The notes under the pieces: generated by a model
What the model saw: only the letters and a program-made list of their open reading frames with translations
What the model was told of the DNA's origin: nothing
Databases searched by the model: none
Position numbers and translations under genes: made by a program
NCBI RefSeq assembly: GCF_003439925.1
Contig: NZ_QQRR01000001.1
Span: 1,302,001-1,366,000, forward strand
Length of the DNA: 64,000 nucleotides
Origin: Haloprofundus halophilus
Lineage (GTDB): Archaea; Halobacteriota; Halobacteria; Halobacteriales; Haloferacaceae
Direction of reading: 5' to 3'
Shown: positions 1 through 64,000 of the stretch, piece by piece
How positions within the stretch are numbered: the first letter of the stretch is position 1
How the letters are laid out: every line of letters begins with the position of its first letter

Positions 1-224
1 TCGCACTCGTCCGACGGGCGTAGAACCGACGGGTGTAGAACCGCGCGAGGACGATCGCCGTCGATCGTCGATGGTTCGTCGACGACGCACGCGGCGAGCG
101 AGCCCGTCGCCCGACGACTCGCACACCCTGTATGGGACTCTGTATCACGTGTTCTCGAAGTTACAATAATTGGTGCGCATGAATAGCCAAATACAAATGC
201 GTCAGCCGCATACGTGGAGTGTAC

Positions 225-1703
225 ATGGCATCACTGTCGTTCGAACCGCTGGCGTACGACGACATCCCCGAGGACGAGCGCCCCTCGCTCGGACAGGCGC
301 TCGTCCCGGTCGTCGGCATGCTGCTGTTTCTGAGCGTGGGCGCGATCTGGCTCGAACTCGACGCGCACATGCCGCTTCTGTGGGGAATCGTCCTGACCGG
401 TCTCGTGGGTCGGTTCTGGTACGGAATCTCCTGGCAGCGGATGTACGAGGGCGTCGTCGACGGGCTCAGAATGGGGATGCAGGCGATTCTCATCCTGTTC
501 GTCATCTACATGCTCATCGCGACGTGGACCGACGCCGGGACCATCCCGGGGCTCATCTACTACGGACTCGAACTGCTGTCGCCGGACATCTTCCTGCCGG
601 TGACGGCGCTCTTGGCGACGGGCGTCGCCTTCGCCGTCGGGTCGTCGTGGACGACCGCCGGAACGCTCGGCGTCGCGTTCATCGGCATCGGCTCCGGTCT
701 CGGCGTTCCCGCCCCGATGACCGCCGGTGCGGTGCTGACCGGGGCGTACACCGGCGACAAGATCTCGCCGCTGTCCGACACGACGAACCTCGCGTCGGCG
801 GTGACGAACACCGACCTCTACACCCACATACGGACGATGCGCGTCGGGACGGGTATCGCGCTGCTCATCTCGCTCGTCCTCTACAGCTATCTCGGCCTCT
901 CGGCGACGGGGTCGATTCCCGCCGGGCGCGTCGGCGAGATTCAGAGCGCCATCGTCGGCGCGTACTCGGTGAACCCCGTCGTCTTTCTGCCGCTCGTGGT
1001 GACGTTCGGCCTCGCGCTGTACGGCCTGCCGGCGCTTCCCTCGCTGACGGCGGGCGTTTTCGCCGGCGCGCTCACCAGCATGGTCGCGCAGGGACGGCTG
1101 AGCGTCGAGGGATTCATCCACGTCTGGGACGTCGCCCAGAACGGGACCGCGCCGGAGACGAACGTCGACCTGGTCAACAGTTTGCTGGAGACGGGTGGCC
1201 TCATCGGTTCGTCGTGGACCATCACTATCGTCGTCGCGGCGCTGGCGCTGGGCGGACTACTGGAGCGGACCGGCGTGCTCGCCGTCTTAGCATACCACCT
1301 GAGTAAGAGCCTCCACAGCGTCGCGGGCATCACGACCGGGACGGCCGTCTCGGCGTTCGGGATGAACGTCCTCGCCGCCGAGCAGTACATGTCCATCGTC
1401 GTCCCCGGCATGAGCCTCCGCGGTATCTACGAGGAGAAGAACCTCGACAGTCGGAACCTCTCGCGCGCCGTCGAAGCGGCCGGGACGACGACGAGCGCGC
1501 TCATCCCGTGGAACGCAGGCGGCGTCTACATGGCGGGCGTCCTGGGCGTCCCGACGCTGGAGTACGCGCCGTACTACTTCCTCGGCCTCATCTCACCGCT
1601 CATCCTCATCTTCATGGGCGTCACCGGCTGGCGTATCACGTATCAGGACGAGGAGACGACCGCCGGGATTCGAGGCGCGGTCGAGTCCATCGGCGACGAC
1701 TGA
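225..1703 (+). CDS. nhaC: NhaC-family Na+/H+ antiporter
   Basis: This 492-aa polytopic membrane protein probably exchanges sodium for protons across the cytoplasmic membrane and helps salt and pH homeostasis. About 11-12 hydrophobic segments can be seen. They include the N-terminal stretch after residue 25, the region near residues 125-150 with the VGSSWTTAGTLG motif, and the motif GDKISPLSDTTNLAS, which is typical of the NhaC family. A C-terminal TTTSALIPWNAGG motif is also typical. The ATG at 225 is preferred over the GTG at 219, which adds only two codons. The gene stands alone, divergent in context from the kinase downstream. Substrate specificity is inferred from family only; related NhaC-like carriers can exchange organic acids. 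Confidence 0.88.
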   Translation: MASLSFEPLAYDDIPEDERPSLGQALVPVVGMLLFLSVGAIWLELDAHMPLLWGIVLTGLVGRFWYGISWQRMYEGVVDGLRMGMQAILILFVIYMLIATWTDAGTIPGLIYYGLELLSPDIFLPVTALLATGVAFAVGSSWTTAGTLGVAFIGIGSGLGVPAPMTAGAVLTGAYTGDKISPLSDTTNLASAVTNTDLYTHIRTMRVGTGIALLISLVLYSYLGLSATGSIPAGRVGEIQSAIVGAYSVNPVVFLPLVVTFGLALYGLPALPSLTAGVFAGALTSMVAQGRLSVEGFIHVWDVAQNGTAPETNVDLVNSLLETGGLIGSSWTITIVVAALALGGLLERTGVLAVLAYHLSKSLHSVAGITTGTAVSAFGMNVLAAEQYMSIVVPGMSLRGIYEEKNLDSRNLSRAVEAAGTTTSALIPWNAGGVYMAGVLGVPTLEYAPYYFLGLISPLILIFMGVTGWRITYQDEETTAGIRGAVESIGDD

Positions 1704-1729
1704 CGACGACCATCGATAACTAATCGACG

Positions 1730-1786
1730 ACGACCAACCGACGATTGGCGACGACCAACCGACGATTGACGACGACCAACCGACGA
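1730..1786. repeat. 21-bp tandem repeat, three copies
   Basis: Three copies of a unit beginning acgaccaaccgacg start at 1730, 1751 and 1772, with a strict 21-bp period. They lie just after the antiporter stop codon, whose last codons (gacgactga) resemble the unit. No coding or structural role is evident. Confidence 0.8.
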
Positions 1787-1833
1787 CGTGGACCAGCGAG
1801 TGGCCGGTAACCCCGAACCCCGAGACGTCGCGG

Positions 1834-2979
1834 TCAGCGGCGGACGAGTTTCGGTGCGTCGACGTCGGTCTCGTCGACGACCGGCAGCGAGACGCGAACG
1901 ACCGTTCCGCGGGGGCTCCGGCCGTTGAAGTCGACGGTGCCGTCGGAGTCGTCGATAATCCAGTTGACGAGCCAGAGGCCGATGCCGCTGGCGTGAGCGA
2001 GCTGCGTCTCCCGCCCCGACCGAAACACCGACAGCTCGTCGGACGGGATGCCCGGTCCGTCGTCGGCGACGCGGAGTTCGACGCGGTCGTCGTCGTGTGA
2101 CTCGAGCGAGACGTGTACGAGCGGTTCTTCGACGGGATTGTGGACGATAGCGTTCTCCAGCAGGTTGTTCACCGCGACGCCGAGAAGTTGGTTCGCCCGA
2201 ACCGACCCCGTCTCGTCGTAGCCGGCGTGGTCGGTCTCGACGTGCGCCTCGGGATACTCGCTGCGAACGGTCGCGACCTCGCAGTCGACGAGCGCTTCGA
2301 GGTCGACGACCGTCCGCTCGGCGTCCGAGAGCAGGTGCTCGATTCGCCGGGCGTTGTCACCGAGAGAGACGAGGTCGAGCGCCGTTCGTTCGATGACTTC
2401 GGCGTGTGCCTCGAGGTCGCCGTCGTCGTCGGTCAGGAGGTCGGCGTAACCGAGAATGACGTTCGAGCGGTTCCGAACGTCGTGACGGAGTACTCGGTTG
2501 AGCACGCGCAGCCGCTGGTTGAGTCTGACCGTGCGCTCCTGTTCCGTCGCCAGACGGTGTTCCGTCGCTCGCCGCCGGACGTCGTAGACGCCGACCAGAA
2601 AGCCGACGAGCGCGCCGCTCGTCGTCCCGCCGACGAAGACGACCCCCCAGTTGCTCAGGACGATTCCCTCGGAGAGCTGATACAGCATCATCAGCGCGAC
2701 GATACCGCAGGTGACGACGACGCCGGTGACGCACCAGAACCCGATTTTGGCGACGTTCGAGTCGTCGAGTTCCTGACGGGTGAGCCAGACCCCGCAGAGA
2801 AACAGGATGAGCGCGACGCAGAAGGGGATGAACGTGCCGAAGATGAACGTCGCCGCGGAGGTCGTCCCGCGGAGACCGTGGACCGCGTACACCGCCGCTG
2901 TAGCGACTGCGAGCCCGAAAACTGCGAGATATCCCAGAGTGCGTCCGACAGATTTCATATGGAGAGAGATATGATACAT
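1834..2979 (-). CDS. membrane sensor histidine kinase
   Basis: The protein has an N-terminal membrane part with about four helices (roughly residues 10-135), a short linker, and a cytoplasmic kinase core. The phospho-acceptor motif is RVLRHDVRNRSNVI. The ATPase domain shows an N box (NNLLENAIVHN), a G1 box (ADDGPGIP) and a G2 box (GIGLWLV). It should autophosphorylate on histidine and pass the phosphate to a response regulator, but no regulator gene is adjacent. No PAS or GAF domain is visible, so the signal may be sensed in the membrane. I chose the ATG at 2979 because a TATA-like box lies about 24 nt upstream, which fits a leaderless transcript. A GTG at 2994 and an ATG at 2958 are alternatives. 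Confidence 0.85.
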   Translation of the reverse strand: MYHISLHMKSVGRTLGYLAVFGLAVATAAVYAVHGLRGTTSAATFIFGTFIPFCVALILFLCGVWLTRQELDDSNVAKIGFWCVTGVVVTCGIVALMMLYQLSEGIVLSNWGVVFVGGTTSGALVGFLVGVYDVRRRATEHRLATEQERTVRLNQRLRVLNRVLRHDVRNRSNVILGYADLLTDDDGDLEAHAEVIERTALDLVSLGDNARRIEHLLSDAERTVVDLEALVDCEVATVRSEYPEAHVETDHAGYDETGSVRANQLLGVAVNNLLENAIVHNPVEEPLVHVSLESHDDDRVELRVADDGPGIPSDELSVFRSGRETQLAHASGIGLWLVNWIIDDSDGTVDFNGRSPRGTVVRVSLPVVDETDVDAPKLVRR

Positions 2980-2999
2980 GAGAGAGAAAGTCACTCTGC

Positions 3000-3007
3000 A
3001 ATAAGTT
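3000..3007 (-). promoter_or_regulatory. TATA-like box for the histidine kinase gene
   Basis: The minus strand reads aacttatt here, about 24 nt upstream of the ATG at 2979. This spacing is usual for a haloarchaeal promoter giving a leaderless or nearly leaderless mRNA. Only the sequence and spacing support it. Confidence 0.35.
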
Positions 3008-3104
3008 TTGTTATGAGAGTATCACGTCGTCGCGTCCCGCGGTTGTCGGGTGGTCGGCTCCGGACATCGTCCACCTTATGCCGTCGAAAACGGAACTGGT
3101 GGGT

Positions 3105-3716
3105 ATGGAACTGACGACGCGCGGCCGCTACCGGGTGTTCGGACGCCCGCGCGACCCCGACGAACTGCTCTTAGTCGCGTTGGACGACGACTCGTTCGAC
3201 CCGACGTACGTCCGGACCGACGGCTACGAGGGCGACCTCGCCGACGACGTCTCGGCGCTTCGACCCGGCTACGTCGTGGAGGCCACGTTAGCGTGGGACG
3301 ACGACGGAACGCCCGCGTTCGAGGCGGTCACCGTCGAACGCCGGAGCCGTCTGGAGTTCGTCGATGACGTCACGGGGCTGTTCGAGGCGGCCCGCGAGAC
3401 CTGGAACGAAGCCGTCGCCGCCGGGGAGGGGATGAACTCCCGCGTGACGCGCGACACCGACGGCCGACCCAACGGCGCGCTCTACGTGTTCGCCGAACAG
3501 CCGGGCGCGCGCGACCTGTTCGACGAGTTCCGAAGCGGTGTGCTCCCGCTGGACCCGCTCGTCGAACGCGTGAACGACGAGCGAGACGACGCCCCCCGCG
3601 AACTGTTCGTGATGCGCCCCGCCGACGGGCAGTTCGTCGTCGTCTACATCGTCTTCGAGAAGGAGGGAATGCTGGCGAACACGGTCCGAGAGACGTACGA
3701 CCGTCCGCGAGAGTAG
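3105..3716 (+). CDS. haloarchaeal conserved hypothetical protein (DUF6663-like)
   Basis: The product is a 203-aa soluble acidic protein starting MELTTRGRYRVFGRPRDPDE. I recognise the general form of a haloarchaeal family without assigned function (DUF6663-like, from memory). The N-terminal half, to about residue 85, looks like a small beta-rich domain. The C-terminal half has a basic and hydrophobic pattern ending with a strand-rich FVVVYIVFEKEG. There are no cysteine clusters, signal peptide or membrane segments. The ATG at 3105 is preferred to the one at 3078, because homologues as I remember them begin near the MEL sequence. The gene is single and convergent with the oxidoreductase downstream. 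Confidence 0.65.
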   Translation: MELTTRGRYRVFGRPRDPDELLLVALDDDSFDPTYVRTDGYEGDLADDVSALRPGYVVEATLAWDDDGTPAFEAVTVERRSRLEFVDDVTGLFEAARETWNEAVAAGEGMNSRVTRDTDGRPNGALYVFAEQPGARDLFDEFRSGVLPLDPLVERVNDERDDAPRELFVMRPADGQFVVVYIVFEKEGMLANTVRETYDRPRE

Positions 3717-3749
3717 CGTCGTCGCCCCGGAAGAGAGAACCGAACGGCG

Positions 3750-5102
3750 TTACGGCTCTACCGTTTCGAGCCTCGGGAAGTTGTCTATCGTCTCCGCGCG
3801 GAACGCCTCCTCGTCGAACTCGTAGTCGTCACCGAGGAACTCCACGACGCGCTTGGCGTCGCTCATCGCGTTCTTCAGACAGGTCGACGCGCCGGGCGAC
3901 GGCGTGATGTTGAAGATGATGTTGTCGCCGCTTATCGTGGCCTCGCCCATGTCGAGCGCCTTCGCGTCCGTGTCGACGATCTGGGGCCGGACGCCGCCGT
4001 AACCCTTCGCGCGTTCGATGTCGTCGAGTTCCGCCGACGGGACGACTTTCTGCACGTTCGGCAGGAACGCCCGTTTCCCGACTTCCGGGAGGTCGTACAC
4101 GAGGTTCCGGAGGACGTACGGGAGGAGGATGCGGTCCGAGAGGATGTTGGCGTAACTGAGGAAGGAGTCCGCGTTCAGTCCGAAGACGTCGAAGAAGTCG
4201 CCGACCGTCGAGATGCGGCCGCGTTCGAGCGCCGGGACGAGCTTCGCCGTCGGACCGAATCGCGTGATGGAGTCGTCGTGGACGTCGGCGTCGCCGTGGA
4301 CCGCCGCGAACGGGAGTTTCTTCATCTGCAGCGTGTACACCTTCCCGTTCAGCAGGTCGTCGGCGAGGAAGAAGCTCCCCGCGACGGGCAGCAGCGACAT
4401 GTTCTCGCCGTAACCCATCTCCTTGGCGATCTGGAGGCTGTGAGAGCCTGCGGCGACGACGACGGCGTCCGAGCGGAAACGTCCGGCGTCGGTCTCGACG
4501 CTGAAGCCGGTGCCGCGGTCGACGAGGTTCGTCACCTTCGTTCCGGTGTACACGTCGACCCCGTCGCGGTCTTCGGTCTGCCGGACGAACGACGCCGACG
4601 TCTCGCCGTAGTCGACGACGTAGCCGTCGGGCGTCTGCAGTGCCAACAGGCGCTCGTCGGGGTCTCTCCCCTCGACGACGTTCGGTTCGAGTTCCTCGAT
4701 CTCGTCGCGCTCGATGGCGCGGAGTTTCGGGAACAGGTCGCCGAACCCTTCGTCCTCGTAGCGCGTCTCCAGTTTTCGGGTCTCCTCGTCGCCGACTGCC
4801 AACACCATCTTGCTCCGCTTGCTGTGCATCTCCCGGTCGGGGTCGACGTTCTCGAGGTAACCCGCCAGCAACTCCGCGCCCTCTTTGACCTCTTCGGCCT
4901 TTTCGAGGGTGTAGTTCGTCTCGATATCTCCGAAGTGAAGCGTCTGCGAGTTGTTCGTGTGGTGGGAGTTGACCGCCGCGATTTCGTCCTCTTTCTCGAA
5001 CAGCGCGACGCTCTCTATGTCGGTGAAGTTCGACACCGCGTAGAGCAACGACGCCCCGCTGATTCCGCCGCCGACGATGATCAGATCGTAGTTCTCAGGC
5101 AT
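3750..5102 (-). CDS. mqo: FAD-dependent malate:quinone oxidoreductase-like protein
   Basis: This 450-aa flavoprotein begins with a Rossmann FAD-binding motif (IIVGGGISGASLL, residues 8-20). It then shows VNSHHTNNSQTLHFGDIETN followed by YTLEKA, which resembles the NYTPEK region of malate:quinone oxidoreductases. A second dinucleotide-type stretch, AVVVAAGSHSL, follows mid-protein. The C-terminal region contains TPSPGASTCLKNA, typical of the same family. It probably oxidises malate (or a related 2-hydroxy acid) and passes electrons to menaquinone at the membrane. L-2-hydroxyglutarate dehydrogenase is a possible alternative. The gene is a single unit, and its promoter region lies between it and the left boundary of the integrated element. 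Confidence 0.75.
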   Translation of the reverse strand: MPENYDLIIVGGGISGASLLYAVSNFTDIESVALFEKEDEIAAVNSHHTNNSQTLHFGDIETNYTLEKAEEVKEGAELLAGYLENVDPDREMHSKRSKMVLAVGDEETRKLETRYEDEGFGDLFPKLRAIERDEIEELEPNVVEGRDPDERLLALQTPDGYVVDYGETSASFVRQTEDRDGVDVYTGTKVTNLVDRGTGFSVETDAGRFRSDAVVVAAGSHSLQIAKEMGYGENMSLLPVAGSFFLADDLLNGKVYTLQMKKLPFAAVHGDADVHDDSITRFGPTAKLVPALERGRISTVGDFFDVFGLNADSFLSYANILSDRILLPYVLRNLVYDLPEVGKRAFLPNVQKVVPSAELDDIERAKGYGGVRPQIVDTDAKALDMGEATISGDNIIFNITPSPGASTCLKNAMSDAKRVVEFLGDDYEFDEEAFRAETIDNFPRLETVEP

Positions 5103-5230
5103 AGGTAGCTGTGATACTCGGTCTCGTGTCGGTACGTCGTCTCCCGGTGGTTAACTCACTTTTCATCCGCGAATATCTCGCCGTCGAGGTAGTGGTTCGG
5201 AGGCGCAGGTACGACCCGGACAGAAGGCGG

Positions 5231-5245
5231 ATGGGCCCTGCCGGA
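5231..5245. repeat. attL-like copy of the tRNA-Met 3' end
   Basis: The 15 bases atgggccctgccgga are identical to 14932-14946, which covers the discriminator base, the 3' acceptor strand and part of the T-arm of tRNA-Met. The flanking bases differ on both sides. The tyrosine recombinase gene ends 50 bp away. Together these mark the distal end of an element integrated at the tRNA gene. Confidence 0.8.
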
Positions 5246-5294
5246 ACACCTCGATACGCTTCCTTACGAGATTGTGAATTGAACATCATGGCTA

Positions 5295-6308
5295 TCACTC
5301 TGTCAAATACTTGCGCCGCTGCTCGGCCTTCTGGCGCTCCGAACGCCGATCATAATGCTTGTCGAGAATCTGTGCCGACGCGTTCAACCGATCACCCACC
5401 ACCTCACGCGGCACGTTATTCAACCGATACGCCGTCACCCGGCCACTCCGAACATCGTGCGGACTCCGAGAAGACGGGCACTTGCACGCCTTCAGATAAT
5501 ACGTCGCCTCGCACTCGTCCGGATCACGGTCGTGCGGACACTCCTCGCCGTACCAGCACGGTCGGGTCACACAGTACATCGAATCTCGAATCGTCGACAC
5601 CGACGCCCGACCCCGTTGAGTCGAAATCAACGGTTTGCGGCCGTGGTCGTCCATCTTGTCGATACGTGGGCCGTCGATGTACTCCTGAACCACGTGTGCG
5701 ACGAAATCCGAGAGACTGTTCCACCGCTCGCCCTTCTCGGCGTTCTTCAGCGGCGTATCCGTCTCCGGACGGTGATTGAACTTCAGTGCCGGACCCTTCC
5801 CGTTCGTCCGACTGCCGTCCAAGTCGAGATCCCTCAGGTCGACTCCACGGAGCGCGCCGACTCGACACCCCGTGTGCCACAAGAGCAGGAGCGCGACATG
5901 GTTGCGAGAGGCGAAGTGATATCGCTCCAGGTAATCCAGAATCGTGGTCACCCGAGCCACTTCGAGCGTCGTATCGCTCACCGATTCGGCGTCACTCACC
6001 GCCGGGAGCGGAACCTGAGTGAACAACTCCTCGTCAACGGCGTCGATGTCCGCGCAGAAGCGGAGGAACGCCCGGAGCGTTGCGAGGTCGCCGTAGTTCC
6101 CCTCGCGCCGCCACACTCGATAGGCGTAGAGATCTCTCCCAGACAGCTCGTTTAGATTCTCGATTCCTTCTTCCTCACACCAGGCGACGAACGCTCTGAG
6201 TCGGTAGCGATGACCCCGAAGCGTTTGCTCAGTGATCTCGTCGCGTCGAGCGTCGAGATAGAGCTTCAGTGCCCTTCCCGGATCGAGGGGTTGGAGGTTG
6301 CCGCTCAT
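5295..6308 (-). CDS. tyrosine recombinase / integrase
   Basis: This 337-aa protein should catalyse site-specific recombination of the element at tRNA-Met. Residues 1-95 form a SAM-like core-binding domain and the rest a catalytic domain. Visible catalytic residues are R149 in HTGCRVGA, the H-x-x-R box at 284-287 (HDVR), and the nucleophile Y319 in LDKHYDR. A cysteine-rich insertion (about residues 245-278, with CWYGEECPHD and CKC) could bind zinc, which I recall from other haloarchaeal integrases. The gene is intact, unlike SSV-type integrases that are split by integration. The 15-bp att copy lies 50 bp beyond its stop codon. Confidence 0.92.
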   Translation of the reverse strand: MSGNLQPLDPGRALKLYLDARRDEITEQTLRGHRYRLRAFVAWCEEEGIENLNELSGRDLYAYRVWRREGNYGDLATLRAFLRFCADIDAVDEELFTQVPLPAVSDAESVSDTTLEVARVTTILDYLERYHFASRNHVALLLLWHTGCRVGALRGVDLRDLDLDGSRTNGKGPALKFNHRPETDTPLKNAEKGERWNSLSDFVAHVVQEYIDGPRIDKMDDHGRKPLISTQRGRASVSTIRDSMYCVTRPCWYGEECPHDRDPDECEATYYLKACKCPSSRSPHDVRSGRVTAYRLNNVPREVVGDRLNASAQILDKHYDRRSERQKAEQRRKYLTE

Positions 6309-6913
6309 GCGGAAACACCTCCGACGGTGCGACTACTTTCGTTCCGTCCGCTATGCTTACAAAGGGGGTTTTCGTATGCTGGCATGGCTTCCTTTTGGGA
6401 GCCGCGGTCGCCCACGAGTGCGCTGGTCCTGGAAGATTTAGCGCGCTCGTGATGGACCGCTGGCGTGTCGAGCAATTCTGATGGTTTTGCTATAAAGCTC
6501 AGCCATGGGTGCAGAGTGAAACTGACCGTATCGGCGAAAGTGAAACTCATGGACCCAAGAACACCTTCAAGTGTTCGAGGCAGGCGAGGTCTCCCGGCAA
6601 CGTCGAGCAGGCCGGGCAGGCGATAAGCGAATCGTCCGCTTTTGAGAGGGGTTCAAGACCCCTCGGAGTTTGCGTATACATGCTTCCGTACTGTGTTTAC
6701 GGGAGCTATCGCGGACCCGGTGTCACTACCACCGGTCCGCTGCTTTCTACTGGACCTGATGACAGTCAGATCCGCGTTTAGCTTCCGTCACCCACAGGGT
6801 TGTAGGTCGGTTACTTAAGTCTTACCTACAATACTGTACGAATTAGATGCAGATTAACACGTATTTGGGATAGATGAAAATAGTAATACAACTCGGATGC
6901 AGTGTCGTAACAT
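6309..6913. other. 605-bp non-coding gap inside the element
   Basis: No convincing gene was found here. A minus-strand reading frame from about 6550 ends in an ATGA overlap with the integrase start, but its sequence does not look like a known protein. A strong hairpin is at 6711-6740. The right part (6790-6913) is AT-rich with TATA-like stretches and probably holds the promoter of the winged-helix gene. This may be the control region of the element. Confidence 0.5.
6711..6740. terminator. stem-loop in the element control region
   Basis: An 11-bp GC-rich stem with one bulged C (gcggacccggtg against caccggtccgc) closes a loop of about seven bases. It could be a terminator or an operator. Only the inverted repeat itself is seen. 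Confidence 0.4.
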
Positions 6914-7195
6914 ATGCGTGCACCGCTGGCTTCGTGGATGACACCAGCGGACCGTGCCATTCTCGAGCGATTGAGAAACGAAGGGAATAGGGAGTTAGTA
7001 TTGACTCCTGCGCTAATCGCTGAAAACACAGACTACGCTCGTACGACTGTAAGGGAGCATATTATATTACTTCAGAAAAAGAGTCTTGTAGAATACTATG
7101 ACGAGTCCAGGGGTATTTACCAACTTTCCAACAGAGGACGAGCTTGGCTTGAAGGAGATATAGACACTTCAAGGATTGAGAGTACAGAAGATTAA
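6914..7195 (+). CDS. winged-helix regulator, PhiH1 repressor-like
   Basis: The product is a 93-aa protein of a type common in haloarchaeal viruses and plasmids. It has MTPADRAILERL at the start of helix 1, a recognition helix region around NTDYARTTVREHIILLQKK, and a wing ending in YQLSNRGRAWLEGD. It probably binds operator DNA near its own gene and controls genes of the element. Its codon use is more AT-rich than that of the chromosome. The start at 6914 is the first ATG after an AT-rich promoter-like stretch. The family match is from remembered motifs; the target genes are not known. Confidence 0.75.
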   Translation: MRAPLASWMTPADRAILERLRNEGNRELVLTPALIAENTDYARTTVREHIILLQKKSLVEYYDESRGIYQLSNRGRAWLEGDIDTSRIESTED

Positions 7196-7312
7196 GCAAT
7201 TTCAAGAATTGTCGACGGGGTTAATAACATAGAGCCTAATCTGGGATTTTCTGTACATTCTCTGAAGACCGAAGAACTCAAGCAACTTGCCTGTTGGTTT
7301 CTAACTAAGATT

Positions 7313-8638
7313 ATGACCCATATTGACTATCTCCGTGTGAGTGGATTTAAGGCGGTGGAGTATTTGGAGTTTGAACCCAGTGAAATCAATCTGATAACTG
7401 GGAGAAACAATATGGGGAAAACATCTTTTTTGCAATCGGCCGATTTAGTTTTTAATCCGTCAAACATCACCCGTTTCTCAAAACATCTCGACAAAATAGT
7501 CCATGAAAATAGTGATTCTGCTTCAATAGAAAGTCGTTTTTCCCGGAGGCAACAAACTCTAGATGAATTTTCGCTTAAGGATGGAAAAAGAGGGAAACAT
7601 AGAGAACTCGGCTTGAGAGAACCAACTGAAAATGAGGTTGTCCGAAGCTTTTCTAAAACTGTTGAAGAAGTACTACAGTTAAACGAACAGTATCCTGTTA
7701 GGATAAGCAACTCAATCATGGAAAGAATGGGAATTGAAGACCGGGACACCTTCAGCGAAACTCTTCAAGATATATTACATGAAAGTGTTACTGAGATTTC
7801 TGAAGAATTGATTTTGTCCAATATGAGCAAAGATTTGATTATCGTAGAAATCGAGGGAGATACCTATCCCTACATACATTTGGGTAGTGGTTTTGACCGA
7901 CTTAGAAGTATAATCATAAACCATTCCGTCAAGAAGTTGCAAAATCAGTTTAATATTGATTCAGAAGAGAGGGGGGAATCAAATAGACAGAGGTATACTA
8001 ATCTACATTATTCATTCCGGGGATTCCTTACACCACGGTTCGGCGGAGATCGGTTTGTGGGCGAAGACCCTCCAAAGATAGATGGTATAAACCTAATTTC
8101 CAACCCTATTGCAGATCCAGAAAAGCTTGACCTTAGCCAAGAGAATGCTGCGGTTCGAACTAGCGATATCGAGGACTACTTAAAGGAAAGCGGGATCGTA
8201 GAGAATCTTGAAGACTTTGCGTTCGATCGTTTAGTCTTCAAAGAAGATTCAGAGAAAGGAGAGATCCCGTACGACTTTATGGGTGACGGCTTCAAAACAA
8301 TTGTAGGAATTCTTTGGGAACTCTTTGACGAACAGAAGCAGGGAGATGTTCTGCTCCTTGAAGAGCCTGATGTTCATATGCATCCAGGATATGTAGAAAA
8401 CCTCATTAGACAGCTGATAGAGATAAACCAAGAGAAAGATATTCAGTTATTTATTACTACACATAACATAGACATGATTGAAGGGTTTTTCTCACCTTCA
8501 CTAAATAGGACTCATGGAGACTATTTGGAAGAAAATTTCCGGTTATTGCAGTTATCTGGTTCTGTCCCTAAATCCCTAAGCTATCAGCAATCCAAAGATG
8601 AAGTTGAGCAAGTTGGGTCAGATCTTCGGGGGATATAA
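7313..8638 (+). CDS. AAA-family ATPase of an OLD/PARIS-like defence pair (AriA-like)
   Basis: This 441-aa protein is an ABC/SMC-type ATPase with an N-terminal RecF-like strand set (YLRVSGFKAVEYLEF). It has Walker A GRNNMGKTS near residue 30, Walker B DVLLLEEPDVHMHP near residue 344, and an H-loop ITTHN near residue 381. This layout is shared by OLD nucleases and by AriA of the PARIS system. The TOPRIM domain that follows the ATPase in OLD proteins is missing here and is instead encoded by the next gene, which starts on the base after the stop codon. The gene is strongly AT-rich compared with the rest of the chromosome, a sign of transfer. The role in defence is inferred from the gene pair and its place on an integrated element. 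Confidence 0.82.
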   Translation: MTHIDYLRVSGFKAVEYLEFEPSEINLITGRNNMGKTSFLQSADLVFNPSNITRFSKHLDKIVHENSDSASIESRFSRRQQTLDEFSLKDGKRGKHRELGLREPTENEVVRSFSKTVEEVLQLNEQYPVRISNSIMERMGIEDRDTFSETLQDILHESVTEISEELILSNMSKDLIIVEIEGDTYPYIHLGSGFDRLRSIIINHSVKKLQNQFNIDSEERGESNRQRYTNLHYSFRGFLTPRFGGDRFVGEDPPKIDGINLISNPIADPEKLDLSQENAAVRTSDIEDYLKESGIVENLEDFAFDRLVFKEDSEKGEIPYDFMGDGFKTIVGILWELFDEQKQGDVLLLEEPDVHMHPGYVENLIRQLIEINQEKDIQLFITTHNIDMIEGFFSPSLNRTHGDYLEENFRLLQLSGSVPKSLSYQQSKDEVEQVGSDLRGI

Positions 8639-9217
8639 ATGCCTACAATCATTTTCAGTGAAGGACATCACGATGTGGACTTTCTCTCATTAGTCCATGA
8701 CAGACATACTTGGACAGTTAGGGACTATGACACATTCATAGATCAACAATCAGACGACGATCAAGATCAAAGGGTTAGACAACATAAGCTCGATCCGAAG
8801 GTAGAGTATCTATACAAAGCAGAAGGTGGCCGTTCTGAAGTAATTAAGAAATTTCGATCCCACGCTACGGAATTCGGAGATGTAGATCTACTATTATTAG
8901 TTGATTTTGATAATGATGGAAGATCTGCATTCTTAACCGAGTTGAATGACAAACTTGATGAACATTATGGTGGTTTGTTAAGAGTAACGGCAAATCGAGT
9001 GCATCAAAACATCGACATGGAGTTTTTTAATTGTGACATTCTTAATAACGGAAATATAGATCATAGTTTCAAGTTAGCAGCGTTTAAGGACGATTTGGAA
9101 GCAGCCACAAATATCAAAAAGGGAGAAAAACGCAGCCAACACCGTCGGAAAATATGGATCTATTTGGAATATTGCAATAGAGTCTATAAAGATTTGAGAG
9201 ATTTCATATATTATTGA
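8639..9217 (+). CDS. stand-alone TOPRIM/DUF4435-like nuclease partner (AriB-like)
   Basis: This 192-aa protein begins MPTIIFSEGHHDVDFLS, where E8 fits the TOPRIM acidic residue. It has a DxD-type motif in LLLLVDFDNDGRSA around residues 88-92. These are the metal-binding residues of TOPRIM domains found in OLD nucleases, primases and DUF4435 proteins. Its start codon directly follows the ATPase stop codon, so the two are almost surely co-translated. In PARIS, AriB is held by the AriA ATPase and released as a toxic nuclease on sensing a phage trigger. A similar working is likely but not shown here. The C-terminal part is lysine- and tyrosine-rich and not recognised. Confidence 0.72.
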   Translation: MPTIIFSEGHHDVDFLSLVHDRHTWTVRDYDTFIDQQSDDDQDQRVRQHKLDPKVEYLYKAEGGRSEVIKKFRSHATEFGDVDLLLLVDFDNDGRSAFLTELNDKLDEHYGGLLRVTANRVHQNIDMEFFNCDILNNGNIDHSFKLAAFKDDLEAATNIKKGEKRSQHRRKIWIYLEYCNRVYKDLRDFIYY

Positions 9218-9242
9218 TGGTTTTCTATTACACTAAATAGCT

Positions 9243-9503
9243 CTATCGCCAGTGACTTTCGATATTCGTCCGATACCGTAGCCCAACCACGTCGGTATTA
9301 CAACAATGTTTCACCGTCTGTGGCGGATACTGATCTCGAACGTCCTCTAAGTTATCGCGACTCTGCACCAGATGCGTCAGCGCCGCGTCGATCACCACCG
9401 ACATCGGCGGGTCGTCACTCGGATCACTCGCCACGATCTCACTTGCTTGCTCTAACAACAGCTGGCGATCGTCAGTCAACTTCAGGCTAGTTCGTTTGGT
9501 CAT
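9243..9503 (-). CDS. small ribbon-helix-helix-like protein (DUF7386-like)
   Basis: The 86-aa product starts MTKRTSLKLTDDRQLLLEQA. A short N-terminal strand followed by two helices fits a CopG/ribbon-helix-helix DNA-binding protein. A second part contains SVVIDAALTHLVQSRDNLEDV, as in haloarchaeal proteins of unknown role. The start at 9503 is preferred to 9521, because it places the strand KRTSLKL at the usual N-terminal position. It lies convergent to the TOPRIM gene. It may be an antitoxin or a copy-control regulator; no partner toxin gene is seen. Confidence 0.6.
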   Translation of the reverse strand: MTKRTSLKLTDDRQLLLEQASEIVASDPSDDPPMSVVIDAALTHLVQSRDNLEDVRDQYPPQTVKHCCNTDVVGLRYRTNIESHWR

Positions 9504-9711
9504 ATAAACGAGGATATGCACCGGGGGGTCCAGTGCGTGAATCTGCGGTCACTCAACAGCGATTCGTTATCAACCCCGACCGCTCGACCGTCGCGGTCGT
9601 CGCGATCACGCCGAACGGAGGGTCGATTTCTATGCACCTTCACTCACCGGAGACGCCGGGAGGGTGCATACATCGAGGATTGCGTATACATCTGCGCTTG
9701 ACCCGGAGGGG

Positions 9712-9999
9712 TTAGAACTGAGCACCCGTCTCCAGACGCTTGCTCGTTTCTTGCTCCTGATGGAGTTTCATCGCGGCGAGTCCCTGCACCATCTCAGTCT
9801 CGCGGAGTGGCTTGGGGTCTTCTTGGCCATTCGGGATCGCACGCACGACGTAGACGCCTTCTCCCATTCGCTGAAGGTGCATCATCTGGCAATCTGGGAT
9901 GGTTCCGTCGTCGTCCATGATCCCGTCGAGCGCGAGGTCGCCTTTGTCGAGTGAGATCGTCGGTGTACCGGCCCGGTTGCTGAGTTTACGGATTGGCAT
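9712..9999 (-). CDS. small AbrB-like protein
   Basis: The 95-aa product starts MPIRKLSNRAGTPTISLDKG. This resembles the swapped-hairpin fold of AbrB/SpoVT/VapB-type proteins, where an arginine/lysine strand precedes a turn and a second strand. The remainder (GIMDDDGTIPDCQMMHLQRM, then GEGVYVVRAI) is a variable extension. It is probably a transcriptional regulator or antitoxin. The start at 9999 is preferred to 10023 on the basis of the fold. It is close to the ribbon-helix-helix gene and has the same direction. The function is not known. Confidence 0.55.
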   Translation of the reverse strand: MPIRKLSNRAGTPTISLDKGDLALDGIMDDDGTIPDCQMMHLQRMGEGVYVVRAIPNGQEDPKPLRETEMVQGLAAMKLHQEQETSKRLETGAQF

Positions 10000-10431
10000 T
10001 AGTGTGTCCACCACCGCGGCCATCCCATGGTACTTAATTATGCATGGTTGCCAGGAGGTGAGGGAGTGAAACTCCGATATTTTGGTGGCTCGGTAGTTCT
10101 GTCGGGGTTTTCTGGTTTCGATCCGTTGCGTAGAGAGAAGCAGAGGGTCAGGAGGCTATCCACAGTAAGGAGTCGAATCGGGAGACTGCGGAGGGATGGA
10201 TTGGTGGATATGGAAAATAACCCCTGTTTACTCTCTGGATACTCCGGCTCATGCCCATGGCGGACTTCCCTTCGGTCGTCCTTGACGCGATGGGCGCTCT
10301 GATCGGGGTCGGATCGAATATATAAGACGCGCGTGGAGGAGAACAATTAGTGCTGGACGGAGTCCACTGCCAACACAGAGTTTCGTCAGAACGACGCCCA
10401 ATTTTTATCACACCAATGTAATTTCTGAGTT
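10000..10431. other. 432-bp gap with promoter of the HEPN gene
   Basis: No protein gene was identified. The sequence aatatataag near 10317-10326 is a good TATA-like box, but it is about 105 bp upstream of the start codon at 10432, so a leader or a second promoter closer to the gene (near the AT-rich attttta at 10400) is possible. Confidence 0.4.
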
Positions 10432-12309
10432 ATGGATCAAGACGATTTCATAGCCACGTTCCGCCAATGCTTCGATTATCCGGATATCTCGCGGTTAACA
10501 ACGGAACAGATCAGCCAGTTAGAAAATCGACTTACCACCATGCAATGGTCATCCAAACAAGTTCTCGATGATTTCGAAGCATTGTACAGCGACTTGAGTC
10601 AACAACAACGCAGTCATATCAAAGATGTTAGACCACCTCTCATTGAGCTACGCCAAAGAGAGCGGAACCAGCGGAAAAATATCCGCCAGGCACTCGACGC
10701 ATCGTTAGACGATTCTCTGAATCCAATCTCATTTACCGTCAACGAATTTATCAACGTTTGTCTTACCCAGATCAACCACAGTACACGAGTCCAACTGAAG
10801 GATCAATTGGAATCCGCTCTGGGCGAGCTGAAACAACAAATGTATCGTGGTTCATTTGACGCAGACACCTTCCGCGATCCCTACCAAACTGGAACTAAAG
10901 ACACGCTAGAGGAGGAGTTTCTACAACTATACGAATATCTAGTACAACGGGGGTGGCACCGACGTGATCTGTACAATCTCAATCACACTATCGGGTATTT
11001 CTATGAGGACTTCGATGACGTGTTCAGCTGGATCGCAGATTTTGCTAACCAAGAGCGGGCTGAGCGGACTTACGTATTCTTCGTCTCCGGTCTTCAAGTC
11101 CTTGATCCGGTCTACCGCGATGACTTTGTGTACGCGATTGTCCCACCGGGTGAGTTAGAGGTTGATGACCTCATCGACATCTACCCGTATGACGATATTG
11201 ACGATCTCGATCTCTACGATCGAACCAGCCCCGGCGACGAACTCACGGTCGCCAAGATGTTGGAAGAAAAGACACTAATTGCGTTCCCCATCCATGCTTT
11301 TGGTACGTACGACGGCCGCGACCGGGCACTTGAACGGCTTTCAGAGATCCTTGACCTATTTTCATATTCCCATACACTCTCGCAAGTCGAAGAACCACAT
11401 TTCAATGAAAAGGCCAAGTATCTTGTCTGGCGTGATAACGGTGAATCACACTGTGCGCCATCGTCGGTCAGCGAACACGGCTCGACTGCGACTATATTCG
11501 AGTGGGATATCGACCGAATTTTCGATATACTTGTCCCAGCCTCACAACACGAGTCACCACTCAGTATCAAGCTAAAACGTGGCCTTCATTTCTTCCGGAA
11601 GGGCAACAACAGCCGCCGCGACATCGATACTATTATTTTTTACATTGCCTGTCTGGAGACTATCGTCGGTGTCGGTCACGTCTATCGTGATGAAGCGATC
11701 GAGAAAGGGCTGTTATTAGGCAAAGTCCGCGACTCAGATCTAGAGACGTTCCGAGAGGCATTGCAGCGGATATACGAACTTAGGAATGAGGCGCTTCATG
11801 CTGGATTGCGACAGGTCGATACTCGTGGTGAAGTTGATGTGATGCGAGGAGTTCTTAAGACGGCCTTGCAGGAGATAGCTGAAGCAATCAACGAAGACGG
11901 AGTCACATCGATGTCAGCGCTTCTCACATATTTCCGAGCGAAGAAACAGGCAGCCTATGAGGGGTGGATCGACAAACTCGAATCTGATGGGTTCGAGGTG
12001 GATACGGTGTATTCGTTCACGGGAACTATGTATAATGGAGAGGGTGCCCTGAAAGGCGATGTCTCGGGAAACATTGAGTTTGCGGAAGATGGTCAGTTTA
12101 TCACACCAATATTGACAGTTTCAAATTTGGATAAGGAGGAGGATTTCAAGTTCGGTGAAGGATTAGAGATTGAAGCTTTGGTTGATGACCGGAACCTACG
12201 AATTGAGCGGATCCGTGAAGATAGTTTGATTGTGATGAGTATCAACATAGGCTCCTTCCAGGAGACAGATCCGTGGGAGACTGTATTCAGAAACTATGAG
12301 ATAGAATAA
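10432..12309 (+). CDS. 625-aa protein with Apea-like HEPN domain
   Basis: This large soluble protein is not recognised as a whole. A helical region with the motif RNEALHAG at residues 451-458 fits the catalytic Rx4H signature of HEPN RNases, and the surrounding sequence (FYIACLETIVG, then the long helix FREALQRIYELRNEALH) looks like the Apea-like HEPN group found in defence proteins. The N-terminal 180 residues are helical and glutamine/arginine-rich. The middle part is acidic (DDIDDLDLYD). Base composition is lower in GC than the chromosome. Its place on the element next to an ATPase/TOPRIM pair suggests defence or toxin activity, which is inference only. Confidence 0.7.
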   Translation: MDQDDFIATFRQCFDYPDISRLTTEQISQLENRLTTMQWSSKQVLDDFEALYSDLSQQQRSHIKDVRPPLIELRQRERNQRKNIRQALDASLDDSLNPISFTVNEFINVCLTQINHSTRVQLKDQLESALGELKQQMYRGSFDADTFRDPYQTGTKDTLEEEFLQLYEYLVQRGWHRRDLYNLNHTIGYFYEDFDDVFSWIADFANQERAERTYVFFVSGLQVLDPVYRDDFVYAIVPPGELEVDDLIDIYPYDDIDDLDLYDRTSPGDELTVAKMLEEKTLIAFPIHAFGTYDGRDRALERLSEILDLFSYSHTLSQVEEPHFNEKAKYLVWRDNGESHCAPSSVSEHGSTATIFEWDIDRIFDILVPASQHESPLSIKLKRGLHFFRKGNNSRRDIDTIIFYIACLETIVGVGHVYRDEAIEKGLLLGKVRDSDLETFREALQRIYELRNEALHAGLRQVDTRGEVDVMRGVLKTALQEIAEAINEDGVTSMSALLTYFRAKKQAAYEGWIDKLESDGFEVDTVYSFTGTMYNGEGALKGDVSGNIEFAEDGQFITPILTVSNLDKEEDFKFGEGLEIEALVDDRNLRIERIREDSLIVMSINIGSFQETDPWETVFRNYEIE

Positions 12310-12632
12310 AAACAATTCAGACAGCTCTATTGTCCAGAATGGCGTTTCTTGAACAGGGCTTCTGCGAGTCGGAATCGGCTTCGTTTCGAGTGGGCTGGCT
12401 TACCTCCCAGCAAAAGCGGGGTATATTTTTAGCAAGTGCCCTTAGGCACACTCCCTAAGGGGATCTTCCCATTCGCTGGGAAGATTTCCGCCTCGATCGG
12501 AGCGAAGCACAGCTCGCGACGAGTCGGGGTGTCCACCCGAAATTGTGGTTAGACTGATTTAGCAGAGAAAATGAGGCTTCGATTGCCGGATAATTGACTC
12601 AGAAACAGCGTTGCCACTCACGAGGGCTGTCG
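12310..12632. other. 323-bp convergent gap with two strong hairpins
   Basis: No gene is seen. Two hairpins lie next to each other at 12439-12461 (8-bp stem) and 12463-12485 (9-bp stem, loop ttcgc). They are preceded by a run of T (gtatattttt) near 12430. They may be bidirectional terminators between the converging HEPN and winged-helix genes, or part of a small RNA. Confidence 0.5.
12439..12485. terminator. tandem stem-loops between convergent genes
   Basis: The first stem pairs cccttagg with cctaaggg around loop cacactc. The second pairs atcttccca with tgggaagat around a five-base loop. Both are perfect. Their position between converging genes favours termination or RNA stabilisation, but this is not proved by sequence. 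Confidence 0.45.
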
Positions 12633-14243
12633 TCAGCCGATCCAGCTACTCACCCTCCGCGTGAACCACTCCTCACCGTCAGCAGACGACTCGAACATCA
12701 TCCGTTCGTACTGAACCGCGTCGCGGCCAGCGCGGATCCACGCTCGACGTCCTTCCTTGATCGCCTCGCTGATGTGCGGCAGTAGTGGATCTGACTTGGC
12801 GACTGAGACCAGCGTTCCAATTCTGAAGCCGTCAACAGCCCCATCGTCGCCTCGGGCGAGATCCACCGCCCATTTAGTCATCCAATTCTGCAACGCGCTG
12901 TCTGCGGCTTCTCGCGTCTCTGAATTGATGAGCTTCGCTGCACGGTCGGCTTTCGACCGGACGAACCGATCCGTCTGCTCAGCGATAGCGGCCACCTCCT
13001 GTTTGAATTTGAGTGAACGGAGGTCGAGGTCGCCGTTGTCGTTCCGCACCAGGTCACCGAGTTCCTGCAGGTAGCGGTAGATCGTGCTCACCGAGTAGCC
13101 CGTGTCGTCAGCGAGTTCCTCGTAGTGGCGGCCGCCGTCGGTCGCCAGCTCGTAGACCATCTCTCCTGCTCCCTCACTCAATTCGCGTAGTGTGGTCACT
13201 AGGAGCGCTTCCTCGTGAGCCTCGATCTCCGGCGATGGATCGTCGTAGCGAGCAATTCGAATGTCGGATTCGGCCGGCGCGAAGTGGTCGTCCTCGATGT
13301 ACGTTCCTGGCGAGTGCGGGTCGGTCGGGATGCCCGCCCAAGGGAGGACGTTGATCACCGTCTCCTCAATCTCGCGGCGCAGTTCCCGAAGGTCACCCCA
13401 AGCGAACGCCCGTCCGTCGTTGAACGCCTTCTTCAACAACACACCGAATTTCGGGTGAAACAGCGCGTCATCCCCTGTCTCCTCTGATCTGACGTACTTC
13501 GGATGGTAGCACTTCAGCTGTTTTCCTCGTGAGTTCGTCGGCATAAGCTTCTGCGCGGCCTCGGGCCAGAGCTTCAGCCGATGGTTCTTCCCAACGATCT
13601 CCTCGTTGTCGCCAGCGAAGATCCATTTCGTCCCTTGCTCAGAAGAGAGCAGGAAGAAGAGTCGGTAGAACGTCCCTCCAGCACGAACAAGCTTCTGAGC
13701 CATGTCGCGCGAGAGCCGGACGTGCTGCTCGTAGGTGTAGAGGTTCGACGAGTCGTGGACCTCTGTGAAGTAGTCTCTCCGAACCATCAGCGCCGCTTCG
13801 TCAGCGAGCGCGCAGAACGCGGCGCGCAGTAGCGACGGGTACTCCTCGGGTTCGAGGTTCGACCCGTGGAAGTCTACGTCGACTCCTTCGCCTCCTGGCT
13901 GCCACGGGATCCGTAGAATCTCACCGTCGGGGTTACGCATCTCCTCGAATCGAGGTGAGACGTTGAAGTGTGCCTTCTTCTGTCCAAGCCCCTCACAGTG
14001 AATCTCGTACTCGTAGAGCGTCGAGCGCGAAATTCCGTCGGAGGGTCGAGGCGCGATATTCGAGTCAGAGTAGGCGAGTTTGACGTGCCATGGATCGCCG
14101 TCGTGCTCGAAGTTGACTTCACCGGAGTAGCCGTTGAAGCCCTGGTGCAACAGTTTGGACACAGCCCAGTAGGGACTGAGACCATGTTCGGGAAAGATAA
14201 GATGCCCCTCAGCCTCGTGCGGAGCCGTGGCGACGTGGGTCAT
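12633..14243 (-). CDS. haloarchaeal element-associated winged-helix protein (DUF7845-like)
   Basis: This 536-aa protein is of a kind I recall from haloarchaeal plasmids and integrated elements, with no firm function. The N-terminal two thirds is a mixed alpha/beta region containing YTEVH-like and KWIFAGDNEE stretches. A winged-helix follows at about residues 355-400 (HYEELADDTGYSVSTIYRYL), and then a long helical C-terminus. It may be a replication or partition protein of the element. The start at 14243 is supported by a strong Shine-Dalgarno sequence (ggaggg, six bases upstream) and by an ATGA overlap with the preceding small gene. The protein is acidic and soluble. Confidence 0.65.
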   Translation of the reverse strand: MTHVATAPHEAEGHLIFPEHGLSPYWAVSKLLHQGFNGYSGEVNFEHDGDPWHVKLAYSDSNIAPRPSDGISRSTLYEYEIHCEGLGQKKAHFNVSPRFEEMRNPDGEILRIPWQPGGEGVDVDFHGSNLEPEEYPSLLRAAFCALADEAALMVRRDYFTEVHDSSNLYTYEQHVRLSRDMAQKLVRAGGTFYRLFFLLSSEQGTKWIFAGDNEEIVGKNHRLKLWPEAAQKLMPTNSRGKQLKCYHPKYVRSEETGDDALFHPKFGVLLKKAFNDGRAFAWGDLRELRREIEETVINVLPWAGIPTDPHSPGTYIEDDHFAPAESDIRIARYDDPSPEIEAHEEALLVTTLRELSEGAGEMVYELATDGGRHYEELADDTGYSVSTIYRYLQELGDLVRNDNGDLDLRSLKFKQEVAAIAEQTDRFVRSKADRAAKLINSETREAADSALQNWMTKWAVDLARGDDGAVDGFRIGTLVSVAKSDPLLPHISEAIKEGRRAWIRAGRDAVQYERMMFESSADGEEWFTRRVSSWIG

Positions 14244-14476
14244 AGCAGACCCTCCCTGCGGAGGGCGCATCCACCGCACAACGGCACACCACTCGCGATA
14301 AGCGGGCGTTCGCGAACTGTCGGCGTTCGTCGCTCACAATCGGAGCAAAAATCGTACTCGATATGCTCCGGCTCGGAATTCCTGACATGGCTTTCGGCGT
14401 GATCGTCGCCCCCGCGACGGTCACACACTACTTCCTCAACGTCAACTCCCCAGCTGGAGAGATCGTGCTGAGTCAC
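14240..14476 (-). CDS. small zinc-ribbon protein
   Basis: The product is 78 aa, with two cysteine pairs (CSDC and CGGC) spaced about 25 residues apart that would bind one zinc ion. Its stop codon overlaps the start of the winged-helix gene by four bases (ATGA), so they form an operon and are translationally coupled. Small zinc proteins of this size are often found beside such genes on haloarchaeal elements. The N-terminal 40 residues contain an additional cysteine (VVCDRRG). The function is not known. Confidence 0.6.
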   Translation of the reverse strand: MTQHDLSSWGVDVEEVVCDRRGGDDHAESHVRNSEPEHIEYDFCSDCERRTPTVRERPLIASGVPLCGGCALRREGLL

Positions 14477-14516
14477 GTCGCCACCTCCGCAACTTCACAC
14501 GCCTGGCGAAGCGGAC

Positions 14517-14759
14517 TCATTGGAACTGCTCCGTCTTCGGCGTGTTGCCGTGGCGACCTTCGGCAGTCTCAGGATCGGGAATCCGAACCTCACGTCCGGC
14601 TGCGCTCCCGCGCGAGAGACGCGCGTAGCTATCGCAGCTATTGCAGCGGTGGACTCGATGGTTCCGGTCACCGAACACACGGCGGAATCCGTCAGTAACG
14701 TGGGCTCCGCAGTGAATACAGCTGTTCTCGTCCTCCGGCAGTCCAAGACGAACTGCCAT
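14517..14759 (-). CDS. small zinc-ribbon protein (DUF7563-like)
   Basis: This 80-aa protein has a single zinc ribbon, CIHCGAHVTDGFRRVFGD, followed by CNSC. The form CxxCG-x-VTDxFxRVFGD is one I recall from haloarchaeal small zinc proteins (DUF7563). It is the first gene of the rightmost operon of the element and lies 40 bp before the next zinc-ribbon gene. It ends with a hydrophilic tail. A DNA- or RNA-binding role is possible, but none is shown. It is short and depends on recognition of the motif. Confidence 0.6.
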   Translation of the reverse strand: MAVRLGLPEDENSCIHCGAHVTDGFRRVFGDRNHRVHRCNSCDSYARLSRGSAAGREVRIPDPETAEGRHGNTPKTEQFQ

Positions 14760-14931
14760 CTAACGGACACCTCCGGCTCGTAAAACCGCAAGACTGCGGC
14801 GACCCCCAACCAGTAACTGGTTGGTATCCGGATTTTTGGCGGTCGCTCTGGATTGGTAATTCGTCCCGTGAAGGCCCAGTTCGTCCGAATCCAGCCGAAT
14901 CGCATTCGGCTCAGAAACGGGCAGTAACTGA

Positions 14932-14946
14932 ATGGGCCCTGCCGGA
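14932..14946. repeat. attR-like site within the 3' end of tRNA-Met
   Basis: The same 15-bp sequence as at 5231-5245. Here it forms the discriminator, 3' acceptor strand and part of the T-stem of the intact tRNA-Met gene, so integration leaves the tRNA functional. Confidence 0.8.
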
Positions 14947-15040
14947 TTTGAACCAGCGATCACCCGGTATCCCACAGCCACTGTCTCAGACAGTGGCTGA
15001 TATGAGCCGGGGGCTTTGAACCAGACTAAGCTAAGGGCCC
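14933..15040 (-). tRNA. elongator tRNA-Met (CAT) with 32-nt intron
   Basis: The gene is 108 nt long with a 7-bp acceptor stem (gggccct/agggccc), a D-arm, an anticodon stem cccgg/ccggg and a T-arm gctgg/ccggc. The anticodon CAT is at 15004-15002. The intron (15000-14969) lies between positions 37 and 38. The splice sites form a canonical bulge-helix-bulge: central helix ctca/tggg, three-base bulges tat and ata, with cuts after the second bulge base. Most of the intron is an 11-bp hairpin with a three-base loop. The mature tRNA would be 76 nt. An intron at this tRNA is known in Haloferax, where I recall it being longer. Confidence 0.93.
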
Positions 15041-15069
15041 TTCATCGAAGTCAAACAGATGGCACCTAT

Positions 15070-15642
15070 TTAGTCTGCCGAATCCGGAGCGGAGCCGTTA
15101 TCTCGACACCGGTATTCTTGGATGACGGTTCGGAATTCGTCTACATCAGCGACGACTACCAGAGACTTGTCTGATTGTTCGTAATAAGTCAACTTCTTGG
15201 AGAACGACCGAGAGTTTGGACGACCGTTCTCTGAGTATCCGTCCACTTCCACCCAGAGACGAAGCTCCGGGAGGTAGAAATCCCCGACCCAATCTGTATC
15301 GTCGATTTTCGGGTGCGGAACGTATGAGATTTCTCTCTTGGTTAGGTACTCGGCGATAGCCAGTTCGTGCCGACTGTCGAGTCGTTCGTTCTTCGGTCCA
15401 AAGCACGCCGTACCGTGCTTCGATCCGCACGCGATTCCAGACACGTAACATGCCGTTGACCACGAACCAAATCGAGATTTGATGACGCTCGTCGGGTATT
15501 TCCCGTGCTCAGTGTATTGTCGGCTTGTAAGGGTACCTCCTTCAGTCGAAGCGAACACTGCCCGAAGATCCCGAACCATCCGTATCCGCGCCTCTGGACC
15601 GTATTTTTCGGGTTGCGTAGGGTCGACGTCCGCATCGTCCAA
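15070..15642 (-). CDS. homing-endonuclease-repeat protein with PD-(D/E)XK-like nuclease domain
   Basis: The N-terminal part contains a homing-endonuclease-associated repeat (GKYPTSVIKSRFGSWSTACY). The C-terminal half holds a restriction-endonuclease-like core with DWVGDFYLPELRLWVEVDGY, where D and E-V-D are the likely metal ligands. The listed start at 15642 is a TTG. However, the same frame stays open upstream to 15819 and encodes a second copy of the repeat (ELGHPPTTREAQADGRF, then LCESWSELLDDAD). No ATG or GTG is found in that stretch, and an ATG at 15830 lies in another frame. The true gene probably began at 15830 and is frameshifted near its 5' end. It ends 29 bp before tRNA-Met on the same strand. 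Confidence 0.6.
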   Translation of the reverse strand: MDDADVDPTQPEKYGPEARIRMVRDLRAVFASTEGGTLTSRQYTEHGKYPTSVIKSRFGSWSTACYVSGIACGSKHGTACFGPKNERLDSRHELAIAEYLTKREISYVPHPKIDDTDWVGDFYLPELRLWVEVDGYSENGRPNSRSFSKKLTYYEQSDKSLVVVADVDEFRTVIQEYRCRDNGSAPDSAD

Positions 15643-15904
15643 CAGTTCGGACCAACTTTCACACAGAGAATAAATCCGAGCTAAACACGGAAATCGTCCG
15701 TCGGCTTGTGCCTCTCGTGTTGTCGGCGGATGGCCGAGTTCAGCCGTCAGTTCGCGGACGGAAACGACAAGCGCCTCGTACGAGCGGGCAACGTCGTTTG
15801 ACTCGTCTACAGTCGTATACTAGTTACCATAGAACTCACCCATTGTCAACTCGTTTTCGATATGCGAGAGGCCAATAAGAATCTGGGGAACGAGAGAAAA
15901 ACGA

Positions 15905-15977
15905 CGCCGTCGCCAGGACTCGAACCTGGGACCACCTCGTTAACAGCGAGGTGCTCTACCAACTGAGCTACGACGGC
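15905..15977 (-). tRNA. tRNA-Asn (GTT)
   Basis: A 73-nt cloverleaf without intron. The acceptor stem is gccgtcg/cgacggc, the anticodon loop is ctgttaa with anticodon GTT, and the T-arm is ccagg-ttcgagt-cctgg. CCA is not encoded, so it depends on the CCA-adding enzyme whose gene lies nearby on the other strand. Confidence 0.95.
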
Positions 15978-16122
15978 TTGCTGCACCCTTTCGTATTCGG
16001 GTTGATTTGATAGGGCTTTCGTTTTCCCCCGACCGCGTCTGTCGGTCGCACACCCGAAACCATCGCTCGTACGCCGTCCACGCACCGACACGCTTTCGCC
16101 ACGACCGGCCGAACGGCGAGCC

Positions 16123-17472
16123 ATGACCGACCTCGACAGCGTCGTCGCGGCCGTCCGCGAGCGCATCGACCCCGACGCCGACGAACGCGCCGCCCTCGCC
16201 GCGGCCGTTTCCGCTCTCCGCGAGCGCGTCGAGGCGACCGTCGCCGACCTGCCCGTCGACGCCGACGCCGTTCAGGTCGGCAGCACCGCCCGCGGGACGT
16301 GGCTCTCCGGCGACCGCGACATCGACCTCTTCGTCCGCTTCCCGCCCGACCTCCCCCGCGAGGAACTCGAACGCTACGGGCTCGAAGTCGGCCGCGCCGT
16401 CCTGCCCGGCGGTCACGAGGAGTACGCCGAACACCCGTACGTCAAAGGTGACTTCGAGGGGTTCGACGTGGACTTGGTCCCCTGCTACGCCGTCCCCGAG
16501 GCGACCGACATCCAGTCGGCGGTCGACCGAACGCCGTTCCACAACGCCTACCTCGACGCGCGGTTGGACGACCTCCGCGGCGACGTCCGCGTCTTCAAGC
16601 GGTTTCTCAAAGGCATCGGCGCGTACGGCAGCGACCTCCGCACGAAAGGGTTCTCGGGCTATCTCTCCGAACTTCTCGTACTGGAACTCGGCGGCTTCGT
16701 GCCGCTGCTCCGCGCCGCCGCCGACTGGCACCCGCCCGTCGAGTTCGACCCCGAGAACCACGGCCGGGCGACGTTCGACGACCCGCTCGTCGTCGTCGAC
16801 CCGACCGACCCCGAGCGGAACGTCGCCGCGGTGCTCTCGGCGGCGAACGTCGCCCGACTGCAGCACTACGCCCGCGACCTGCTCGCCGACCCGCGCGAGG
16901 AACTGTTCTTCCCGCCGAACGAGCGACCGTACTCGCGGGTCGACGTGCGCGAGCAGCTCTCGCGGCGCGGGACGCACCCCGTCGCCGTCGTCTTCGACGC
17001 GCCGAACGTCGTCGAGGACCAGCTCTACCCGCAGTTGGAGAAGTCGCTATCGGGCGTCGTCGCCGAACTCGACCGCCGCGGCTTCGACCCGCTGCGGGCG
17101 ACGACGATGGCGGACGACCGGGCGGCGCTGTTCGTCGAGTGTTCGGTCGCCGAGCGGTCGCGGGTTTCGCGTCACGACGGCCCGCCGGTGGCGGTGCGCG
17201 AACACGCGAGAGGCTTCTTCGAGAAATACGAACGCGACGCCGACGTGTACGGTCCGTTCATCGACGGCGACCGCTACGTCGTCGAGCGAGAGCGCGAGTT
17301 CACGACGCCCGAAGCGCTCCTGCGGAGCGACGCGCTGTTCGACGTGGCGCTGGGCGCACAGGTCGAATCGGCGCTGGACGAGCGATACGACGTGTTCGTC
17401 GGCGACGACGTGGCGATGCTGGCCGACGAGTTCGGCGACGAACTCCGCGAGTACTTCGAACCGAGGCCGTGA
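16123..17472 (+). CDS. cca: CCA-adding enzyme (archaeal tRNA nucleotidyltransferase, class I)
   Basis: The 449-aa enzyme adds CCA to the 3' end of tRNAs, using CTP and ATP without a nucleic acid template. The signature GSTARGTWLSGDRDIDLF (about residues 52-69) carries the G-S and D-x-D motif of the polymerase-beta superfamily that binds metal ions and nucleotide. The central and tail domains follow with usual length for the archaeal family. Since the tRNA genes in this window do not encode CCA, the enzyme is needed. The gene is divergent from tRNA-Asn and convergent with the deacetylase gene. The start codon at 16123 is the only good one. Confidence 0.93.
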   Translation: MTDLDSVVAAVRERIDPDADERAALAAAVSALRERVEATVADLPVDADAVQVGSTARGTWLSGDRDIDLFVRFPPDLPREELERYGLEVGRAVLPGGHEEYAEHPYVKGDFEGFDVDLVPCYAVPEATDIQSAVDRTPFHNAYLDARLDDLRGDVRVFKRFLKGIGAYGSDLRTKGFSGYLSELLVLELGGFVPLLRAAADWHPPVEFDPENHGRATFDDPLVVVDPTDPERNVAAVLSAANVARLQHYARDLLADPREELFFPPNERPYSRVDVREQLSRRGTHPVAVVFDAPNVVEDQLYPQLEKSLSGVVAELDRRGFDPLRATTMADDRAALFVECSVAERSRVSRHDGPPVAVREHARGFFEKYERDADVYGPFIDGDRYVVEREREFTTPEALLRSDALFDVALGAQVESALDERYDVFVGDDVAMLADEFGDELREYFEPRP

Positions 17473-17550
17473 GAACCGCGGGTAGCGCGTCGCTCACATC
17501 GAGTTGCGGCCGTGAGAACAGCGAGCAGCGCGTCGCTTACGCCGAGTCGA
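17465..17550. repeat. imperfect 43-bp tandem duplication at the end of cca
   Basis: Two copies start with ggccgtgagaac at 17465 and 17508. The first copy contains the stop codon of cca and the second overlaps the end of the converging deacetylase gene. The match continues through cagcgcgtcgct-like sequence. It looks like a duplicated gene tail. Confidence 0.65.
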
Positions 17551-18550
17551 GACCGTAGCGGTCGAGCAAGTCGTCGACGAGTTCCCTCGTCTCCTCGTCG
17601 GGGTCCTCCTCGGGGTCCAGCGGTCGACGGCCGTCGAACGTCTCGTGGACGGTTGCGACGCCCTCCGAGAGCGTGTCGAGGCCGTACCCCCCCTCCAAGA
17701 CGAACGCGAGCGCGGCGTCGTTCTCGTCGGCGAGCGTTCGGACGGCGTCGGTCAGGAGCGCGTAGCCCTCCGTGGAGACGCGCATCCGCGAAATCGGGTC
17801 GTAGCGGTGGGCGTCGAACCCGGCGCTGACGATGACCAGGTCGGGCGCGAACGACTCGAAGACCGGCCCGAGCCCCGACTCGACGACGTGCAGGTAGTCG
17901 GCGTCGCCGCCGCCGGCGGAGAGCGGCGCGTTGAACGTCGCGAGTTCGCCGTCACCCTCGCCGGTCTCGTCGAGTTCGCCCGTCCCCGGGTAGAGGCCGT
18001 CCTCGTGGACCGAGGCGTACAGCACGTCGCCGCGGTCGTAGAAGATGTCCTGCGTGCCGTTGCCGTGGTGGACGTCCCAGTCGAAGATGGCGACGCGGTC
18101 GGCGTCGCCCTCGTCGATGGCCGTCTGCGCGGCGACGGCGGCGTTGTTGAAGTAACAGAACCCCATCGCGTCGTCGAAGACGGCGTGGTGGCCCGGCGGT
18201 CGTCCGAGCGCGAACGGGGTGTTTCGGCCGTCGTTGCCGTCGAGCGCGGCGCGGACGGCCCACTGCGAGAGTCCAGCACTCGCGAGCGCGGCGTCCCACG
18301 TCTCCTCGCAGGCGACGGTGTCGGGGTCCCAGTTGCCGCCGCCGCTGGCGCAGAACTCCTTGACCTCCTCGACGTAGTCGTCGTCGTGGACGCTCGCGAC
18401 CGCCTCCTCGGTGGCGGGGTCGGCGTCGACGTACTCGACGCCGTGGCGTTTCTTCAGTCCCTCTCGGATGGCTCGGAGGCGGTCGGCCGTCTCCGGGTGG
18501 CGCGGGCCGGTGTCGTGTTCGAGGCACGTCTCGTTGTAGCCGAATTTCAT
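17537..18550 (-). CDS. hdaI: histone deacetylase family protein
   Basis: This 337-aa zinc amidohydrolase has RPPGHHA (residues about 116-122), DWDVHHGNGT with zinc ligands D and H, SAGFDAH with a further zinc-binding D, and EGGYGLDTL. All core catalytic residues are present. It should remove acetyl groups from lysines, or act on acetylated small molecules such as polyamines. It starts two bases after the histone stop codon, so both are in one operon, which makes the histone or its DNA-bound partners an attractive but unproven substrate. I recall a related gene (HdaI) in Haloferax volcanii near the histone gene. Confidence 0.92.
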   Translation of the reverse strand: MKFGYNETCLEHDTGPRHPETADRLRAIREGLKKRHGVEYVDADPATEEAVASVHDDDYVEEVKEFCASGGGNWDPDTVACEETWDAALASAGLSQWAVRAALDGNDGRNTPFALGRPPGHHAVFDDAMGFCYFNNAAVAAQTAIDEGDADRVAIFDWDVHHGNGTQDIFYDRGDVLYASVHEDGLYPGTGELDETGEGDGELATFNAPLSAGGGDADYLHVVESGLGPVFESFAPDLVIVSAGFDAHRYDPISRMRVSTEGYALLTDAVRTLADENDAALAFVLEGGYGLDTLSEGVATVHETFDGRRPLDPEEDPDEETRELVDDLLDRYGLDSA

Positions 18551-18552
18551 CG

Positions 18553-18984
18553 CTACTCGAAGAGGGAGAAGTACGTCTCGATATCTTCGGCCTGGACGGT
18601 GCGCCGGTCAGCGTGGTGGGCGAGTTTGGTGGCCGCGCTCGCGACGTTGTTCGCGTAATCTTCGAGGATGTCCGCGAGCGCGATGCGCGCCTCCATCGAG
18701 ACGCGGTACTGGTCGTCGATCTCGAGCCGCGCGATGCGGTCGACGGGGGCGATGGGGAGTTCGAGCGCGTCGCGACTGACGACCTGTTCGACGCCGAAGT
18801 CCTCGGCCATCAGTGTCTTTCGACCGTCCACCGTCGCGTGCTCGGCGGCGTCCTCGGCGAGTCGCGCGCCGTGGACCTGGATGCGACGTGCGAGTTCTTC
18901 GGCCGCGTCGGCGCTGACTCGGAGTTCGCCCGCGTTCCGCCGGATGAGCGTATCGACGGGGGCGAACGGTAACTCGACACTCAT
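18553..18984 (-). CDS. hstA: archaeal doublet histone
   Basis: The 143-aa protein consists of two fused histone folds. The first runs at about residues 4-65 (LPFAPVDTLIRRNAGELRVS to AEDF) and the second at about 75-140 (LPIAPVDRIARLEIDDQYRVS to AEDIETYF). Such doublets pair with themselves to make a histone core like that of H3/H4. It is acidic, as in other haloarchaea, so DNA binding in high salt may be weak or regulated. The start at 18984 begins MSVELPFAPVD; longer readings upstream have unlike composition. It is in one operon with the deacetylase and is followed upstream by the RPA gene on the same strand. Confidence 0.94.
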   Translation of the reverse strand: MSVELPFAPVDTLIRRNAGELRVSADAAEELARRIQVHGARLAEDAAEHATVDGRKTLMAEDFGVEQVVSRDALELPIAPVDRIARLEIDDQYRVSMEARIALADILEDYANNVASAATKLAHHADRRTVQAEDIETYFSLFE

Positions 18985-19132
18985 ACCCTGATACCAGTCG
19001 GTGCGGTGTATAATGCTTTGCGTTGGTGACGTGGTCTGCGGTTTACACGGGAGTGCGAGAGTCGACGAATCTCGGGAACGCAGCGGTACGAAACGTACGA
19101 AAGCCATCGGACACCCCATCGGGTGCGACGCT

Positions 19133-20626
19133 TCAGAGCACTTCGTCGACGTCGATGCGGTCGCCCGAGAGCGTCCCGCGGACGGTGACCGTCTCGCCGA
19201 GTCGGAGCTTCGCGCCGGTGTCGACGCTTCGCGTCTCGGTTCCGTCGTCGAGGATGACGGGGTCGCCAGCCTGGACCACGGTGCCGGTGAATTCGACCGT
19301 CTCGCCGTCGGCGTTCTCGGTTTCGGCTCCGACTGCTGCGGTGGCGGCGCCGCTGGCCGCTGAGCTGCCCGAACCGCCGGCGCTCTCGGAGCTGTCGACG
19401 CTCTCGGAGCTGTCGGGGGCGTCGGGGCTCCCGTCCGATTCGCCACCGAACGCCGAGAGACCTCCGGCGTTCGCGTTCGCGTTCGAGGCCGCATCGTCTT
19501 CGCTCGAACCGGAGGCCGGGGCGTCCTTCTGGACGGTCACGGTCGAGCGCCACCCGGCCGAGGCCTCGATATCCTCCTGCCAGCCGTCCTTTATCTCCAC
19601 GTCCGCGAGGACGACGTGGTCGGCGAGTTCGACCTCGGTGTCGGCTTTCTCTCCCCAGAGAGCGACGCGAACGTCGCCGGTGTCGTCCTTCACGCGGATG
19701 TTTCTGACCTGTCCCTCGGAGCCGTCGTTGCGCTCGAACGTCCGTTTGGGGTCGGCCTCGACGACGCCGCCGGCGATGTCGACGGTCTGTCCGATTTCGA
19801 GCGAACCGATGTCGGTCGTCTCGGGGACGTACTGGACGGTCTCGTCGAGGCGCTCGATTGCCCCCCGCGAGCCGACGTGAAGTTCGAGGTTGCCGTCGCG
19901 TTCGCGGACGTAGCCGTCGACGACTTCGACGCTCTCCCCGGCACTGAACTCCTCGGCGAGGTCGGCTTTGTCGTCCCAGAGCGTGACGCGGATCCGTCCG
20001 GTCGGGTCGCCGAGCGCGAGGTTCGAGACGCGACCTTCCGAACCGTCGTCGCGAGAGAAGGTGCGGACGGTGCCGCTGTCGAGCACCTGGCCCTTGAGGT
20101 TCACGTCCGAGAGTCCGAGCGAGATGTCTTCGACGCGGTAGCTGTCGAGAATCTGCACGTCGACTTCGGCGTCGGGGTCCGGTTCGGCCTGGTCGACGTT
20201 CACCTCGACGCCGTTGTAGCCGTCTTTCGGACGGCCCTTGATACGGAGCACCTGGCCGACTTCGAGTTCGCCGTCGGCGATGGACTCGGCTATCTCGTCC
20301 CAGAAGGAGACGCGGATTCGCCCCGTCTCGTCGGCGACTTCGACGTTGACGACGCGGCCGTCCTCGTCCTCGCCGTCGCGCTCGAACGTCCGGAGTTCGC
20401 CGACGCTAACGACCTTGGCGAGGAACTTCACCTCGTCCATCCCCGGTTCGACGTCGGCGATGCCGTTGACCTCCTCGTCGCGGAGTTCGTGGGCGATGAG
20501 CATCGCCGCCGTCTCCTCGTCGGCGAGGCCGCCCATCTGCTCGACCTTCTCTTCGACCGCGGCCTCGAACTCCTCGAACTCGACCTCGGTGTCGAGGTCC
20601 TCGTACACCTCTTCTATCGCGCCCAT
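19133..20626 (-). CDS. rpa2: single-stranded DNA-binding protein RPA (RPA2-like)
   Basis: The 497-aa replication protein A has three OB folds in tandem, seen as repeated blocks of the form (R/V)TF-R-DGSEGRV-N-(A/V)-D-TGRIRV-(F/L)WD at about residues 60-140, 165-250 and 275-360. A flexible serine/alanine/glycine-rich stretch follows, and then a short C-terminal OB-like strand set (VEFTGTVVQAG, DRIDVDEVL). It coats single-stranded DNA during replication, repair and recombination. The start at 20626 (MGAIEEVYEDL) is preferred, because the upstream extension to 20677 is arginine-rich and unlike. The gene sits close to the origin and to orc1/cdc6. It matches the essential RPA2 of Haloferax in type and neighbourhood, as far as I recall. 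Confidence 0.9.
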   Translation of the reverse strand: MGAIEEVYEDLDTEVEFEEFEAAVEEKVEQMGGLADEETAAMLIAHELRDEEVNGIADVEPGMDEVKFLAKVVSVGELRTFERDGEDEDGRVVNVEVADETGRIRVSFWDEIAESIADGELEVGQVLRIKGRPKDGYNGVEVNVDQAEPDPDAEVDVQILDSYRVEDISLGLSDVNLKGQVLDSGTVRTFSRDDGSEGRVSNLALGDPTGRIRVTLWDDKADLAEEFSAGESVEVVDGYVRERDGNLELHVGSRGAIERLDETVQYVPETTDIGSLEIGQTVDIAGGVVEADPKRTFERNDGSEGQVRNIRVKDDTGDVRVALWGEKADTEVELADHVVLADVEIKDGWQEDIEASAGWRSTVTVQKDAPASGSSEDDAASNANANAGGLSAFGGESDGSPDAPDSSESVDSSESAGGSGSSAASGAATAAVGAETENADGETVEFTGTVVQAGDPVILDDGTETRSVDTGAKLRLGETVTVRGTLSGDRIDVDEVL

Positions 20627-20870
20627 CTCACGACCACCCCTGCGGTCGGTGTTCCCAATCCGTAGAATCTGCGACACCCATAATCGTGTAGCGAAGCAGG
20701 GAAGGCCCGCGCTTAAGCGTTGTCCTTGCCGTGGTAGCGCGACGCAGTCTGTCGGTTTTCGTAGCGGCGACGGGGAGATTCACAGCCGAGAGTGGTCCCG
20801 CCATCGAACAAAAACGCTCGGAGCCGTGCGGCCGTCAGACGCGCCTTCGGGGACGGGGTGGGTTCTCGAA

Positions 20871-21416
20871 CTACCGAGTTGCGTTCGAGGTAGTCACGGT
20901 GCTCCGACCGTCGGCCCCGTCGTGGACGACGTCGACGGTGTCGGGCGCGCCGCCGTCGAACTCGACGCGCGCTCTGTAACCGCGGCTGACGAGCGCCTGT
21001 GAACAGACTTCGTCGTCGTCTCGGTCGATTTCGGTCGCCACGACGACGGTGAGGTGGTCCTCGGTGGCGTCGTACTGCACGTCGCCGAGAACGGCGACGG
21101 CGCAGCCGTTTCTGCCCCGGATGCATCCTTCGACGACGACGCTCTCGCCGTCGCGGGTGACCGTCGCCGACCCCGCCTGCTCACAGTCACCCGTGCGTTC
21201 GAACGTCTGGTCGACGAGTTTCGTCGCGTCCTCGGTCGACTCGTCACCGCTCGACCCATCGTTCCCGTTGTTGCTGTCGTTGTCGCTATTACTGTCGTTG
21301 CCGCTATTACTGTCGTCACCACTGTTGCCGTCGTCGCTGGTACCATCACTGGTACAGCCGGCGACGCCGACTGCGGCGAGCGTGGCCGTTCGTGCGAGCA
21401 GCGTTCGTCGGTTCAT
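20871..21416 (-). CDS. secreted Tat lipoprotein with Asn/Asp/Ser repeat
   Basis: The 181-aa precursor starts MNRRTLLARTATLAAVGVAG followed by a lipobox cysteine (GVAGC). This is a haloarchaeal Tat lipoprotein signal. Next is a low-complexity linker of SNSGNDSNSDNDSN type, about residues 25-55, which reads as a short tandem repeat at DNA level. The C-terminal domain has four cysteines (GDCEQ, EGCIRGRNGC, EVCS) and strands. It is probably anchored outside the cell membrane. The role is not known. It is divergent from the origin region. Confidence 0.82.
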   Translation of the reverse strand: MNRRTLLARTATLAAVGVAGCTSDGTSDDGNSGDDSNSGNDSNSDNDSNNGNDGSSGDESTEDATKLVDQTFERTGDCEQAGSATVTRDGESVVVEGCIRGRNGCAVAVLGDVQYDATEDHLTVVVATEIDRDDDEVCSQALVSRGYRARVEFDGGAPDTVDVVHDGADGRSTVTTSNATR

Positions 21417-22055
21417 GGCGGTGCCAACGCGACCTCATTTCATATTCTTTTGCAATGGTCAAAATACTCTTTGTGTTACTGCATCGACCGGCGGTAGCCG
21501 CCGTCGCCGTCGTCGAAGCGACCGCCGAGCGCGGTGTTGGGAGGGAGACACACCGTATTCTAAGTGTTTCTTCTGTCGCTTCAGCCAGTTTTCGCCTGTG
21601 GTCGAGGATACCAGAGTCGACGTGACGGCGCACCGACTCGTCGACTGTCTCACGGAGCCAAGAATTTCTCGCGCTCGGAGTTCCGGAGCAGAGAACGATA
21701 ATCGAGGGAGGCGAGACACAGACACACCAGTTTCTAAGTGTTGTATCGTTGCTCGGCGAGTGAAGTGCGAGAGACAGCAAGTTGTACAAATATCTGTCCC
21801 TACCGGCAATAGGTGTGTCGTCGCCGTCTCCGGGTTTCTATCTAAGAACACTTAGAATACGGTGTCTGTGTCCCCGACGATGGTGAAACAGGACGGGAAG
21901 AGCAGGCAGGACCGAAAAACGGGGGAGAACGGAGAGAGGAAAAACGGGAGAGAACGGAGAGGGGAGAGAGAACCGAAAAAGCAGATAGAACAGTTAGAAC
22001 ACATAGAACGTCAGCTATATCTGTGCGTTCGAGAGAGACAGGCCAGCAACAGAAG
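21417..22055. other. probable replication origin with ORB-like repeats, upstream of orc1/cdc6
   Basis: Three copies of an 18-bp element occur: 21551-21568 and 21725-21742 in one orientation, and 21847-21864 inverted. Two are caccgtattctaagtgtt and one is caccagtttctaagtgtt. Each is preceded, in its own orientation, by a G-rich stretch and gacaca. A fourth, weaker copy lies past the gene at 23255. This layout of inverted repeats beside a cdc6 gene is that of haloarchaeal origins. A purine-rich stretch (21893-22010) lies between the repeats and the gene and could be part of the unwinding region. Confidence 0.7.
21893..22010 (+). other. polypurine tract upstream of orc1/cdc6
   Basis: About 118 bases are composed almost entirely of A and G on this strand, with repeated forms such as gaaaaacggg and gagaacggagagagg. 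It lies between the inverted origin repeat and the initiator gene. It may aid DNA unwinding or triplex formation; only the composition is seen. Confidence 0.6.
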
Positions 22056-23231
22056 ATGAGGACGACATTCAGAACCGAGCGAAACGTCTTCACGAACAAG
22101 GACGTGTTCAAAGAGGGGTACGACCCCGACGAGATTCTCGAACGCGACGAGGAGATCTCGGAGTACATCGGATATCTCGAAGACGCCCTGTTCGGGGAGA
22201 CGCCGAAGAACATCATCGTCTACGGCAACACCGGGGTCGGTAAAACCGTCGTCACCGACCACGTGACCCAGATGCTCTCGTCGGAAGCCGAACGCCGCGA
22301 CGAGGGCGTCGACATCCACGTCGTGAAGGTGAACTGCGGGCATCACACGTCGTCGTATCAAGCCGCCGTCGCGCTGGTCAACGAGATGCGGCGCGCTACC
22401 GACCGCGAGGAGATCGGGAAGGGGTACGGCTTCGCCGACGCGATGGATATGCTCTACTCGGAGGTCGAGCGCCGCGAGGGAACCGTCTACGTCATCCTCG
22501 ACGAAATCGACTTCCTCGGCGACGACGACCAGATTCTCTACGAGCTCCCCCGCGCCTCCGCCAACGACTACGTCGAGCGGAGCCACGTCGGCGTCATCGG
22601 CATCTCCAACGACTACACCTACCGGGACAACCTCTCCTCGAAGGTCAAAGACACGCTCCAGGAGGACGAGATCAAGTTCCCGCCCTACGACGCCGCCGAA
22701 CTCCGGACGATTCTCGAAGACCGCGCGGACAAGGGGATGAAAGAGGACGTCCTCGACGGCGCGGTCATCCCGAAATGCGCCGCTATCTCGGCCAGAGACA
22801 GCGGGTCGGCCCGGCAGGCCATCGACCTGCTGCGCGAGGCCGGCAACGTCGCCGACGCCGACGGCCGAGACGAAGTCGGAGAGACGGACGTCGACGAGGC
22901 AGTGACCCGCGTCGAGCGCGGGCGGCTGAAAGACGGTATCCGCGACCTGACCGCACACGGCAAGTGCATCCTCCTCTCGCTCGCACGCGCGTACGGCAGA
23001 CAGGAGACGCCGCTCCGACTCAAGGAACTCCTCCCCGTCTACGAGCGCGTCGCCCGCGGTGCCGGCAGCGACCCCCTCGGCGAACACCGGGTACGCGACC
23101 ACCTCGCCGACCTCACGATGCTCGGCTTCGTCGAGCAGCGCCGGACCAACAAGGGGCGCGCCGGCGGTCAGTTCTATCAGTACGACCTCTCCGTCGACGC
23201 CGAAGCCGTCTTCGAGGTCGTCTCCGAGTAA
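22056..23231 (+). CDS. orc1: Orc1/Cdc6 replication initiator
   Basis: The 391-aa AAA+ protein recognises origin DNA and loads the MCM helicase. It has Walker A GNTGVGKTVV, Walker B VYVILDEID, a sensor region (VIGISNDYTYRD), and a C-terminal winged-helix domain (about residues 290-390) that binds origin boxes. Length is normal. The ATG at 22056 (MRTTFRTERNVF) is preferred to the GTG at 22023. Its own origin repeats lie directly upstream, with another copy downstream. Haloarchaea have many Cdc6 paralogues, each bound to its own origin, so the number of this paralogue cannot be given. Confidence 0.93.
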   Translation: MRTTFRTERNVFTNKDVFKEGYDPDEILERDEEISEYIGYLEDALFGETPKNIIVYGNTGVGKTVVTDHVTQMLSSEAERRDEGVDIHVVKVNCGHHTSSYQAAVALVNEMRRATDREEIGKGYGFADAMDMLYSEVERREGTVYVILDEIDFLGDDDQILYELPRASANDYVERSHVGVIGISNDYTYRDNLSSKVKDTLQEDEIKFPPYDAAELRTILEDRADKGMKEDVLDGAVIPKCAAISARDSGSARQAIDLLREAGNVADADGRDEVGETDVDEAVTRVERGRLKDGIRDLTAHGKCILLSLARAYGRQETPLRLKELLPVYERVARGAGSDPLGEHRVRDHLADLTMLGFVEQRRTNKGRAGGQFYQYDLSVDAEAVFEVVSE

Positions 23232-23254
23232 CGCACCCCCGTCGCTCCCGCCGG

Positions 23255-23272
23255 AACACTTTGATTTCGGTG
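23255..23272. repeat. fourth, degenerate ORB-like copy
   Basis: The sequence aacactttgatttcggtg matches 14 of 18 positions of the inverted origin repeat at 21847-21864, in the same orientation, and is followed by tgtgagtgtc as there. It lies just past the orc1/cdc6 stop codon, so the gene is flanked by repeats. Confidence 0.5.
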
Positions 23273-23406
23273 TGTGAGTGTCGGAGTCGAGAACGACGAT
23301 TCGTCGAATCGACTACACGCCGTCTGCCGAATGTGCCGCGATACCGTACCGTCCAGTGTCCTCGAATCGGAAGCCACTTATGTAGGTCGGGTGTATCGAT
23401 GGATGA

Positions 23407-23479
23407 GTCCTGGTAGGGTAGTGGACTATCCTCTTGGCTTGCGGAGCCAGGGACCGGAGTTCAAATCTCCGTCAGGACG
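23407..23479 (+). tRNA. tRNA-Arg (GCG)
   Basis: A 73-nt tRNA with acceptor stem gtcctgg/tcaggac, anticodon stem ttggc/gccag around loop ttgcgga (anticodon GCG), and T-arm cggag-ttcaaat-ctccg. There is no intron and no encoded CCA. The D-arm can be drawn in more than one way. A hairpin that repeats its last 13 bases follows. Confidence 0.88.
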
Positions 23480-23543
23480 TTCACTTCGTTCAAACCTGAC
23501 GAGCCTCGCGCTCGCTACGTTCGCGCGAGACTCCGTCAGGACG
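23480..23543 (+). repeat. 3'-echo hairpin after tRNA-Arg
   Basis: The left arm cctgacgagcctcgcg pairs with the right arm cgcgagactccgtcagg, and the right arm ends with ctccgtcaggacg (23531-23543), an exact copy of the tRNA-Arg 3' end (23467-23479). See the same layout after tRNA-Val, tRNA-Phe and tRNA-Asp. Confidence 0.7.
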
Positions 23544-23674
23544 CTACATTTTCCGCGAACGACCGTGCGAACGCTCCGAGTCGCAGGCGTCGCCGCCGAG
23601 TTCGACTGAGCAAAAATGCGTTAAGTTCTCTGTGAGACCGGTGACCGGCCGGTCGGACGCGGACGAGTCGGTGC

Positions 23675-24904
23675 TTACCGGCTCGCGGCTTCCTCGGCGC
23701 TCTGCGGGACGCCCTCGGGGACAGCCACGTCCGCGTCGTCGTCGATGTCGTTCGTCTCGACGGTGCCGTCGATGTCGCCGCGGCCGCCGCGCGATTCGAC
23801 CGACGACTCGGCGAGGTGAACGACGCCGCCGGTCTCGATGTTGTCGTTCTCGACGACGCCCCAGGCGGCGTTCTCGTAGTCGATGAGGATATTCATCCCC
23901 GAGGCCTCCACGTCGCCGCCGTTGCGAACCCAGACGCCGCGCGAGTACCCGGAGTAGGACGTCCGCGCGTCGACGTGGGCGACGGAGTCCCGGACGTAGG
24001 AGCCGTCGCTGCCGAGGCGGTAGTTGGCGACGCCGTTGTTCTTCGCGTAGCAGTTCTCGATGTGGACGGGTCCGTCGCCGCCGCCGGCGTCGATACCGGG
24101 GGCGCTGCCGTAGATGCCTTCCTGCCACCCTTCGAGGTAGACGTTGCGGATCGTCAGTTCGCCTTCGTGGGCCTTGCGGACGAACGCGAAGTCCGTCTCG
24201 TAGCTCCCCTCGGCGGCGTAGACGTTCTCGACCAGACCGGTTCCGTCGTCGTCGGTCACCTCGAAGGTGAAGAAGTTGTCCATCGACGGGTCCTCGTACT
24301 CGCCTCTGACACCGATGTTTCGGATAGCCCAGTCGTTTCCACTGGCGTCGATGTTGAGCGCCGCACCGTCGGCGGTGATGTCGTAGAGGACGTTCTCGAG
24401 CGTCTCGCCGCCCCAGACTCTCACGTCGTACGTCTCGCCTGCGTCGACGACGATGGTCTCGTAGTCGCTGCCGCCGATCTCTTCGTCTCCTTCCTCGCCG
24501 GGCGTCTCACCGCGACCCTCGTCGGCGTCCGCCGAGTCGAACTCCGAGGGGTCTACTTCGTCGCCGTCGACCGTGACGGTGACGCCGTCGTCGGCGTTCA
24601 GCGCGACGAGTTCGCCCTCGAAGTAGTACGAATCGGTGCCGTCGTTGGCGACCTCGCCGCTGGCGGACCGTCCGTCGATGTCGTCCTCTTTGTCCGTGTT
24701 CGCTCGTCCGCCGTCGATTATCTCGCCGGACGTGTCGAACGAGTAGAAGCCGTCACCGACGGCTTCGAGATAGGTAGAAGGGTCCGCGGCCGCGACCCCG
24801 GCGGTTCCGAGACCGGTCGCCGCCGCGAGCGTCGCACCGACGCCGCGGAGGAACGGTCGTCGACCGGTCGAGCGGGAGTGCTCGCCGTTCGACTGCAGTG
24901 ACAT
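23675..24904 (-). CDS. secreted right-handed beta-helix protein (Tat signal)
   Basis: The 409-aa precursor has a twin-arginine signal (GRRPFLRGVGATLAAATGLG) with likely cleavage after AAA near residue 36. The mature part is acidic. From about residue 150 it shows repeated short strand units with asparagine and glycine turns (IRNIGVRGEY, ENVYAAEGSY, IRNVYLEGWQ, IENCYAKNNG), as in parallel beta-helix pectate lyase-like folds. Such proteins bind or cleave polysaccharides outside the cell. No catalytic residues could be pinned down. The start at 24904 is set by the signal peptide. The gene stands alone. Confidence 0.8.
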   Translation of the reverse strand: MSLQSNGEHSRSTGRRPFLRGVGATLAAATGLGTAGVAAADPSTYLEAVGDGFYSFDTSGEIIDGGRANTDKEDDIDGRSASGEVANDGTDSYYFEGELVALNADDGVTVTVDGDEVDPSEFDSADADEGRGETPGEEGDEEIGGSDYETIVVDAGETYDVRVWGGETLENVLYDITADGAALNIDASGNDWAIRNIGVRGEYEDPSMDNFFTFEVTDDDGTGLVENVYAAEGSYETDFAFVRKAHEGELTIRNVYLEGWQEGIYGSAPGIDAGGGDGPVHIENCYAKNNGVANYRLGSDGSYVRDSVAHVDARTSYSGYSRGVWVRNGGDVEASGMNILIDYENAAWGVVENDNIETGGVVHLAESSVESRGGRGDIDGTVETNDIDDDADVAVPEGVPQSAEEAASR

Positions 24905-25274
24905 AGCCCTTTTCTCAGACGGAGTGGAGTTATCAGTATCTTGCACGAAATATGCTCCGCCGAACGCTACCGAAATCGAATATATAGTGTTCCGCTTCTG
25001 CTCGTGAAGCAAAAAGTGTCGCTACAAGAATAGTAGTTGAGAAGTGGAAGTGTCCTCTCCCGAATAGTAGTCGGTGCGTGGGTATCTCACCGAAATATAA
25101 ACGACATCGACTGCCGAAACTCACCGAGGAGACACTGTACGTCTCAGATACTTGACTATCTGTCTGAGAGTCGTAGAGTGGATACCGTACGCCGCCCCAT
25201 CAGGTCGCGACTGGGTCCGCCAGCGTCGGCTCTCCCGCGCTATCGTTTTACCCGGAGCGACCGACTCGTCCGGT
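24905..25274. other. 370-bp intergenic region
   Basis: No gene or strong structure is seen. Near the beta-helix gene the sequence is AT-richer, with tatatag-like stretches around 24980-24990 that could be its promoter on the minus strand. Confidence 0.4.
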
Positions 25275-25895
25275 ATGGAGGACGCGCTCCGGGCGGGAGT
25301 ATCCATCTACAACGCCGGCGAGTACCACGACGCCCACGACGCGTGGGAGAAGCGGTGGCTCGACGCCGACGACGAGAGCGCCGACGAGCGACTGCTCCAC
25401 GGGCTCATCCAGTACACCGCCGTCGTCTACCACGCCCGGCAGCGGAACTGGAGCGGCGCGCGGCGGCTCGCCGAGAGCGCCGGTGAGTATCTCGCGGGGC
25501 TCCCCGCCGACTGTCGAGGCGTGAACCTCGGCGCCGTTCGGACGGAGCTCGCGCGGCTCGCGGCCGACCCCGAGCGAATCGAACGGCGACGACCGATACC
25601 GCTCACGTACGAGGGCGACGTGCTCTCACTCGACGATTTGGATTTCGAGGCGGCGACGGTGGTCGCTCGTGTCCGCGCCGAACACGACGGTCGATTCGAC
25701 GAGGGCCGCGTCGAAGCGGGTATCGACGCGGCTCGCGAGGAACGCGACGAGGGCCGTCGGACGCGCTACATCGCCCTCGTGATGGACTTCGCGGTCGGGA
25801 GCGACGCCGAACGACCGGTCGTCTACCGACGGCTCTGCGACCACCTCGAACGCCGCGAGCAGAAACGACGCGACGTCGAGGGACTGTTCGAGTAG
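25275..25895 (+). CDS. DUF309 domain protein
   Basis: The 206-aa protein starts MEDALRAGVSIYNAGEYHDA. It contains the helix-rich motif F/YNAGEYHDAHDAWEKRWLD and GLIQYTAVVYHARQRNWSGARRL (read in parts), which define DUF309. The fold is thought to be a helical bundle, and no enzyme role is settled. The C-terminal half (residues 110-206) is a charged extension with arginine/glutamate-rich helices. The start at 25275 directly precedes the domain. The gene is alone on its strand, convergent with a helix-turn-helix gene. Confidence 0.82.
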   Translation: MEDALRAGVSIYNAGEYHDAHDAWEKRWLDADDESADERLLHGLIQYTAVVYHARQRNWSGARRLAESAGEYLAGLPADCRGVNLGAVRTELARLAADPERIERRRPIPLTYEGDVLSLDDLDFEAATVVARVRAEHDGRFDEGRVEAGIDAAREERDEGRRTRYIALVMDFAVGSDAERPVVYRRLCDHLERREQKRRDVEGLFE

Positions 25896-25998
25896 CTACA
25901 GACGTGGAAGGAGTCGCGGACGTCGGAGGGGTCGTAGGCGCCGAGAGAGTCGTAGGCGCGAGGGGGTCACAGACGTCGAAGGAGTCGCGAGCGCCGAA

Positions 25999-26952
25999 CT
26001 ACCGAGCGTCTGAGTCGTCCGACGGTACTCGCCACCGGTCGTCGAGGCGGCCGACCAGCGGAACGGCGGCGAGTAGCTCCGGGAGTTCGTCTCGAAACCA
26101 TCGGTCGTCGGGCCGCTCACTCTCCGCGTCGGGCACTGCTTCCGACGCGGCCGTGCGGAGTTCCTCGGTCGTCGCCTCGCCCCGCTTGCGGAGCGCGTCG
26201 AACGCCGCCGCCGCGGCGAGTCGCTGCTCGCTCGTCACACCCCGGTCGACCAGCACGTGCGTGAGATTCGCGTACCGCGGACCGCCGTCTCGACCTCTGA
26301 GCACCGCACGTCCGTCCGTGTCGGCGTCGTCGACGGTCCCGTCGGCGGCGGAATCGCCGACGTACCGCCAGAACGGGGCCGTCTCGTCGCCGGGTTCGAT
26401 GCGGGGCAGTCCCGCGAGCACCTCGCGGGCGCAGTCGTCCCACCACTCGTCGGCGTCGCGGTAGCCGGTCGACGTCTCCGGGAAGACGCCCGCCTTCAGC
26501 TCCGGTACCGTCGCCGTCTCCCACTCTCTGAGAAACGTGAACGCGTGTTTGACCGTCTCGGCGCAGTCGACGCCGACCGACGAGTCCGCGAGCGCCTCCC
26601 GGACGCTCGGTGGGAGGTCGATGGCCTCGTCGGCGGCCGCCGTGTTGGGCGCTTGCAGCACTCGGCGACCGCTCTCGGTGAGCGCGTATCGGTCGCCACC
26701 GCGGTTGTCATCACCGTCGTCGCCGCGGTCGACATCACTGTCGTCGCCGCGGTCGGCATCGTCGTCGCTACCGCGGTCGTCGACGAGCGGCCGCACGAGG
26801 TCGTTGTCCGCCATCCGAACCAGTCGCTCGGAGACGGCGTCTGCGTCGACGTCGGCGGTCAGGCGGTCGGCCAACTCGGCCGCCGTGAGTTGGTTGCCGC
26901 GCAACCGCGCCAGAACGGACCGGTCGAGGTCGGTGAGTTTGGTGGTGACCAT
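25999..26952 (-). CDS. winged-helix protein of unknown function
   Basis: The 317-aa acidic protein begins MVTTKLTDLDRSVLARLRGN, which with LTAAELADRLTAD and ALTESGRRVL forms an N-terminal winged helix. An aspartate/arginine low-complexity insert (SDDDADRGDDSDVDRGDD) splits the wing at about residues 62-85. The rest holds repeated helical elements (REWETATVPELKAGVF and LRKRGEATTEELRTAA) that may be two more degraded winged helices. It may regulate transcription. It is divergent from the small gene at 27020, with a 67-bp shared promoter region. Confidence 0.68.
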   Translation of the reverse strand: MVTTKLTDLDRSVLARLRGNQLTAAELADRLTADVDADAVSERLVRMADNDLVRPLVDDRGSDDDADRGDDSDVDRGDDGDDNRGGDRYALTESGRRVLQAPNTAAADEAIDLPPSVREALADSSVGVDCAETVKHAFTFLREWETATVPELKAGVFPETSTGYRDADEWWDDCAREVLAGLPRIEPGDETAPFWRYVGDSAADGTVDDADTDGRAVLRGRDGGPRYANLTHVLVDRGVTSEQRLAAAAAFDALRKRGEATTEELRTAASEAVPDAESERPDDRWFRDELPELLAAVPLVGRLDDRWRVPSDDSDAR

Positions 26953-27019
26953 GCCGGGAGATACCACGGCTTGCCTATTGAGGCTCCACACCTTTCGGTG
27001 TGTAGACTGGACAGTCGGT

Positions 27020-27331
27020 ATGGAACACTCCGACGAACCCATCGAGGACGCGCGAGCGGAGATTCGCCGAGCGAGCGAGCGCGCCGACGGAGAGACGCGC
27101 GAGCACCTGCTCTCGCTCGACGAGGGGCTGATGGAGCTCGGCGGCGGCGACAAAGTCGAGGCCGACGGACCGCCGAGGGAGGACCGCGTCGAACAGGTCG
27201 AGGAGAAAATCGTCGGCTTGGCGAACGAGTTCGACGACGACCACTGGATACAGGAGCGGCTCGAAACCGCCCGCGACTACCTCGACCAGTACCGACAGGA
27301 GCGGGGGATTCCGACCGACGGAGAGCGGTGA
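27020..27331 (+). CDS. small haloarchaeal coiled-coil protein (DUF7553-like)
   Basis: The 103-aa, highly charged protein is almost wholly helical, with heptad-like patterns (RAEIRRASERADGETREHLL and QVEEKIVGLANEF). It resembles a haloarchaeal hypothetical family that I recall as DUF7553. No membrane segment or metal site is seen. The start is the ATG at 27020. It is divergent from the winged-helix gene and ends shortly before a tandem repeat and the converging oxidoreductase gene. Confidence 0.65.
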   Translation: MEHSDEPIEDARAEIRRASERADGETREHLLSLDEGLMELGGGDKVEADGPPREDRVEQVEEKIVGLANEFDDDHWIQERLETARDYLDQYRQERGIPTDGER

Positions 27332-27374
27332 GGGCGGCGCGAATCGCCGGGGGACTGCGACGAAGTCGACGGCG

Positions 27375-27434
27375 GTTGAAAGCGATTCGGTTGAAAGCGA
27401 TTCGGTCGAAAGCGATTCGGTCGAAAACGGCTCA
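27375..27434. repeat. 15-bp tandem repeat, four copies
   Basis: Copies of gttgaaagcgattcg start at 27375, 27390, 27405 and 27420 with few changes. The array ends at the stop codon of the converging F420-type oxidoreductase, whose last codons (gtcgaagtcgaac on this strand) resemble the unit. Confidence 0.85.
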
Positions 27435-28397
27435 GTCGAAGTCGAACGACGGCCAGACCTCGTTCTCGTAGAACTCGAAGAACGACTCCTGGTCGTCGCC
27501 GACCTGGTGGACGTAGACGTGGTCGTAGCCCGCGTCGACGAACTGTTGGACGCTCTCGATGTGCGTCTCCGGGTCCGGGTCGGTGACGACGCTGTCGGCC
27601 TCGCGGACGTCCTCCTTCGAGACGGCCTGCGACGCCTGCTCGAAGTGCGTCGGCGTCGGCAGTATCGAGGCGAGTTCGCCGGGCACGAACGAGTTCGGCC
27701 ACTGCTCGTAGGTCGTCTCGACCGCCTCGTCCTCGTCCTCGGCGTAGCAGACGGTCATCTGCGCGAACTTCGGCCCCTCGCCGCCGTTCTCCTCGAACGC
27801 CCGGAGCGGTTCCTCCTGCGGGCCGACGCACCAGAAGCCGTCGCCGAAGTCGGCGGCGGCCGTCGCCGCGCGCTCGCCGTACGCCGAGACGGCGATGGGC
27901 GGTGTCTCCTCGGGGCGCGTGAACAGGCGCGCGTTCTCGACGGTGTAGTGTTCGCCGTAGTGGCTGGTCTGGCCGCCGTCCCAGAGCTTTCGGACGACTT
28001 CGACGGCCTCTTCGAGCATCTCCAGCCGGACGCGGTGCGGCGGCCAGTGGTCGCCGAGGATGTGCTCGTTGAGGTTCTCGCCGGTGCCGACGCCCCAGAC
28101 GAAGCGGTCGCCGAGCATCCGCGCCGTCGTCGCCGTCGCCTGCGCGAGGATGGCCGGGTGTATCCGCACGATGGGACAGGAGACGCCGACGACGACGTCG
28201 ATCTCCTCGGTGGCCGTGGCGACGCCGCCGAGCGTCGACCAGACGAACGGGGCGTGTCCCTGCTCGCTCACCCACGGGTGGTAGTGGTCGGAGATGGAGA
28301 CGAAGTCGTAGCCGCGTTCCTCGGCCTCTCGCGCGTAGTCGACGAGGTCGTTCGGGGCGAACTCCTCGCTCGACAGCGTGTAGCCGAAGTTCGTCAT
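27432..28397 (-). CDS. F420-dependent LLM-class oxidoreductase (TIGR03557-like)
   Basis: The 321-aa protein has the luciferase-like TIM-barrel features SISDHYHPW near residue 35, the run of conserved residues in WGVGTGENLNEHILGDHWPP, and HYTVENARLF. These fit the F420-dependent group related to glucose-6-phosphate dehydrogenase Fgd and to TIGR03557. It probably transfers hydride between coenzyme F420 and an unknown substrate. The start at 28397 (MTNFGYTLSSEEF) agrees with the family N-terminus; the upstream extension is a low-complexity stretch. Sugar phosphate oxidation in this organism more likely depends on the next gene, azf. Confidence 0.85.
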   Translation of the reverse strand: MTNFGYTLSSEEFAPNDLVDYAREAEERGYDFVSISDHYHPWVSEQGHAPFVWSTLGGVATATEEIDVVVGVSCPIVRIHPAILAQATATTARMLGDRFVWGVGTGENLNEHILGDHWPPHRVRLEMLEEAVEVVRKLWDGGQTSHYGEHYTVENARLFTRPEETPPIAVSAYGERAATAAADFGDGFWCVGPQEEPLRAFEENGGEGPKFAQMTVCYAEDEDEAVETTYEQWPNSFVPGELASILPTPTHFEQASQAVSKEDVREADSVVTDPDPETHIESVQQFVDAGYDHVYVHQVGDDQESFFEFYENEVWPSFDFD

Positions 28398-28512
28398 CGC
28401 GCCCTCCGCCGATGCCGTCGGTGTCGCCGCTCTCGCGTGCGCTTCGGGGTCATGCGGGGGAGAGGGCAACGAGCGGACGCTTAAGCGTAGTTCGGTGTGA
28501 TGAGTGTTGGGG

Positions 28513-29274
28513 TCACTCGAACTCGGCGGAGTTGTCCTGCGGGTCGTAGCCGAGCACCTCGCGGGTGCGCTCGATGGAGTAGTACTTGCGGTCGTTGTCG
28601 CTGATGCCGTAGACGATCTCGTAGCCGTAGTCGGCTCGGATGCAGCGGTCGAACAGGTGCGCGCAGTCGCGGTACGAGAGCCACATCGCCTGTCCGCGCT
28701 CGTAGTCGATAGGCGGGTGGTCGCGCGTCAGGTTGCCGATACGGACGCAGACGACCGAGAGGCCGCTCTGGTCGTAGTAGTAGCGACCGAGCGTCTCGCC
28801 GGCGGCTTTGCTCACGCCGTAGAGGTTACCGGGCCGGGGGAGTTCCGTACCGTCGAGGAGGAACTCGCTCTCGGGGCGGTAGATGTCCGGCGTCCGGCGG
28901 TCGGTCTCGAAGGCGCTCACCGCGTGGTTCGAGGAGGCGAAGGCGACCTTCTCGACGTCGGCGTCGACCGCCACCTCGAACAGTGCCTGCGTCCCGTCGA
29001 TGTTGTTCCGGAGGACGCTGTCCCACGGCGCTTCCGGACGCGGGTCACCGGCGAGGTGGATGATAGTGCCGACGCCTTCGACGGCCGTAGCGAGCGCTTC
29101 GCGGTCCGTGACGTCGGTGACGTACACGTCGTCCTGGGTCGTTCCTGGGGGGAGTTTCTCGTCTGCCAGCGGTTCGCGGTCGAGCAGTCGCCAGTCGTGG
29201 TCGTCGCCGATACCACCGAGAATGGCTTGCCCGACGCGCCCACCCGCGCCCGTCAGTAAAACCGGGTCGTCCAT
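28513..29274 (-). CDS. azf: NAD-dependent glucose-6-phosphate dehydrogenase Azf
   Basis: The 253-aa protein is an extended short-chain dehydrogenase with the NAD motif TGAGGRVG (residues 8-15). It has the conserved IIHLAGDPRPEAPWDSVLRN, the catalytic Y in NLYGVSKAAGE (YxxxK), and YGISDNDRKYYSIERTREVL. It closely resembles Haloferax Azf as I remember it, which starts the oxidative pentose phosphate route in haloarchaea and replaces the bacterial enzyme. The family also contains uronate dehydrogenases, an alternative assignment. It is a few residues shorter at the C-terminus than the Haloferax enzyme. The gene is monocistronic and divergent from mptD. Confidence 0.88.
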   Translation of the reverse strand: MDDPVLLTGAGGRVGQAILGGIGDDHDWRLLDREPLADEKLPPGTTQDDVYVTDVTDREALATAVEGVGTIIHLAGDPRPEAPWDSVLRNNIDGTQALFEVAVDADVEKVAFASSNHAVSAFETDRRTPDIYRPESEFLLDGTELPRPGNLYGVSKAAGETLGRYYYDQSGLSVVCVRIGNLTRDHPPIDYERGQAMWLSYRDCAHLFDRCIRADYGYEIVYGISDNDRKYYSIERTREVLGYDPQDNSAEFE

Positions 29275-29400
29275 TCGGTAGTAGATGGATATACGGAGGC
29301 TAAGTAACGCACGGTTCGGCCCCGAAGACGGCCGGCCTCGGAGAGCCGACGGCGCACCGTCGCCCGACAGAGATTAACCGGACGACCGAGTCGACTCCGC

Positions 29401-29742
29401 ATGGTCACCGACGCAGAGCAGGCGTGTTTCGAGGCGGGAATCAAGTTCGGGTCGCTCTACCACCAGTTCGCCGGGACGCCGGTCAGCGTCGACAGCGCCC
29501 GGAGTCTCGAAACCGCGATGGCGGAGGCCATCGAGAACCAACCGCACTGCGAGACCGTCGCGGTCGAAATCCTCGACGACCGCGTCGACGCCGCAATCGA
29601 CCACGAGAGCGGCTACACCGAACTCACCGGCTCGCTCATGGAAGTCGAGATGGAGATCCGGTACGAGGGCTGTCTCGTCCGCACGCGCATGGAGATGGAG
29701 GACGGTTACCCGCTGATGAGACTGGTCAGCGTCGAAGCGTAA
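29401..29742 (+). CDS. mptD: archaeal dihydroneopterin aldolase (MptD-like)
   Basis: The 113-aa protein fits the MptD family (formerly DUF372), which in archaea cleaves dihydroneopterin to hydroxymethyl-dihydropterin in tetrahydrofolate or methanopterin synthesis. Visible family features are EAGIKFGSLYHQFAGTP in the N-terminal helix and HESGYTELTGSLMEVEME. The length is typical. The start codon at 29401 is close to the probable TATA region of azf. Haloarchaea use folate-type cofactors, so this step is expected. The function is inferred from family only. Confidence 0.82.
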   Translation: MVTDAEQACFEAGIKFGSLYHQFAGTPVSVDSARSLETAMAEAIENQPHCETVAVEILDDRVDAAIDHESGYTELTGSLMEVEMEIRYEGCLVRTRMEMEDGYPLMRLVSVEA

Positions 29743-29885
29743 GTCGGCACAGGGGGCGCGGACATCGACCGTTTCGTCTGGTTTTCGCTCCGACACAGAA
29801 TTTGGCTCCGAGACCCCGACAGCCCTCCGATTTCACTTTCACTTTCGGGCGTGCGTTTAAAACGAGTCGGGTCGAAAAGCCGGGT

Positions 29886-30386
29886 ATGAGCCAATCGCAA
29901 CTGGGCGACGACGACCTGTTCGGCGAGGCGGCCGCGGAGATGCGCGAAGACGTCGAACAACACCTCTCGGCGGCACGCGAGACGCTCCCCGAGGGCGACG
30001 ACATCTGGGAGACGGAAGCCGACAACGTCCTCGGCGTGCTCAACGGTCTGCGCTCGGCGCTCGACACCGGCGACGCCGAAGACCACCTCCGACAGGCCAA
30101 GAAGTGGTACACCATCGGCGAACGCGCCGACGCCTTCGAGGACGCCGACGACCTCGCGGACGCCATCGAAGAGGTCGAGGAACTCCTCGAACAGATAACC
30201 GAGGCCCACGCGAACGTCGGGGAACTCGCCAGCACGGTTCCGCAACTCCGCGGCGCGTTGGACGAGGCCCACGAAGAAGCCGACACGAGCGAGGAGACCG
30301 AAACGGACGACGAGGACGAGGAGGACGAAGCCGAAGCGGACGACGAAGACGAGGACGACGAAGAAGACGACGAAGACGAAGAGTAG
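29886..30386 (+). CDS. haloarchaeal acidic protein (DUF5790-like)
   Basis: The 166-aa protein starts MSQSQLGDDDLFGEAAAEMR. The N-terminal 125 residues are helical with TEADNVLGVLNGLRSAL and LRQAKKWYTIGERADAF. The last 35 residues are almost only D and E (EDEEDEAEADDEDEDDEE), a strongly acidic tail. The family is common in haloarchaea and its role is unknown (DUF5790, from memory). A tail like this could mimic DNA or bind basic partners. It is convergent with the creatininase gene, with the stop codons directly adjacent. Confidence 0.7.
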   Translation: MSQSQLGDDDLFGEAAAEMREDVEQHLSAARETLPEGDDIWETEADNVLGVLNGLRSALDTGDAEDHLRQAKKWYTIGERADAFEDADDLADAIEEVEELLEQITEAHANVGELASTVPQLRGALDEAHEEADTSEETETDDEDEEDEAEADDEDEDDEEDDEDEE

Positions 30387-31127
30387 CTACGACCGTCGGT
30401 CCGGCCGCGCCACGTCCCGCTCGGCGACCGCGTCGAGAACGCGTGCCAGCGCCGCCGCCGCCGCGTCGAGCAGTTCCTCGCCCAGTGCCGCGTCGCCGTC
30501 GCTCGGGTCGCCGACGACGCCGTTCTCCGCGAACTCCGCCGAGTCGTGCGCGAGGTTGACGCTCGCGACCCACTCGCCCCACCGGTCGGCCGCCCCCGCT
30601 CTCGCTTCCTCCACCCGGTCTTCGCGCACCGTCTCGGGAGCGACGTGTCTGAGCAGCGCCGTCTCCAACGGGCCGCCGTGTCCCATCCGCGTCGCGTGTT
30701 CGCCGACGGCCTCGAACCAGGTGAACGGGACGGCGTAGGCGTCGTCGCGACGGCTGATTCTCGCGGTCACTTCGCGGAGCGCGCCGACGTTGCCGCCGTG
30801 TCCGTTGACGACGACGACGCGGTCGAAGCCGTGGTACGCGAGGCTCTGAACCGTCTCGCGGACGTACGAGCGAAACGTCTCCTCCGAAACCCAAAGCGTC
30901 CCTGGGAACTGTCGGTGTTCCTCGGCGACGCCGACGGGGACGGTCGGCCCGACGACGACGTCTCGGTCCGACGCATCGGCACCCGCGGCGGCGACCGCCT
31001 CGGCGGTGAGGGCGTCGGTTCCGAGGGGCGCGTGCGGGCCGTGCTGCTCGGTGCTGCCGACCGGCAGGAGCGCGAGGTCGGTATCGAGGTCGCGGACGTC
31101 GGTCCACGCGGCGTCTGTGAGGTGCAT
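30387..31127 (-). CDS. creatininase-family amidohydrolase (ArfB-like)
   Basis: The 246-aa enzyme has the creatininase metal-binding motifs LLPVGSTEQHGPHAPLGTD (residues about 20-38), VVVNGHGGN and GEHATRMGHGGPLET. In archaea this family includes ArfB, which removes a formyl group from an early riboflavin/F420 precursor, so a role in flavin and F420 synthesis is likely. Creatinine breakdown is unlikely here. The start at 31127 gives the normal N-terminus. It is divergent from the DUF5789-like gene, and nearby genes also depend on pterin and F420-type cofactors. Confidence 0.8.
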   Translation of the reverse strand: MHLTDAAWTDVRDLDTDLALLPVGSTEQHGPHAPLGTDALTAEAVAAAGADASDRDVVVGPTVPVGVAEEHRQFPGTLWVSEETFRSYVRETVQSLAYHGFDRVVVVNGHGGNVGALREVTARISRRDDAYAVPFTWFEAVGEHATRMGHGGPLETALLRHVAPETVREDRVEEARAGAADRWGEWVASVNLAHDSAEFAENGVVGDPSDGDAALGEELLDAAAAALARVLDAVAERDVARPDRRS

Positions 31128-31261
31128 ATCGACGGCACTCGCCGCGGGGGCTTGTACCCCCCGATTTCGGCGGATTCGGAGGCGGCTTCGGCTCTCAGCC
31201 TTATTCACAAAATCCGACGCATGCGAATCGGTTTCTGCCCGGCCGTCGACTCCAGAACCGC

Positions 31262-31585
31262 ATGAGTAACGACGAAGCCGACGACAGTCGCGAGTTGGGC
31301 GTCGAGTTCGGCGAACTGGAGGACGAACTCGAGTCGCACGACTACCCGACGACGACCGAGGAACTCGTCGACGAGTACGGCGAGTACGAGCTCGAACTCT
31401 CGAACGGGACAAAGACGTTCGGCGAGGTGATGGAGCCGTACCAGGAGGAGACGGATCAGGACTTCGAGGACGCCGGGGAGGTCAAGCAGGCGGTGCTCAA
31501 CATGGTCGGGTCGGAGGCGGTCGGCCGCCAGCGGTACAGCGACCGCGGAAACGAGCAGTCGCAGGACGAGCAGGAATCGATTTAG
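31262..31585 (+). CDS. small haloarchaeal protein (DUF5789-like)
   Basis: The 107-aa protein starts MSNDEADDSRELGVEFGELE and has the segments YPTTTEELVDEYGEYELEL and VMEPYQEETDQDFEDAGEVK. It fits a haloarchaeal family of unknown function (DUF5789, as I recall). It is acidic and soluble, without cysteines. It is convergent with the ABC exporter gene. Confidence 0.72.
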   Translation: MSNDEADDSRELGVEFGELEDELESHDYPTTTEELVDEYGEYELELSNGTKTFGEVMEPYQEETDQDFEDAGEVKQAVLNMVGSEAVGRQRYSDRGNEQSQDEQESI

Positions 31586-31616
31586 CGGCTCTTCTGGAGT
31601 TACGGTTTCGACACCA

Positions 31617-33560
31617 TCAGTCGTCTTGCGCGTCGGTACGCGCCTGACGCCGGGAGGCGCGTTCGATGAACTCCTCGGGCAGTTCGTCTATCTCGCCGGC
31701 CTGAACGCCCCAGAGGTGGGCGTAGAGGTCGTCGTTTCCGAGCAGCTCGTCGTGGGTCCCGCGCTCCTTGACCCGCCCGCCTTCGAGGACGAGAATCTGG
31801 TCGGCGTCCTTGATGGTCGAGAGGCGGTGAGCGATGGCGAACGTCGTTCGGTTCTCCGTGAGCCGGTCGAGGCTGCGCTGGATGAGCATCTCCGTCTCGG
31901 TGTCGACGTCGGAGGTGGCCTCGTCGAGGACGAGGATTTCGGGGTCTTTCAGGATGGCGCGGGCGATGGAGAGCCGCTGGCGCTGCCCGCCCGAGAGCTT
32001 CACGCCGCGCTCGCCGATCTCGGTGTCGTAGCCGTCAGCGAGATTCTCGATGAACTCGTGTGCTTCGGCGGCTCTCGCGGCCTCGACGATCTCCTCGTCG
32101 GTCGCGTCGAACGCGCCGTAGGCGATGTTGTCGCGGACGGTGCCGTAGAACATGAACGTCTCCTGACTGACGTAGCCGATGGCCTGGCGGAGACTCGGAA
32201 TCGTCACGTCGCGGAGGTCCTGTCCGTCGATCTGTATCTTCCCGTCGTCGACGTCGTACATCCGAAGCAGGAGTTTCAGGATAGTCGATTTTCCCGCGCC
32301 GGTGGGGCCGACGAGCGCGAGCGTCTCGCCGCCCTCGACGACGAAGTCGACGTCTTCGACGATGGTCTCGCCCTCGTCGTAGCCGAACGTCACGTCGTCG
32401 TACTCGACGCGGCCCTCACCGACGACGAGTTCGTCGGCGTCGGGGTCTTCGACGATGCGCGAGGGTTCGTCCATCAGACCGAAGATGCGCGCCGAGGAGG
32501 CGCGGGCGCGTTGGTACATGTTGATTATCTGTCCGAACTGCGCCATCGGCCAGATGAACCGCTGGGTGAGGACGATGAACGTGACGAACTGCCCGATGCT
32601 GAGCGCCTCCGTGAACGGACCCGGCGGCCCGGCGAACACCCAGAGACCGCCGACGAAGAACGTGACGACGAAGCCGATACCGGCGAGGACGCGCAGGCCG
32701 GGGAAGAACTTGATTCGCGTCCGAATCGCGTCCCAGTTGGCGTCGAAGTAGTCCATCGAGACGTCGTCGACGCGGTCGGACTCGTAGGTCTCGGTGTTGG
32801 AGGTCTTTATCACCTGAATCCCGCCGAGGTTGTTCTCCAGTCGGGAGTTGAGCGTCCCCACCGAGGAGCGAACGTCGGCGTACTTCGGCTGGATGATGTC
32901 GACGAACTTCCAGGTGAACAGCGCGATGAGCGGCACCGGGAGGAGCGCGACGAGCGCCAGTTGCCAGTTCATCGAGAAGAGGATGGCCGCGATGGCGACG
33001 ACCATCACCGACAGGCGGAAGAAGGAGTTCATCCCGTCGTTGAGGAACCGTTCGAGGCGGTTGACGTCGTTCGAGAGGATGGACATCATCTCGCCGGTCT
33101 GCTTGTCGGCGAAGAAGTCCATGTTCAGCCGCTGCATCTTGTCGTACGTGTCGGTGCGGATGGCGTGCTGAATGTTCTGCGCGAAGGAGTTCCACCCCCA
33201 GTTACGCGTCCAGTGAAACACCGCGCCGCCGAAGAAGCCGAAGGCGATGAGTCCGACCGAGAAGTAGAACTGTTCGGTCTGCGTCGCCGGGACCACGCCG
33301 GAGACGGCCGCCGCGGAGAGAGGAACCGTGTCGGCGACGGCCTGCGCGTACTCTTTGTCGCCGAAGACGGCGTCGATGGCGATACCGAGGACTACCGGTG
33401 GGAGCAGGTCGAGCAACCGCGCGACGACGCTCGCGAACAGTCCGACGACGAACTGCGTGGTGTTCTGCCGACCGTACTCGGCGAACAGTCGGCGCATCGG
33501 GTTCTCTGTGTTCTCTCGCTGCGCTTCGAAGGGGTCGTCGTCGTCCACGGCCGTTCCCAT
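31617..33560 (-). CDS. ABC exporter, fused membrane and ATPase domains
   Basis: The 647-aa protein is an MsbA/LmrA-like half transporter that works as a dimer. The N-terminal 340 residues have six membrane segments. The ATPase domain contains Walker A GPTGAGKST, signature LSGGQRQRLS, Walker B ILVLDEATSDVD and an H-loop in AIAHRLST. It probably exports lipids or drugs. A 30-residue hydrophilic N-terminus contains PMRRLFAEYGRQ. No partner gene is close by. The start at 33560 is favoured, and its upstream region shares promoter space with nothing else. Confidence 0.92.
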   Translation of the reverse strand: MGTAVDDDDPFEAQRENTENPMRRLFAEYGRQNTTQFVVGLFASVVARLLDLLPPVVLGIAIDAVFGDKEYAQAVADTVPLSAAAVSGVVPATQTEQFYFSVGLIAFGFFGGAVFHWTRNWGWNSFAQNIQHAIRTDTYDKMQRLNMDFFADKQTGEMMSILSNDVNRLERFLNDGMNSFFRLSVMVVAIAAILFSMNWQLALVALLPVPLIALFTWKFVDIIQPKYADVRSSVGTLNSRLENNLGGIQVIKTSNTETYESDRVDDVSMDYFDANWDAIRTRIKFFPGLRVLAGIGFVVTFFVGGLWVFAGPPGPFTEALSIGQFVTFIVLTQRFIWPMAQFGQIINMYQRARASSARIFGLMDEPSRIVEDPDADELVVGEGRVEYDDVTFGYDEGETIVEDVDFVVEGGETLALVGPTGAGKSTILKLLLRMYDVDDGKIQIDGQDLRDVTIPSLRQAIGYVSQETFMFYGTVRDNIAYGAFDATDEEIVEAARAAEAHEFIENLADGYDTEIGERGVKLSGGQRQRLSIARAILKDPEILVLDEATSDVDTETEMLIQRSLDRLTENRTTFAIAHRLSTIKDADQILVLEGGRVKERGTHDELLGNDDLYAHLWGVQAGEIDELPEEFIERASRRQARTDAQDD

Positions 33561-33594
33561 TATCTCCGAAACAGGAGACGACCGTTAAAAAGCA

Positions 33595-34188
33595 TTACCT
33601 ACGAATCGAAATACTCCGGTTCGGTGTAGCGGTTCCATCGGCGGTTTCGTTCGGAATCAGGAGCCTATCGCCCTCGGAGATGCCGGTCCGGTTCGTATAT
33701 CCCATGGGGACTTCGAGGACGTACTTTCCGTGCCCGGTGTAGCGCGTCAGTTGGCCCTCGGACTCGTCGGCCGGGTCCAGCGGCGCGTGGTGAATCCGCG
33801 TGATAGTCCCGTCGGCGTCGACGAAGACGATGTCGAGCGGGAACTCCATGTTCCGCATGACGTAGGAGTACTCGCCCTCGCTGTCGTGGACGAACAGCAT
33901 CCCCTCGCCGTCGTCGAGCGACGTGGTGTTGCTCAGTCCAGTGTAGCGTTTGTTGTGCGTATCGGCGATTCGGACGTCGACGGCCGCGAGTTCGGTTCCG
34001 TCGTTCCCGTCGACGGTGGTGACCGTCGTCGTCTCGTACTCGCTCGGGGCGGGGGGGCTGCGGACGTAGTCGAAGGCGACGACACCTCCCGCGGCGAAGA
34101 GAGAGACGACGAGGACTCCGACGAGGACACGCGTGCGCACGGTCGTGAGAACGGACCCCACGCGAGTAAGCGTTCCGGGGTTCGTCAC
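33595..34188 (-). CDS. DUF192 domain protein with N-terminal membrane anchor
   Basis: The 197-aa protein has one hydrophobic segment near residues 20-45 (RVLVGVLVVSLFAAGGVVAF) and then a DUF192 domain with RIADTHNKRYTGLSNTTSL, EGMLFVHDSE, YVMRNMEFPLDIVFVD and VLEVPMGY. This domain sits outside or at the membrane and its biochemical role is not known. It is tandem to the ABC gene on the same strand but with separate spacing (34 bp). The start at 34188 gives the usual short cytoplasmic tail. Confidence 0.85.
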   Translation of the reverse strand: MTNPGTLTRVGSVLTTVRTRVLVGVLVVSLFAAGGVVAFDYVRSPPAPSEYETTTVTTVDGNDGTELAAVDVRIADTHNKRYTGLSNTTSLDDGEGMLFVHDSEGEYSYVMRNMEFPLDIVFVDADGTITRIHHAPLDPADESEGQLTRYTGHGKYVLEVPMGYTNRTGISEGDRLLIPNETADGTATPNRSISIRR

Positions 34189-34232
34189 AGAGAGAAACAG
34201 TTATTCGAGCGGAGCGATTCGTGCAGATACGC

Positions 34233-34306
34233 GGGCTCGTGGTCTAGCTGGTTATGACGCGGCCCTTACAAGGCCGAGGTCGGTGGTTCGAATCCGCCCG
34301 AGCCCA
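34233..34306 (+). tRNA. tRNA-Val (TAC)
   Basis: A 74-nt tRNA with acceptor stem gggctcg/cgagccc, anticodon stem cggcc/ggccg around cttacaa (anticodon TAC), and T-arm with ggttcgaatcc. There is no intron and CCA is not encoded. A stem-loop and two 3'-echo hairpins follow. Confidence 0.95.
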
Positions 34307-34523
34307 CTAAAACCCGTGAGCGACAGCGAACGGTGTTTTAGTGACTGAGGGCGGTCGAACCCGACGAGACCGAACGAAGTGAGGTCTCGGCACGGTTCGA
34401 ATCCGCCCGAGCCCATACAGATCCGCGAGCGTAGCGGGTGTGGTTTCTGCTGAGAAGGCGGTCGAACCCGACGACGAGCGAGATAAAGCCGAACGAAGTT
34501 CTCGCGGGTCGAATCCGCCCGAG
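34307..34523 (+). repeat. terminator-like stem-loop and two 3'-echo hairpins after tRNA-Val
   Basis: First, 34305-34342 folds as actaaaac/gttttagt. Then two units follow. The first (34350-34415) has left arm tcgaacc-gagacc and right arm ggtctc-ggttcga, and ends with 22 bases identical to the tRNA-Val 3' end (34285-34306). The second (34457-34523) starts with the same ggcggtcgaacccgacga and ends with tcgaatccgcccgag, a 15-base copy. The loops hold gaacgaagt-type sequence. Confidence 0.75.
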
Positions 34524-34754
34524 TTTCAGCGCCCCCTTTCGCTCACCCGAACGCCCGACTTCGACCCTCGAATTCGACAGAGTCCGAATAATATCAAATA
34601 TTCAAACTGTGTGTCGAGAGACGACATTCAGCCCCCTAATTTTCGTCGCACGTTCGGAATTAGTTCGTGCCAGTTCCTATGTAGTTTCTCTTCGTTACAG
34701 CAACAAATATATACAAGTAGGGTTTGCAGACAATCAGATACTGGTGAATATATA

Positions 34755-35306
34755 ATGCTCCGAACTGCGCTCACAGCGACCGGCGTCCTCGCGCTCGTCG
34801 TCGTCGCCGGCGTCGGCGGCGCGCTGGCACTCGGGTTCTCGCCCGCGGACTTGGTCGGTGACGTAACCGATAAGGTCGGCGGAGACGCACCGTCGGACGT
34901 GCAAAGCGACGGAGGAAGCGACGGTACGAGCGAGGCGGCGGACGGCGGCGACGAAGCGGTACAGGACGCGTACGACCAACCGCTCCGGTTTTCGGTCGGT
35001 GAAATCGAAGAGTGCGGAACGACCTGTCGGGACGTGACCGCGCAGGTGAAAAACACCGGCAACGAGTCCGTCGACGAGATCGACGTGACCGTCCGCATCT
35101 TCGCCGACGACGACGAAGTGTGGGACGGGAGCGTCGAAGTCGGGTCCGTCGACGCCGCGGAGACGCAGGAGCAGACGATTCGCGTCGAACTCGGCTACCT
35201 CGACGCGATGAAGATCAAACAGAACGACGGCTACATCACCGTCCGTACGACGGTGACGACGGACGAGGGCACGTTCGAGTTCGAAGAGCGTCGGAAAGTC
35301 GCGTGA
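34755..35306 (+). CDS. membrane-anchored or secreted FxLYD-like protein
   Basis: The 183-aa protein has one N-terminal hydrophobic segment (residues about 5-30, TGVLALVVVAGVGGALALG). A serine/glycine/aspartate-rich linker follows, and then a domain with ECGTTCRDVTAQVKNTGNES and VTVRIFADDDEVWDG that looks like a small immunoglobulin-like fold used in extracellular FxLYD proteins. The two cysteines (ECGTTC) may form a disulfide. The domain faces outward. The start codon is preceded by tatata at 34748, so the promoter is likely just upstream. The function is not known. Confidence 0.72.
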   Translation: MLRTALTATGVLALVVVAGVGGALALGFSPADLVGDVTDKVGGDAPSDVQSDGGSDGTSEAADGGDEAVQDAYDQPLRFSVGEIEECGTTCRDVTAQVKNTGNESVDEIDVTVRIFADDDEVWDGSVEVGSVDAAETQEQTIRVELGYLDAMKIKQNDGYITVRTTVTTDEGTFEFEERRKVA

Positions 35307-35373
35307 GAACAGTCGGCACGCCGTCGGCGTGTTCCGAAATCCTTTTTGCTCCCATCCGCATCCGTCAGAGTGC

Positions 35374-35447
35374 GCCGCCTTAGCTCAGACTGGGAGAGCA
35401 CTCGACTGAAGATCGAGCTGTCCCCGGTTCAAATCCGGGAGGCGGCA
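35374..35447 (+). tRNA. tRNA-Phe (GAA)
   Basis: A 74-nt tRNA with acceptor stem gccgcct/aggcggc, anticodon stem ctcga/tcgag around ctgaaga (anticodon GAA), and T-arm with ggttcaaatcc. There is no intron or encoded CCA. Two 3'-echo hairpin units follow. Confidence 0.95.
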
Positions 35448-35524
35448 TCCTTCTGATTCCGACTTTCGAGCGAGGCGTCTCGTCGCCGAGCGACTCAGTC
35501 GGAATCTGTCGATGCTATCGACCG

Positions 35525-35729
35525 TGATTTGAACCCTGGAAGACACGCGCAACGAGCGAAGCGAGTGAGCATGTCTTCCTCCGGTTCAAATCCGGGAGGC
35601 GGCATGATTTTGCGACGAGCAACCTCGCGAGCCACAGGTATACATCTGGACGAATTTGAACGAGACCGAGGTTCTGCGAGTGAAGCGAGCAGGTTCTCGG
35701 CCGTAGTTAACAATCCGAGAGGCGGCATC
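35525..35729 (+). repeat. two 3'-echo hairpins after tRNA-Phe
   Basis: In the first unit the left arm gatttgaaccctggaagaca (35525-35544) pairs with tgtcttcc and ggttcaaatc of the right arm. The right arm runs on as an exact copy of the last 25 bases of the tRNA and following base (35581-35605). The loop has aacgagcgaagcgagtgagc. The second unit is more degenerate and ends in aatccgagaggcggcat (35712-35728). Confidence 0.78.
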
Positions 35730-36118
35730 TCGATTTTACGCGAGCCTCACCCGAGAAGCTGCTGCGCTCGACTAACTGGCTGAGAGACTCACGAGACAGT
35801 CGCCCACCGAGTAGCCGAGCGCCACGGCGGTCCGCTTCCGCTATAGCAACGACCGGAGTAGCCGAAGCGGGAAGGCGATAACCGCGGTGACGAAGTCACT
35901 CACCCCCGAAACAGCGGGCCAATAGCTCCGAGCGTTGCGAAACTGTGCGACGCCGAACCGTATCGCAGTTCGGGTCGCACGTGCCGGATCGGTGAGTCCC
36001 CGGAGGAACGTTCTCCTCCCCGCCGAAGGCCGTGTTTACGCGTGTCGAGATATCTATTCCCACGGGGTTCCGAGTAAGAAAGAGCTATAGTTTCGGTTCG
36101 AAATAGAACTAGCAACTA
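35730..36118. other. 389-bp gap before the MATE transporter
   Basis: No gene is supported here. The sequence just upstream of the transporter is AT-rich (gagctatagtttcggttcgaaatag read in parts) and probably contains the promoter. Confidence 0.4.
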
Positions 36119-37564
36119 GTGACCCGTCTTCCAAATCCGATTCGAGGAGTGATATTGCTCATCGGCCTCGGCCTCGCGCGACTCGGCCTCGTCGCGCCCG
36201 AGCGCGTCCGTCGAACCACTGACCTCTCGTGGCCGCGCATCGTCACCGGCGTCGCCCGCATGTCGAAGAACGCCGTCGACGTCGCGATGGTCGGTATCGC
36301 TATCGGCCCCGCCGCCATCGCCGGCGTCGGCCTCGCGAGCGCCTACTGGGGTATCGCGTTCGCGCTCGGCGGCGGGTTCGCCGCCGGGACCATCGCGCTC
36401 GTTTCGCAACGATACGGCGCGAACGCGTTCGAAGAACTCGGACAGGCGGTTCGTTCCAGTCTCCTCGTCGTCGTCGCCGCGACGGTCCCGGTGATGCTCG
36501 CGTTCGTCTTCTTTCCCGTCCAGCTCATCACCCTCATCAACGGCGACGCCAACGCAATCGCGTTCGGCGCGCTCTACCTCCAGATAGTCGGCTTCGCGGT
36601 CCCCTTCGCGGGCGTCAACCTCATCGGCAGTCGCATCTACATCGGCCTCGACGACGCGTGGACGCCGATGCTCGTCCGCGCCGGCGGCGCGATATCGAAC
36701 ATCGTCTTCAGCGCGCTGTTCATCTTCGGTCTCGACATGGGCGTCGCGGGCGCGGCGTTCGGTACCCTCCTGGCGAACGTGTTGGTCACCGTCGCGTTCA
36801 CCGTCGGCCTCGTCAACGGGCGCCTGCCAGGCGCGGGCGACCTCCCCGTCACCATCGACCTGAGGGGGGCGTACGTCGACTGGCCGACGATGCGGCAGAT
36901 AACCGAGATCGGCCTCCCGGTCGTCGGCCGGAGCATGGTGTGGACCGTCGCCAACTTCCCGATGCTCGCTATCGTCGGCATGTTCGGTGCGCCTGTGCTC
37001 GCCGCGTACGTCATCAGCCGTCGCATCTGGGGCATCATGAACACGCCCGGCTGGGGCTTCGGTCTCGCGTCGAGCAGCCTCGTCGGTCAGGAGCTGGGGT
37101 CGGGTAACGAACGGACCGCGGAGGCGTACGGTCGCGAAATCGTCCGCTTCTCCGTCGCCACCTACATCGTCGCCGCGGCGCTCGTCGCGGTGTTCGCCGA
37201 ACCGATCGTCCTCGCGTTCGTCGGCGGACGTGCTGACCCGTCCTTTTCGACCGCCGTGACGCTCGTTTACGTCTCCTGTTTCGCGGTCATCGCGCAGGGC
37301 GTCAGCGGGGCCTCGGCGGGGCCGCTCGACGCCAGCGGCGACACCACCTGGCCCTTCCTGAGCCAGGCACTCGGGATGTTCGCGTTCTCGATTCCGGTGG
37401 CGTACCTCGGTGCGACGACGTCGCTCGCCTACTGGGGGCTGTACCTCTCGTTCGTCGCGGAGACGACCGTGCCGGCAGCACTCAACTACTACCGCTTCTC
37501 CACCGGCAAGTGGAAGCTCGTCAGCCGTAAGTTCCGTCCGGGGTCGGCTGTCGCCGACGACTGA
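36119..37564 (+). CDS. MATE-family multidrug efflux transporter
   Basis: The 481-aa protein has about 12 membrane segments and the MATE pattern of two related halves. Near residue 55 there is the region SKNAVDVAMVGIAIGPAAIA, and in the second half IGLPVVGRSMVWTVANFPML. It should export drugs or other organic cations with sodium or proton exchange. The start at 36119 is a GTG; the ORF has no ATG nearby upstream, and a leaderless transcript is likely because TATA-like sequence lies about 30 bp before. It runs in one direction with a NUDIX gene 27 bp downstream. Confidence 0.86.
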   Translation: MTRLPNPIRGVILLIGLGLARLGLVAPERVRRTTDLSWPRIVTGVARMSKNAVDVAMVGIAIGPAAIAGVGLASAYWGIAFALGGGFAAGTIALVSQRYGANAFEELGQAVRSSLLVVVAATVPVMLAFVFFPVQLITLINGDANAIAFGALYLQIVGFAVPFAGVNLIGSRIYIGLDDAWTPMLVRAGGAISNIVFSALFIFGLDMGVAGAAFGTLLANVLVTVAFTVGLVNGRLPGAGDLPVTIDLRGAYVDWPTMRQITEIGLPVVGRSMVWTVANFPMLAIVGMFGAPVLAAYVISRRIWGIMNTPGWGFGLASSSLVGQELGSGNERTAEAYGREIVRFSVATYIVAAALVAVFAEPIVLAFVGGRADPSFSTAVTLVYVSCFAVIAQGVSGASAGPLDASGDTTWPFLSQALGMFAFSIPVAYLGATTSLAYWGLYLSFVAETTVPAALNYYRFSTGKWKLVSRKFRPGSAVADD

Positions 37565-37590
37565 GAACCGACGACTGACGACTGACACCC

Positions 37591-38094
37591 ATGACCGACC
37601 GACTCGCACCCGACGCACCTCGCGAGCAGCAGACGATACGACTCCCCGAAGCGCGACTGGCGTCGTTCCGGGAGTGGGCCGAGGACGGAACCGCACTCGC
37701 CGCGGCGGCGCGGGTGTGCGATTCGGAGGGTCGCATCGCGCTCGTGCGAAACCAGTGGTCCCGGGGATGGATTCTCCCCGGTGGCGCGGTCGAACCCGGC
37801 GAGCGTGCGGCCGAGGCCGCTCGTCGCGAAGTGCGCGAGGAGACGGGACTCGACGCGACAATCGGGGAGGTGCTCGTCGTCGTCGAACAGACGTACGTCC
37901 CCGAAACTGGAGACGGAACGGCCGGCGAGACGGCGTTCTCGGCGCAGTACGTCGTCTACGCGGGCCGCGCGGACGGTGAGATACCGAGCGCGGAGCGGTT
38001 GGGCCTGACCGCCGACGAGATTACGGCGGCGCGGTGGTTCGAGACGCTTCCGCGGCGACTCCACGACGGAGACCTGCTCGAACCGTACCTGTAG
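37591..38094 (+). CDS. NUDIX hydrolase
   Basis: The 167-aa enzyme has the full Nudix box in GGAVEPGERAAEAARREVRE followed by ETGL (about residues 65-88), with REVREE as the metal-binding part. It cleaves a nucleoside diphosphate linked to another group; the substrate cannot be predicted. The start codon at 37591 lies 27 bp after the MATE stop codon, so the two may be co-transcribed. Length is normal for the family. Confidence 0.88.
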   Translation: MTDRLAPDAPREQQTIRLPEARLASFREWAEDGTALAAAARVCDSEGRIALVRNQWSRGWILPGGAVEPGERAAEAARREVREETGLDATIGEVLVVVEQTYVPETGDGTAGETAFSAQYVVYAGRADGEIPSAERLGLTADEITAARWFETLPRRLHDGDLLEPYL

Positions 38095-38236
38095 CGACTC
38101 GGGAGGCCGCGTGAGGGGATGCGACGTTCCCTACGCGAGTTCGTCGCCGAGAGCGCGTCTCGAAGCGGTTGTCGGATTCGACAAACAGTACGGACTCGGA
38201 AGCGTTATGAGTGCTGACGGACTTCTCTCAAAAGCA

Positions 38237-38431
38237 ATGGCAAAAGGTACGGTCGACTTTTTCAACGACACCGGCGGTTACGGATTCATCGAAACTGAAG
38301 ACGCAGACGACGACGTGTTCTTCCACATGGAAGACGTCGGCGGCCCGGACCTCGAAGAGGGTCAGGAAGTGGAGTTCGACATCGAGCAGGCCCCGAAGGG
38401 CCCGCGCGCGACGAACGTCACCCGACTGTAA
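38237..38431 (+). CDS. cspA: cold-shock domain protein
   Basis: The 64-aa protein is a single cold-shock OB fold with the RNP motifs KGTVDFFNDTGGYGFI (residues 3-18) and DDVFFHMED (residues 25-33). These bind single-stranded RNA or DNA. It is acidic, as in haloarchaea. It probably acts as an RNA chaperone. The start at 38237 is the usual family start (MAKGTV). It stands alone. Confidence 0.93.
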   Translation: MAKGTVDFFNDTGGYGFIETEDADDDVFFHMEDVGGPDLEEGQEVEFDIEQAPKGPRATNVTRL

Positions 38432-38668
38432 GCGTCGTTCTTTTCAGAACGCCGATCACACACGAACACGGTTCTATTTGAACTCCTCCGGCGAGCGATA
38501 GCTTTCCCCGAACGTTCGACCCGCGCTCACTCGGGACCGCGGTGAAGACGGCTAGAATCTCCTCGGCGCTCGTGATACGGTGCTCGGCGAACCGGCCGTC
38601 GCCGAGTGGACCGACGAACGGACGCGATTGGCTTTTGTCGCCGCCGCCCGAACGTTCGCGGACGACGG

Positions 38669-39490
38669 ATGACGGACGACGAGCGGGTCGGCGAGAGCGG
38701 CGAGAGCGGCGAGAGCCACGACCACGCCGAGGCGAACCGCAGAGCGCACGCGGTGACGCTCCACCGGCCGACCCACCGCGAAGTGCTCTGGCAGGTCGAG
38801 GAGGCGTTCGAGCGCGGCGACATGGTGACCCTGTTCGGCCGCTGTACGGTCGAGTACGACGGCCGCGCCGCGAGCACGCTCGGCCTCGGCAACCGGCTCG
38901 TGATTCTCAAACCCGACGGCGCGGCGCTCGTCCACACCGACGAGAAGCGGACGCCGGTGAACTGGCAGCCGCCGGGCTGTGAACACCACGCGGCGGTTCG
39001 AGACGGGCAGTTCCGGATTCGGAGCGAGCGCACGACGCCCGCAGAGACGCTCGACGTACGCTTCGAGCAGGTCCACCAGTTCTCGTCGCTGTCGGTGACC
39101 GGCGGCCGCGACCTCGACTTGCAGGGGAGCGAGGAGGACCTCCGCCAGCACATCCTCGAGGACCCGGACCTCGTCGAACCGGGCTTTCTCCCGCTTTCGA
39201 CCGAGCGGCAGACGAGCGCCGGTCCGGTCGACATCTACGGCGAGGACGACGACGGCCGCGCCGTCGCCGTGGAGTTGAAGCGGCGGCGGGTCGGCCCCTC
39301 GGCGGCCGGCCAACTCCAGCGCTACGTCGCCGCGTTGCGCGAGGAGTTCGGAGACGGCGCGGCGGTCCGCGGCGTTCTGGTCGCCCCCTCGGTCACCGAC
39401 CGGGCGGCGACGCTGTTAGCGGAGCGCGGCCTCGACTTCGTGGCGCTCGACCCGACGACGGGTCGGCCGCCGGAGGGGAGCGAGGACTGA
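38669..39490 (+). CDS. nucS: endonuclease NucS
   Basis: The 273-aa protein fits the NucS/EndoMS family, which cuts DNA with mismatched bases and acts with the sliding clamp. The N-terminal half has the DNA-binding strands (FGRCTVEYDGRAAS, LVILKPDGAALVHTD). The C-terminal nuclease domain has GPVDIYGEDDDGRAVAVELKRR, where D and E-x-K are the catalytic residues. It starts with a hydrophilic extension rich in SGES. In archaea without MutS-based repair this is the main mismatch enzyme. It is probably single in this operon. Confidence 0.92.
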   Translation: MTDDERVGESGESGESHDHAEANRRAHAVTLHRPTHREVLWQVEEAFERGDMVTLFGRCTVEYDGRAASTLGLGNRLVILKPDGAALVHTDEKRTPVNWQPPGCEHHAAVRDGQFRIRSERTTPAETLDVRFEQVHQFSSLSVTGGRDLDLQGSEEDLRQHILEDPDLVEPGFLPLSTERQTSAGPVDIYGEDDDGRAVAVELKRRRVGPSAAGQLQRYVAALREEFGDGAAVRGVLVAPSVTDRAATLLAERGLDFVALDPTTGRPPEGSED

Positions 39491-39665
39491 AAATCGGGGA
39501 TTGTCGGCCGCAGTCGTCCGCGTACGGTGACGACCGCACTGCCGCCGCGACCGGGAGGTGCGAGCGGACCGGAAGGGCCGGAGCCGTGTCAACGAGTCGC
39601 AGAACGCGTAGAGGACGCATCGAAGGCTTTATTCACGGCGTTGGCCTTGTTCAGCCCAAGTAACT

Positions 39666-40196
39666 ATGGCAGACAAACCGGCCTCAATGTACCGGGAGAT
39701 CTCCAAAAAGCCGTACACGCGGCGTGAGTACATCACGGGGATTCCTGGCTCGAAGATCGCACAGCACAACATGGGTAACCTGCAGACGGGTCCGGAGGAC
39801 TACCCGGTCCAGATCAGCCTCCGCGTCGAAGAGGAGTGCCAGATTCGACACGGCTCGCTCGAATCGGCGCGTCTGTCGGCGAACCGCCTGCTCCTGAAGC
39901 ACGTCGGCCAGCCGAACTACAAGATGGTGCTCCGCAAGTTCCCCCACCACGTCCTGCGCGAGAACAAGCAGGCGACCGGTGCGGGTGCGGACCGCGTCTC
40001 CGACGGGATGCGCCAGGCGTTCGGGAAGCCGGTCGGCACGGCCGCGCGCGTCCAGCGCAACGACGCCGTGTTCACCGCCTACTGCAACCCCGAAGACGCC
40101 GAGACGGTGAAAGACGCCTTCCGCCGCGCGTACAACAAGATGTCGCCGCCGTGCCGCATCGTCGTCGAGAAGGGCGAGGAACTGCTCGTCGCCTAG
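39666..40196 (+). CDS. rpl10e: ribosomal protein L10e (L16)
   Basis: The 176-aa protein of the large ribosomal subunit starts [20 protein letters not shown] and has [17 protein letters not shown] and the conserved [18 protein letters not shown]. Length is normal for archaeal L10e. It binds near the peptidyl-transferase centre and helps place tRNA. The last 29 bp of the gene are repeated after the stop codon as described separately. The gene is followed by a RimK-like ligase gene 131 bp downstream. Confidence 0.95.
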
Positions 40197-40254
40197 TGAG
40201 AGAGCGATTCCTCGCGCGTCTCGCAGAGAAGGGCGAGGAACTGCTCGTCGCCTA
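40167..40254 (+). repeat. 3'-echo: duplicated end of rpl10e
   Basis: The last 29 bp of rpl10e up to the first bases of its stop codon (40167-40195) are repeated exactly at 40226-40254. Between them, gattcctcgcgcgtctc (40206-40222) is an imperfect inverted copy of the beginning of the second unit, so the layout is gene end, inverted copy, direct copy, as after the tRNAs. Confidence 0.85.
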
Positions 40255-40327
40255 ATCGACGAAACCACCAACGACCGCCGAACGGCGGACACACACGCTT
40301 TTCCCTCCTCCACCGAACTCGTAGCGT

Positions 40328-41188
40328 ATGCTCCGACTCGCGGTGACGACCGACGCCGAGACGTTCGAGCGGATGCGCGACCCGCTGGCCTCGCGCGGCG
40401 TCGACGTTCGACACCTCCGCGCGAACGGGCGAACGATTCGACTCACCTCGTCGCCTCCGGAGACGTTCGACGTGGGGTTCGTCTACCCGACGCGACTGAT
40501 GGAGGGCGGAGCGCTCGACGCCCTCCACGGGGTTCCGTGGGTGAACGACCGCGAAGCCGTGCTCACCTCGCGGAACAAGGCGGGCGTCGTCGCCGCGCTC
40601 TCGCGGGCCGGCCTCCCGGTTCCGCAGACGACGATGGTGTCGAACCCCGTCGACGACGACGAACTCCTCGCCGCCGCCGCCGAGTTCGACGGCCCCGTCG
40701 TCGTCAAGCCGAACTCGACGACCCGCGGCGCGGGAATCGTCCGCGTCGACGACCCCGACTCGCTGTCGGGTGTAGCGGACTATCTCCGGCTCGTCCACGA
40801 CTACAACGCGACCGGCGACAAGTCGTATCTCCTGCAGGAGTTTCTGCCCGGCGCGCGAGACTACCGGGCGATGGTCGTCGACGGTCAGTGCGTCGGCGGC
40901 GTCGAACGTCGGTTACCGACGGAGGCGCGGGAGGCGGGGCGGTGGAAGCACAACGTCCACCGCGGCGCGGAAGCGACGGGCGTCGAACTGGCCGAGAGAC
41001 ACCGACGCCTCGCCGAAGACGTCGCCGAGGCGCTGGAGGTTCCGTACCTCGGCGTCGACCTCCTCGAAACCGAAAATCGGCTCGTCGTCGGCGAGACGAA
41101 CGCACGGCCGACCATCGACGACGACGCGAAGTACGACGCCGGCTTTTACGACCGGTTGGCGGCGCTGGTGAAGCGGCAGGTCGAGTAG
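40328..41188 (+). CDS. RimK-like ATP-grasp ligase
   Basis: The 286-aa protein has the ATP-grasp features PVVVKPNSTTRGAGI (residues about 118-132), YLLQEFLPGARDYRAMVVD, and the metal-binding end VGETNARPTIDD. It fits the RimK group, which joins glutamate or other amino acids to proteins or small molecules, including the tail modifications of cofactor F420 and LysX-type reactions. The substrate is not known. It is close to rpl10e, and modification of a ribosomal protein is possible but unproved. The start at 40328 is good. Confidence 0.85.
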   Translation: MLRLAVTTDAETFERMRDPLASRGVDVRHLRANGRTIRLTSSPPETFDVGFVYPTRLMEGGALDALHGVPWVNDREAVLTSRNKAGVVAALSRAGLPVPQTTMVSNPVDDDELLAAAAEFDGPVVVKPNSTTRGAGIVRVDDPDSLSGVADYLRLVHDYNATGDKSYLLQEFLPGARDYRAMVVDGQCVGGVERRLPTEAREAGRWKHNVHRGAEATGVELAERHRRLAEDVAEALEVPYLGVDLLETENRLVVGETNARPTIDDDAKYDAGFYDRLAALVKRQVE

Positions 41189-41273
41189 CCAGAACCCCGA
41201 GTCGTCGCTCACTGTCGCTCTCGGTGTGCGGTACGAAACGTTGGAGGGAGTGACGACGGTGTCGGCGGCAGCG

Positions 41274-41645
41274 CTACTCGACGTCGATTTCGGCGGAGTC
41301 CTCGATGCGATCGAGCGTCACCTGGAGGACGCCGTTTTTGAACGTCGCGCTCGCGGAGTGTTCGTCGACGCGCGCGGGCAGTTGGATGCGCTCGTCGTAC
41401 TCGCGGCGGTCGCTGGCGGCGCTGATAGTGAGCCGTTCGCCGTCGCACTTCAGGTCGATGTCGTCCTTGTCGACGCCGGGGAGGTCGGCGACGACGCGAA
41501 TCTGGTCACCTTCGTCGACGACGTCGACGTGCGTCTCGCTCGCAAAGCCCGTGCGGTCGTCGAAGCCGCCGGTCATCTCGTTCATCATGCGTTCGATCTC
41601 GCCGAAAATGTCGCCGAAGGGGTCGTCACGGTCGTCTCGCTTCAT
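41274..41645 (-). CDS. hsp20: Hsp20 small heat-shock protein
   Basis: The 123-aa protein has an alpha-crystallin domain (about residues 35-123) with VVADLPGVDKDDIDLKCDGE and the strand TFKNGVLQVTLDR, which holds the conserved GVL motif. It should prevent protein aggregation under stress. The start at 41645 (MKRDDRDDPFGDIFGEIERM) fits haloarchaeal members. It is divergent from gapI, with a promoter region between them. Confidence 0.93.
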   Translation of the reverse strand: MKRDDRDDPFGDIFGEIERMMNEMTGGFDDRTGFASETHVDVVDEGDQIRVVADLPGVDKDDIDLKCDGERLTISAASDRREYDERIQLPARVDEHSASATFKNGVLQVTLDRIEDSAEIDVE

Positions 41646-41759
41646 GCGGCACGCTAAGTCGTATGTGCTCAAAAGCCTTCTGTCGGTGTCGGGGACGGCG
41701 TATCCGTCGCGGATGATACGCCGAAAAGAGACGTTCCAAAACCCATATAGGAGGTGGGA

Positions 41760-41767
41760 TTTAAATA
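41760..41767 (+). promoter_or_regulatory. TATA box of gapI
   Basis: The sequence tttaaata lies 23-30 bp upstream of the ATG at 41790, the right spacing for a leaderless transcript. The upstream aggaggtgg could be part of the BRE region. Confidence 0.55.
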
Positions 41768-41789
41768 CTACACAGGCACTAACTCAGTT

Positions 41790-42839
41790 ATGAGTGAAAA
41801 ATCGTACCTTGGCGCCGGGGAAGAGGTCGACGAGTCGGAAGTCGTGCGCATCGCGCTTAACGGCTTCGGGCGCATCGGGCGGAACGTGTTCCGCGCGGTC
41901 ATGGACGACCCGCGCATCGAACTGGTCGCCATCAACGACGTGATGGACGGCGAGGACATGCGGTATCTCGGCAAGTACGACACCGTCATGGGGCGCCTCG
42001 ACGGCGTGACGCTGGAGGACGACCAGTTGAGCATCGGCGGCACATCGGCGCAGGTACTCAACGTCCAGAGCCCCGCCGAACTGCCGTGGGACGACCTCGA
42101 CGTCGACGTCGCCTTCGAGTGTACGGGTATCTTCCGCACGTACGACGACGCCCACGACCACGTCGAAGCGGGCGCGGACAAGGTCGTCATCTCCGCGCCG
42201 CCGAAAGGTGACAAACCCGTGAAACAACTTGTCTACGGCGTCAACCACGACGAGTACGACGGCGAGGACGTCGTCTCGAACGCCTCCTGTACCACCAACA
42301 GCATCACGCCGGTGGCGAAGGTGCTCAACGAGGAGTTCGGCATCAACTCCGGACTGATGACGACGGTCCACGCCTACACCGGGTCGCAGAGCCTCATCGA
42401 CGCGCCGAAGGGCAAGACGCGCCGCGGGCGCGCCGCCGCAGAGAACATCATCCCGACGACGACGGGCGCCGCGAAGGCGACGACCGAGATTCTGCCCGAA
42501 CTCGACGGTAAACTCGACGGGATGGCGATTCGCGTACCGGTGCCGAACGGCTCCATCACCGAACTCGTCGTCGACCTGCAGGGCGACCCCAGCGCAGAGG
42601 AGATAAACGAGGCGTTCCGGAACGCCGCCGACAACGAACTCGCGGGCGTGCTCGGCTACACCGACGACGAGGTCGTCTCCTCGGACATCCTCCAGCTGCC
42701 GTTCTCCTCGACGGTCGACCTGAACTCGACGAACGTGCTCGAAAACGGCGGCCTCGCCAAGATTCTGACGTGGTACGACAACGAGTACGGCTTCTCCTGC
42801 CGGATGCTCGACGTCGCGCGCCACATCACCGAGGAGTAA
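41790..42839 (+). CDS. gapI: glyceraldehyde-3-phosphate dehydrogenase, type I (catabolic)
   Basis: The 349-aa enzyme oxidises glyceraldehyde 3-phosphate with NAD. It has the NAD-binding motif NGFGRIGRN (about residues 24-32) and the catalytic cysteine in SNASCTTNSITPVAK. The C-terminal WYDNEYGFSCRM is also typical. This is the bacterial-type enzyme; Haloferax uses it for sugar breakdown and a type II enzyme for gluconeogenesis, both present here. The start at 41790 (MSEKSYLGAGEEV) gives an extended N-terminus. It lies about 770 bp before pgk. Confidence 0.95.
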   Translation: MSEKSYLGAGEEVDESEVVRIALNGFGRIGRNVFRAVMDDPRIELVAINDVMDGEDMRYLGKYDTVMGRLDGVTLEDDQLSIGGTSAQVLNVQSPAELPWDDLDVDVAFECTGIFRTYDDAHDHVEAGADKVVISAPPKGDKPVKQLVYGVNHDEYDGEDVVSNASCTTNSITPVAKVLNEEFGINSGLMTTVHAYTGSQSLIDAPKGKTRRGRAAAENIIPTTTGAAKATTEILPELDGKLDGMAIRVPVPNGSITELVVDLQGDPSAEEINEAFRNAADNELAGVLGYTDDEVVSSDILQLPFSSTVDLNSTNVLENGGLAKILTWYDNEYGFSCRMLDVARHITEE

Positions 42840-43029
42840 CGCGGCACTCACGGTTGAGTTATCGATTTTTCGCACGATTGCGCCCGAGAGTAGCGACAGA
42901 AGTGCGATGGCGTGCGTCGGAGGGCGACTCCGTTCGCCCGAGACCGCGCGAGGGAGTCGGGCGCGTTCATGCGCCCGACGAGGCTGGGGAGGGCCGAGGC
43001 TGCGGTCGGGTGGGATAGAACGAGGGCTT
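42840..43029. other. gap after gapI
   Basis: No gene is seen. The following part, 43030-43179, may be a remnant coding sequence described next. Confidence 0.4.
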
Positions 43030-43179
43030 TCAACTTCTCGGTGTTGAGGACCCAATCTCGACTTCGGAAGGAAACACCTCTCTGATCTTCTCGAAAACCT
43101 CCATCGCAGACATATTTCGGACGTTGAACTGAACGGAGGGTGCGAGTCGGTCGAGATTCAACCGCTTCGCAAGACAGTA
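43030..43179 (-). pseudogene. in-frame coding-like extension past a TGA
   Basis: Directly after the TGA (43182-43180) of the membrane protein gene, the same frame stays open for 49 codons to a TGA at 43030. The translation (LAKRLNLDRLAPSVQFNV, then MSAMEVFEKIREVFPSE) looks like a real protein. It may be the lost C-terminus of that gene or the end of another gene. I do not recognise it. Confidence 0.4.
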
Positions 43180-43401
43180 TCAGGTTAAATCAGAGATGAT
43201 ATGATGGAAAACTCCGACGGCTCCACCGACGACCAGCGCCAACCCGAGCACATAGATAGGGAACGTAATGAGTGTCCGTAGAATCCCTCTCGGGATGATG
43301 AACAAGCCGTCTTGCGAAAACGCCATCACCCATCTTCCAGCGAAGATTGCAACGTAGAGAAGGATGAGTTCACGTCTAAATGCATAGCGGAACGAATCCA
43401 T
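43180..43401 (-). CDS. small membrane protein
   Basis: The 73-aa protein starts MDSFRYAFRRELILLYVAIF and has two membrane segments (residues about 12-30 and 45-65) with a short loop containing SQDGLFIIPRG. The form FRRELILLYVAIFAGRWVMAFS is reminiscent of small haloarchaeal membrane proteins of unknown role. The start at 43401 begins the first helix. The frame continues after the stop codon as a coding-like sequence. It is divergent from pgk. Confidence 0.58.
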   Translation of the reverse strand: MDSFRYAFRRELILLYVAIFAGRWVMAFSQDGLFIIPRGILRTLITFPIYVLGLALVVGGAVGVFHHIISDLT

Positions 43402-43612
43402 TGCTGTTGGGGACACGAAATGTCGTATGTACAGTCCTGTAATACGTATTCCGGGATGTGTCGAATTGCGTGTCGTTGAGCGATACGCTCTATTTGACGT
43501 GCCATTCTTATCAGGCGAGGGAGATCTCAATAGAGCCGTCTACACTCGTACCCGCGAGCGCCGACCGCATCCGCCCACGACTAAGTAGCAGTCCGACGAT
43601 TTCCGACGTGAG

Positions 43613-44833
43613 ATGGCTTCGTTCAACACGCTCGACGACCTCGACGCAGAGCAGCGCGTACTCGTCCGCCTCGACCTGAACTCTCCAGTCGAAGACGGCG
43701 TCGTGCAGGACAACCGCCGCTTCGAGCGACACGCCGAGACGGTGTCGGAGCTCGCCGAGGGGAACCACCGCGTCGTCCTGATGGCCCACCAGGGTCGTCC
43801 CGGCGACGACGACTTCGTCTCGCTCGAACAGCACGCCGACATCCTCGGAGAGCACGTCGGCAGAGAGGTAAAGTTCGTCGCCGACACCTACGGCGAGGAG
43901 GCGCTGGACGCCATCGACGCGCTCGAACCCGGCGAGGTGCTGCTGCTCGAAAACGTCCGGATGGTCGACGACGAGTTACCCGAGGAAGAGCCCGAGACGA
44001 AAGCCGAAACCGAGTTCGTGCGGACGCTCGCGCCGAAGTTCGACGCCTACGTCGACGACGCGTACTCGGCGGCGCACCGAAAACACGCCTCGCTGGTCGG
44101 CTTCCCGCTCGTCCTTCCGGCGTACGCCGGGCGCGTGATGCAGAGCGAGTACGAGGCGAACTCCAGCATCGCCACCCGCGAGTTCGACGGGCAGGTGACG
44201 ATGGTCGTCGGCGGGACGAAGGCGACCGACGTCATCGGCGTGATGGACGCCATCGGCGAGAAGGTGGACACCTTCCTCCTCGGCGGCATCGCGGGCGAAC
44301 TGTTCCTCCGCGCCGAGGGCTACCCGGTCGGCCGCGACGTCGGCGAGATGGACCTCTTCGACGAGCAGTGGGAGAACAACCAGGACGTTATCGAGGACGT
44401 GCTCCAGCGCCGCACCGGGCAGATTCGTCTCCCGGTCGACCTGGCGTACGAGGGCGACGACGGCGAACGCGCCGAGGTGTCGGTCGAGGACATCGACGAG
44501 AAGGACACCGGCTACCTCGACGTCGGTTCGGAGACGGTCGACAGCTACGCACCGACCATCCGCGAGTCCGAGGCGGTGTTCGTCAAGGGCGCGCTCGGAA
44601 TGTTCGAGGACGAGCGCTTCGCCGACGGTACGGTCGGCGTACTCCGCGCCATCGCCGAGACGGACTGCTTCTCGGTCGTCGGCGGCGGCGACACCTCCCG
44701 CGCCATCGAGATGTACGGGCTGAGCGAGGACGACTTCTCGCACGTCTCCATCGCGGGCGGGGCGTACATCCGCGCGCTGACCGGCGAGTCGCTCCCGGCG
44801 GTCGAACTGCTGGAGGAGCAGGCCGAGAAGTAG
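43613..44833 (+). CDS. pgk: phosphoglycerate kinase
   Basis: The 406-aa enzyme makes ATP from 1,3-bisphosphoglycerate, or works in reverse in gluconeogenesis. It has the N-terminal RLDLNSPVEDG, substrate-binding MAHQGRPGD, and the nucleotide-binding GALGMFE and VGGGDTSRAIEMYG motifs. It is placed between the two gap genes, so the lower part of sugar metabolism is clustered. The start at 43613 is the first ATG and gives the expected MASFNTLDDLDAEQR. Length is normal for archaea. Confidence 0.96.
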   Translation: MASFNTLDDLDAEQRVLVRLDLNSPVEDGVVQDNRRFERHAETVSELAEGNHRVVLMAHQGRPGDDDFVSLEQHADILGEHVGREVKFVADTYGEEALDAIDALEPGEVLLLENVRMVDDELPEEEPETKAETEFVRTLAPKFDAYVDDAYSAAHRKHASLVGFPLVLPAYAGRVMQSEYEANSSIATREFDGQVTMVVGGTKATDVIGVMDAIGEKVDTFLLGGIAGELFLRAEGYPVGRDVGEMDLFDEQWENNQDVIEDVLQRRTGQIRLPVDLAYEGDDGERAEVSVEDIDEKDTGYLDVGSETVDSYAPTIRESEAVFVKGALGMFEDERFADGTVGVLRAIAETDCFSVVGGGDTSRAIEMYGLSEDDFSHVSIAGGAYIRALTGESLPAVELLEEQAEK

Positions 44834-44844
44834 GTGCGGGCGAC

Positions 44845-45078
44845 TCAGTTCGCGTGGTGACGAGTCAGCCCTCGTAACCCGGTGCCGACGAGGTAGAGAC
44901 CGAGCGGGACGAACAGAACGACCGCGGCGGTGTCGGCCGGTCCCCACCAGAGCGCGCTGTTCACGCCGTCGGTGAGGTCCGGCGACTGCGCGTAGCTGAG
45001 GTAGTTGAACACGCGGTAGAGCGGCCACGCGAGGACGACGAGGCCGACACCGATTTTGGGGAGGGCGTCGGTGTTCAC
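44845..45078 (-). CDS. small membrane protein of unknown function
   Basis: The 77-aa protein has two membrane segments (residues about 8-25 and 47-68) and no charged residues inside them. The middle contains SYAQSPDLTDGVNSALWWGP. It ends 11 bp past the pgk stop codon, in convergent direction. No family is recognised with certainty. Confidence 0.6.
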   Translation of the reverse strand: MNTDALPKIGVGLVVLAWPLYRVFNYLSYAQSPDLTDGVNSALWWGPADTAAVVLFVPLGLYLVGTGLRGLTRHHAN

Positions 45079-45183
45079 GGGCTCTCCTCTGGCGAGGTGA
45101 CAACTAACTGCTTCGATGGCGGACCGGCGGAGTCGGGGTCGACCGACACTACGATTTTACCGGTCACGCCCGAAACCACCGCT

Positions 45184-45675
45184 ATGCTCGTCGGAATCGT
45201 CTCAGATACCCACGACAACCTCGACTGCGTACGCGCGGCCGTCGACCACTTCGAATCCGAGTCCGTCGACACCGTGGTCCACTGCGGCGACGTCGTCGCC
45301 CCCTTCTCGGCGACGCCGTTCGATTCGTCCTTCGAGTTCTACGCCGTCCGCGGCAACAACGACGGCGAGTGGAACCTCCAGTCGACGGTGGAGTCGTTCG
45401 GCACCTACCTCGGCGAAGCGGGCGAACTCACCTTCGACGACCTCGACGTGGCCGTCTACCACGGAACGAGCGGGACGCTCGTGGACGCGCTCGTCGACTG
45501 CGGCGACTACGACTACGTCCTCCACGGCCACACCCACCGGCGAGAGGTCGAGGAACGCGGCGAGACGGTGCGCGTCAACCCCGGTGGACTCCCGATTCCG
45601 GGTGCCGACGACGCGTTCCACGTCGCCGTTCTCGACACCGAAACCGGCGAGGTGTCGTCGCACGAAGTCGCGTAG
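45184..45675 (+). CDS. metallophosphoesterase, YfcE/MJ0936 family
   Basis: The 163-aa enzyme binds two metal ions through GIVSDTHDN (residues 4-12), HCGDVV, GNND and HGHTHRR. All five calcineurin-type metal motifs are present. It hydrolyses phosphodiesters; the natural substrate is not known. The start at 45184 is set by the N-terminal strand. The gene ends 38 bp from the converging gapII gene. Confidence 0.9.
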   Translation: MLVGIVSDTHDNLDCVRAAVDHFESESVDTVVHCGDVVAPFSATPFDSSFEFYAVRGNNDGEWNLQSTVESFGTYLGEAGELTFDDLDVAVYHGTSGTLVDALVDCGDYDYVLHGHTHRREVEERGETVRVNPGGLPIPGADDAFHVAVLDTETGEVSSHEVA

Positions 45676-45713
45676 AAGGAGCAACGTCGGTCGCCGCTCG
45701 GACGGTTAGATGG

Positions 45714-46775
45714 TTAGTCGTCGGCGGCGACGAACGACCGCGTCTGCCCGCCGAAGACGCTCTCGAGGCCGACGCCGAGCGTCTCGTTCGTCAGCGCGAT
45801 GCTCTCGTCTTTCGTCGCGCTGCCGGTGATGGCGCGGACGGCGTCGATGTTCTCGGGGATCACGTCGCTCTCCTGGTGAATCGCCTGGAAGAGGTAGAGG
45901 TCGTCGTCCTCGACGGCGATGGACTCCTCCCAGATGCAGTTCTCCCAGAGGTCGCCGCGGGGGCGACCGGCGTCCATGGCGAACTCCTTGAGCTTGCCGG
46001 TGCCGTCGATACCGGAGTGTTGGGGGACGAAGAACAGCCGCGACTCGCCCGCGAGCAGGTCGCGCACGTCCTCGGCCGTCGGCGTCGATTCGAGCGTGAC
46101 GTTGACGCTGTGGGTGTGCATCAGCGTCGCCGGCACCTTCAGCCCGAGCGTGTCGATCTTGAGGTCCGGGAAGATGGTCTGGACGTCCGGGCCGTGGTGC
46201 GAGGGGAGCTTCACGGGGTCCGGTAGGATGTCGTTGATCGGTCCGCGGCCCGTCTGTCCGGGGTCGCCGCCGCGACGGACGAGCGTCACGCGCGCTTTCT
46301 TCACGCCGTAGGTCTCGTCGAGCGGCGCGAGCAGTCGAGAGAGACCGGTCGTGTTGCAGGAGACGGTTCGGACGAACTGCGCGTCGGTGGCCTCGTCGTA
46401 GTTGGCGCGCGCGTTGAAGCTCACGTCCGCGACGTCGGCGTCTTCGCCGCCCTGGAAGATGGCCGGGGTGTCGTGGCGCTCGTACAGTTCGCGGTTCTGT
46501 GCGCCGATTCCGGAGGGAGTGGTGTCGACGACCACGTCGCTGTCGGCGACCAGATCGTCGACCACGCCAGCGAGGGGAACGCCCGCTTCGTCGAACTGGT
46601 CGACGCGCTCGGGAAGCGCGGCGTAGAGGGAGTACCCGTTTCGGACTGCCGTCTCGGCTTCGAAGTTCGGCCGCGTCTTCGCAACCCCGACGAGTTCCAT
46701 GTCGGGCTGCGCGCAGACGGCGTCTGCGACGCGTTTGCCGATTGTTCCGTAGCCATTGACGCCCACCTTGAGCAT
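45714..46775 (-). CDS. gapII: glyceraldehyde-3-phosphate dehydrogenase, type II (anabolic)
   Basis: The 353-aa archaeal-type enzyme has the N-terminal dinucleotide motif [17 protein letters not shown], the catalytic cysteine in [11 protein letters not shown], and the archaeal segment [18 protein letters not shown]. It accepts NADP or NAD and in Haloferax serves in gluconeogenesis, the opposite role to gapI. The start at 46775 ([10 protein letters not shown]) is the family N-terminus. Its presence with gapI and pgk in one region agrees with the Haloferax gene order as I remember it. Confidence 0.94.
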
Positions 46776-46967
46776 ATCCGGACCTGCTACCGGGAAGGAC
46801 ATAGTTATTTCGGAGCTTAACACTTAGAAATTAACTCCGAGGCGAGTAACCATGTCTCGGTTTCAGGTCACTCAGCCCCGGATATTTCAGCGTTTAGGTG
46901 AGAATATTACCGGCCCCGAGCGGGCGATGTGGCAAAGCCTAACCCGTCGCCGACAGCCATCTGTGGT

Positions 46968-47939
46968 ATGGCCGACCACAGCACCGGCGACGCGCTCCGT
47001 GCCGCCGCGGAGACGGCGCTCGAACAGTGTCTGAACGTCCAGCCCGAGGAGTCCTGCGTCGTCGTCACCGACGACAAGCGAGCGCCCATCGGCGAGGCGC
47101 TGTACGAGGTAGCGAGCGACATCACCGACGACGCCGTCGTCGTTCGCTACCCACCGGGACCGCAGCACGGTGCGGAGCCGCCGGCACCCGTCGCGGCGGC
47201 GATGCGCGACGCCGACGTGTTCGTCGCGCCGACGACGAAGAGCCTGAGCCACACCCGCGCGCGCAGCGAAGCGTGCGACGCCGGCGCGCGCGGCGCGACG
47301 ATGCCCGGAATCACGGAGGAAGTGATGCTCGCCGGGCTCGACGCCGACTACGAAGCGATCGCGCGGCACAGCCTCGACGTGCTCGAACAGGTCGTCGACG
47401 CCGACGAGATTCGCGTGACGACCGAGAGCGGCACCGATATCACGTTCGTCCCCGGCGACCGCGAGTGGCTCTCGGACACCGGGATGGTCCACGAGGCGGG
47501 GCAGTTCTCGAACCTCCCGGCGGGCGAGGTGTTCGTCAGTCCCGAGACGGTCGACGGCACTTACGTCGTCGACGGGACGATGATGCCGTACGGCCTGCTC
47601 GGAGAGGGGCAGGAGCTCCGTTTCGAGGTCGAAGACGGCTACGTCACGGAGATATCGGACGACGAGGTTCGGGCGCAGGTCGAAGCGGGCGCCGAAGAGG
47701 TCGGACGCGACGCGTACAACCTCGCCGAACTCGGCATCGGGACGAACGTCGGCGTCGACGACCTGGTCGGCTCCGTCCTCCTCGACGAGAAGGCCGCCGG
47801 CACGGTTCACATCGCCATCGGCGACGACGCCGGCATCGGCGGCGACACCGTCGCGCCGCTTCATCTGGACGGAATCATCCGCGAACCGACCGTGTACGCG
47901 GACGGGGAGGTCGTAGACCTCCCGACAGTCGAGCGGTGA
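46968..47939 (+). CDS. aminopeptidase T-like (M29-related) protein
   Basis: The 323-aa protein resembles leucyl aminopeptidase T-like proteins of the M29 type. It shows LNVQPEESCVVVTDDK, the stretch VFVAPTTKSLSHTRARSEAC, GTDITF, FSNLPAGEVFVSPE and ELGIGTN. Metal ligands would be in the E and H residues of this region. It may cleave N-terminal residues of peptides in the cytoplasm. The start at 46968 (MADHSTGDALR) is preferred to 46929. It is divergent from gapII. Confidence 0.8.
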   Translation: MADHSTGDALRAAAETALEQCLNVQPEESCVVVTDDKRAPIGEALYEVASDITDDAVVVRYPPGPQHGAEPPAPVAAAMRDADVFVAPTTKSLSHTRARSEACDAGARGATMPGITEEVMLAGLDADYEAIARHSLDVLEQVVDADEIRVTTESGTDITFVPGDREWLSDTGMVHEAGQFSNLPAGEVFVSPETVDGTYVVDGTMMPYGLLGEGQELRFEVEDGYVTEISDDEVRAQVEAGAEEVGRDAYNLAELGIGTNVGVDDLVGSVLLDEKAAGTVHIAIGDDAGIGGDTVAPLHLDGIIREPTVYADGEVVDLPTVER

Positions 47940-47977
47940 AACCGCGAGACGGCGAGAAGGTGGAACTTCCGCGGTAA

Positions 47978-48034
47978 CGAACGGCGAGCGCGGTAGCGAA
48001 CGGCGAGCGCGGCAACGAACGGCGAGCGCGGCAA
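47978..48034. repeat. 19-bp tandem repeat, three copies
   Basis: Units of cgaacggcgagcgcggyar type start at 47978, 47997 and 48016 with a fixed 19-bp period. They lie between the aminopeptidase-like gene and the converging regulator gene. No function is evident. Confidence 0.78.
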
Positions 48035-48074
48035 CGGTCGGTCTCGTCGCGGTCCAGCCCCGTGCGAACGACGA

Positions 48075-48506
48075 CTACCGCTGATACTGCTCGTACTGGT
48101 GCGTGAACTCCAGGAACTCGTCGAGCGGTCGAGTGCACCCCGCCATCGTCACGACGTTCGCGTCGGCGTCGTAGTCGACGATGCCCGCGTCCGCCAACTT
48201 CGGGAGGTGCGAGTGGTGTAAGTCGGCGCGGACCTGCTCGGTGACCTCCTCCGGAATCCGCTCTGGGTCCTCTTCGTACTCCCAGGCGGCGACCTGTTCT
48301 GCGACCTCCGAGAGCGTCGCCGGATAGCGACACGTCTGCAGGTGGTACAACACGTATCGACGGCGCGGGTCGCAGAGTACCTGAAACACCGCGTCGAGCG
48401 GAAACGTGTCGGTGTCGTCGACGCGGACGGAGTCAGGAAACTCCCCGGAGCCGTCTGTTCTCCCGTTGTCACCCCTCGTCTGTCTGTCGAATGAGTCGTC
48501 GTCCAT
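48075..48506 (-). CDS. winged-helix transcription regulator (DUF7344-like)
   Basis: The 143-aa protein has a hydrophilic N-terminus followed by an ArsR-like winged helix (residues about 38-115) with DAVFQVLCDPRRRYVLYHLQ, LSEVAEQVAAWE and HLPKLADAGIVDYD. This fits a common haloarchaeal regulator family (DUF7344, from memory). The end HQYEQYQR is a short tail. Targets are not known. The start at 48506 is the first ATG after an AT-poor leader. It is divergent from the zinc-finger gene at 48770. Confidence 0.78.
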   Translation of the reverse strand: MDDDSFDRQTRGDNGRTDGSGEFPDSVRVDDTDTFPLDAVFQVLCDPRRRYVLYHLQTCRYPATLSEVAEQVAAWEYEEDPERIPEEVTEQVRADLHHSHLPKLADAGIVDYDADANVVTMAGCTRPLDEFLEFTHQYEQYQR

Positions 48507-48769
48507 CTTGTGTTCCCCCCAGTCCACTGGACGGTTCCGGTCGAACGTGTCGACGTCGTCGCCGACCGCCCTACAGCGATTCGTGTGCCTTTGACACAGT
48601 TTACGTACCACGGCAATACGGTTAGTACTGTTGTTGGTCGTTCGTGTTGTTTGCACAGCCACGCGTACGAGCGGTGGCGGGTTCCTTTCGAGAGTGGGGG
48701 TTCCTTTCGAGAGCGGGGGGTCGTCGTGAGAAGCGCGGACTTTTACGGCCAGATGGATTACGCCGTCGT

Positions 48770-49417
48770 ATGAGCCAAAGCGAACGCGTCGCGGTGGTCT
48801 GTCCCTCCTGTTCACCGCAGACGGAGACGGTCCACGAGGTACTCAAACCCGGGGGCCAGACGACCGTCCGGTGCACCGAGTGCGGACACACCCACAAGAC
48901 GAAAATCGAGGAGGAACGCGAGGTCGAACTGAGCGTCATCGTCTCCCAAGACGGCGAGTCGTTCAGCACGACCGTCGACGCGCCCGCCGAGGAGACGCTG
49001 GCGGTCGGCGAGGAGTTCGTCGCCGACACTCCGGAGGCCATCATGCTCGTCCGCATCACGTCGCTCGACGTCGGCGACGACCAGCGAGTCGAGGAAGCCG
49101 TCGCCGAGGACGTGGCGACCGTCTGGACCCGGGTCGTCGACAACGTGAGCGTCCCCGTGACGCTCCACCCCGGCGACGGCCGCCGCGACGAGACGCGGAG
49201 CTTCAAACTCAGCGTCCCCGGCGACTACGAGTTCGTCGTCGGCGAGACCGAGGAACTGAACGACGAGGAGTTCGAGATAGAGGGCATCCACGTCCGACTG
49301 AACGCGACGAACTACCGTTTCGACAAGTTCGACCGCGACGGCGACATGGTGTTCGCGAAGGACGTCAAGCGAATCTACGGCCGCGACGAGACGAGCTCGG
49401 CGTGGTCGGCGTGGTGA
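48770..49417 (+). CDS. zinc-finger protein of the HVO_0476 type
   Basis: The 215-aa protein has one zinc ribbon, CPSC and CTEC, in the first 45 residues (VVCPSCSPQTETVHEVLKPG then VRCTECGHTHKTK). A strand-rich acidic domain follows with VELSVIVSQDGESF and DYEFVVGETEELNDEEFEIE. It fits the haloarchaeal group named after HVO_0476. Zinc binding is clear from the cysteines; nucleic acid binding is likely. It is upstream of the repair methyltransferase gene, with 57 bp between. Confidence 0.85.
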   Translation: MSQSERVAVVCPSCSPQTETVHEVLKPGGQTTVRCTECGHTHKTKIEEEREVELSVIVSQDGESFSTTVDAPAEETLAVGEEFVADTPEAIMLVRITSLDVGDDQRVEEAVAEDVATVWTRVVDNVSVPVTLHPGDGRRDETRSFKLSVPGDYEFVVGETEELNDEEFEIEGIHVRLNATNYRFDKFDRDGDMVFAKDVKRIYGRDETSSAWSAW

Positions 49418-49474
49418 GCTAACCCTCCGCCCTACCGACGCGACGCGGAAGTGCCGAACGACGGAGGAGAACCC

Positions 49475-50155
49475 ATGGACTTCGAAACCGCCCGCAAACG
49501 GATGGTCGACCGACTCGTCGACCGCGGCCGAATCGAGCGGGAGACGACGGCCGACGCGCTCCGCGCCGTCCCCCGTCACGCGTTCGTCCCGCCGGAGCGA
49601 CGCGAGAGCGCCTACCAGGACCGTCCGCTGCCCATCGGCGGCGGCCAGACTATCAGCGCACCGCACATGGTCGCCATCGTCACCGACCTCCTCGCGCTCG
49701 ACCCCGGCGACCGCGTGCTCGAGATCGGAACCGGTCGCGGCTACCACGCCGCCGTCACCGCCGAAGCGCTCGCGCGAGTCGAGCGCGGTGCCGGAGCCGA
49801 CGACACCGACGACGCCGACGACGGAGGCGTGTACAGCGTTGAGTACGAACCGAAACTGGCCGAACACGCCCGCGAAACCCTCTCCGAGCACGGATACGAC
49901 GTCGACGTCCGCACCGGTGACGGCTACGAGGGGTGGGCCGACCGCGCGCCGTACGACCGCGCGTACCTCGCCTGCGCGCCGGAGTCGCTACCGGAACGAG
50001 TGGTCGAACAGCTCCGACCGGGAGGGTGCGTCGTCGGGCCGGTCGGTCGCAGGCGTCAGCGACTCGTCCGCGCGTGGCGACGGGAGGACGGGCGCGTCGA
50101 CCGCGAGACCCACGGCGGCGTCCGGTTCGTTCCGATGCGACGCAGCGACGACTGA
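49475..50155 (+). CDS. pcm1: protein-L-isoaspartate O-methyltransferase
   Basis: The 226-aa enzyme repairs damaged aspartate residues by methylating isoaspartate with S-adenosylmethionine. It has the motifs IGGGQTISAPHMVAIVTDLL and VLEIGTGRGYHAAV, the latter binding the cofactor, with GGVYSVEYEPKLA after an acidic insert (DDTDDADDG). The start at 49475 (MDFETARKRM) is preferred to 49451. It is the first of three methyltransferase-like genes in one direction. Confidence 0.92.
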   Translation: MDFETARKRMVDRLVDRGRIERETTADALRAVPRHAFVPPERRESAYQDRPLPIGGGQTISAPHMVAIVTDLLALDPGDRVLEIGTGRGYHAAVTAEALARVERGAGADDTDDADDGGVYSVEYEPKLAEHARETLSEHGYDVDVRTGDGYEGWADRAPYDRAYLACAPESLPERVVEQLRPGGCVVGPVGRRRQRLVRAWRREDGRVDRETHGGVRFVPMRRSDD

Positions 50156-50230
50156 GACGCCGCCGTCCCTCCCGGTCCGTCGGGGCCACGCAACGACCCT
50201 TTTTTGCCGACCGCCCGCTCACCCGTCTCT

Positions 50231-51172
50231 ATGCCGACCGCACCTCGTTCGGGCTTCGACACCGAGACGTTGTTTCTCCTCTGGGCGGCCCGCGAGACCG
50301 GGGTCCTCGACGCGCTGACGAGTCGGGCAGGAACCGCCGACGCCGTCGCCGCGGAGACCGAGGTGACGCCCGAGGCGGCGCGCGTCGTCGTTGACTCGCT
50401 CGCAGACCTCGGTTTCCTCCGGCGCGTCGGCGACGAGTACGAGGTGACGAACCGCGCACTCGGCTTTCTCGCCAAACGCGACGTGCGTTCCGTCGGTCGC
50501 CTCCCGCACGCGCTCGACGTGCTCGACCGCTACACGGCGCTCCCCGAGACGATGACGACGGGGACACCGCCGGAACCGTCCGACGACTCGCTGGTCAACC
50601 GACTCGGCGCACACGCCGCGACCGACGAGGCGGTCGTGAGGGCATCCGTCACTGCCGCGGTCCGTCTCGCACCGCGTGCGGAGCGCGTACTCAACGTCGC
50701 GGGCGGGTCGGGCGTCTACGCCCGCGAGTTCGCCGCCAGGGGCTTCGAGACGACGATGTGCGACGGCGACGATGTCGTCGAGTACGTCGCTCCGGCGCTC
50801 GAACGCGAGGACGTGACGCTCGAACGCCGGTCGCTGGCGACGGTGGCCGACGGGACGTACGACCTCGTCTTCGGCGAGAACCTCTGTCGTTCGCTCGATG
50901 TCGCGGAGGTTCGGACGCTCTTCTCGACGGTCGAAGACGCGCTGTCGGCGTGCGGGGCGGCCGTCTTCGTCGAACCCGTTCGGGGTCGCTCGTCGTCGAC
51001 AGCGACGGTTCGAGCGTCGATAGAGGCGCTCGCGACCGGTAGCGGCGGTGCGTACACCGACGCGCAGTACCGCGAGTGGTTCGCCGAAGCGGGATTCGAA
51101 GCCGTCCGCGTCGACGACGTGCCGGGGACCGACCTCCGAGCGGTCGGGGGATACAAGCGCGGAGTTGATTAG
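50231..51172 (+). CDS. SAM-dependent O-methyltransferase with N-terminal winged helix
   Basis: The 313-aa protein has an N-terminal winged-helix dimerisation-type domain (LLWAARETGVLDALTSRAG to RVGDEYEVTNRALGFL) and a C-terminal Rossmann fold with VLNVAGGSGVYAREFAARGF, which binds S-adenosylmethionine. This layout is that of COMT-like small-molecule O-methyltransferases. The substrate is not known. The start at 50231 (MPTAPRSGFDTETLF) fits the domain. It is between two isoaspartate methyltransferases, with short spacings. Confidence 0.83.
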   Translation: MPTAPRSGFDTETLFLLWAARETGVLDALTSRAGTADAVAAETEVTPEAARVVVDSLADLGFLRRVGDEYEVTNRALGFLAKRDVRSVGRLPHALDVLDRYTALPETMTTGTPPEPSDDSLVNRLGAHAATDEAVVRASVTAAVRLAPRAERVLNVAGGSGVYAREFAARGFETTMCDGDDVVEYVAPALEREDVTLERRSLATVADGTYDLVFGENLCRSLDVAEVRTLFSTVEDALSACGAAVFVEPVRGRSSSTATVRASIEALATGSGGAYTDAQYREWFAEAGFEAVRVDDVPGTDLRAVGGYKRGVD

Positions 51173-51193
51173 TCGCCGTCCCGCAAGGGGGGT

Positions 51194-51946
51194 ATGGACC
51201 CCGCGGTACTGCGCGAGGACATGGTCGATGGCCTCGAACAGTCGCTCGGTGAACGCCTCGACGAACGCGTCGACGTGGCGATGCGGACCGTTCCGCGCCA
51301 CGAGTTCGTCGACGACCAGCCGTACGCGAACAGAGACGCGACCGAAAACGGGAGTCGCGTGCTCGCACCCTCGACGGTCGCACGACTGCTCTCCGCACTC
51401 GACACGACGGGGGGTGAGAACGTTCTCGTCGTCGGTGCCGGCGTCGGTTACACCGCCGCCGTCGTCGCCGAACTGGTCGGCGAATCGAACGTCCAAGCGA
51501 TAGACATCTCTCGACGGATGGTGCTCTACGCCCGCCAGCGCCTCGCTCAGACCGGGTACGAAGGCGTCCTCGTCGACTGCCGCGACGGCGCGAGCGGCTA
51601 CCCCGAGTACGCCCCGTTCGACCGAGTTCTCCTCGAAGCCGCAGCGATTCGGCCCCCGCGTTCGCTCGTCGACCAACTCGCGCCCTCGGGGAGACTCGTC
51701 TTCCCGATGGGCGGCCCGAAACAGACGCTCGTCGCCGTCGAATCCGGCCCCGAGGCGGCCGGACCGGACGGCGTCGTCGAGCGCTACGGTCCCGTCCAGT
51801 TCGCGCCGATGCTGGTCGACGGCGAACAACCGGACGGGCTGGCGCGGAACCGGACGGTGCGCGAGGACCGCGAGTACGCCGAGAGCGGCTGGCACGCTCG
51901 CGCCGGCTGGGAACAGGAGTGGGTCGACTGGGACGAACACCTCTGA
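51194..51946 (+). CDS. pcm2: second protein-L-isoaspartate O-methyltransferase-like protein
   Basis: The 250-aa protein resembles the first enzyme, with a weaker substrate region (RTVPRHEFVDDQPYANRDAT and SRVLAPSTVARLLSAL) and cofactor motif VLVVGAGVGYTAAVVAELVG. It is a paralogue of haloarchaeal type. It lacks the usual IGGGQTIS loop and so may act on another target. It is 21 bp after the previous gene and probably co-transcribed. Its last 17 bp, including the stop codon, are repeated in tandem downstream. Confidence 0.86.
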   Translation: MDPAVLREDMVDGLEQSLGERLDERVDVAMRTVPRHEFVDDQPYANRDATENGSRVLAPSTVARLLSALDTTGGENVLVVGAGVGYTAAVVAELVGESNVQAIDISRRMVLYARQRLAQTGYEGVLVDCRDGASGYPEYAPFDRVLLEAAAIRPPRSLVDQLAPSGRLVFPMGGPKQTLVAVESGPEAAGPDGVVERYGPVQFAPMLVDGEQPDGLARNRTVREDREYAESGWHARAGWEQEWVDWDEHL

Positions 51947-51964
51947 GGGACGAACACCTCTGAG
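51931..51964. repeat. 17-bp tandem duplication spanning the pcm2 stop codon
   Basis: The sequence ggacgaacacctctgag occurs at 51931-51947 and again at 51948-51964, without a gap. The first copy contains the stop codon. Confidence 0.9.
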
Positions 51965-51996
51965 TCGAGTCGAGGGAGTCGACGAACCCCGGACGC

Positions 51997-52464
51997 TCAC
52001 CCGCCGCGAATCACCAGTATCTTCGTGTTCGCCCGTCGGTCGACGAACTCGCTTCCCGCAGGTGGTTTCACCTCGACGACGAGCGTCCCGTCCTCCTGGT
52101 TCGGTCCGAGCGACGGGTCGACAGTCACCGTCGCTTCACCGTTCGCGCCGGTCGTCGCCGTCTGGACCGCTTCGAGACCGGCGCTGCCGCTCTTGACGAC
52201 GAGCGTCGCGTCGGCGACCGGGTCGCCGTCCGCACCGACGGCCGTCAGCGTCAGCGTCTGTTCCCCGGGGCCGACGACGTCCGGCGAGGGCCGAACGTCG
52301 ACCTCGACGACGGCGAGCCCCTGAATCCCGCTTATCATGTTCATCATCACGCTGAGGCTGGCCACCCCGACGACCAGTGCGATGACGAGGCGGATGGGAA
52401 GCCCCTCGATAGCGCGTTCGTCCTGTCGGAATCTGTCGAACTGTCCTCGGAGTGCGTCGAGCAT
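51997..52464 (-). CDS. membrane-anchored Ig-like/carboxypeptidase-regulatory-like protein
   Basis: The 155-aa protein has a short cytoplasmic start (MLDALRGQFDRFRQDERAIE), one membrane segment (LPIRLVIALVVGVASLSVMM), and an extracellular beta-sandwich domain with DVVGPGEQTLTLTAVGADGD and ATTGANGEATVTVDPS. It resembles haloarchaeal proteins of DUF7382 type with an added big-1-like fold. The role at the cell surface is not known. It is convergent with pcm2 and divergent from the HerA-like gene. Confidence 0.75.
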   Translation of the reverse strand: MLDALRGQFDRFRQDERAIEGLPIRLVIALVVGVASLSVMMNMISGIQGLAVVEVDVRPSPDVVGPGEQTLTLTAVGADGDPVADATLVVKSGSAGLEAVQTATTGANGEATVTVDPSLGPNQEDGTLVVEVKPPAGSEFVDRRANTKILVIRGG

Positions 52465-52540
52465 ACGCCGGTCTGGCTCCCTTCCCTGGTTTAAACTCTC
52501 GTGCGAGCGTTGAAGCGACAGAACGAGGCTCACGGTTCGT

Positions 52541-53677
52541 ATGCACGTTCTCGGACGAACGGCGGGAGAGTTCGAATCTCGGAACCCACAGACCGGCGCG
52601 ACGCGACCGACCGGGCGTCTCGGAACGTACCGCGCCCGCGACGGGAGCGACGCGGCACCCGTCGGAATCGACTTCGACGAACCGCACGCGGCGTTCGTCG
52701 TCGGGAAGCGAGGGAGCGGGAAGTCGTACACGCTCGGGGTACTCGCCGAAGCCGCCGCCCGAGCGGACGGCGTGGCACCCGTCGTCGTCGACCCGATGGG
52801 CGTCTTCTCGGGGCTCGCGGCCGCTTCGTCACCGACCGACGTCGCCGCCACCGTCGTCGAAACCCCGGCTGTCGCGGCGGACTCGTTGCCACCGGCGTCG
52901 TGGCCTGGGCTCGTCGGCCTCGATTCGGAGAGTCCCGCGGGGACGATCGTCTGGCAGGCGGCGACCGAAGAGAACTCGCTGTCGGCGATGCGAACGTACG
53001 TCGCCGATGCAGACGCCGGGGAGACGGCCCGACGCGCAGCGAGAAACCACCTCCGACTCGCCGACTCGTGGGGCGTGTTCGACCCGGCGGGCCTCGCAGT
53101 CGACGAACTCCTCGGTGGCGAGGCGACCGTGTTGGACCTCTCAGAAACCCCGGACGCGCCGGCGAACGCGGTCTGCGCGGCGGTCGCAGGGGGGCTGTAC
53201 GAGCGGTGTGCGTCCGCCGTCTCGTCCCCGCTGGAGGAACCGACACGCCTGCCGTGGCTGTTCGTCGACGAAGCGCACGCGTTCTTCGACGGGGTCGCCG
53301 CCGACGCGTTACGGACGGTGCTCACTCGCGGGCGCGCGCCGGGGATGAGTCTCGTCGCCGCGACACAGCGCCCGAGTGCGCTGCCCGACGTCGCCGTTTC
53401 GCAGGCGGACCTCCTCGTCGCCCACCGACTGACGATGCAGGCCGACGTAGACGCGCTGACGGCGGCACAGCCGACGTACCTCGCCGGGACGATACGCGAG
53501 CGGCTGCCGACGCGGACCGGCGACGCGCTCGTCGTCGACGACACCACCGAGTCGGCGCACGCGGTCCGGATACGGGAGCGAGACACCCCGCACGGTGGGG
53601 GCAACCCGCGGGCGAGTCGAGTCGCCGACGGCGCGGACGGACGCGGCGACCGACGCGAGAGCGGAGAGTCGACCTAA
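52541..53677 (+). CDS. HerA/FtsK-like ATPase
   Basis: The 378-aa ATPase has the N-terminal HerA-type strand HVLGRTAGEF and Walker A VGKRGSGKSYTLG (about residues 53-65). Walker B is LFVDEAHAFF, and a sensor-like ATQRPSALP follows, with the C-terminal HRLTMQADVDALTAAQP. The motifs fit archaeal HerA-like DNA translocases, though the gene is shorter than true HerA and has no NurA partner here. It may move DNA or act in transport of surface structures. The start at 52541 follows the divergent membrane protein gene. Confidence 0.82.
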   Translation: MHVLGRTAGEFESRNPQTGATRPTGRLGTYRARDGSDAAPVGIDFDEPHAAFVVGKRGSGKSYTLGVLAEAAARADGVAPVVVDPMGVFSGLAAASSPTDVAATVVETPAVAADSLPPASWPGLVGLDSESPAGTIVWQAATEENSLSAMRTYVADADAGETARRAARNHLRLADSWGVFDPAGLAVDELLGGEATVLDLSETPDAPANAVCAAVAGGLYERCASAVSSPLEEPTRLPWLFVDEAHAFFDGVAADALRTVLTRGRAPGMSLVAATQRPSALPDVAVSQADLLVAHRLTMQADVDALTAAQPTYLAGTIRERLPTRTGDALVVDDTTESAHAVRIRERDTPHGGGNPRASRVADGADGRGDRRESGEST

Positions 53678-53800
53678 CACTCTCTCTTCCAGAGTCGAGG
53701 ACGCACCCGACCCGGTATCGGGGAGTGCTCGTCTCCGCCGAGGTGAGGTGACTCGGCGCGTATCGACAGGTACAGGCGACCGGAGGCCGAACGCCGAAAC

Positions 53801-53947
53801 ATGGCTGACGACCCGGCGGGCCGGTCGGTTCTCTCGCGTCTCGTCGCCGGAGCGACGGGAAAACCCTTTCTCGCGGTGATGGTCGCGTTGCTGCTCGCAC
53901 TGTCGCTGTTCTTCTTGGCCGGTGGACTGCTCTACGTGTTCGGCTGA
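53801..53947 (+). CDS. small single-helix membrane protein (48 aa)
   Basis: This short gene encodes MADDPAGRSVLSRLVAGATG followed by one long hydrophobic helix (KPFLAVMVALLLALSLFFLA) and a short end. It has an ATG start, a clean frame and typical haloarchaeal composition. Such short membrane proteins are widely seen in haloarchaea but without known role. It is 123 bp after the HerA-like gene. Confidence 0.65.
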   Translation: MADDPAGRSVLSRLVAGATGKPFLAVMVALLLALSLFFLAGGLLYVFG

Positions 53948-53998
53948 GTCGCTGCCGACCGCGCGGCGATTTCGCTCGCGGGTCGAACTTCAGAGAAG

Positions 53999-54070
53999 CG
54001 CCCGAGGCGGGATTTGAACCACGGTCGTTTCGTTCGCCGTGCTCGCTTCACTCTCTGATTCAAATCCCTT
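53999..54070 (-). repeat. 3'-echo hairpin after tRNA-Asp
   Basis: The first 22 bases (53999-54020) are identical to the end of tRNA-Asp (54148-54169). On the minus strand the unit begins with gatttgaatcagaga, and its other arm ends in ggttcaaatcccgcctcggg. The loop has agtgaagcgagcacgg and gcgaacgaaac. Confidence 0.72.
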
Positions 54071-54147
54071 CTATGGTCGTACTGCCGCTCACGGTGCGGC
54101 GGGCACACGATAGGCGGCGCTCGTCGGAGTTGCTCGCGGAAAAAGTA

Positions 54148-54220
54148 CGCCCGAGGCGGGATTTGAACCCGCGTCACGACCGTGACAGGGTCGTATGATG
54201 GGCCACTACACCACCCGGGC
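54148..54220 (-). tRNA. tRNA-Asp (GTC), copy 1
   Basis: A 73-nt tRNA with acceptor stem gcccggg (with ctcgggc), anticodon stem acgac/gtcgt around cctgtcacg with anticodon GTC, and T-arm with ggttcaaatcc. There is no intron and CCA is not encoded. It differs from copy 2 at one position, in the D-arm. Confidence 0.93.
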
Positions 54221-54312
54221 CTGACGCATCAAGACGTACTGGTCGAAGTTATTAATGGGTGTCGATATGCGGCGCAGACACAACACCATCGTCAAGAGGT
54301 ATAGACGACCGG

Positions 54313-54732
54313 TCAGTCGAACTGCTCGGTGACAAGATAGTCGCTGGCCCAGTTGATCCGTGACTTCGGCGCTTTCGGATGGGGGTCTTCGACTCGAAGT
54401 CGCATCTCGCCGGCACCAGTGTCCGAGATAGGAATCCAGTACACACGCTTCGTCTCCGGCGAATAGACGGCATACGCGTCGATTTCGTCGGGCGTATACT
54501 CTGCGTCGACCCGACTGCCTTCGACTACGGTGGAACTGTAGAGATTGAACCGGATAGCACCATTGACCCAGTTTCCGGTTTTGCATTGGACACGATGCAG
54601 TGCCTCCGAGTCGTCGACAATCAAGTCGTAGCGGTCGCTGTCTCTAAACGGTACTGATACCGAGCAACCGAGAGCCATCAGTGCCCCGAGTATAGTAGCC
54701 TCCGTTTCATCACCACGGCGAGATGTGTTCAC
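54313..54732 (-). CDS. PD-(D/E)XK endonuclease (group I intron-associated type)
   Basis: The 139-aa protein starts MNTSRRGDETEATILGALMA and has the nuclease core SDRYDLIVDDSEALHRVQCK, with D and Q-x-K as the likely catalytic residues and an N-terminal E in the helix. This matches the small PD-(D/E)XK family that I recall as group I intron-associated endonucleases, found alone in haloarchaea. It is placed between two nearly identical tRNA-Asp genes on the same strand. This suggests a homing-type or selfish role, which is inference. The base composition is a little lower in GC than the neighbours. Confidence 0.78.
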   Translation of the reverse strand: MNTSRRGDETEATILGALMALGCSVSVPFRDSDRYDLIVDDSEALHRVQCKTGNWVNGAIRFNLYSSTVVEGSRVDAEYTPDEIDAYAVYSPETKRVYWIPISDTGAGEMRLRVEDPHPKAPKSRINWASDYLVTEQFD

Positions 54733-54789
54733 ATCTCGGTGTCTCTGCCCAATCGAATGTGAATCTCCGGAGATCGAGGGGACGTTGCA

Positions 54790-54860
54790 TTTGGGTCGGA
54801 ATCTGAAGCGTCCGAGGCGGGCTTTTATATCCGCCCGACTTCACTCACTGCGCTCGTTCA
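54790..54860 (-). repeat. degenerate 3'-echo after tRNA-Asp copy 2
   Basis: On the minus strand gaacgagcgcagtgagtgaa is followed by gggcggatataaaagcccgcc and ctcggacgc. The end resembles the tRNA-Asp 3' end with several changes. It lies about 85 bp from copy 2 and just upstream of the endonuclease gene. Confidence 0.5.
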
Positions 54861-54943
54861 AAAATCCCTCCGTGAGTATGCACCCGGAGTCACTTCGCTC
54901 GGCGACTAGACGACTCGCTCACGACGTAACCGCGGTAGAAAGA

Positions 54944-55016
54944 CGCCCGAGGCGGGATTTGAACCCGCGTCACGACCGTGACAGGGTCGTATGATAGGCC
55001 ACTACACCACCCGGGC
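54944..55016 (-). tRNA. tRNA-Asp (GTC), copy 2
   Basis: Same structure as copy 1, with one base different in the D-arm region. Both copies appear able to fold fully. Confidence 0.93.
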
Positions 55017-55204
55017 TTGCTGCATTCATCCGTTTCGCCGTGTCGTAAATAACGCTTACCATCCTGACGCGCCGTGCGGCGGGATACCGCGACCCGCGTG
55101 GCCGGAAAGCATATAATCGGTTACGTTCAGTTGCAGTGTAATGCAGGTTCCCGCTGTGGGTTCGACCACGGCTGGTTAGCGGTGCGCCGCGCGCTTGACA
55201 AGTG

Positions 55205-55210
55205 TTATAT
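55205..55210 (+). promoter_or_regulatory. TATA box of the RNA polymerase operon
   Basis: The sequence ttatat lies about 61-66 bp upstream of the rpoH start codon. It would give a leader of about 40 nt. The leader has no clear hairpin. Confidence 0.5.
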
Positions 55211-55270
55211 GGGTGGGTCGTTAATGCCGCTGTAGTATCTCGTGAGAGCTTCTTCCCACAAGCCCCACCC

Positions 55271-55498
55271 ATGGTAGACGTAAGCCAACACAAACTTGTC
55301 CCGGAGCACACGCTCGTCGACGAGGAGGACGTCGACGCCGTGCTTCAGGAGTACAACGTCGAACGGACGAATCTGCCGAAGATCAAACGAAAAGACCCGG
55401 CGTTGCCGGACGAGGCCGAACCCGGTGACGTCGTCAGAATCGTACGCGACTCGCGAACGACGGACCAAGCAGTCGTTTATCGGCTGGTGATCGAATGA
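55271..55498 (+). CDS. rpoH: RNA polymerase subunit H
   Basis: The 75-aa protein is the archaeal homologue of the C-terminal domain of eukaryotic Rpb5. It has the conserved start [18 protein letters not shown], followed by [11 protein letters not shown], and [13 protein letters not shown] and VVYRLVIE at the end. It binds the A subunits near the DNA entry side. It is the first gene of the RNA polymerase operon and overlaps rpoB2 by four bases (ATGA). Confidence 0.96.
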
Positions 55499-57060
55499 AT
55501 CGACAAGACCGACGCACCATCTCCCGACAGTACTTCTCGGACGAACGCCTCGCAGAGCACCACTTCCGCTCGTTCAACGCCTTCCTCGAACGCGGCATGC
55601 AGGAGGTCGTCGACGAGAAGGAGACCATCGACACCGACATCGGCGACAAGGAGGGCGAGGAACCCGTCTACGTCGAACTCGGCGACGTTCGGGTCGTCAC
55701 CCCGCGCGTCCGCGAGGCCGACGGCAGCGAGGAACTGCTGTACCCGCAGGAAGCGCGCCTCCGCAACATCACTTACTCCGCGCCCGTGTTCATGGAGATG
55801 TCCATCGTGCGCGGCGGCGAGGAGGAAGAGGAGGTCGTCGTCGACTCGACGGAGACGAAAGTCGGCCGCATGCCCATCATGGTCGGCTCCGAGCGCTGCA
55901 ACATCTCCGACTTCGACCACGACGAGCTCGTCGAAATCGGCGAGGACCCCGTCGACCCCGGCGGCTACTTCATCGTCAACGGCTCCGAGCGCGTGCTGAT
56001 GACGAGCGAGGACCTCGCGCCGAACAAGATTCTCGCCGAGTACGACACGAAGTACGGCGACGAGATTCAGGTCGCCAAGACGTTCAGCCAGCGCCGCGGC
56101 TACCGCGCGCTCGTGCTCTGCGAGCGCGGCCGCGACGGCCTGCTCGAAGTGTCGTTCCCCTCGGTCTCCGGCTCCGTGAACTTCGTGACGCTCGTTCGCG
56201 CGCTGGGACTCGAATCCGACGAGGAGATCGTCCACCGCGTCTCCGACGACCCGGAGATCGTGAAGTTCATGCTGGAGAACCTGGAGGAGGCCGACGTCCA
56301 GACGACCGAGGAGGCCATCGAGACCCTCGGCAAACGCGTCGCCAGCGGTCAGGGCAAGAACTACCAGCTGAAGCGCGCCAACTACGTCATCGACCGGTAC
56401 CTCCTGCCGCATCTCCACGAGGAGGGCGTCGAGGAGGAAGAGGTCCGCATCAACAAGGCGTTCTACCTCTGCCGGATGGCCGAGGCGTGTTTCGAGCTCG
56501 CGCTCCAGCGCCGCGAGGCCGACGACAAGGACCACTACGCCAACAAGCGCCTCAAGGTGAGCGGCGACCTGATGAGGGACCTGTTCCGGACGGCGCTCAA
56601 CAAGCTCGCGCGCGACGTGAAGTACCAGCTCGAACGTGCGAACATGCGGAACCGGAATCTGACGGTCAACACGGTCGTCCGCTCCGACGTGCTGACCGAG
56701 CGCCTCGAACACCCCATCGCCACGGGGAACTGGGTCGGCGGCCGCTCCGGCGTCTCGCAGTTGGTCGACCGGACCGACTACATGGGTGTGCTGTCTCACC
56801 TGCGCCGCCTCCGCTCGCCGCTGTCGCGTTCGCAGCCGCACTTCGAGGCGCGCGACCTGCACGCGACCCAGTGGGGTCGCATCTGTCCCTCCGAGACCCC
56901 TGAGGGACCGAACTGCGGACTGGTGAAGAACTTCGCGCAGGCGATGGAGCTCTCGCAGAACGTCGAGGACGAACAGGCACTGAAACGAGAACTGGCGTCG
57001 ATGGGTGTCGAGGGGATGCCCGGACTGGAAGGCGTCGAACCGACGACGGCGGACGACTAA
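55495..57060 (+). CDS. rpoB2: RNA polymerase subunit B'' (N-terminal part of beta)
   Basis: The 521-aa subunit holds the first half of the archaeal beta homologue. It has [19 protein letters not shown] at the start, [25 protein letters not shown] and the conserved end part [17 protein letters not shown]. The beta gene is split in haloarchaea and other euryarchaea, so B'' is followed by B'. It forms part of the active-site cleft and binds DNA. The start overlaps rpoH, and B' starts three bases after its stop codon. Confidence 0.97.
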
Positions 57061-57063
57061 ACC

Positions 57064-58890
57064 ATGGCTCAGGCACGAGAGGCGAAAGTATACGTCAACG
57101 GGAGCCTGGTCGGGACCCACCCGGACCCGAACCAGCTCGCGGAACAGATTCGGGAAGCACGACGACGCGGCGACGTCAGCGAGATGGTCAACGTCTCGGT
57201 GAAAGGTCGGACCCGCGAAGTCATCATCAACGCGGACGCGGGCCGTGCCCGCCGTCCGCTCATCGTCGTCGAGGACGGCGAACCGCTGCTCGGCGACGAG
57301 GAGATCGAGGCCGTCGAGAGCGGGGAACTGGAGTTCCAGGACCTCGTCGACCGCGGCTACATCGAGTTCATCGACGCCGAGGAGGAAGAGGACATCTTCG
57401 TCGGCGTCGACGAGGACGAACTCACCGAGGACCACACGCACCTCGAGATCGACCCACAGCTCATCTTCGGCATCGGTGCCGGGATGATTCCGTATCCGGA
57501 ACACAACGCCTCGCCCCGCATCACGATGGGCGCGGGGATGATGAAGCAGTCGCTCGGCATCCCGTCGGCGAACTACCGCATCCGCCCGGACACGCGTCAG
57601 CACCTGATGCACTACCCGCAGCTGGCGATGGTGAAGACGCAGACGACCGAGCAGATCAACTTCGACGAGCGCCCCGCGGCGCAGAACTTCGTCGTCGCCG
57701 TGATGAGCTACGAGGGGTTCAACATCGAGGACGCGCTCGTCATGAACAAGGGGTCGGTCGACCGCGCGCTCGCGCGCTCGCACTTCTTCCGCACCTACGA
57801 GGGAGAGGAACGCCGCTACCCCGGCGGTCAGGAGGACCGCTTCGAGATTCCGTCGCAGGACGTGCGCGGTGCGCGCGGGGAAGACGCGTACACGCACCTC
57901 GACGAGGACGGCCTCGTCAATCCCGAGACGGTGGTCGACGAGAACTCCGTGCTGCTCGGCAAGACGTCGCCGCCGCGGTTCCTCGAAGAGCCCGACGACA
58001 TGGGCGGGCTCAGCCCGCAGAAGCGACGCGAGACGAGCGTCACGATGCGCTCGGGCGAAGACGGCGTCGTCGACACGGTGACGCTGATGGAGGGCGAGGA
58101 CGGCTCGAAGCTCTCGAAGGTCTCCGTCCGCGACGAGCGGATTCCGGAACTCGGCGACAAGTTCGCCTCCCGACACGGACAGAAAGGCGTCGTGGGTCAC
58201 CTCGCGCCCCAGCAGGACATGCCGTTCACGGCCGACGGCCTCGTCCCCGACCTGGTTCTCAACCCGCACGCGCTCCCGTCGCGGATGACGGTCGGCCACG
58301 TGCTGGAGATGCTCGGCGGCAAAGTCGGCGCGCTCGAAGGCCGACGCGTCGACGGGACGGCGTTCCAGGGCGAGAGCGAAGACGAACTCCGCGGCGCGCT
58401 CGAAGACCACGGCTTCATGTCCTCCGGTAAGGAGGTCATGTACTCGGGCGTCACCGGCGAGAAGATCGAGGCCCAGATCTTCGTCGGGGTCATCTTCTAC
58501 CACAAGCTGTACCACATGGTGAGCAACAAACTGCACGCCCGCTCGCGCGGGCCGGTGCAGGTGCTCACCCGCCAACCCACCGAGGGTCGCGCCCGCGAGG
58601 GTGGGCTGCGCGTGGGTGAGATGGAGCGCGAAGTGCTCATCGGCCATGGCGCGGCGATGGCGCTGAAGGAACGGCTGCTGGACTCTTCGGACCGCGAGGA
58701 GGTGTACATCTCGGCGGACACCGGGATGGTCGCGGTCGAGGACCGCGAACAGCGTCGCATCTACGACCCCGTCACCGGCGACGAGGACAACATCCACCGC
58801 GTCGAGGTGAGTTACGCGTTCAAACTCCTGCTCGACGAGATGAAGGCGCTCGGCATTCGACCGAAACTCGAACTGGAGGACGCAGTTTAA
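57064..58890 (+). CDS. rpoB1: RNA polymerase subunit B' (C-terminal part of beta)
   Basis: The 608-aa subunit has the conserved [35 protein letters not shown] and [20 protein letters not shown]. The end has [20 protein letters not shown] and [18 protein letters not shown]. These contain catalytic-centre and nucleotide-binding residues. It completes the beta homologue with B''. It is followed directly by rpoA1, with start on the base after the stop codon. Confidence 0.97.
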
Positions 58891-61821
58891 ATGTCAATGC
58901 AAACACCGAAAGAGATCGGCGGCATCCGCTTCGGGCTGATGGACCCGGAGACGTACCGAGACATGTCCGCGACGAAGGTCATCACGGCGGACACTTACGA
59001 CGACGACGGCTACCCCATCGACATGGGGCTGATGGACCCGCGACTGGGCGTCATCGACCCCGGACTGGAGTGTCGAACCTGCGGTCAGCACTCCGGGTCG
59101 TGTAACGGCCACTTCGGCCACATCGAACTGGCCGCGCCCGTCATCCACGTCGGTTTCACGAAGCTCATCCGCCGGCTGCTGCGCTCGACGTGTCGACAGT
59201 GCGGTCGTCTCGCGCTGACCGACGAGGAGCAGGCGGAGTTCCGCGCTCGCATGCAGCGCGCTGAGGAACTCAGCGAGGACTGGAGCGACGTGATGAAGGC
59301 CGCGGTCCGGCAGGCGCGGAAGGCCAAGCGCTGCCCGCACTGCAACGAACCGCAGCACGACATCAAACACGAGAAGCCGACGACGTACTACGAGGTCCAG
59401 GACGTGCTCTCGGGCGAGTACTCCGAACTCATCGCCGAGGCGATGCAGCCCGACGAGGAGGAAGACCGAGAGGGGATGGCTCCGCAGGAGCTCGCGGAGA
59501 AGACCGACATCGACCTCCAGCGGGTCAACCAGATTCTCTCCGGGGAGTTCCGCCCCCGCAAGGAGGACCGGAAAGCCATCGAGAAGGCGCTCTCCATCGA
59601 CCTCACCGTCGAGGACATGAACAAGCTGATGCCCTCGGACATCCGCGACTGGTTCGAGGACATCCCGAACGACGACATGGAGACGCTCGGCATCGACTCC
59701 GAGCGCGCGCGCCCAGAGTGGATGATTCTGACCGTGCTGCCGGTGCCGCCGGTGACGGCGCGTCCGTCCATCACGCTCGACAACGGCCAGCGCTCCGAGG
59801 ACGACCTGACCCACAAGCTGGTCGACATCATCCGCATCAACCAGCGGTTCATGGAGAACCGCGAGGCCGGTGCTCCGCAGCTCATCATCGAGGACCTCTG
59901 GGAACTGCTGCAGTACCACGTCACCACGTTCATCGACAACGAGATCTCGGGCACGCCGCCGGCGCGACACCGCTCCGGTCGCCCGCTGAAGACGCTCAGT
60001 CAGCGCCTGAAGGGCAAGGAGGGTCGCTTCCGCGGCTCGCTCTCCGGCAAGCGCGTCAACTTCTCGGCGCGTACCGTCATCTCACCGGACCCGACGCTCT
60101 CGCTCAACGAGGTCGGCGTCCCCGACCGCGTCGCGTCGGAGATGACGCAGACGATGAACGTCACCGAGCGGAACATCGAGGAGGCCCGGCAGTACGTCCG
60201 CAACGGCCCCGAGAACCATCCGGGCGCGAACTACGTCAAGCGCCCCGACGGTCGCCGTCTGAAGGTGACCGAGAAGAACTGCGAGGAACTCGCAGAGAAA
60301 GTCGAACTCGGCTGGGAAGTGAACCGGCACCTCATCGACGGCGACATCGTCATCTTCAACCGCCAGCCGTCGCTGCACCGGATGTCCATCATGGCCCACG
60401 AGGTGGTCGTGATGCCGTACAAGACGTTCCGGCTCAACACCGTCGTCTGTCCGCCGTACAACGCCGACTTCGACGGCGACGAGATGAACATGCACGCGCT
60501 GCAGAACGAGGAGGCCCGCGCGGAGGCGCGCGTCCTCATGCGCGTGCAGGAACAGATTCTCAGCCCGCGCTTCGGCGAGAACATCATCGGCGCGATTCAG
60601 GACCACATCTCCGGCACCTACCTGCTGACCCACGAGAATCCGAAGTTCACGGAGACGCAGGCGCTCGACCTGCTGCGCGCGACCCGCGTGGACGAGCTGC
60701 CCGAGCCGGACGGCGAGGAGAACGGCGAGTCCTACTGGACGGGCCACTCCATCTTCTCGGAGCTGCTGCCCGACGACCTCTCTCTGGAGTTCAGCAGTTC
60801 GACCGGCGACGACGTCGTCATCGAGGACGGTCAGCTCGTCGGCGGCACCATCGACGAGGACGCCGTCGGCGCGTTCGGCGGCGAGATCGTCGACACCATC
60901 ACCAAAGTGTACTCGGAGACGCGCGCTCGCGTGTTCGTCAACGAGATCTCCGCGCTGGCGATGCGCGCCATCATGCACTTCGGGTTCTCCATCGGTATCG
61001 ACGACGAGTCGATTCCGGAGGAGGCCGGCGAGCAGGTCGACGAGGCCATCGAGAACGCCTACGAGCGCATCGACGAACTCATCGCCACGTACGACGCGGG
61101 CGAACTCGAGTCGCTGCCGGGTCGCACCGTCGACGAGACGCTGGAGATGAAGATCATGCAGACGCTCGGCAAAGCGCGTGACTCCGCCGGTGAGATCGCC
61201 GACGACCACTTCGGCGACGACAACCCCGCGGTCATCATGGCGCGTTCGGGCGCGCGTGGGTCGATGCTGAACCTCACGCAGATGGCCGGCTGTGTCGGAC
61301 AGCAGGCGGTTCGCGGCGAGCGCATCAACCGCGGTTACGAGGACCGCACGCTCAGCCACTACAAGCCGAACGACCTCTCCGCGGAGGCGCACGGCTTCGT
61401 GGAGAACTCCTACCGCGGCGGTCTCACGCCGCGCGAGTTCTTCTTCCACGCGATGGGCGGCCGCGAGGGCCTCGTCGACACGGCGGTCCGGACCTCCAAG
61501 TCCGGATATCTGCAGCGTCGGCTCATCAACGCGCTCTCCGAACTGGAGACGCAGTACGACGGCACGGTGCGCGACACCTCGGACACCATCGTCCAGTTCG
61601 AGTTCGGCGAGGACGGCACCTCGCCGGTGAAGGTGTCCTCCTCGAAGGACAACGACATCGACGTCGAGAGCATCGCCGACCGCGTGATGGACGCGGAGTT
61701 CGACGACGAGGCGACCCGTCAGCAGTTCCTCGGCCGCGAGGAGCCGCCGACGAACCTCTCGGAGCACGCCGAGCCGCGTCTCGGCGAGGCGCGCACCCAG
61801 GAGGTAGAATCAGATGACTGA
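58891..61821 (+). CDS. rpoA1: RNA polymerase subunit A' (N-terminal part of beta')
   Basis: The 976-aa subunit contains a zinc-binding N-terminus ([20 protein letters not shown] and [16 protein letters not shown]) and the catalytic loop [13 protein letters not shown], whose three D residues bind the active-site magnesium. Several insertions rich in acidic residues ([20 protein letters not shown]) are seen relative to other archaea. The bridge-helix-containing region is in the C-terminal part. The next gene, rpoA2, overlaps by eight bases. Confidence 0.97.
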
Positions 61822-63022
61822 GATCACAGACGACATCGAGGCCGTCGTCGAGGACACCGAGCTCCCGCGACGACTCAAAGACCGGGTGTACCGCACTATC
61901 GAGAGCCGAGACGACGTGAGCGTCGAGAAAGCCGACGATATCGCCCGCGCCGTCGAGGTCCGGTATCTCGACACCCGCGTCGACCCGCTCGACCCCGTCG
62001 GCACCGTCTCCGCGCAGTCCATCGGGGAGCCGGGGACGCAGATGACGATGAACACGTTCCACTACGCGGGCGTCGCCGAGATCGACGTGACGCAGGGGCT
62101 GCCGCGGCTCATCGAGCTCGTGGACGCGCGGAAGACGCCGGACACGCCGATGATGACGGTCCACCTCGAAGACGAGTACGCCGAGGACCGCGAGAAGGCC
62201 CACGAGGTCGTCTGGAGCATCGAGGCGTCGAAGATCTTGGCGCTCGGCGACGTGTCGACGAACGTCGCCGACATGCTCGTGCAGGTCGACCTCAACGACG
62301 AGACGCTGATGGAGCGGTGGCCCCGCGCCTCGAACGTCGACGAGGTCGCCGACGAGATCGCCGACACCATCGAGGACGCCCTCGGCGTGACGACTCGACT
62401 GTCGGGGACGGTCATCGAGTTCGGCCCCGACCAGCCGAGTTACCGGAAGCTGCTGCAGTTGGTCGAAGAGCTCCGCGACGTCGTGTTCAAAGGCATCGAG
62501 GAGGTCACCCGCGTCGTCATCCGCAAGGAGAAGACCGACGACGGCGAGGAGTTCGTCCTCTACACCGAGGGGTCGGCGTTCGGCGACGTGCTCGCCATCG
62601 AGGGCGTCGACGCGTCGCGGACGACGTGTAACAACATCCACGAGATCCACCGCAACCTCGGCGTCGAGGCCGCGCGCGAGGCCATCATCAACGAGACGAT
62701 GGAGACGCTCGAAGAGCAGGGTCTCGACGACGTGAACGTCCGACACCTGATGCTCGTCGCGGACATCATGACGAATCGCGGGACCATCGAGTCCATCGGC
62801 CGTCACGGTATCTCCGGGTCGAAGGAGTCGGTACTCGCCCGCGCGGCGTTCGAGGTGACGGTGAACCACCTGCTCGACGCCGCCATCCACGGCGAAGAGG
62901 ACGACCTCAACGGCGTCATCGAGAACGTCATCGTCGGCAAGCCGGTCGCCATCGGCACCGGCGACGTCGACCTCCGGATGGGCTCGTTCAGCGCGAACAC
63001 CGAACAGCCCTCGGACGACTAG
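61814..63022 (+). CDS. rpoA2: RNA polymerase subunit A'' (C-terminal part of beta')
   Basis: The 402-aa subunit has [20 protein letters not shown] and [20 protein letters not shown], which form the trigger-loop region and nearby. The C-terminal part has [20 protein letters not shown]. It completes the beta' homologue with A'. Its start lies eight bases inside rpoA1, a sign of tight translational coupling. It is followed five bases later by the nusA-like gene. Confidence 0.97.
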
Positions 63023-63027
63023 CCACC

Positions 63028-63447
63028 ATGCGCGTCACGCTGTCGGACGACGCCCGCCGCTACCTCGGCGCGTTCGACGAGGAAACCGGCGCGAGCGCCA
63101 CCGACTGCCTCGTCTACGACGACCGAATCGTCGTCCTCGTCGGGGCGGGCGAGATGGGCAAGGCCATCGGTCCCGGCGGGAAGACGGTGAAGCGACTCGA
63201 GCGCAAACTCGGTCGAAACGTCGAACTCGTCGAGGACGCCGACACCCCCGAAGCGTTCGTCGCGAGCGCGCTCGCGCCGGCGACGGTCCGGCACGTGACC
63301 ATCAGCGACCAGAACGACCGCGTCGCCTACGTCGAAGTGGCCGACGGCGACCGCGGCGTCGCTATCGGTAAGCGCGGTCAAAACATCGAGACGGCGCGGA
63401 CGTTAGCGCGTCGACACTACGACATCGACGACATCCAACTGACGTAA
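63028..63447 (+). CDS. nusA: NusA-like KH-domain transcription factor
   Basis: The 139-aa protein has two KH domains and no S1 domain, as in archaeal NusA. The RNA-binding GXXG motifs are seen in VGAGEMGKAIGPGGKTVKRL and AIGKRGQNIETARTLARRHY. It probably binds RNA and helps termination or antitermination. It is the last gene of the polymerase block seen here. In other haloarchaea ribosomal proteins S12 and S7 follow. Confidence 0.94.
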   Translation: MRVTLSDDARRYLGAFDEETGASATDCLVYDDRIVVLVGAGEMGKAIGPGGKTVKRLERKLGRNVELVEDADTPEAFVASALAPATVRHVTISDQNDRVAYVEVADGDRGVAIGKRGQNIETARTLARRHYDIDDIQLT

Positions 63448-63567
63448 TCCGACGGGCCGTAGCCCAATCCTACCGCTCGGCACCGTCGCCGGTGCCCGAT
63501 TTAGGGATGTGACATGCAGTTATTACAAGCCCTATAACTATCTCACCGAGCGTCGTCTTGCTATCGT

Positions 63568-63951
63568 ATGTCACAGTCCGAGCAACCGGCGTCCGTCTCA
63601 GACGGACCACAGTCCGCCGCCGAGCGGCGCACTGCCGACTCCGAGTCCGGCGTCGACTCGGAGTGCCGGCCCTCCGTCTCGATACGATGTCCCTCCTGCG
63701 GCGAACGCATCAGTGCGACGTTGGCACTGTCCGGCGGCGAGTCCTCCGACGCGCGAGCGACCGACGACCCCGGTGAGTACGGGAAGCGAAAGCGAGCAGG
63801 AGAGGCGACCATCGCCGCCGACGGCGGAGTCGACACCGAGCACCAGCGCACAGCACCCGTCTCCGACCCGGCGCTCGAGGACGAACTCTGCGGAAAATCG
63901 GTGCAGTGCACGGACTGCGACGGGGAGTTCGAACTGCTGTTCTACTACTGA
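63568..63951 (+). CDS. small zinc-finger protein with acidic insertion
   Basis: The 127-aa protein has the two cysteine pairs CPSCG (about residues 42-46) and CTDCDG (about residues 117-122), which would bind zinc. Between them lies a 70-residue hydrophilic insertion rich in D, E, S and A (GGESSDARATDDPGEYGKRK). The N-terminus is a disordered serine/glutamate-rich stretch. It ends FELLFYY. It lies between the polymerase operon and the next part of the chromosome, outside this window. The role is not known. Confidence 0.66.
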   Translation: MSQSEQPASVSDGPQSAAERRTADSESGVDSECRPSVSIRCPSCGERISATLALSGGESSDARATDDPGEYGKRKRAGEATIAADGGVDTEHQRTAPVSDPALEDELCGKSVQCTDCDGEFELLFYY

Positions 63952-64000
63952 GCCTCGCCGAGCATCGGCTCCGAAGGTAGAACTGCCGGGCGACGTGGGC

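Follow-up and report, generated by a model that had tools for sequence, protein, structure and literature searches.

A two-gene ATPase/TOPRIM-type family of archaea, carried by a tRNA-integrated element in Haloprofundus halophilus

The gene pair and the element that carries it

The window analyzed here, that is, the whole stretch of DNA under study, comprises 64,000 nt of the Haloprofundus halophilus genome (NZ_QQRR01000001.1:1,302,001-1,366,000, forward strand), and all coordinates are positions in this window. The pair of interest consists of two plus-strand genes. The first encodes a 441-amino-acid ATPase of the ABC/AAA_15-AAA_21 type (7313..8638), assigned from Pfam and profile matches and a 14-sequence alignment and predicted to be the sensor or regulator subunit; the second encodes a 192-amino-acid TOPRIM-type putative nuclease (8639..9217), assigned from an AlphaFold2 model, invariant residues and hhalign comparisons and predicted to be the effector. 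The genes share strand and frame and meet at a TAA/ATG junction with zero spacer. The initial annotation of this DNA, made from the sequence, had described two AT-rich reading frames that abut without a gap; the exact coordinates bear this out, with only the TAA between the frames and a GC content of 0.39-0.41 in the pair region compared to about 0.65 for the chromosome.

The ATPase matches both of the Pfam profiles with which its comparison had been proposed, AAA_21 (87.6 bits, cut-off 27) and AAA_15 (69.8 bits, cut-off 32.1), well above the cut-offs, and its top PDB profile match is the OLD nuclease 6p74 (3.5e-12). The Walker A, Walker B and H-loop motifs noticed initially are all conserved in the homologs included in the 14-sequence alignment. 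The Walker A motif, GRNNMGKTS (residues 30-38; 7400..7426, plus strand, as are all motifs below), contains G30, R31, N32, G35, K36, T37 and S38, which are invariant in 14 of 14 sequences; the ABC-signature-like motif FMGDGFKT (residues 322-329; 8276..8299) contains F322, G324 and G326, likewise invariant (14/14). The Walker B motif LLLLEEP (346-352) and the D-loop-like HMHPGY (355-360), which together occupy 8348..8392, include the invariant residues E350, E351, H355, H357, P358, G359 and Y360, the HxHPGY motif being kept across homologs, and all three residues of the H-loop TTH (T382, T383 and H384; 8456..8464) are invariant in 14 of 14 sequences.

A 9.7-kb integrative element (5246-14946), inserted in a tRNA gene, carries both genes as cargo. 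The left boundary is marked by the attL core, ATGGGCCCTGCCGGA (5231..5245, plus strand), with chromosomal similarity to congeners stopping exactly at 5245, and the attR core, ATGGGCCCTGCCGGA (14932..14946, plus strand), falls within the 3' end of the integration site, a minus-strand tRNA(CAT) gene (14932-15041). The corresponding empty site is found in congener L109, where the sequence equivalent to 4745-5245 is joined to that of 14932-14968 via the 15-bp core; in congener G021, both flanks meet at the single 15-bp core, and other congeners likewise lack the whole element. The 15-bp att repeat and the empty sites in congeners prove that this is an integrated element, as had been surmised; the tRNA-Asn gene at 15905-15977, considered as an insertion site, was rejected in favor of the tRNA(CAT) gene. 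The element encodes its own tyrosine-recombinase integrase (5295..6308, minus strand), with matches to Phage_int_SAM_1 (25 bits, cut-off 22.3), Phage_integrase (E 0.0024) and XerC (2e-9). The other products of the element are a small winged-helix-like protein (6914-7195), a DUF7386 protein, a DUF7845 protein and a 625-amino-acid protein. The last of these (10432-12309, plus strand) is an orphan with a C-terminal R-x4-H motif (RNEALH), a very weak match to CARF_HEPN (E 0.029) and a single distant relative among 145 haloarchaeal genomes; it is possibly a second defense-type gene.

The tRNA(CAT) gene itself is interrupted beside the anticodon, at the usual site of archaeal introns, by about 32 nt (around 14969-15000) that are missing in the congeners' tRNA at the same site; ARAGORN gave no call for this gene. 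Between the tRNA(CAT) gene and tRNA-Asn, a second insertion relative to congeners (15042-15890) holds a minus-strand gene (15070-15642) whose product combines a homing-endonuclease-associated repeat with a C-terminal part like PDC-S69.

The TOPRIM-type protein, the spread of the pair and the ATPase tail

Pfam assigns the 192-amino-acid protein to no family, so that the TOPRIM call rests on the order of the motifs, an AlphaFold model of high confidence and a profile-profile match to the OLD TOPRIM. The initial annotation recognized a separate TOPRIM-type protein by E8 and the DFDND motif, and these features have held up well: E8, G9, D12, K60, D89 and D91 are invariant in all 25 homologs, and E154 is retained in 21 of the 25. 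Glu8 (8660..8662, plus strand) belongs to TOPRIM motif I (FSEGHHD), and Asp89-Phe-Asp91 (8903..8911, plus strand) is the DxD of motif II. The AlphaFold2 model (pLDDT 90.6) has an alternating alpha/beta fold in which E8 is located right behind the first strand (3-7) and D89 closes strand 83-89; such a placement, a glutamate where the first strand ends and a DxD closing one of the later strands, characterizes the TOPRIM superfamily.

Profile-profile comparison with hhalign aligned the protein with the OLD-type TOPRIM at 39-48% probability, over a stretch that begins at E8, includes the GG turn and closes with the DxD (D91), with reversed-sequence controls below 1%; DUF3226-like proteins were matched at 41-72%, mostly over motif I, DUF4435 at 5-10% and RloB at less than 1%. 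In Pfam searches, the window protein had no match to OLD-like_TOPRIM (PF20469; 2 of 14 relatives match, best E 0.042), to DUF3226 (PF11536; 3 of 14 relatives, best E 0.0075), to DUF4435 (PF14491) up to an E-value of 1 (1 of 14 relatives, at E 0.015) or to RloB (PF13707). When the ATPase and the TOPRIM-type protein were modeled as a read-through chain (pLDDT 89.1, pTM 0.74), the best Foldseek E-values were obtained with the OLD nuclease 6p74, the retron-Eco8 OLD and GajA, in alignments of 617-725 columns that exceed the 441-residue length of the ATPase, with low TM-scores of about 0.3. For the isolated TOPRIM model compared with the PDB and viral libraries, no TOPRIM was among the matches listed by Foldseek. 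On the strength of the motifs, the profile match and the fold, we regard the identification of the protein as a TOPRIM as very likely.

Relatives of the pair were found in whole genomes, other archaeal loci being reached through the ATPase. The pair is carried by 13 of the 292 genomes of the haloarchaeal class, some of which hold two or three divergent copies, by seven genomes of the same phylum outside haloarchaea (the methanogen side) and by one Aenigmatarchaeota and one Altiarchaeales genome. The suggestion, made initially, of a possible new archaeal branch is supported by this taxonomic range; our literature search found no publication naming this archaeal ATPase/TOPRIM family. An ATPase gene is located directly upstream at all 16 haloarchaeal places detected by TOPRIM similarity, at four further archaeal loci and at seven of seven methanogen-side loci, which argues that the pairing is not due to chance. 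Junctions almost always span -4 to +2 nt, with one of 12 nt, and the genes are separate, never fused, in all pairs read. The two proteins diverge in concert (Mantel r 0.86 for 25 pairs; the highest of 2000 permutations reached 0.27). The nearly identical ATPases of two copies from different haloarchaeal families (L007 and L008), seen in the tree, imply horizontal transfer. Two copies are decayed, one with a broken ATPase frame and an in-frame TAG in the TOPRIM gene (L004) and the other with an in-frame TGA in the TOPRIM gene (L016). A virus or plasmid origin was considered and rejected, given that no TOPRIM relative was found in viral contigs or in phage or plasmid records; the ATPase matches in viral contigs span only 48-90 residues, and none has the C-terminal tail described next.

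The extreme C-terminus of the ATPase is DLRGI (8621..8635, plus strand), in which DLRG is invariant and the Arg-Gly-Ile codons also resemble a ribosome-binding site for the TOPRIM gene. From haloarchaea to DPANN, the ATPase ends with DLRG plus 0 or 1 residue in 27 of 27 archaeal pairs. The Asp and Leu codons of the tail show synonymous variation among these pairs, and the Arg codon ends in a purine in 23 of 27 compared with a background of 68%. A purely Shine-Dalgarno cause of the tail was rejected: the Arg codon is biased, but the Asp and Leu codons are free while the residues are fixed, so that selection on DLRG at the protein level is needed. The Arg-Gly codons may double as the ribosome-binding site of the second gene. 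A parallel to the archaeal tail is seen in bacterial pairs of an ATPase and a DUF3226-like protein (L028, L030, L031, L032, L039, L040 and L045), where the ATPase C-terminus EVR is invariant; in most of these, the EVR codons spell GAGGT, and a ribosome-binding-site role is therefore to be separated from a protein role.

Relationship to named ATPase-TOPRIM systems

The initial annotation likened the pair to PARIS or to a split OLD. The comparison holds for the architecture; the kinship does not, as the phylogenetic tree of the ATPases indicates. In this tree of 59 sequences, the archaeal family is placed apart from the fused-OLD ATPases, which group separately (support 84), from the RloB-paired ATPases and from the DUF4435-paired, PARIS-like ATPases, which form a clade of their own (98%). 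The nearest group is formed by bacterial ATPases paired with DUF3226-like TOPRIMs (a 33-row branch, support 93); the position of one deep methanogen-side sequence (L064) was not resolved. In methanogen-side archaea, there are also pairs of an ATPase with a DUF4435 protein (L066-L072 and L074-L076).

Like PARIS (AriA/AriB; class 4 OLD), the archaeal pair combines an ABC ATPase and a TOPRIM nuclease encoded by separate adjacent genes; it differs in the lack of DUF4435, in the shorter TOPRIM (192 amino acids, compared to open frames of 312-366 amino acids for archaeal DUF4435 proteins) and in the distinct phylogenetic position of the ATPase. The published detection rule for PARIS combines an AAA_15 match of at least 32 bits or an AAA_21 match of at least 27 bits with an adjacent DUF4435 match of at least 27 bits (PMC9122126); the archaeal ATPase clears the first part with the scores given above, and its neighbor yields no DUF4435 match. 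Nor does the ATPase fall within an AriA-like lineage, inasmuch as the archaeal DUF4435-paired ATPases, which were picked solely by their position beside DUF4435 proteins, are separate from it (98%) in a tree from which the characterized bacterial AriA was left out. The PADLOC AriA model PDLC02980 matches the ATPase at 6e-25, but this model has the length of AAA_21 and nearly the same matched positions, so that the match is not specific. PARIS proper is further defined by the release of AriB upon an anti-restriction trigger and by cleavage of tRNA-Lys. The DUF4435 pairs of methanogen-side archaea are PARIS-like, although split (class 4) OLD enzymes were assigned to bacteria alone in a recent survey built on a tree (PMC12796447).

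With the fused OLD enzymes (class 1, GajA and the retron-Eco8 OLD), the archaeal pair shares the two domains and their order, a TOPRIM profile alignment from E8 to D91 and the best Foldseek E-values of the read-through model. In contrast to these enzymes, it consists of two genes, the TOPRIM in the window has no OLD-like_TOPRIM match, and the ATPase is outside the fused-OLD group. Membership in fused OLD classes 1-3 is excluded by the stop codon between the genes in the window and by the separate genes in all pairs. A recently split OLD was rejected as well because fused OLDs group separately; the nearest ATPases are the bacterial DUF3226-paired ones. AbiL and RloA-RloB resemble the archaeal pair in that an ATPase is followed by a small second protein, but there is no RloB match, the hhalign probability is below 1%, and the RloB-paired ATPases are very distant in the tree, so that this membership was rejected, too.

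The bacterial pairs of an AAA_21-type ATPase and a DUF3226-like protein have the nearest ATPases, the same order of ATPase followed by TOPRIM, tight junctions and a conserved ATPase C-terminal tail with an arginine; they differ in the weak TOPRIM profile match (41-72%), in the tail itself (EVR rather than DLRG) and in their bacterial hosts. Our literature search yielded no paper with "DUF3226", and these bacterial pairs are unnamed. By profile, the closest catalogued entry is the PADLOC candidate PDC-M38, for which we found no publication using the name. PDC-M38 also has two components: its ATPase, PDC-M38A, matches the archaeal ATPase at 1.1e-22, and the TOPRIMs of three haloarchaeal relatives match PDC-M38B at 6e-6 to 5e-7 over their first 97-145 residues, which take in the TOPRIM core; for two relatives, the range is 1e-6 to 5e-7. 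However, the window TOPRIM matches PDC-M38B only at E 0.021, methanogen and DPANN TOPRIMs match at 0.002-0.006 or not at all, and the C-terminal part of the PDC-M38B models (219-293 positions) is unmatched by archaeal TOPRIMs. The family is an unnamed, archaea-wide two-gene family with an architecture like that of known anti-virus systems, and it is none of the named ones.

Proposed function

Most likely, in our view, the pair is a two-protein conflict module of the OLD/PARIS kind, carried by a tRNA-integrated element and acting in the manner of abortive infection; we hold this to be probable. In PARIS, AriA sequesters AriB until triggered, whereupon AriB cleaves tRNA (PMC12409363), and OLD/GajA enzymes cut DNA (PMC10568477); the reading of the archaeal proteins as a sensor ATPase and a nuclease effector is proposed by analogy with these systems. 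The ATPase would form ABC-type dimers or higher oligomers and act as the sensor or regulator, and the TOPRIM would be a two-metal nuclease employing E8, D89 and D91, aided by K60 and E154. In the uninfected cell, the ATPase would bind the TOPRIM and keep it inactive, probably in part by means of the C-terminal DLRG tail; a trigger from a virus or a competing element would then shift the state of the ATPase, freeing or activating the TOPRIM, which would cut DNA or tRNA and so stop the infected cell or the invader. A more specific version, in which the nuclease docks on the tail and is silenced by it, as by a physical latch, within an archaea-wide defense family independent of PARIS, AbiL and fused OLD, is put forward tentatively, as somewhat less likely than its opposite; under it, the bacterial DUF3226-like pairs would use the EVR tail in an analogous way.

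We infer defense-like behavior from several features of the family: it is patchy (13/292), absent from congeners and mobile, with near-identical copies across families, several divergent copies per genome and the decayed copies L004 and L016. The neighborhoods can be read in the same way, with an AspBHI/Mrr-type methyl-directed restriction enzyme adjoining one copy (L117) and a DUF7845 gene, as on the window element, near this copy and another (L118). Some observations count against this reading, namely the isolated TOPRIM model that retrieved no TOPRIM with Foldseek, the TM-scores of about 0.3, the weak enrichment near known defense genes (15 neighborhoods) and the HerA-type and radical-SAM-type neighbors of certain copies. 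Two copies (L014 and L015) follow immediately on a HerA/DUF87 helicase gene and a gene of about 100 amino acids (L125:6206-10290 and L126:5717-10000), a possible four-gene operon, and three copies from one haloarchaeal family (L009, L011 and L012) adjoin the same radical-SAM-type gene; such neighbors look partly like stable chromosomal residence.

These neighbors speak for an alternative in which the pair is a genome-maintenance complex that processes DNA ends or chromatin and was acquired by mobile elements secondarily. The precedent is Cran1 of Saccharolobus, an archaeal OLD-family ATPase-nickase that is inherited vertically across Sulfolobales, was judged essential and apparently is not antiviral (PMC12796447). 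Cran1 and the archaeal pair both belong to the ATPase-TOPRIM OLD superfamily in archaea, but the pair is split, patchy and mobile, whereas Cran1 is vertically inherited and apparently essential. The small share of haloarchaeal genomes with the pair, the absence of the whole element from congeners, the decay of some copies and the near identity of others across families all speak against a maintenance role, which we consider unlikely. We give the same low probability to a toxin-antitoxin or addiction module that stabilizes the element, with the TOPRIM as toxin and the ATPase as antitoxin and no specific antiviral sensing. Tight translational coupling, a conserved ATPase tail that could neutralize the partner, the location on an integrative element and the Pfam description of AAA_21 as "putative AbiEii toxin, Type IV TA system" are all compatible with such a module, but the conservation of the ABC ATPase motifs points to a regulated switch more than to a passive antitoxin, and deleting either gene was non-toxic in PARIS, an analogous system (PMC9122126). 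That the pair is a bona fide PARIS system in an archaeon, as its two genes, the AAA_15/AAA_21 scores and the non-specific PDLC02980 match might suggest, is exceedingly improbable and was rejected on the absence of DUF4435 and the placement in the tree, the short TOPRIM being a further point against it.

A 2026 survey of archaeal immunity calls for the discovery of archaea-specific systems, and its main text includes neither TOPRIM nor PARIS (PMC12988326). The family described here, which we favor as a conflict module, is a concrete archaeal ATPase/TOPRIM module, whereas the tree-based survey put class 4 OLD in bacteria only (PMC12796447), and its invariant four-residue tail is an easily tested feature. 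Should the tail turn out to be a docking latch, we would learn how the toxin is held silent in split ATPase-nuclease systems; a pair without a defensive role would instead widen the range of non-immune roles of OLD-type enzymes that began with Cran1.
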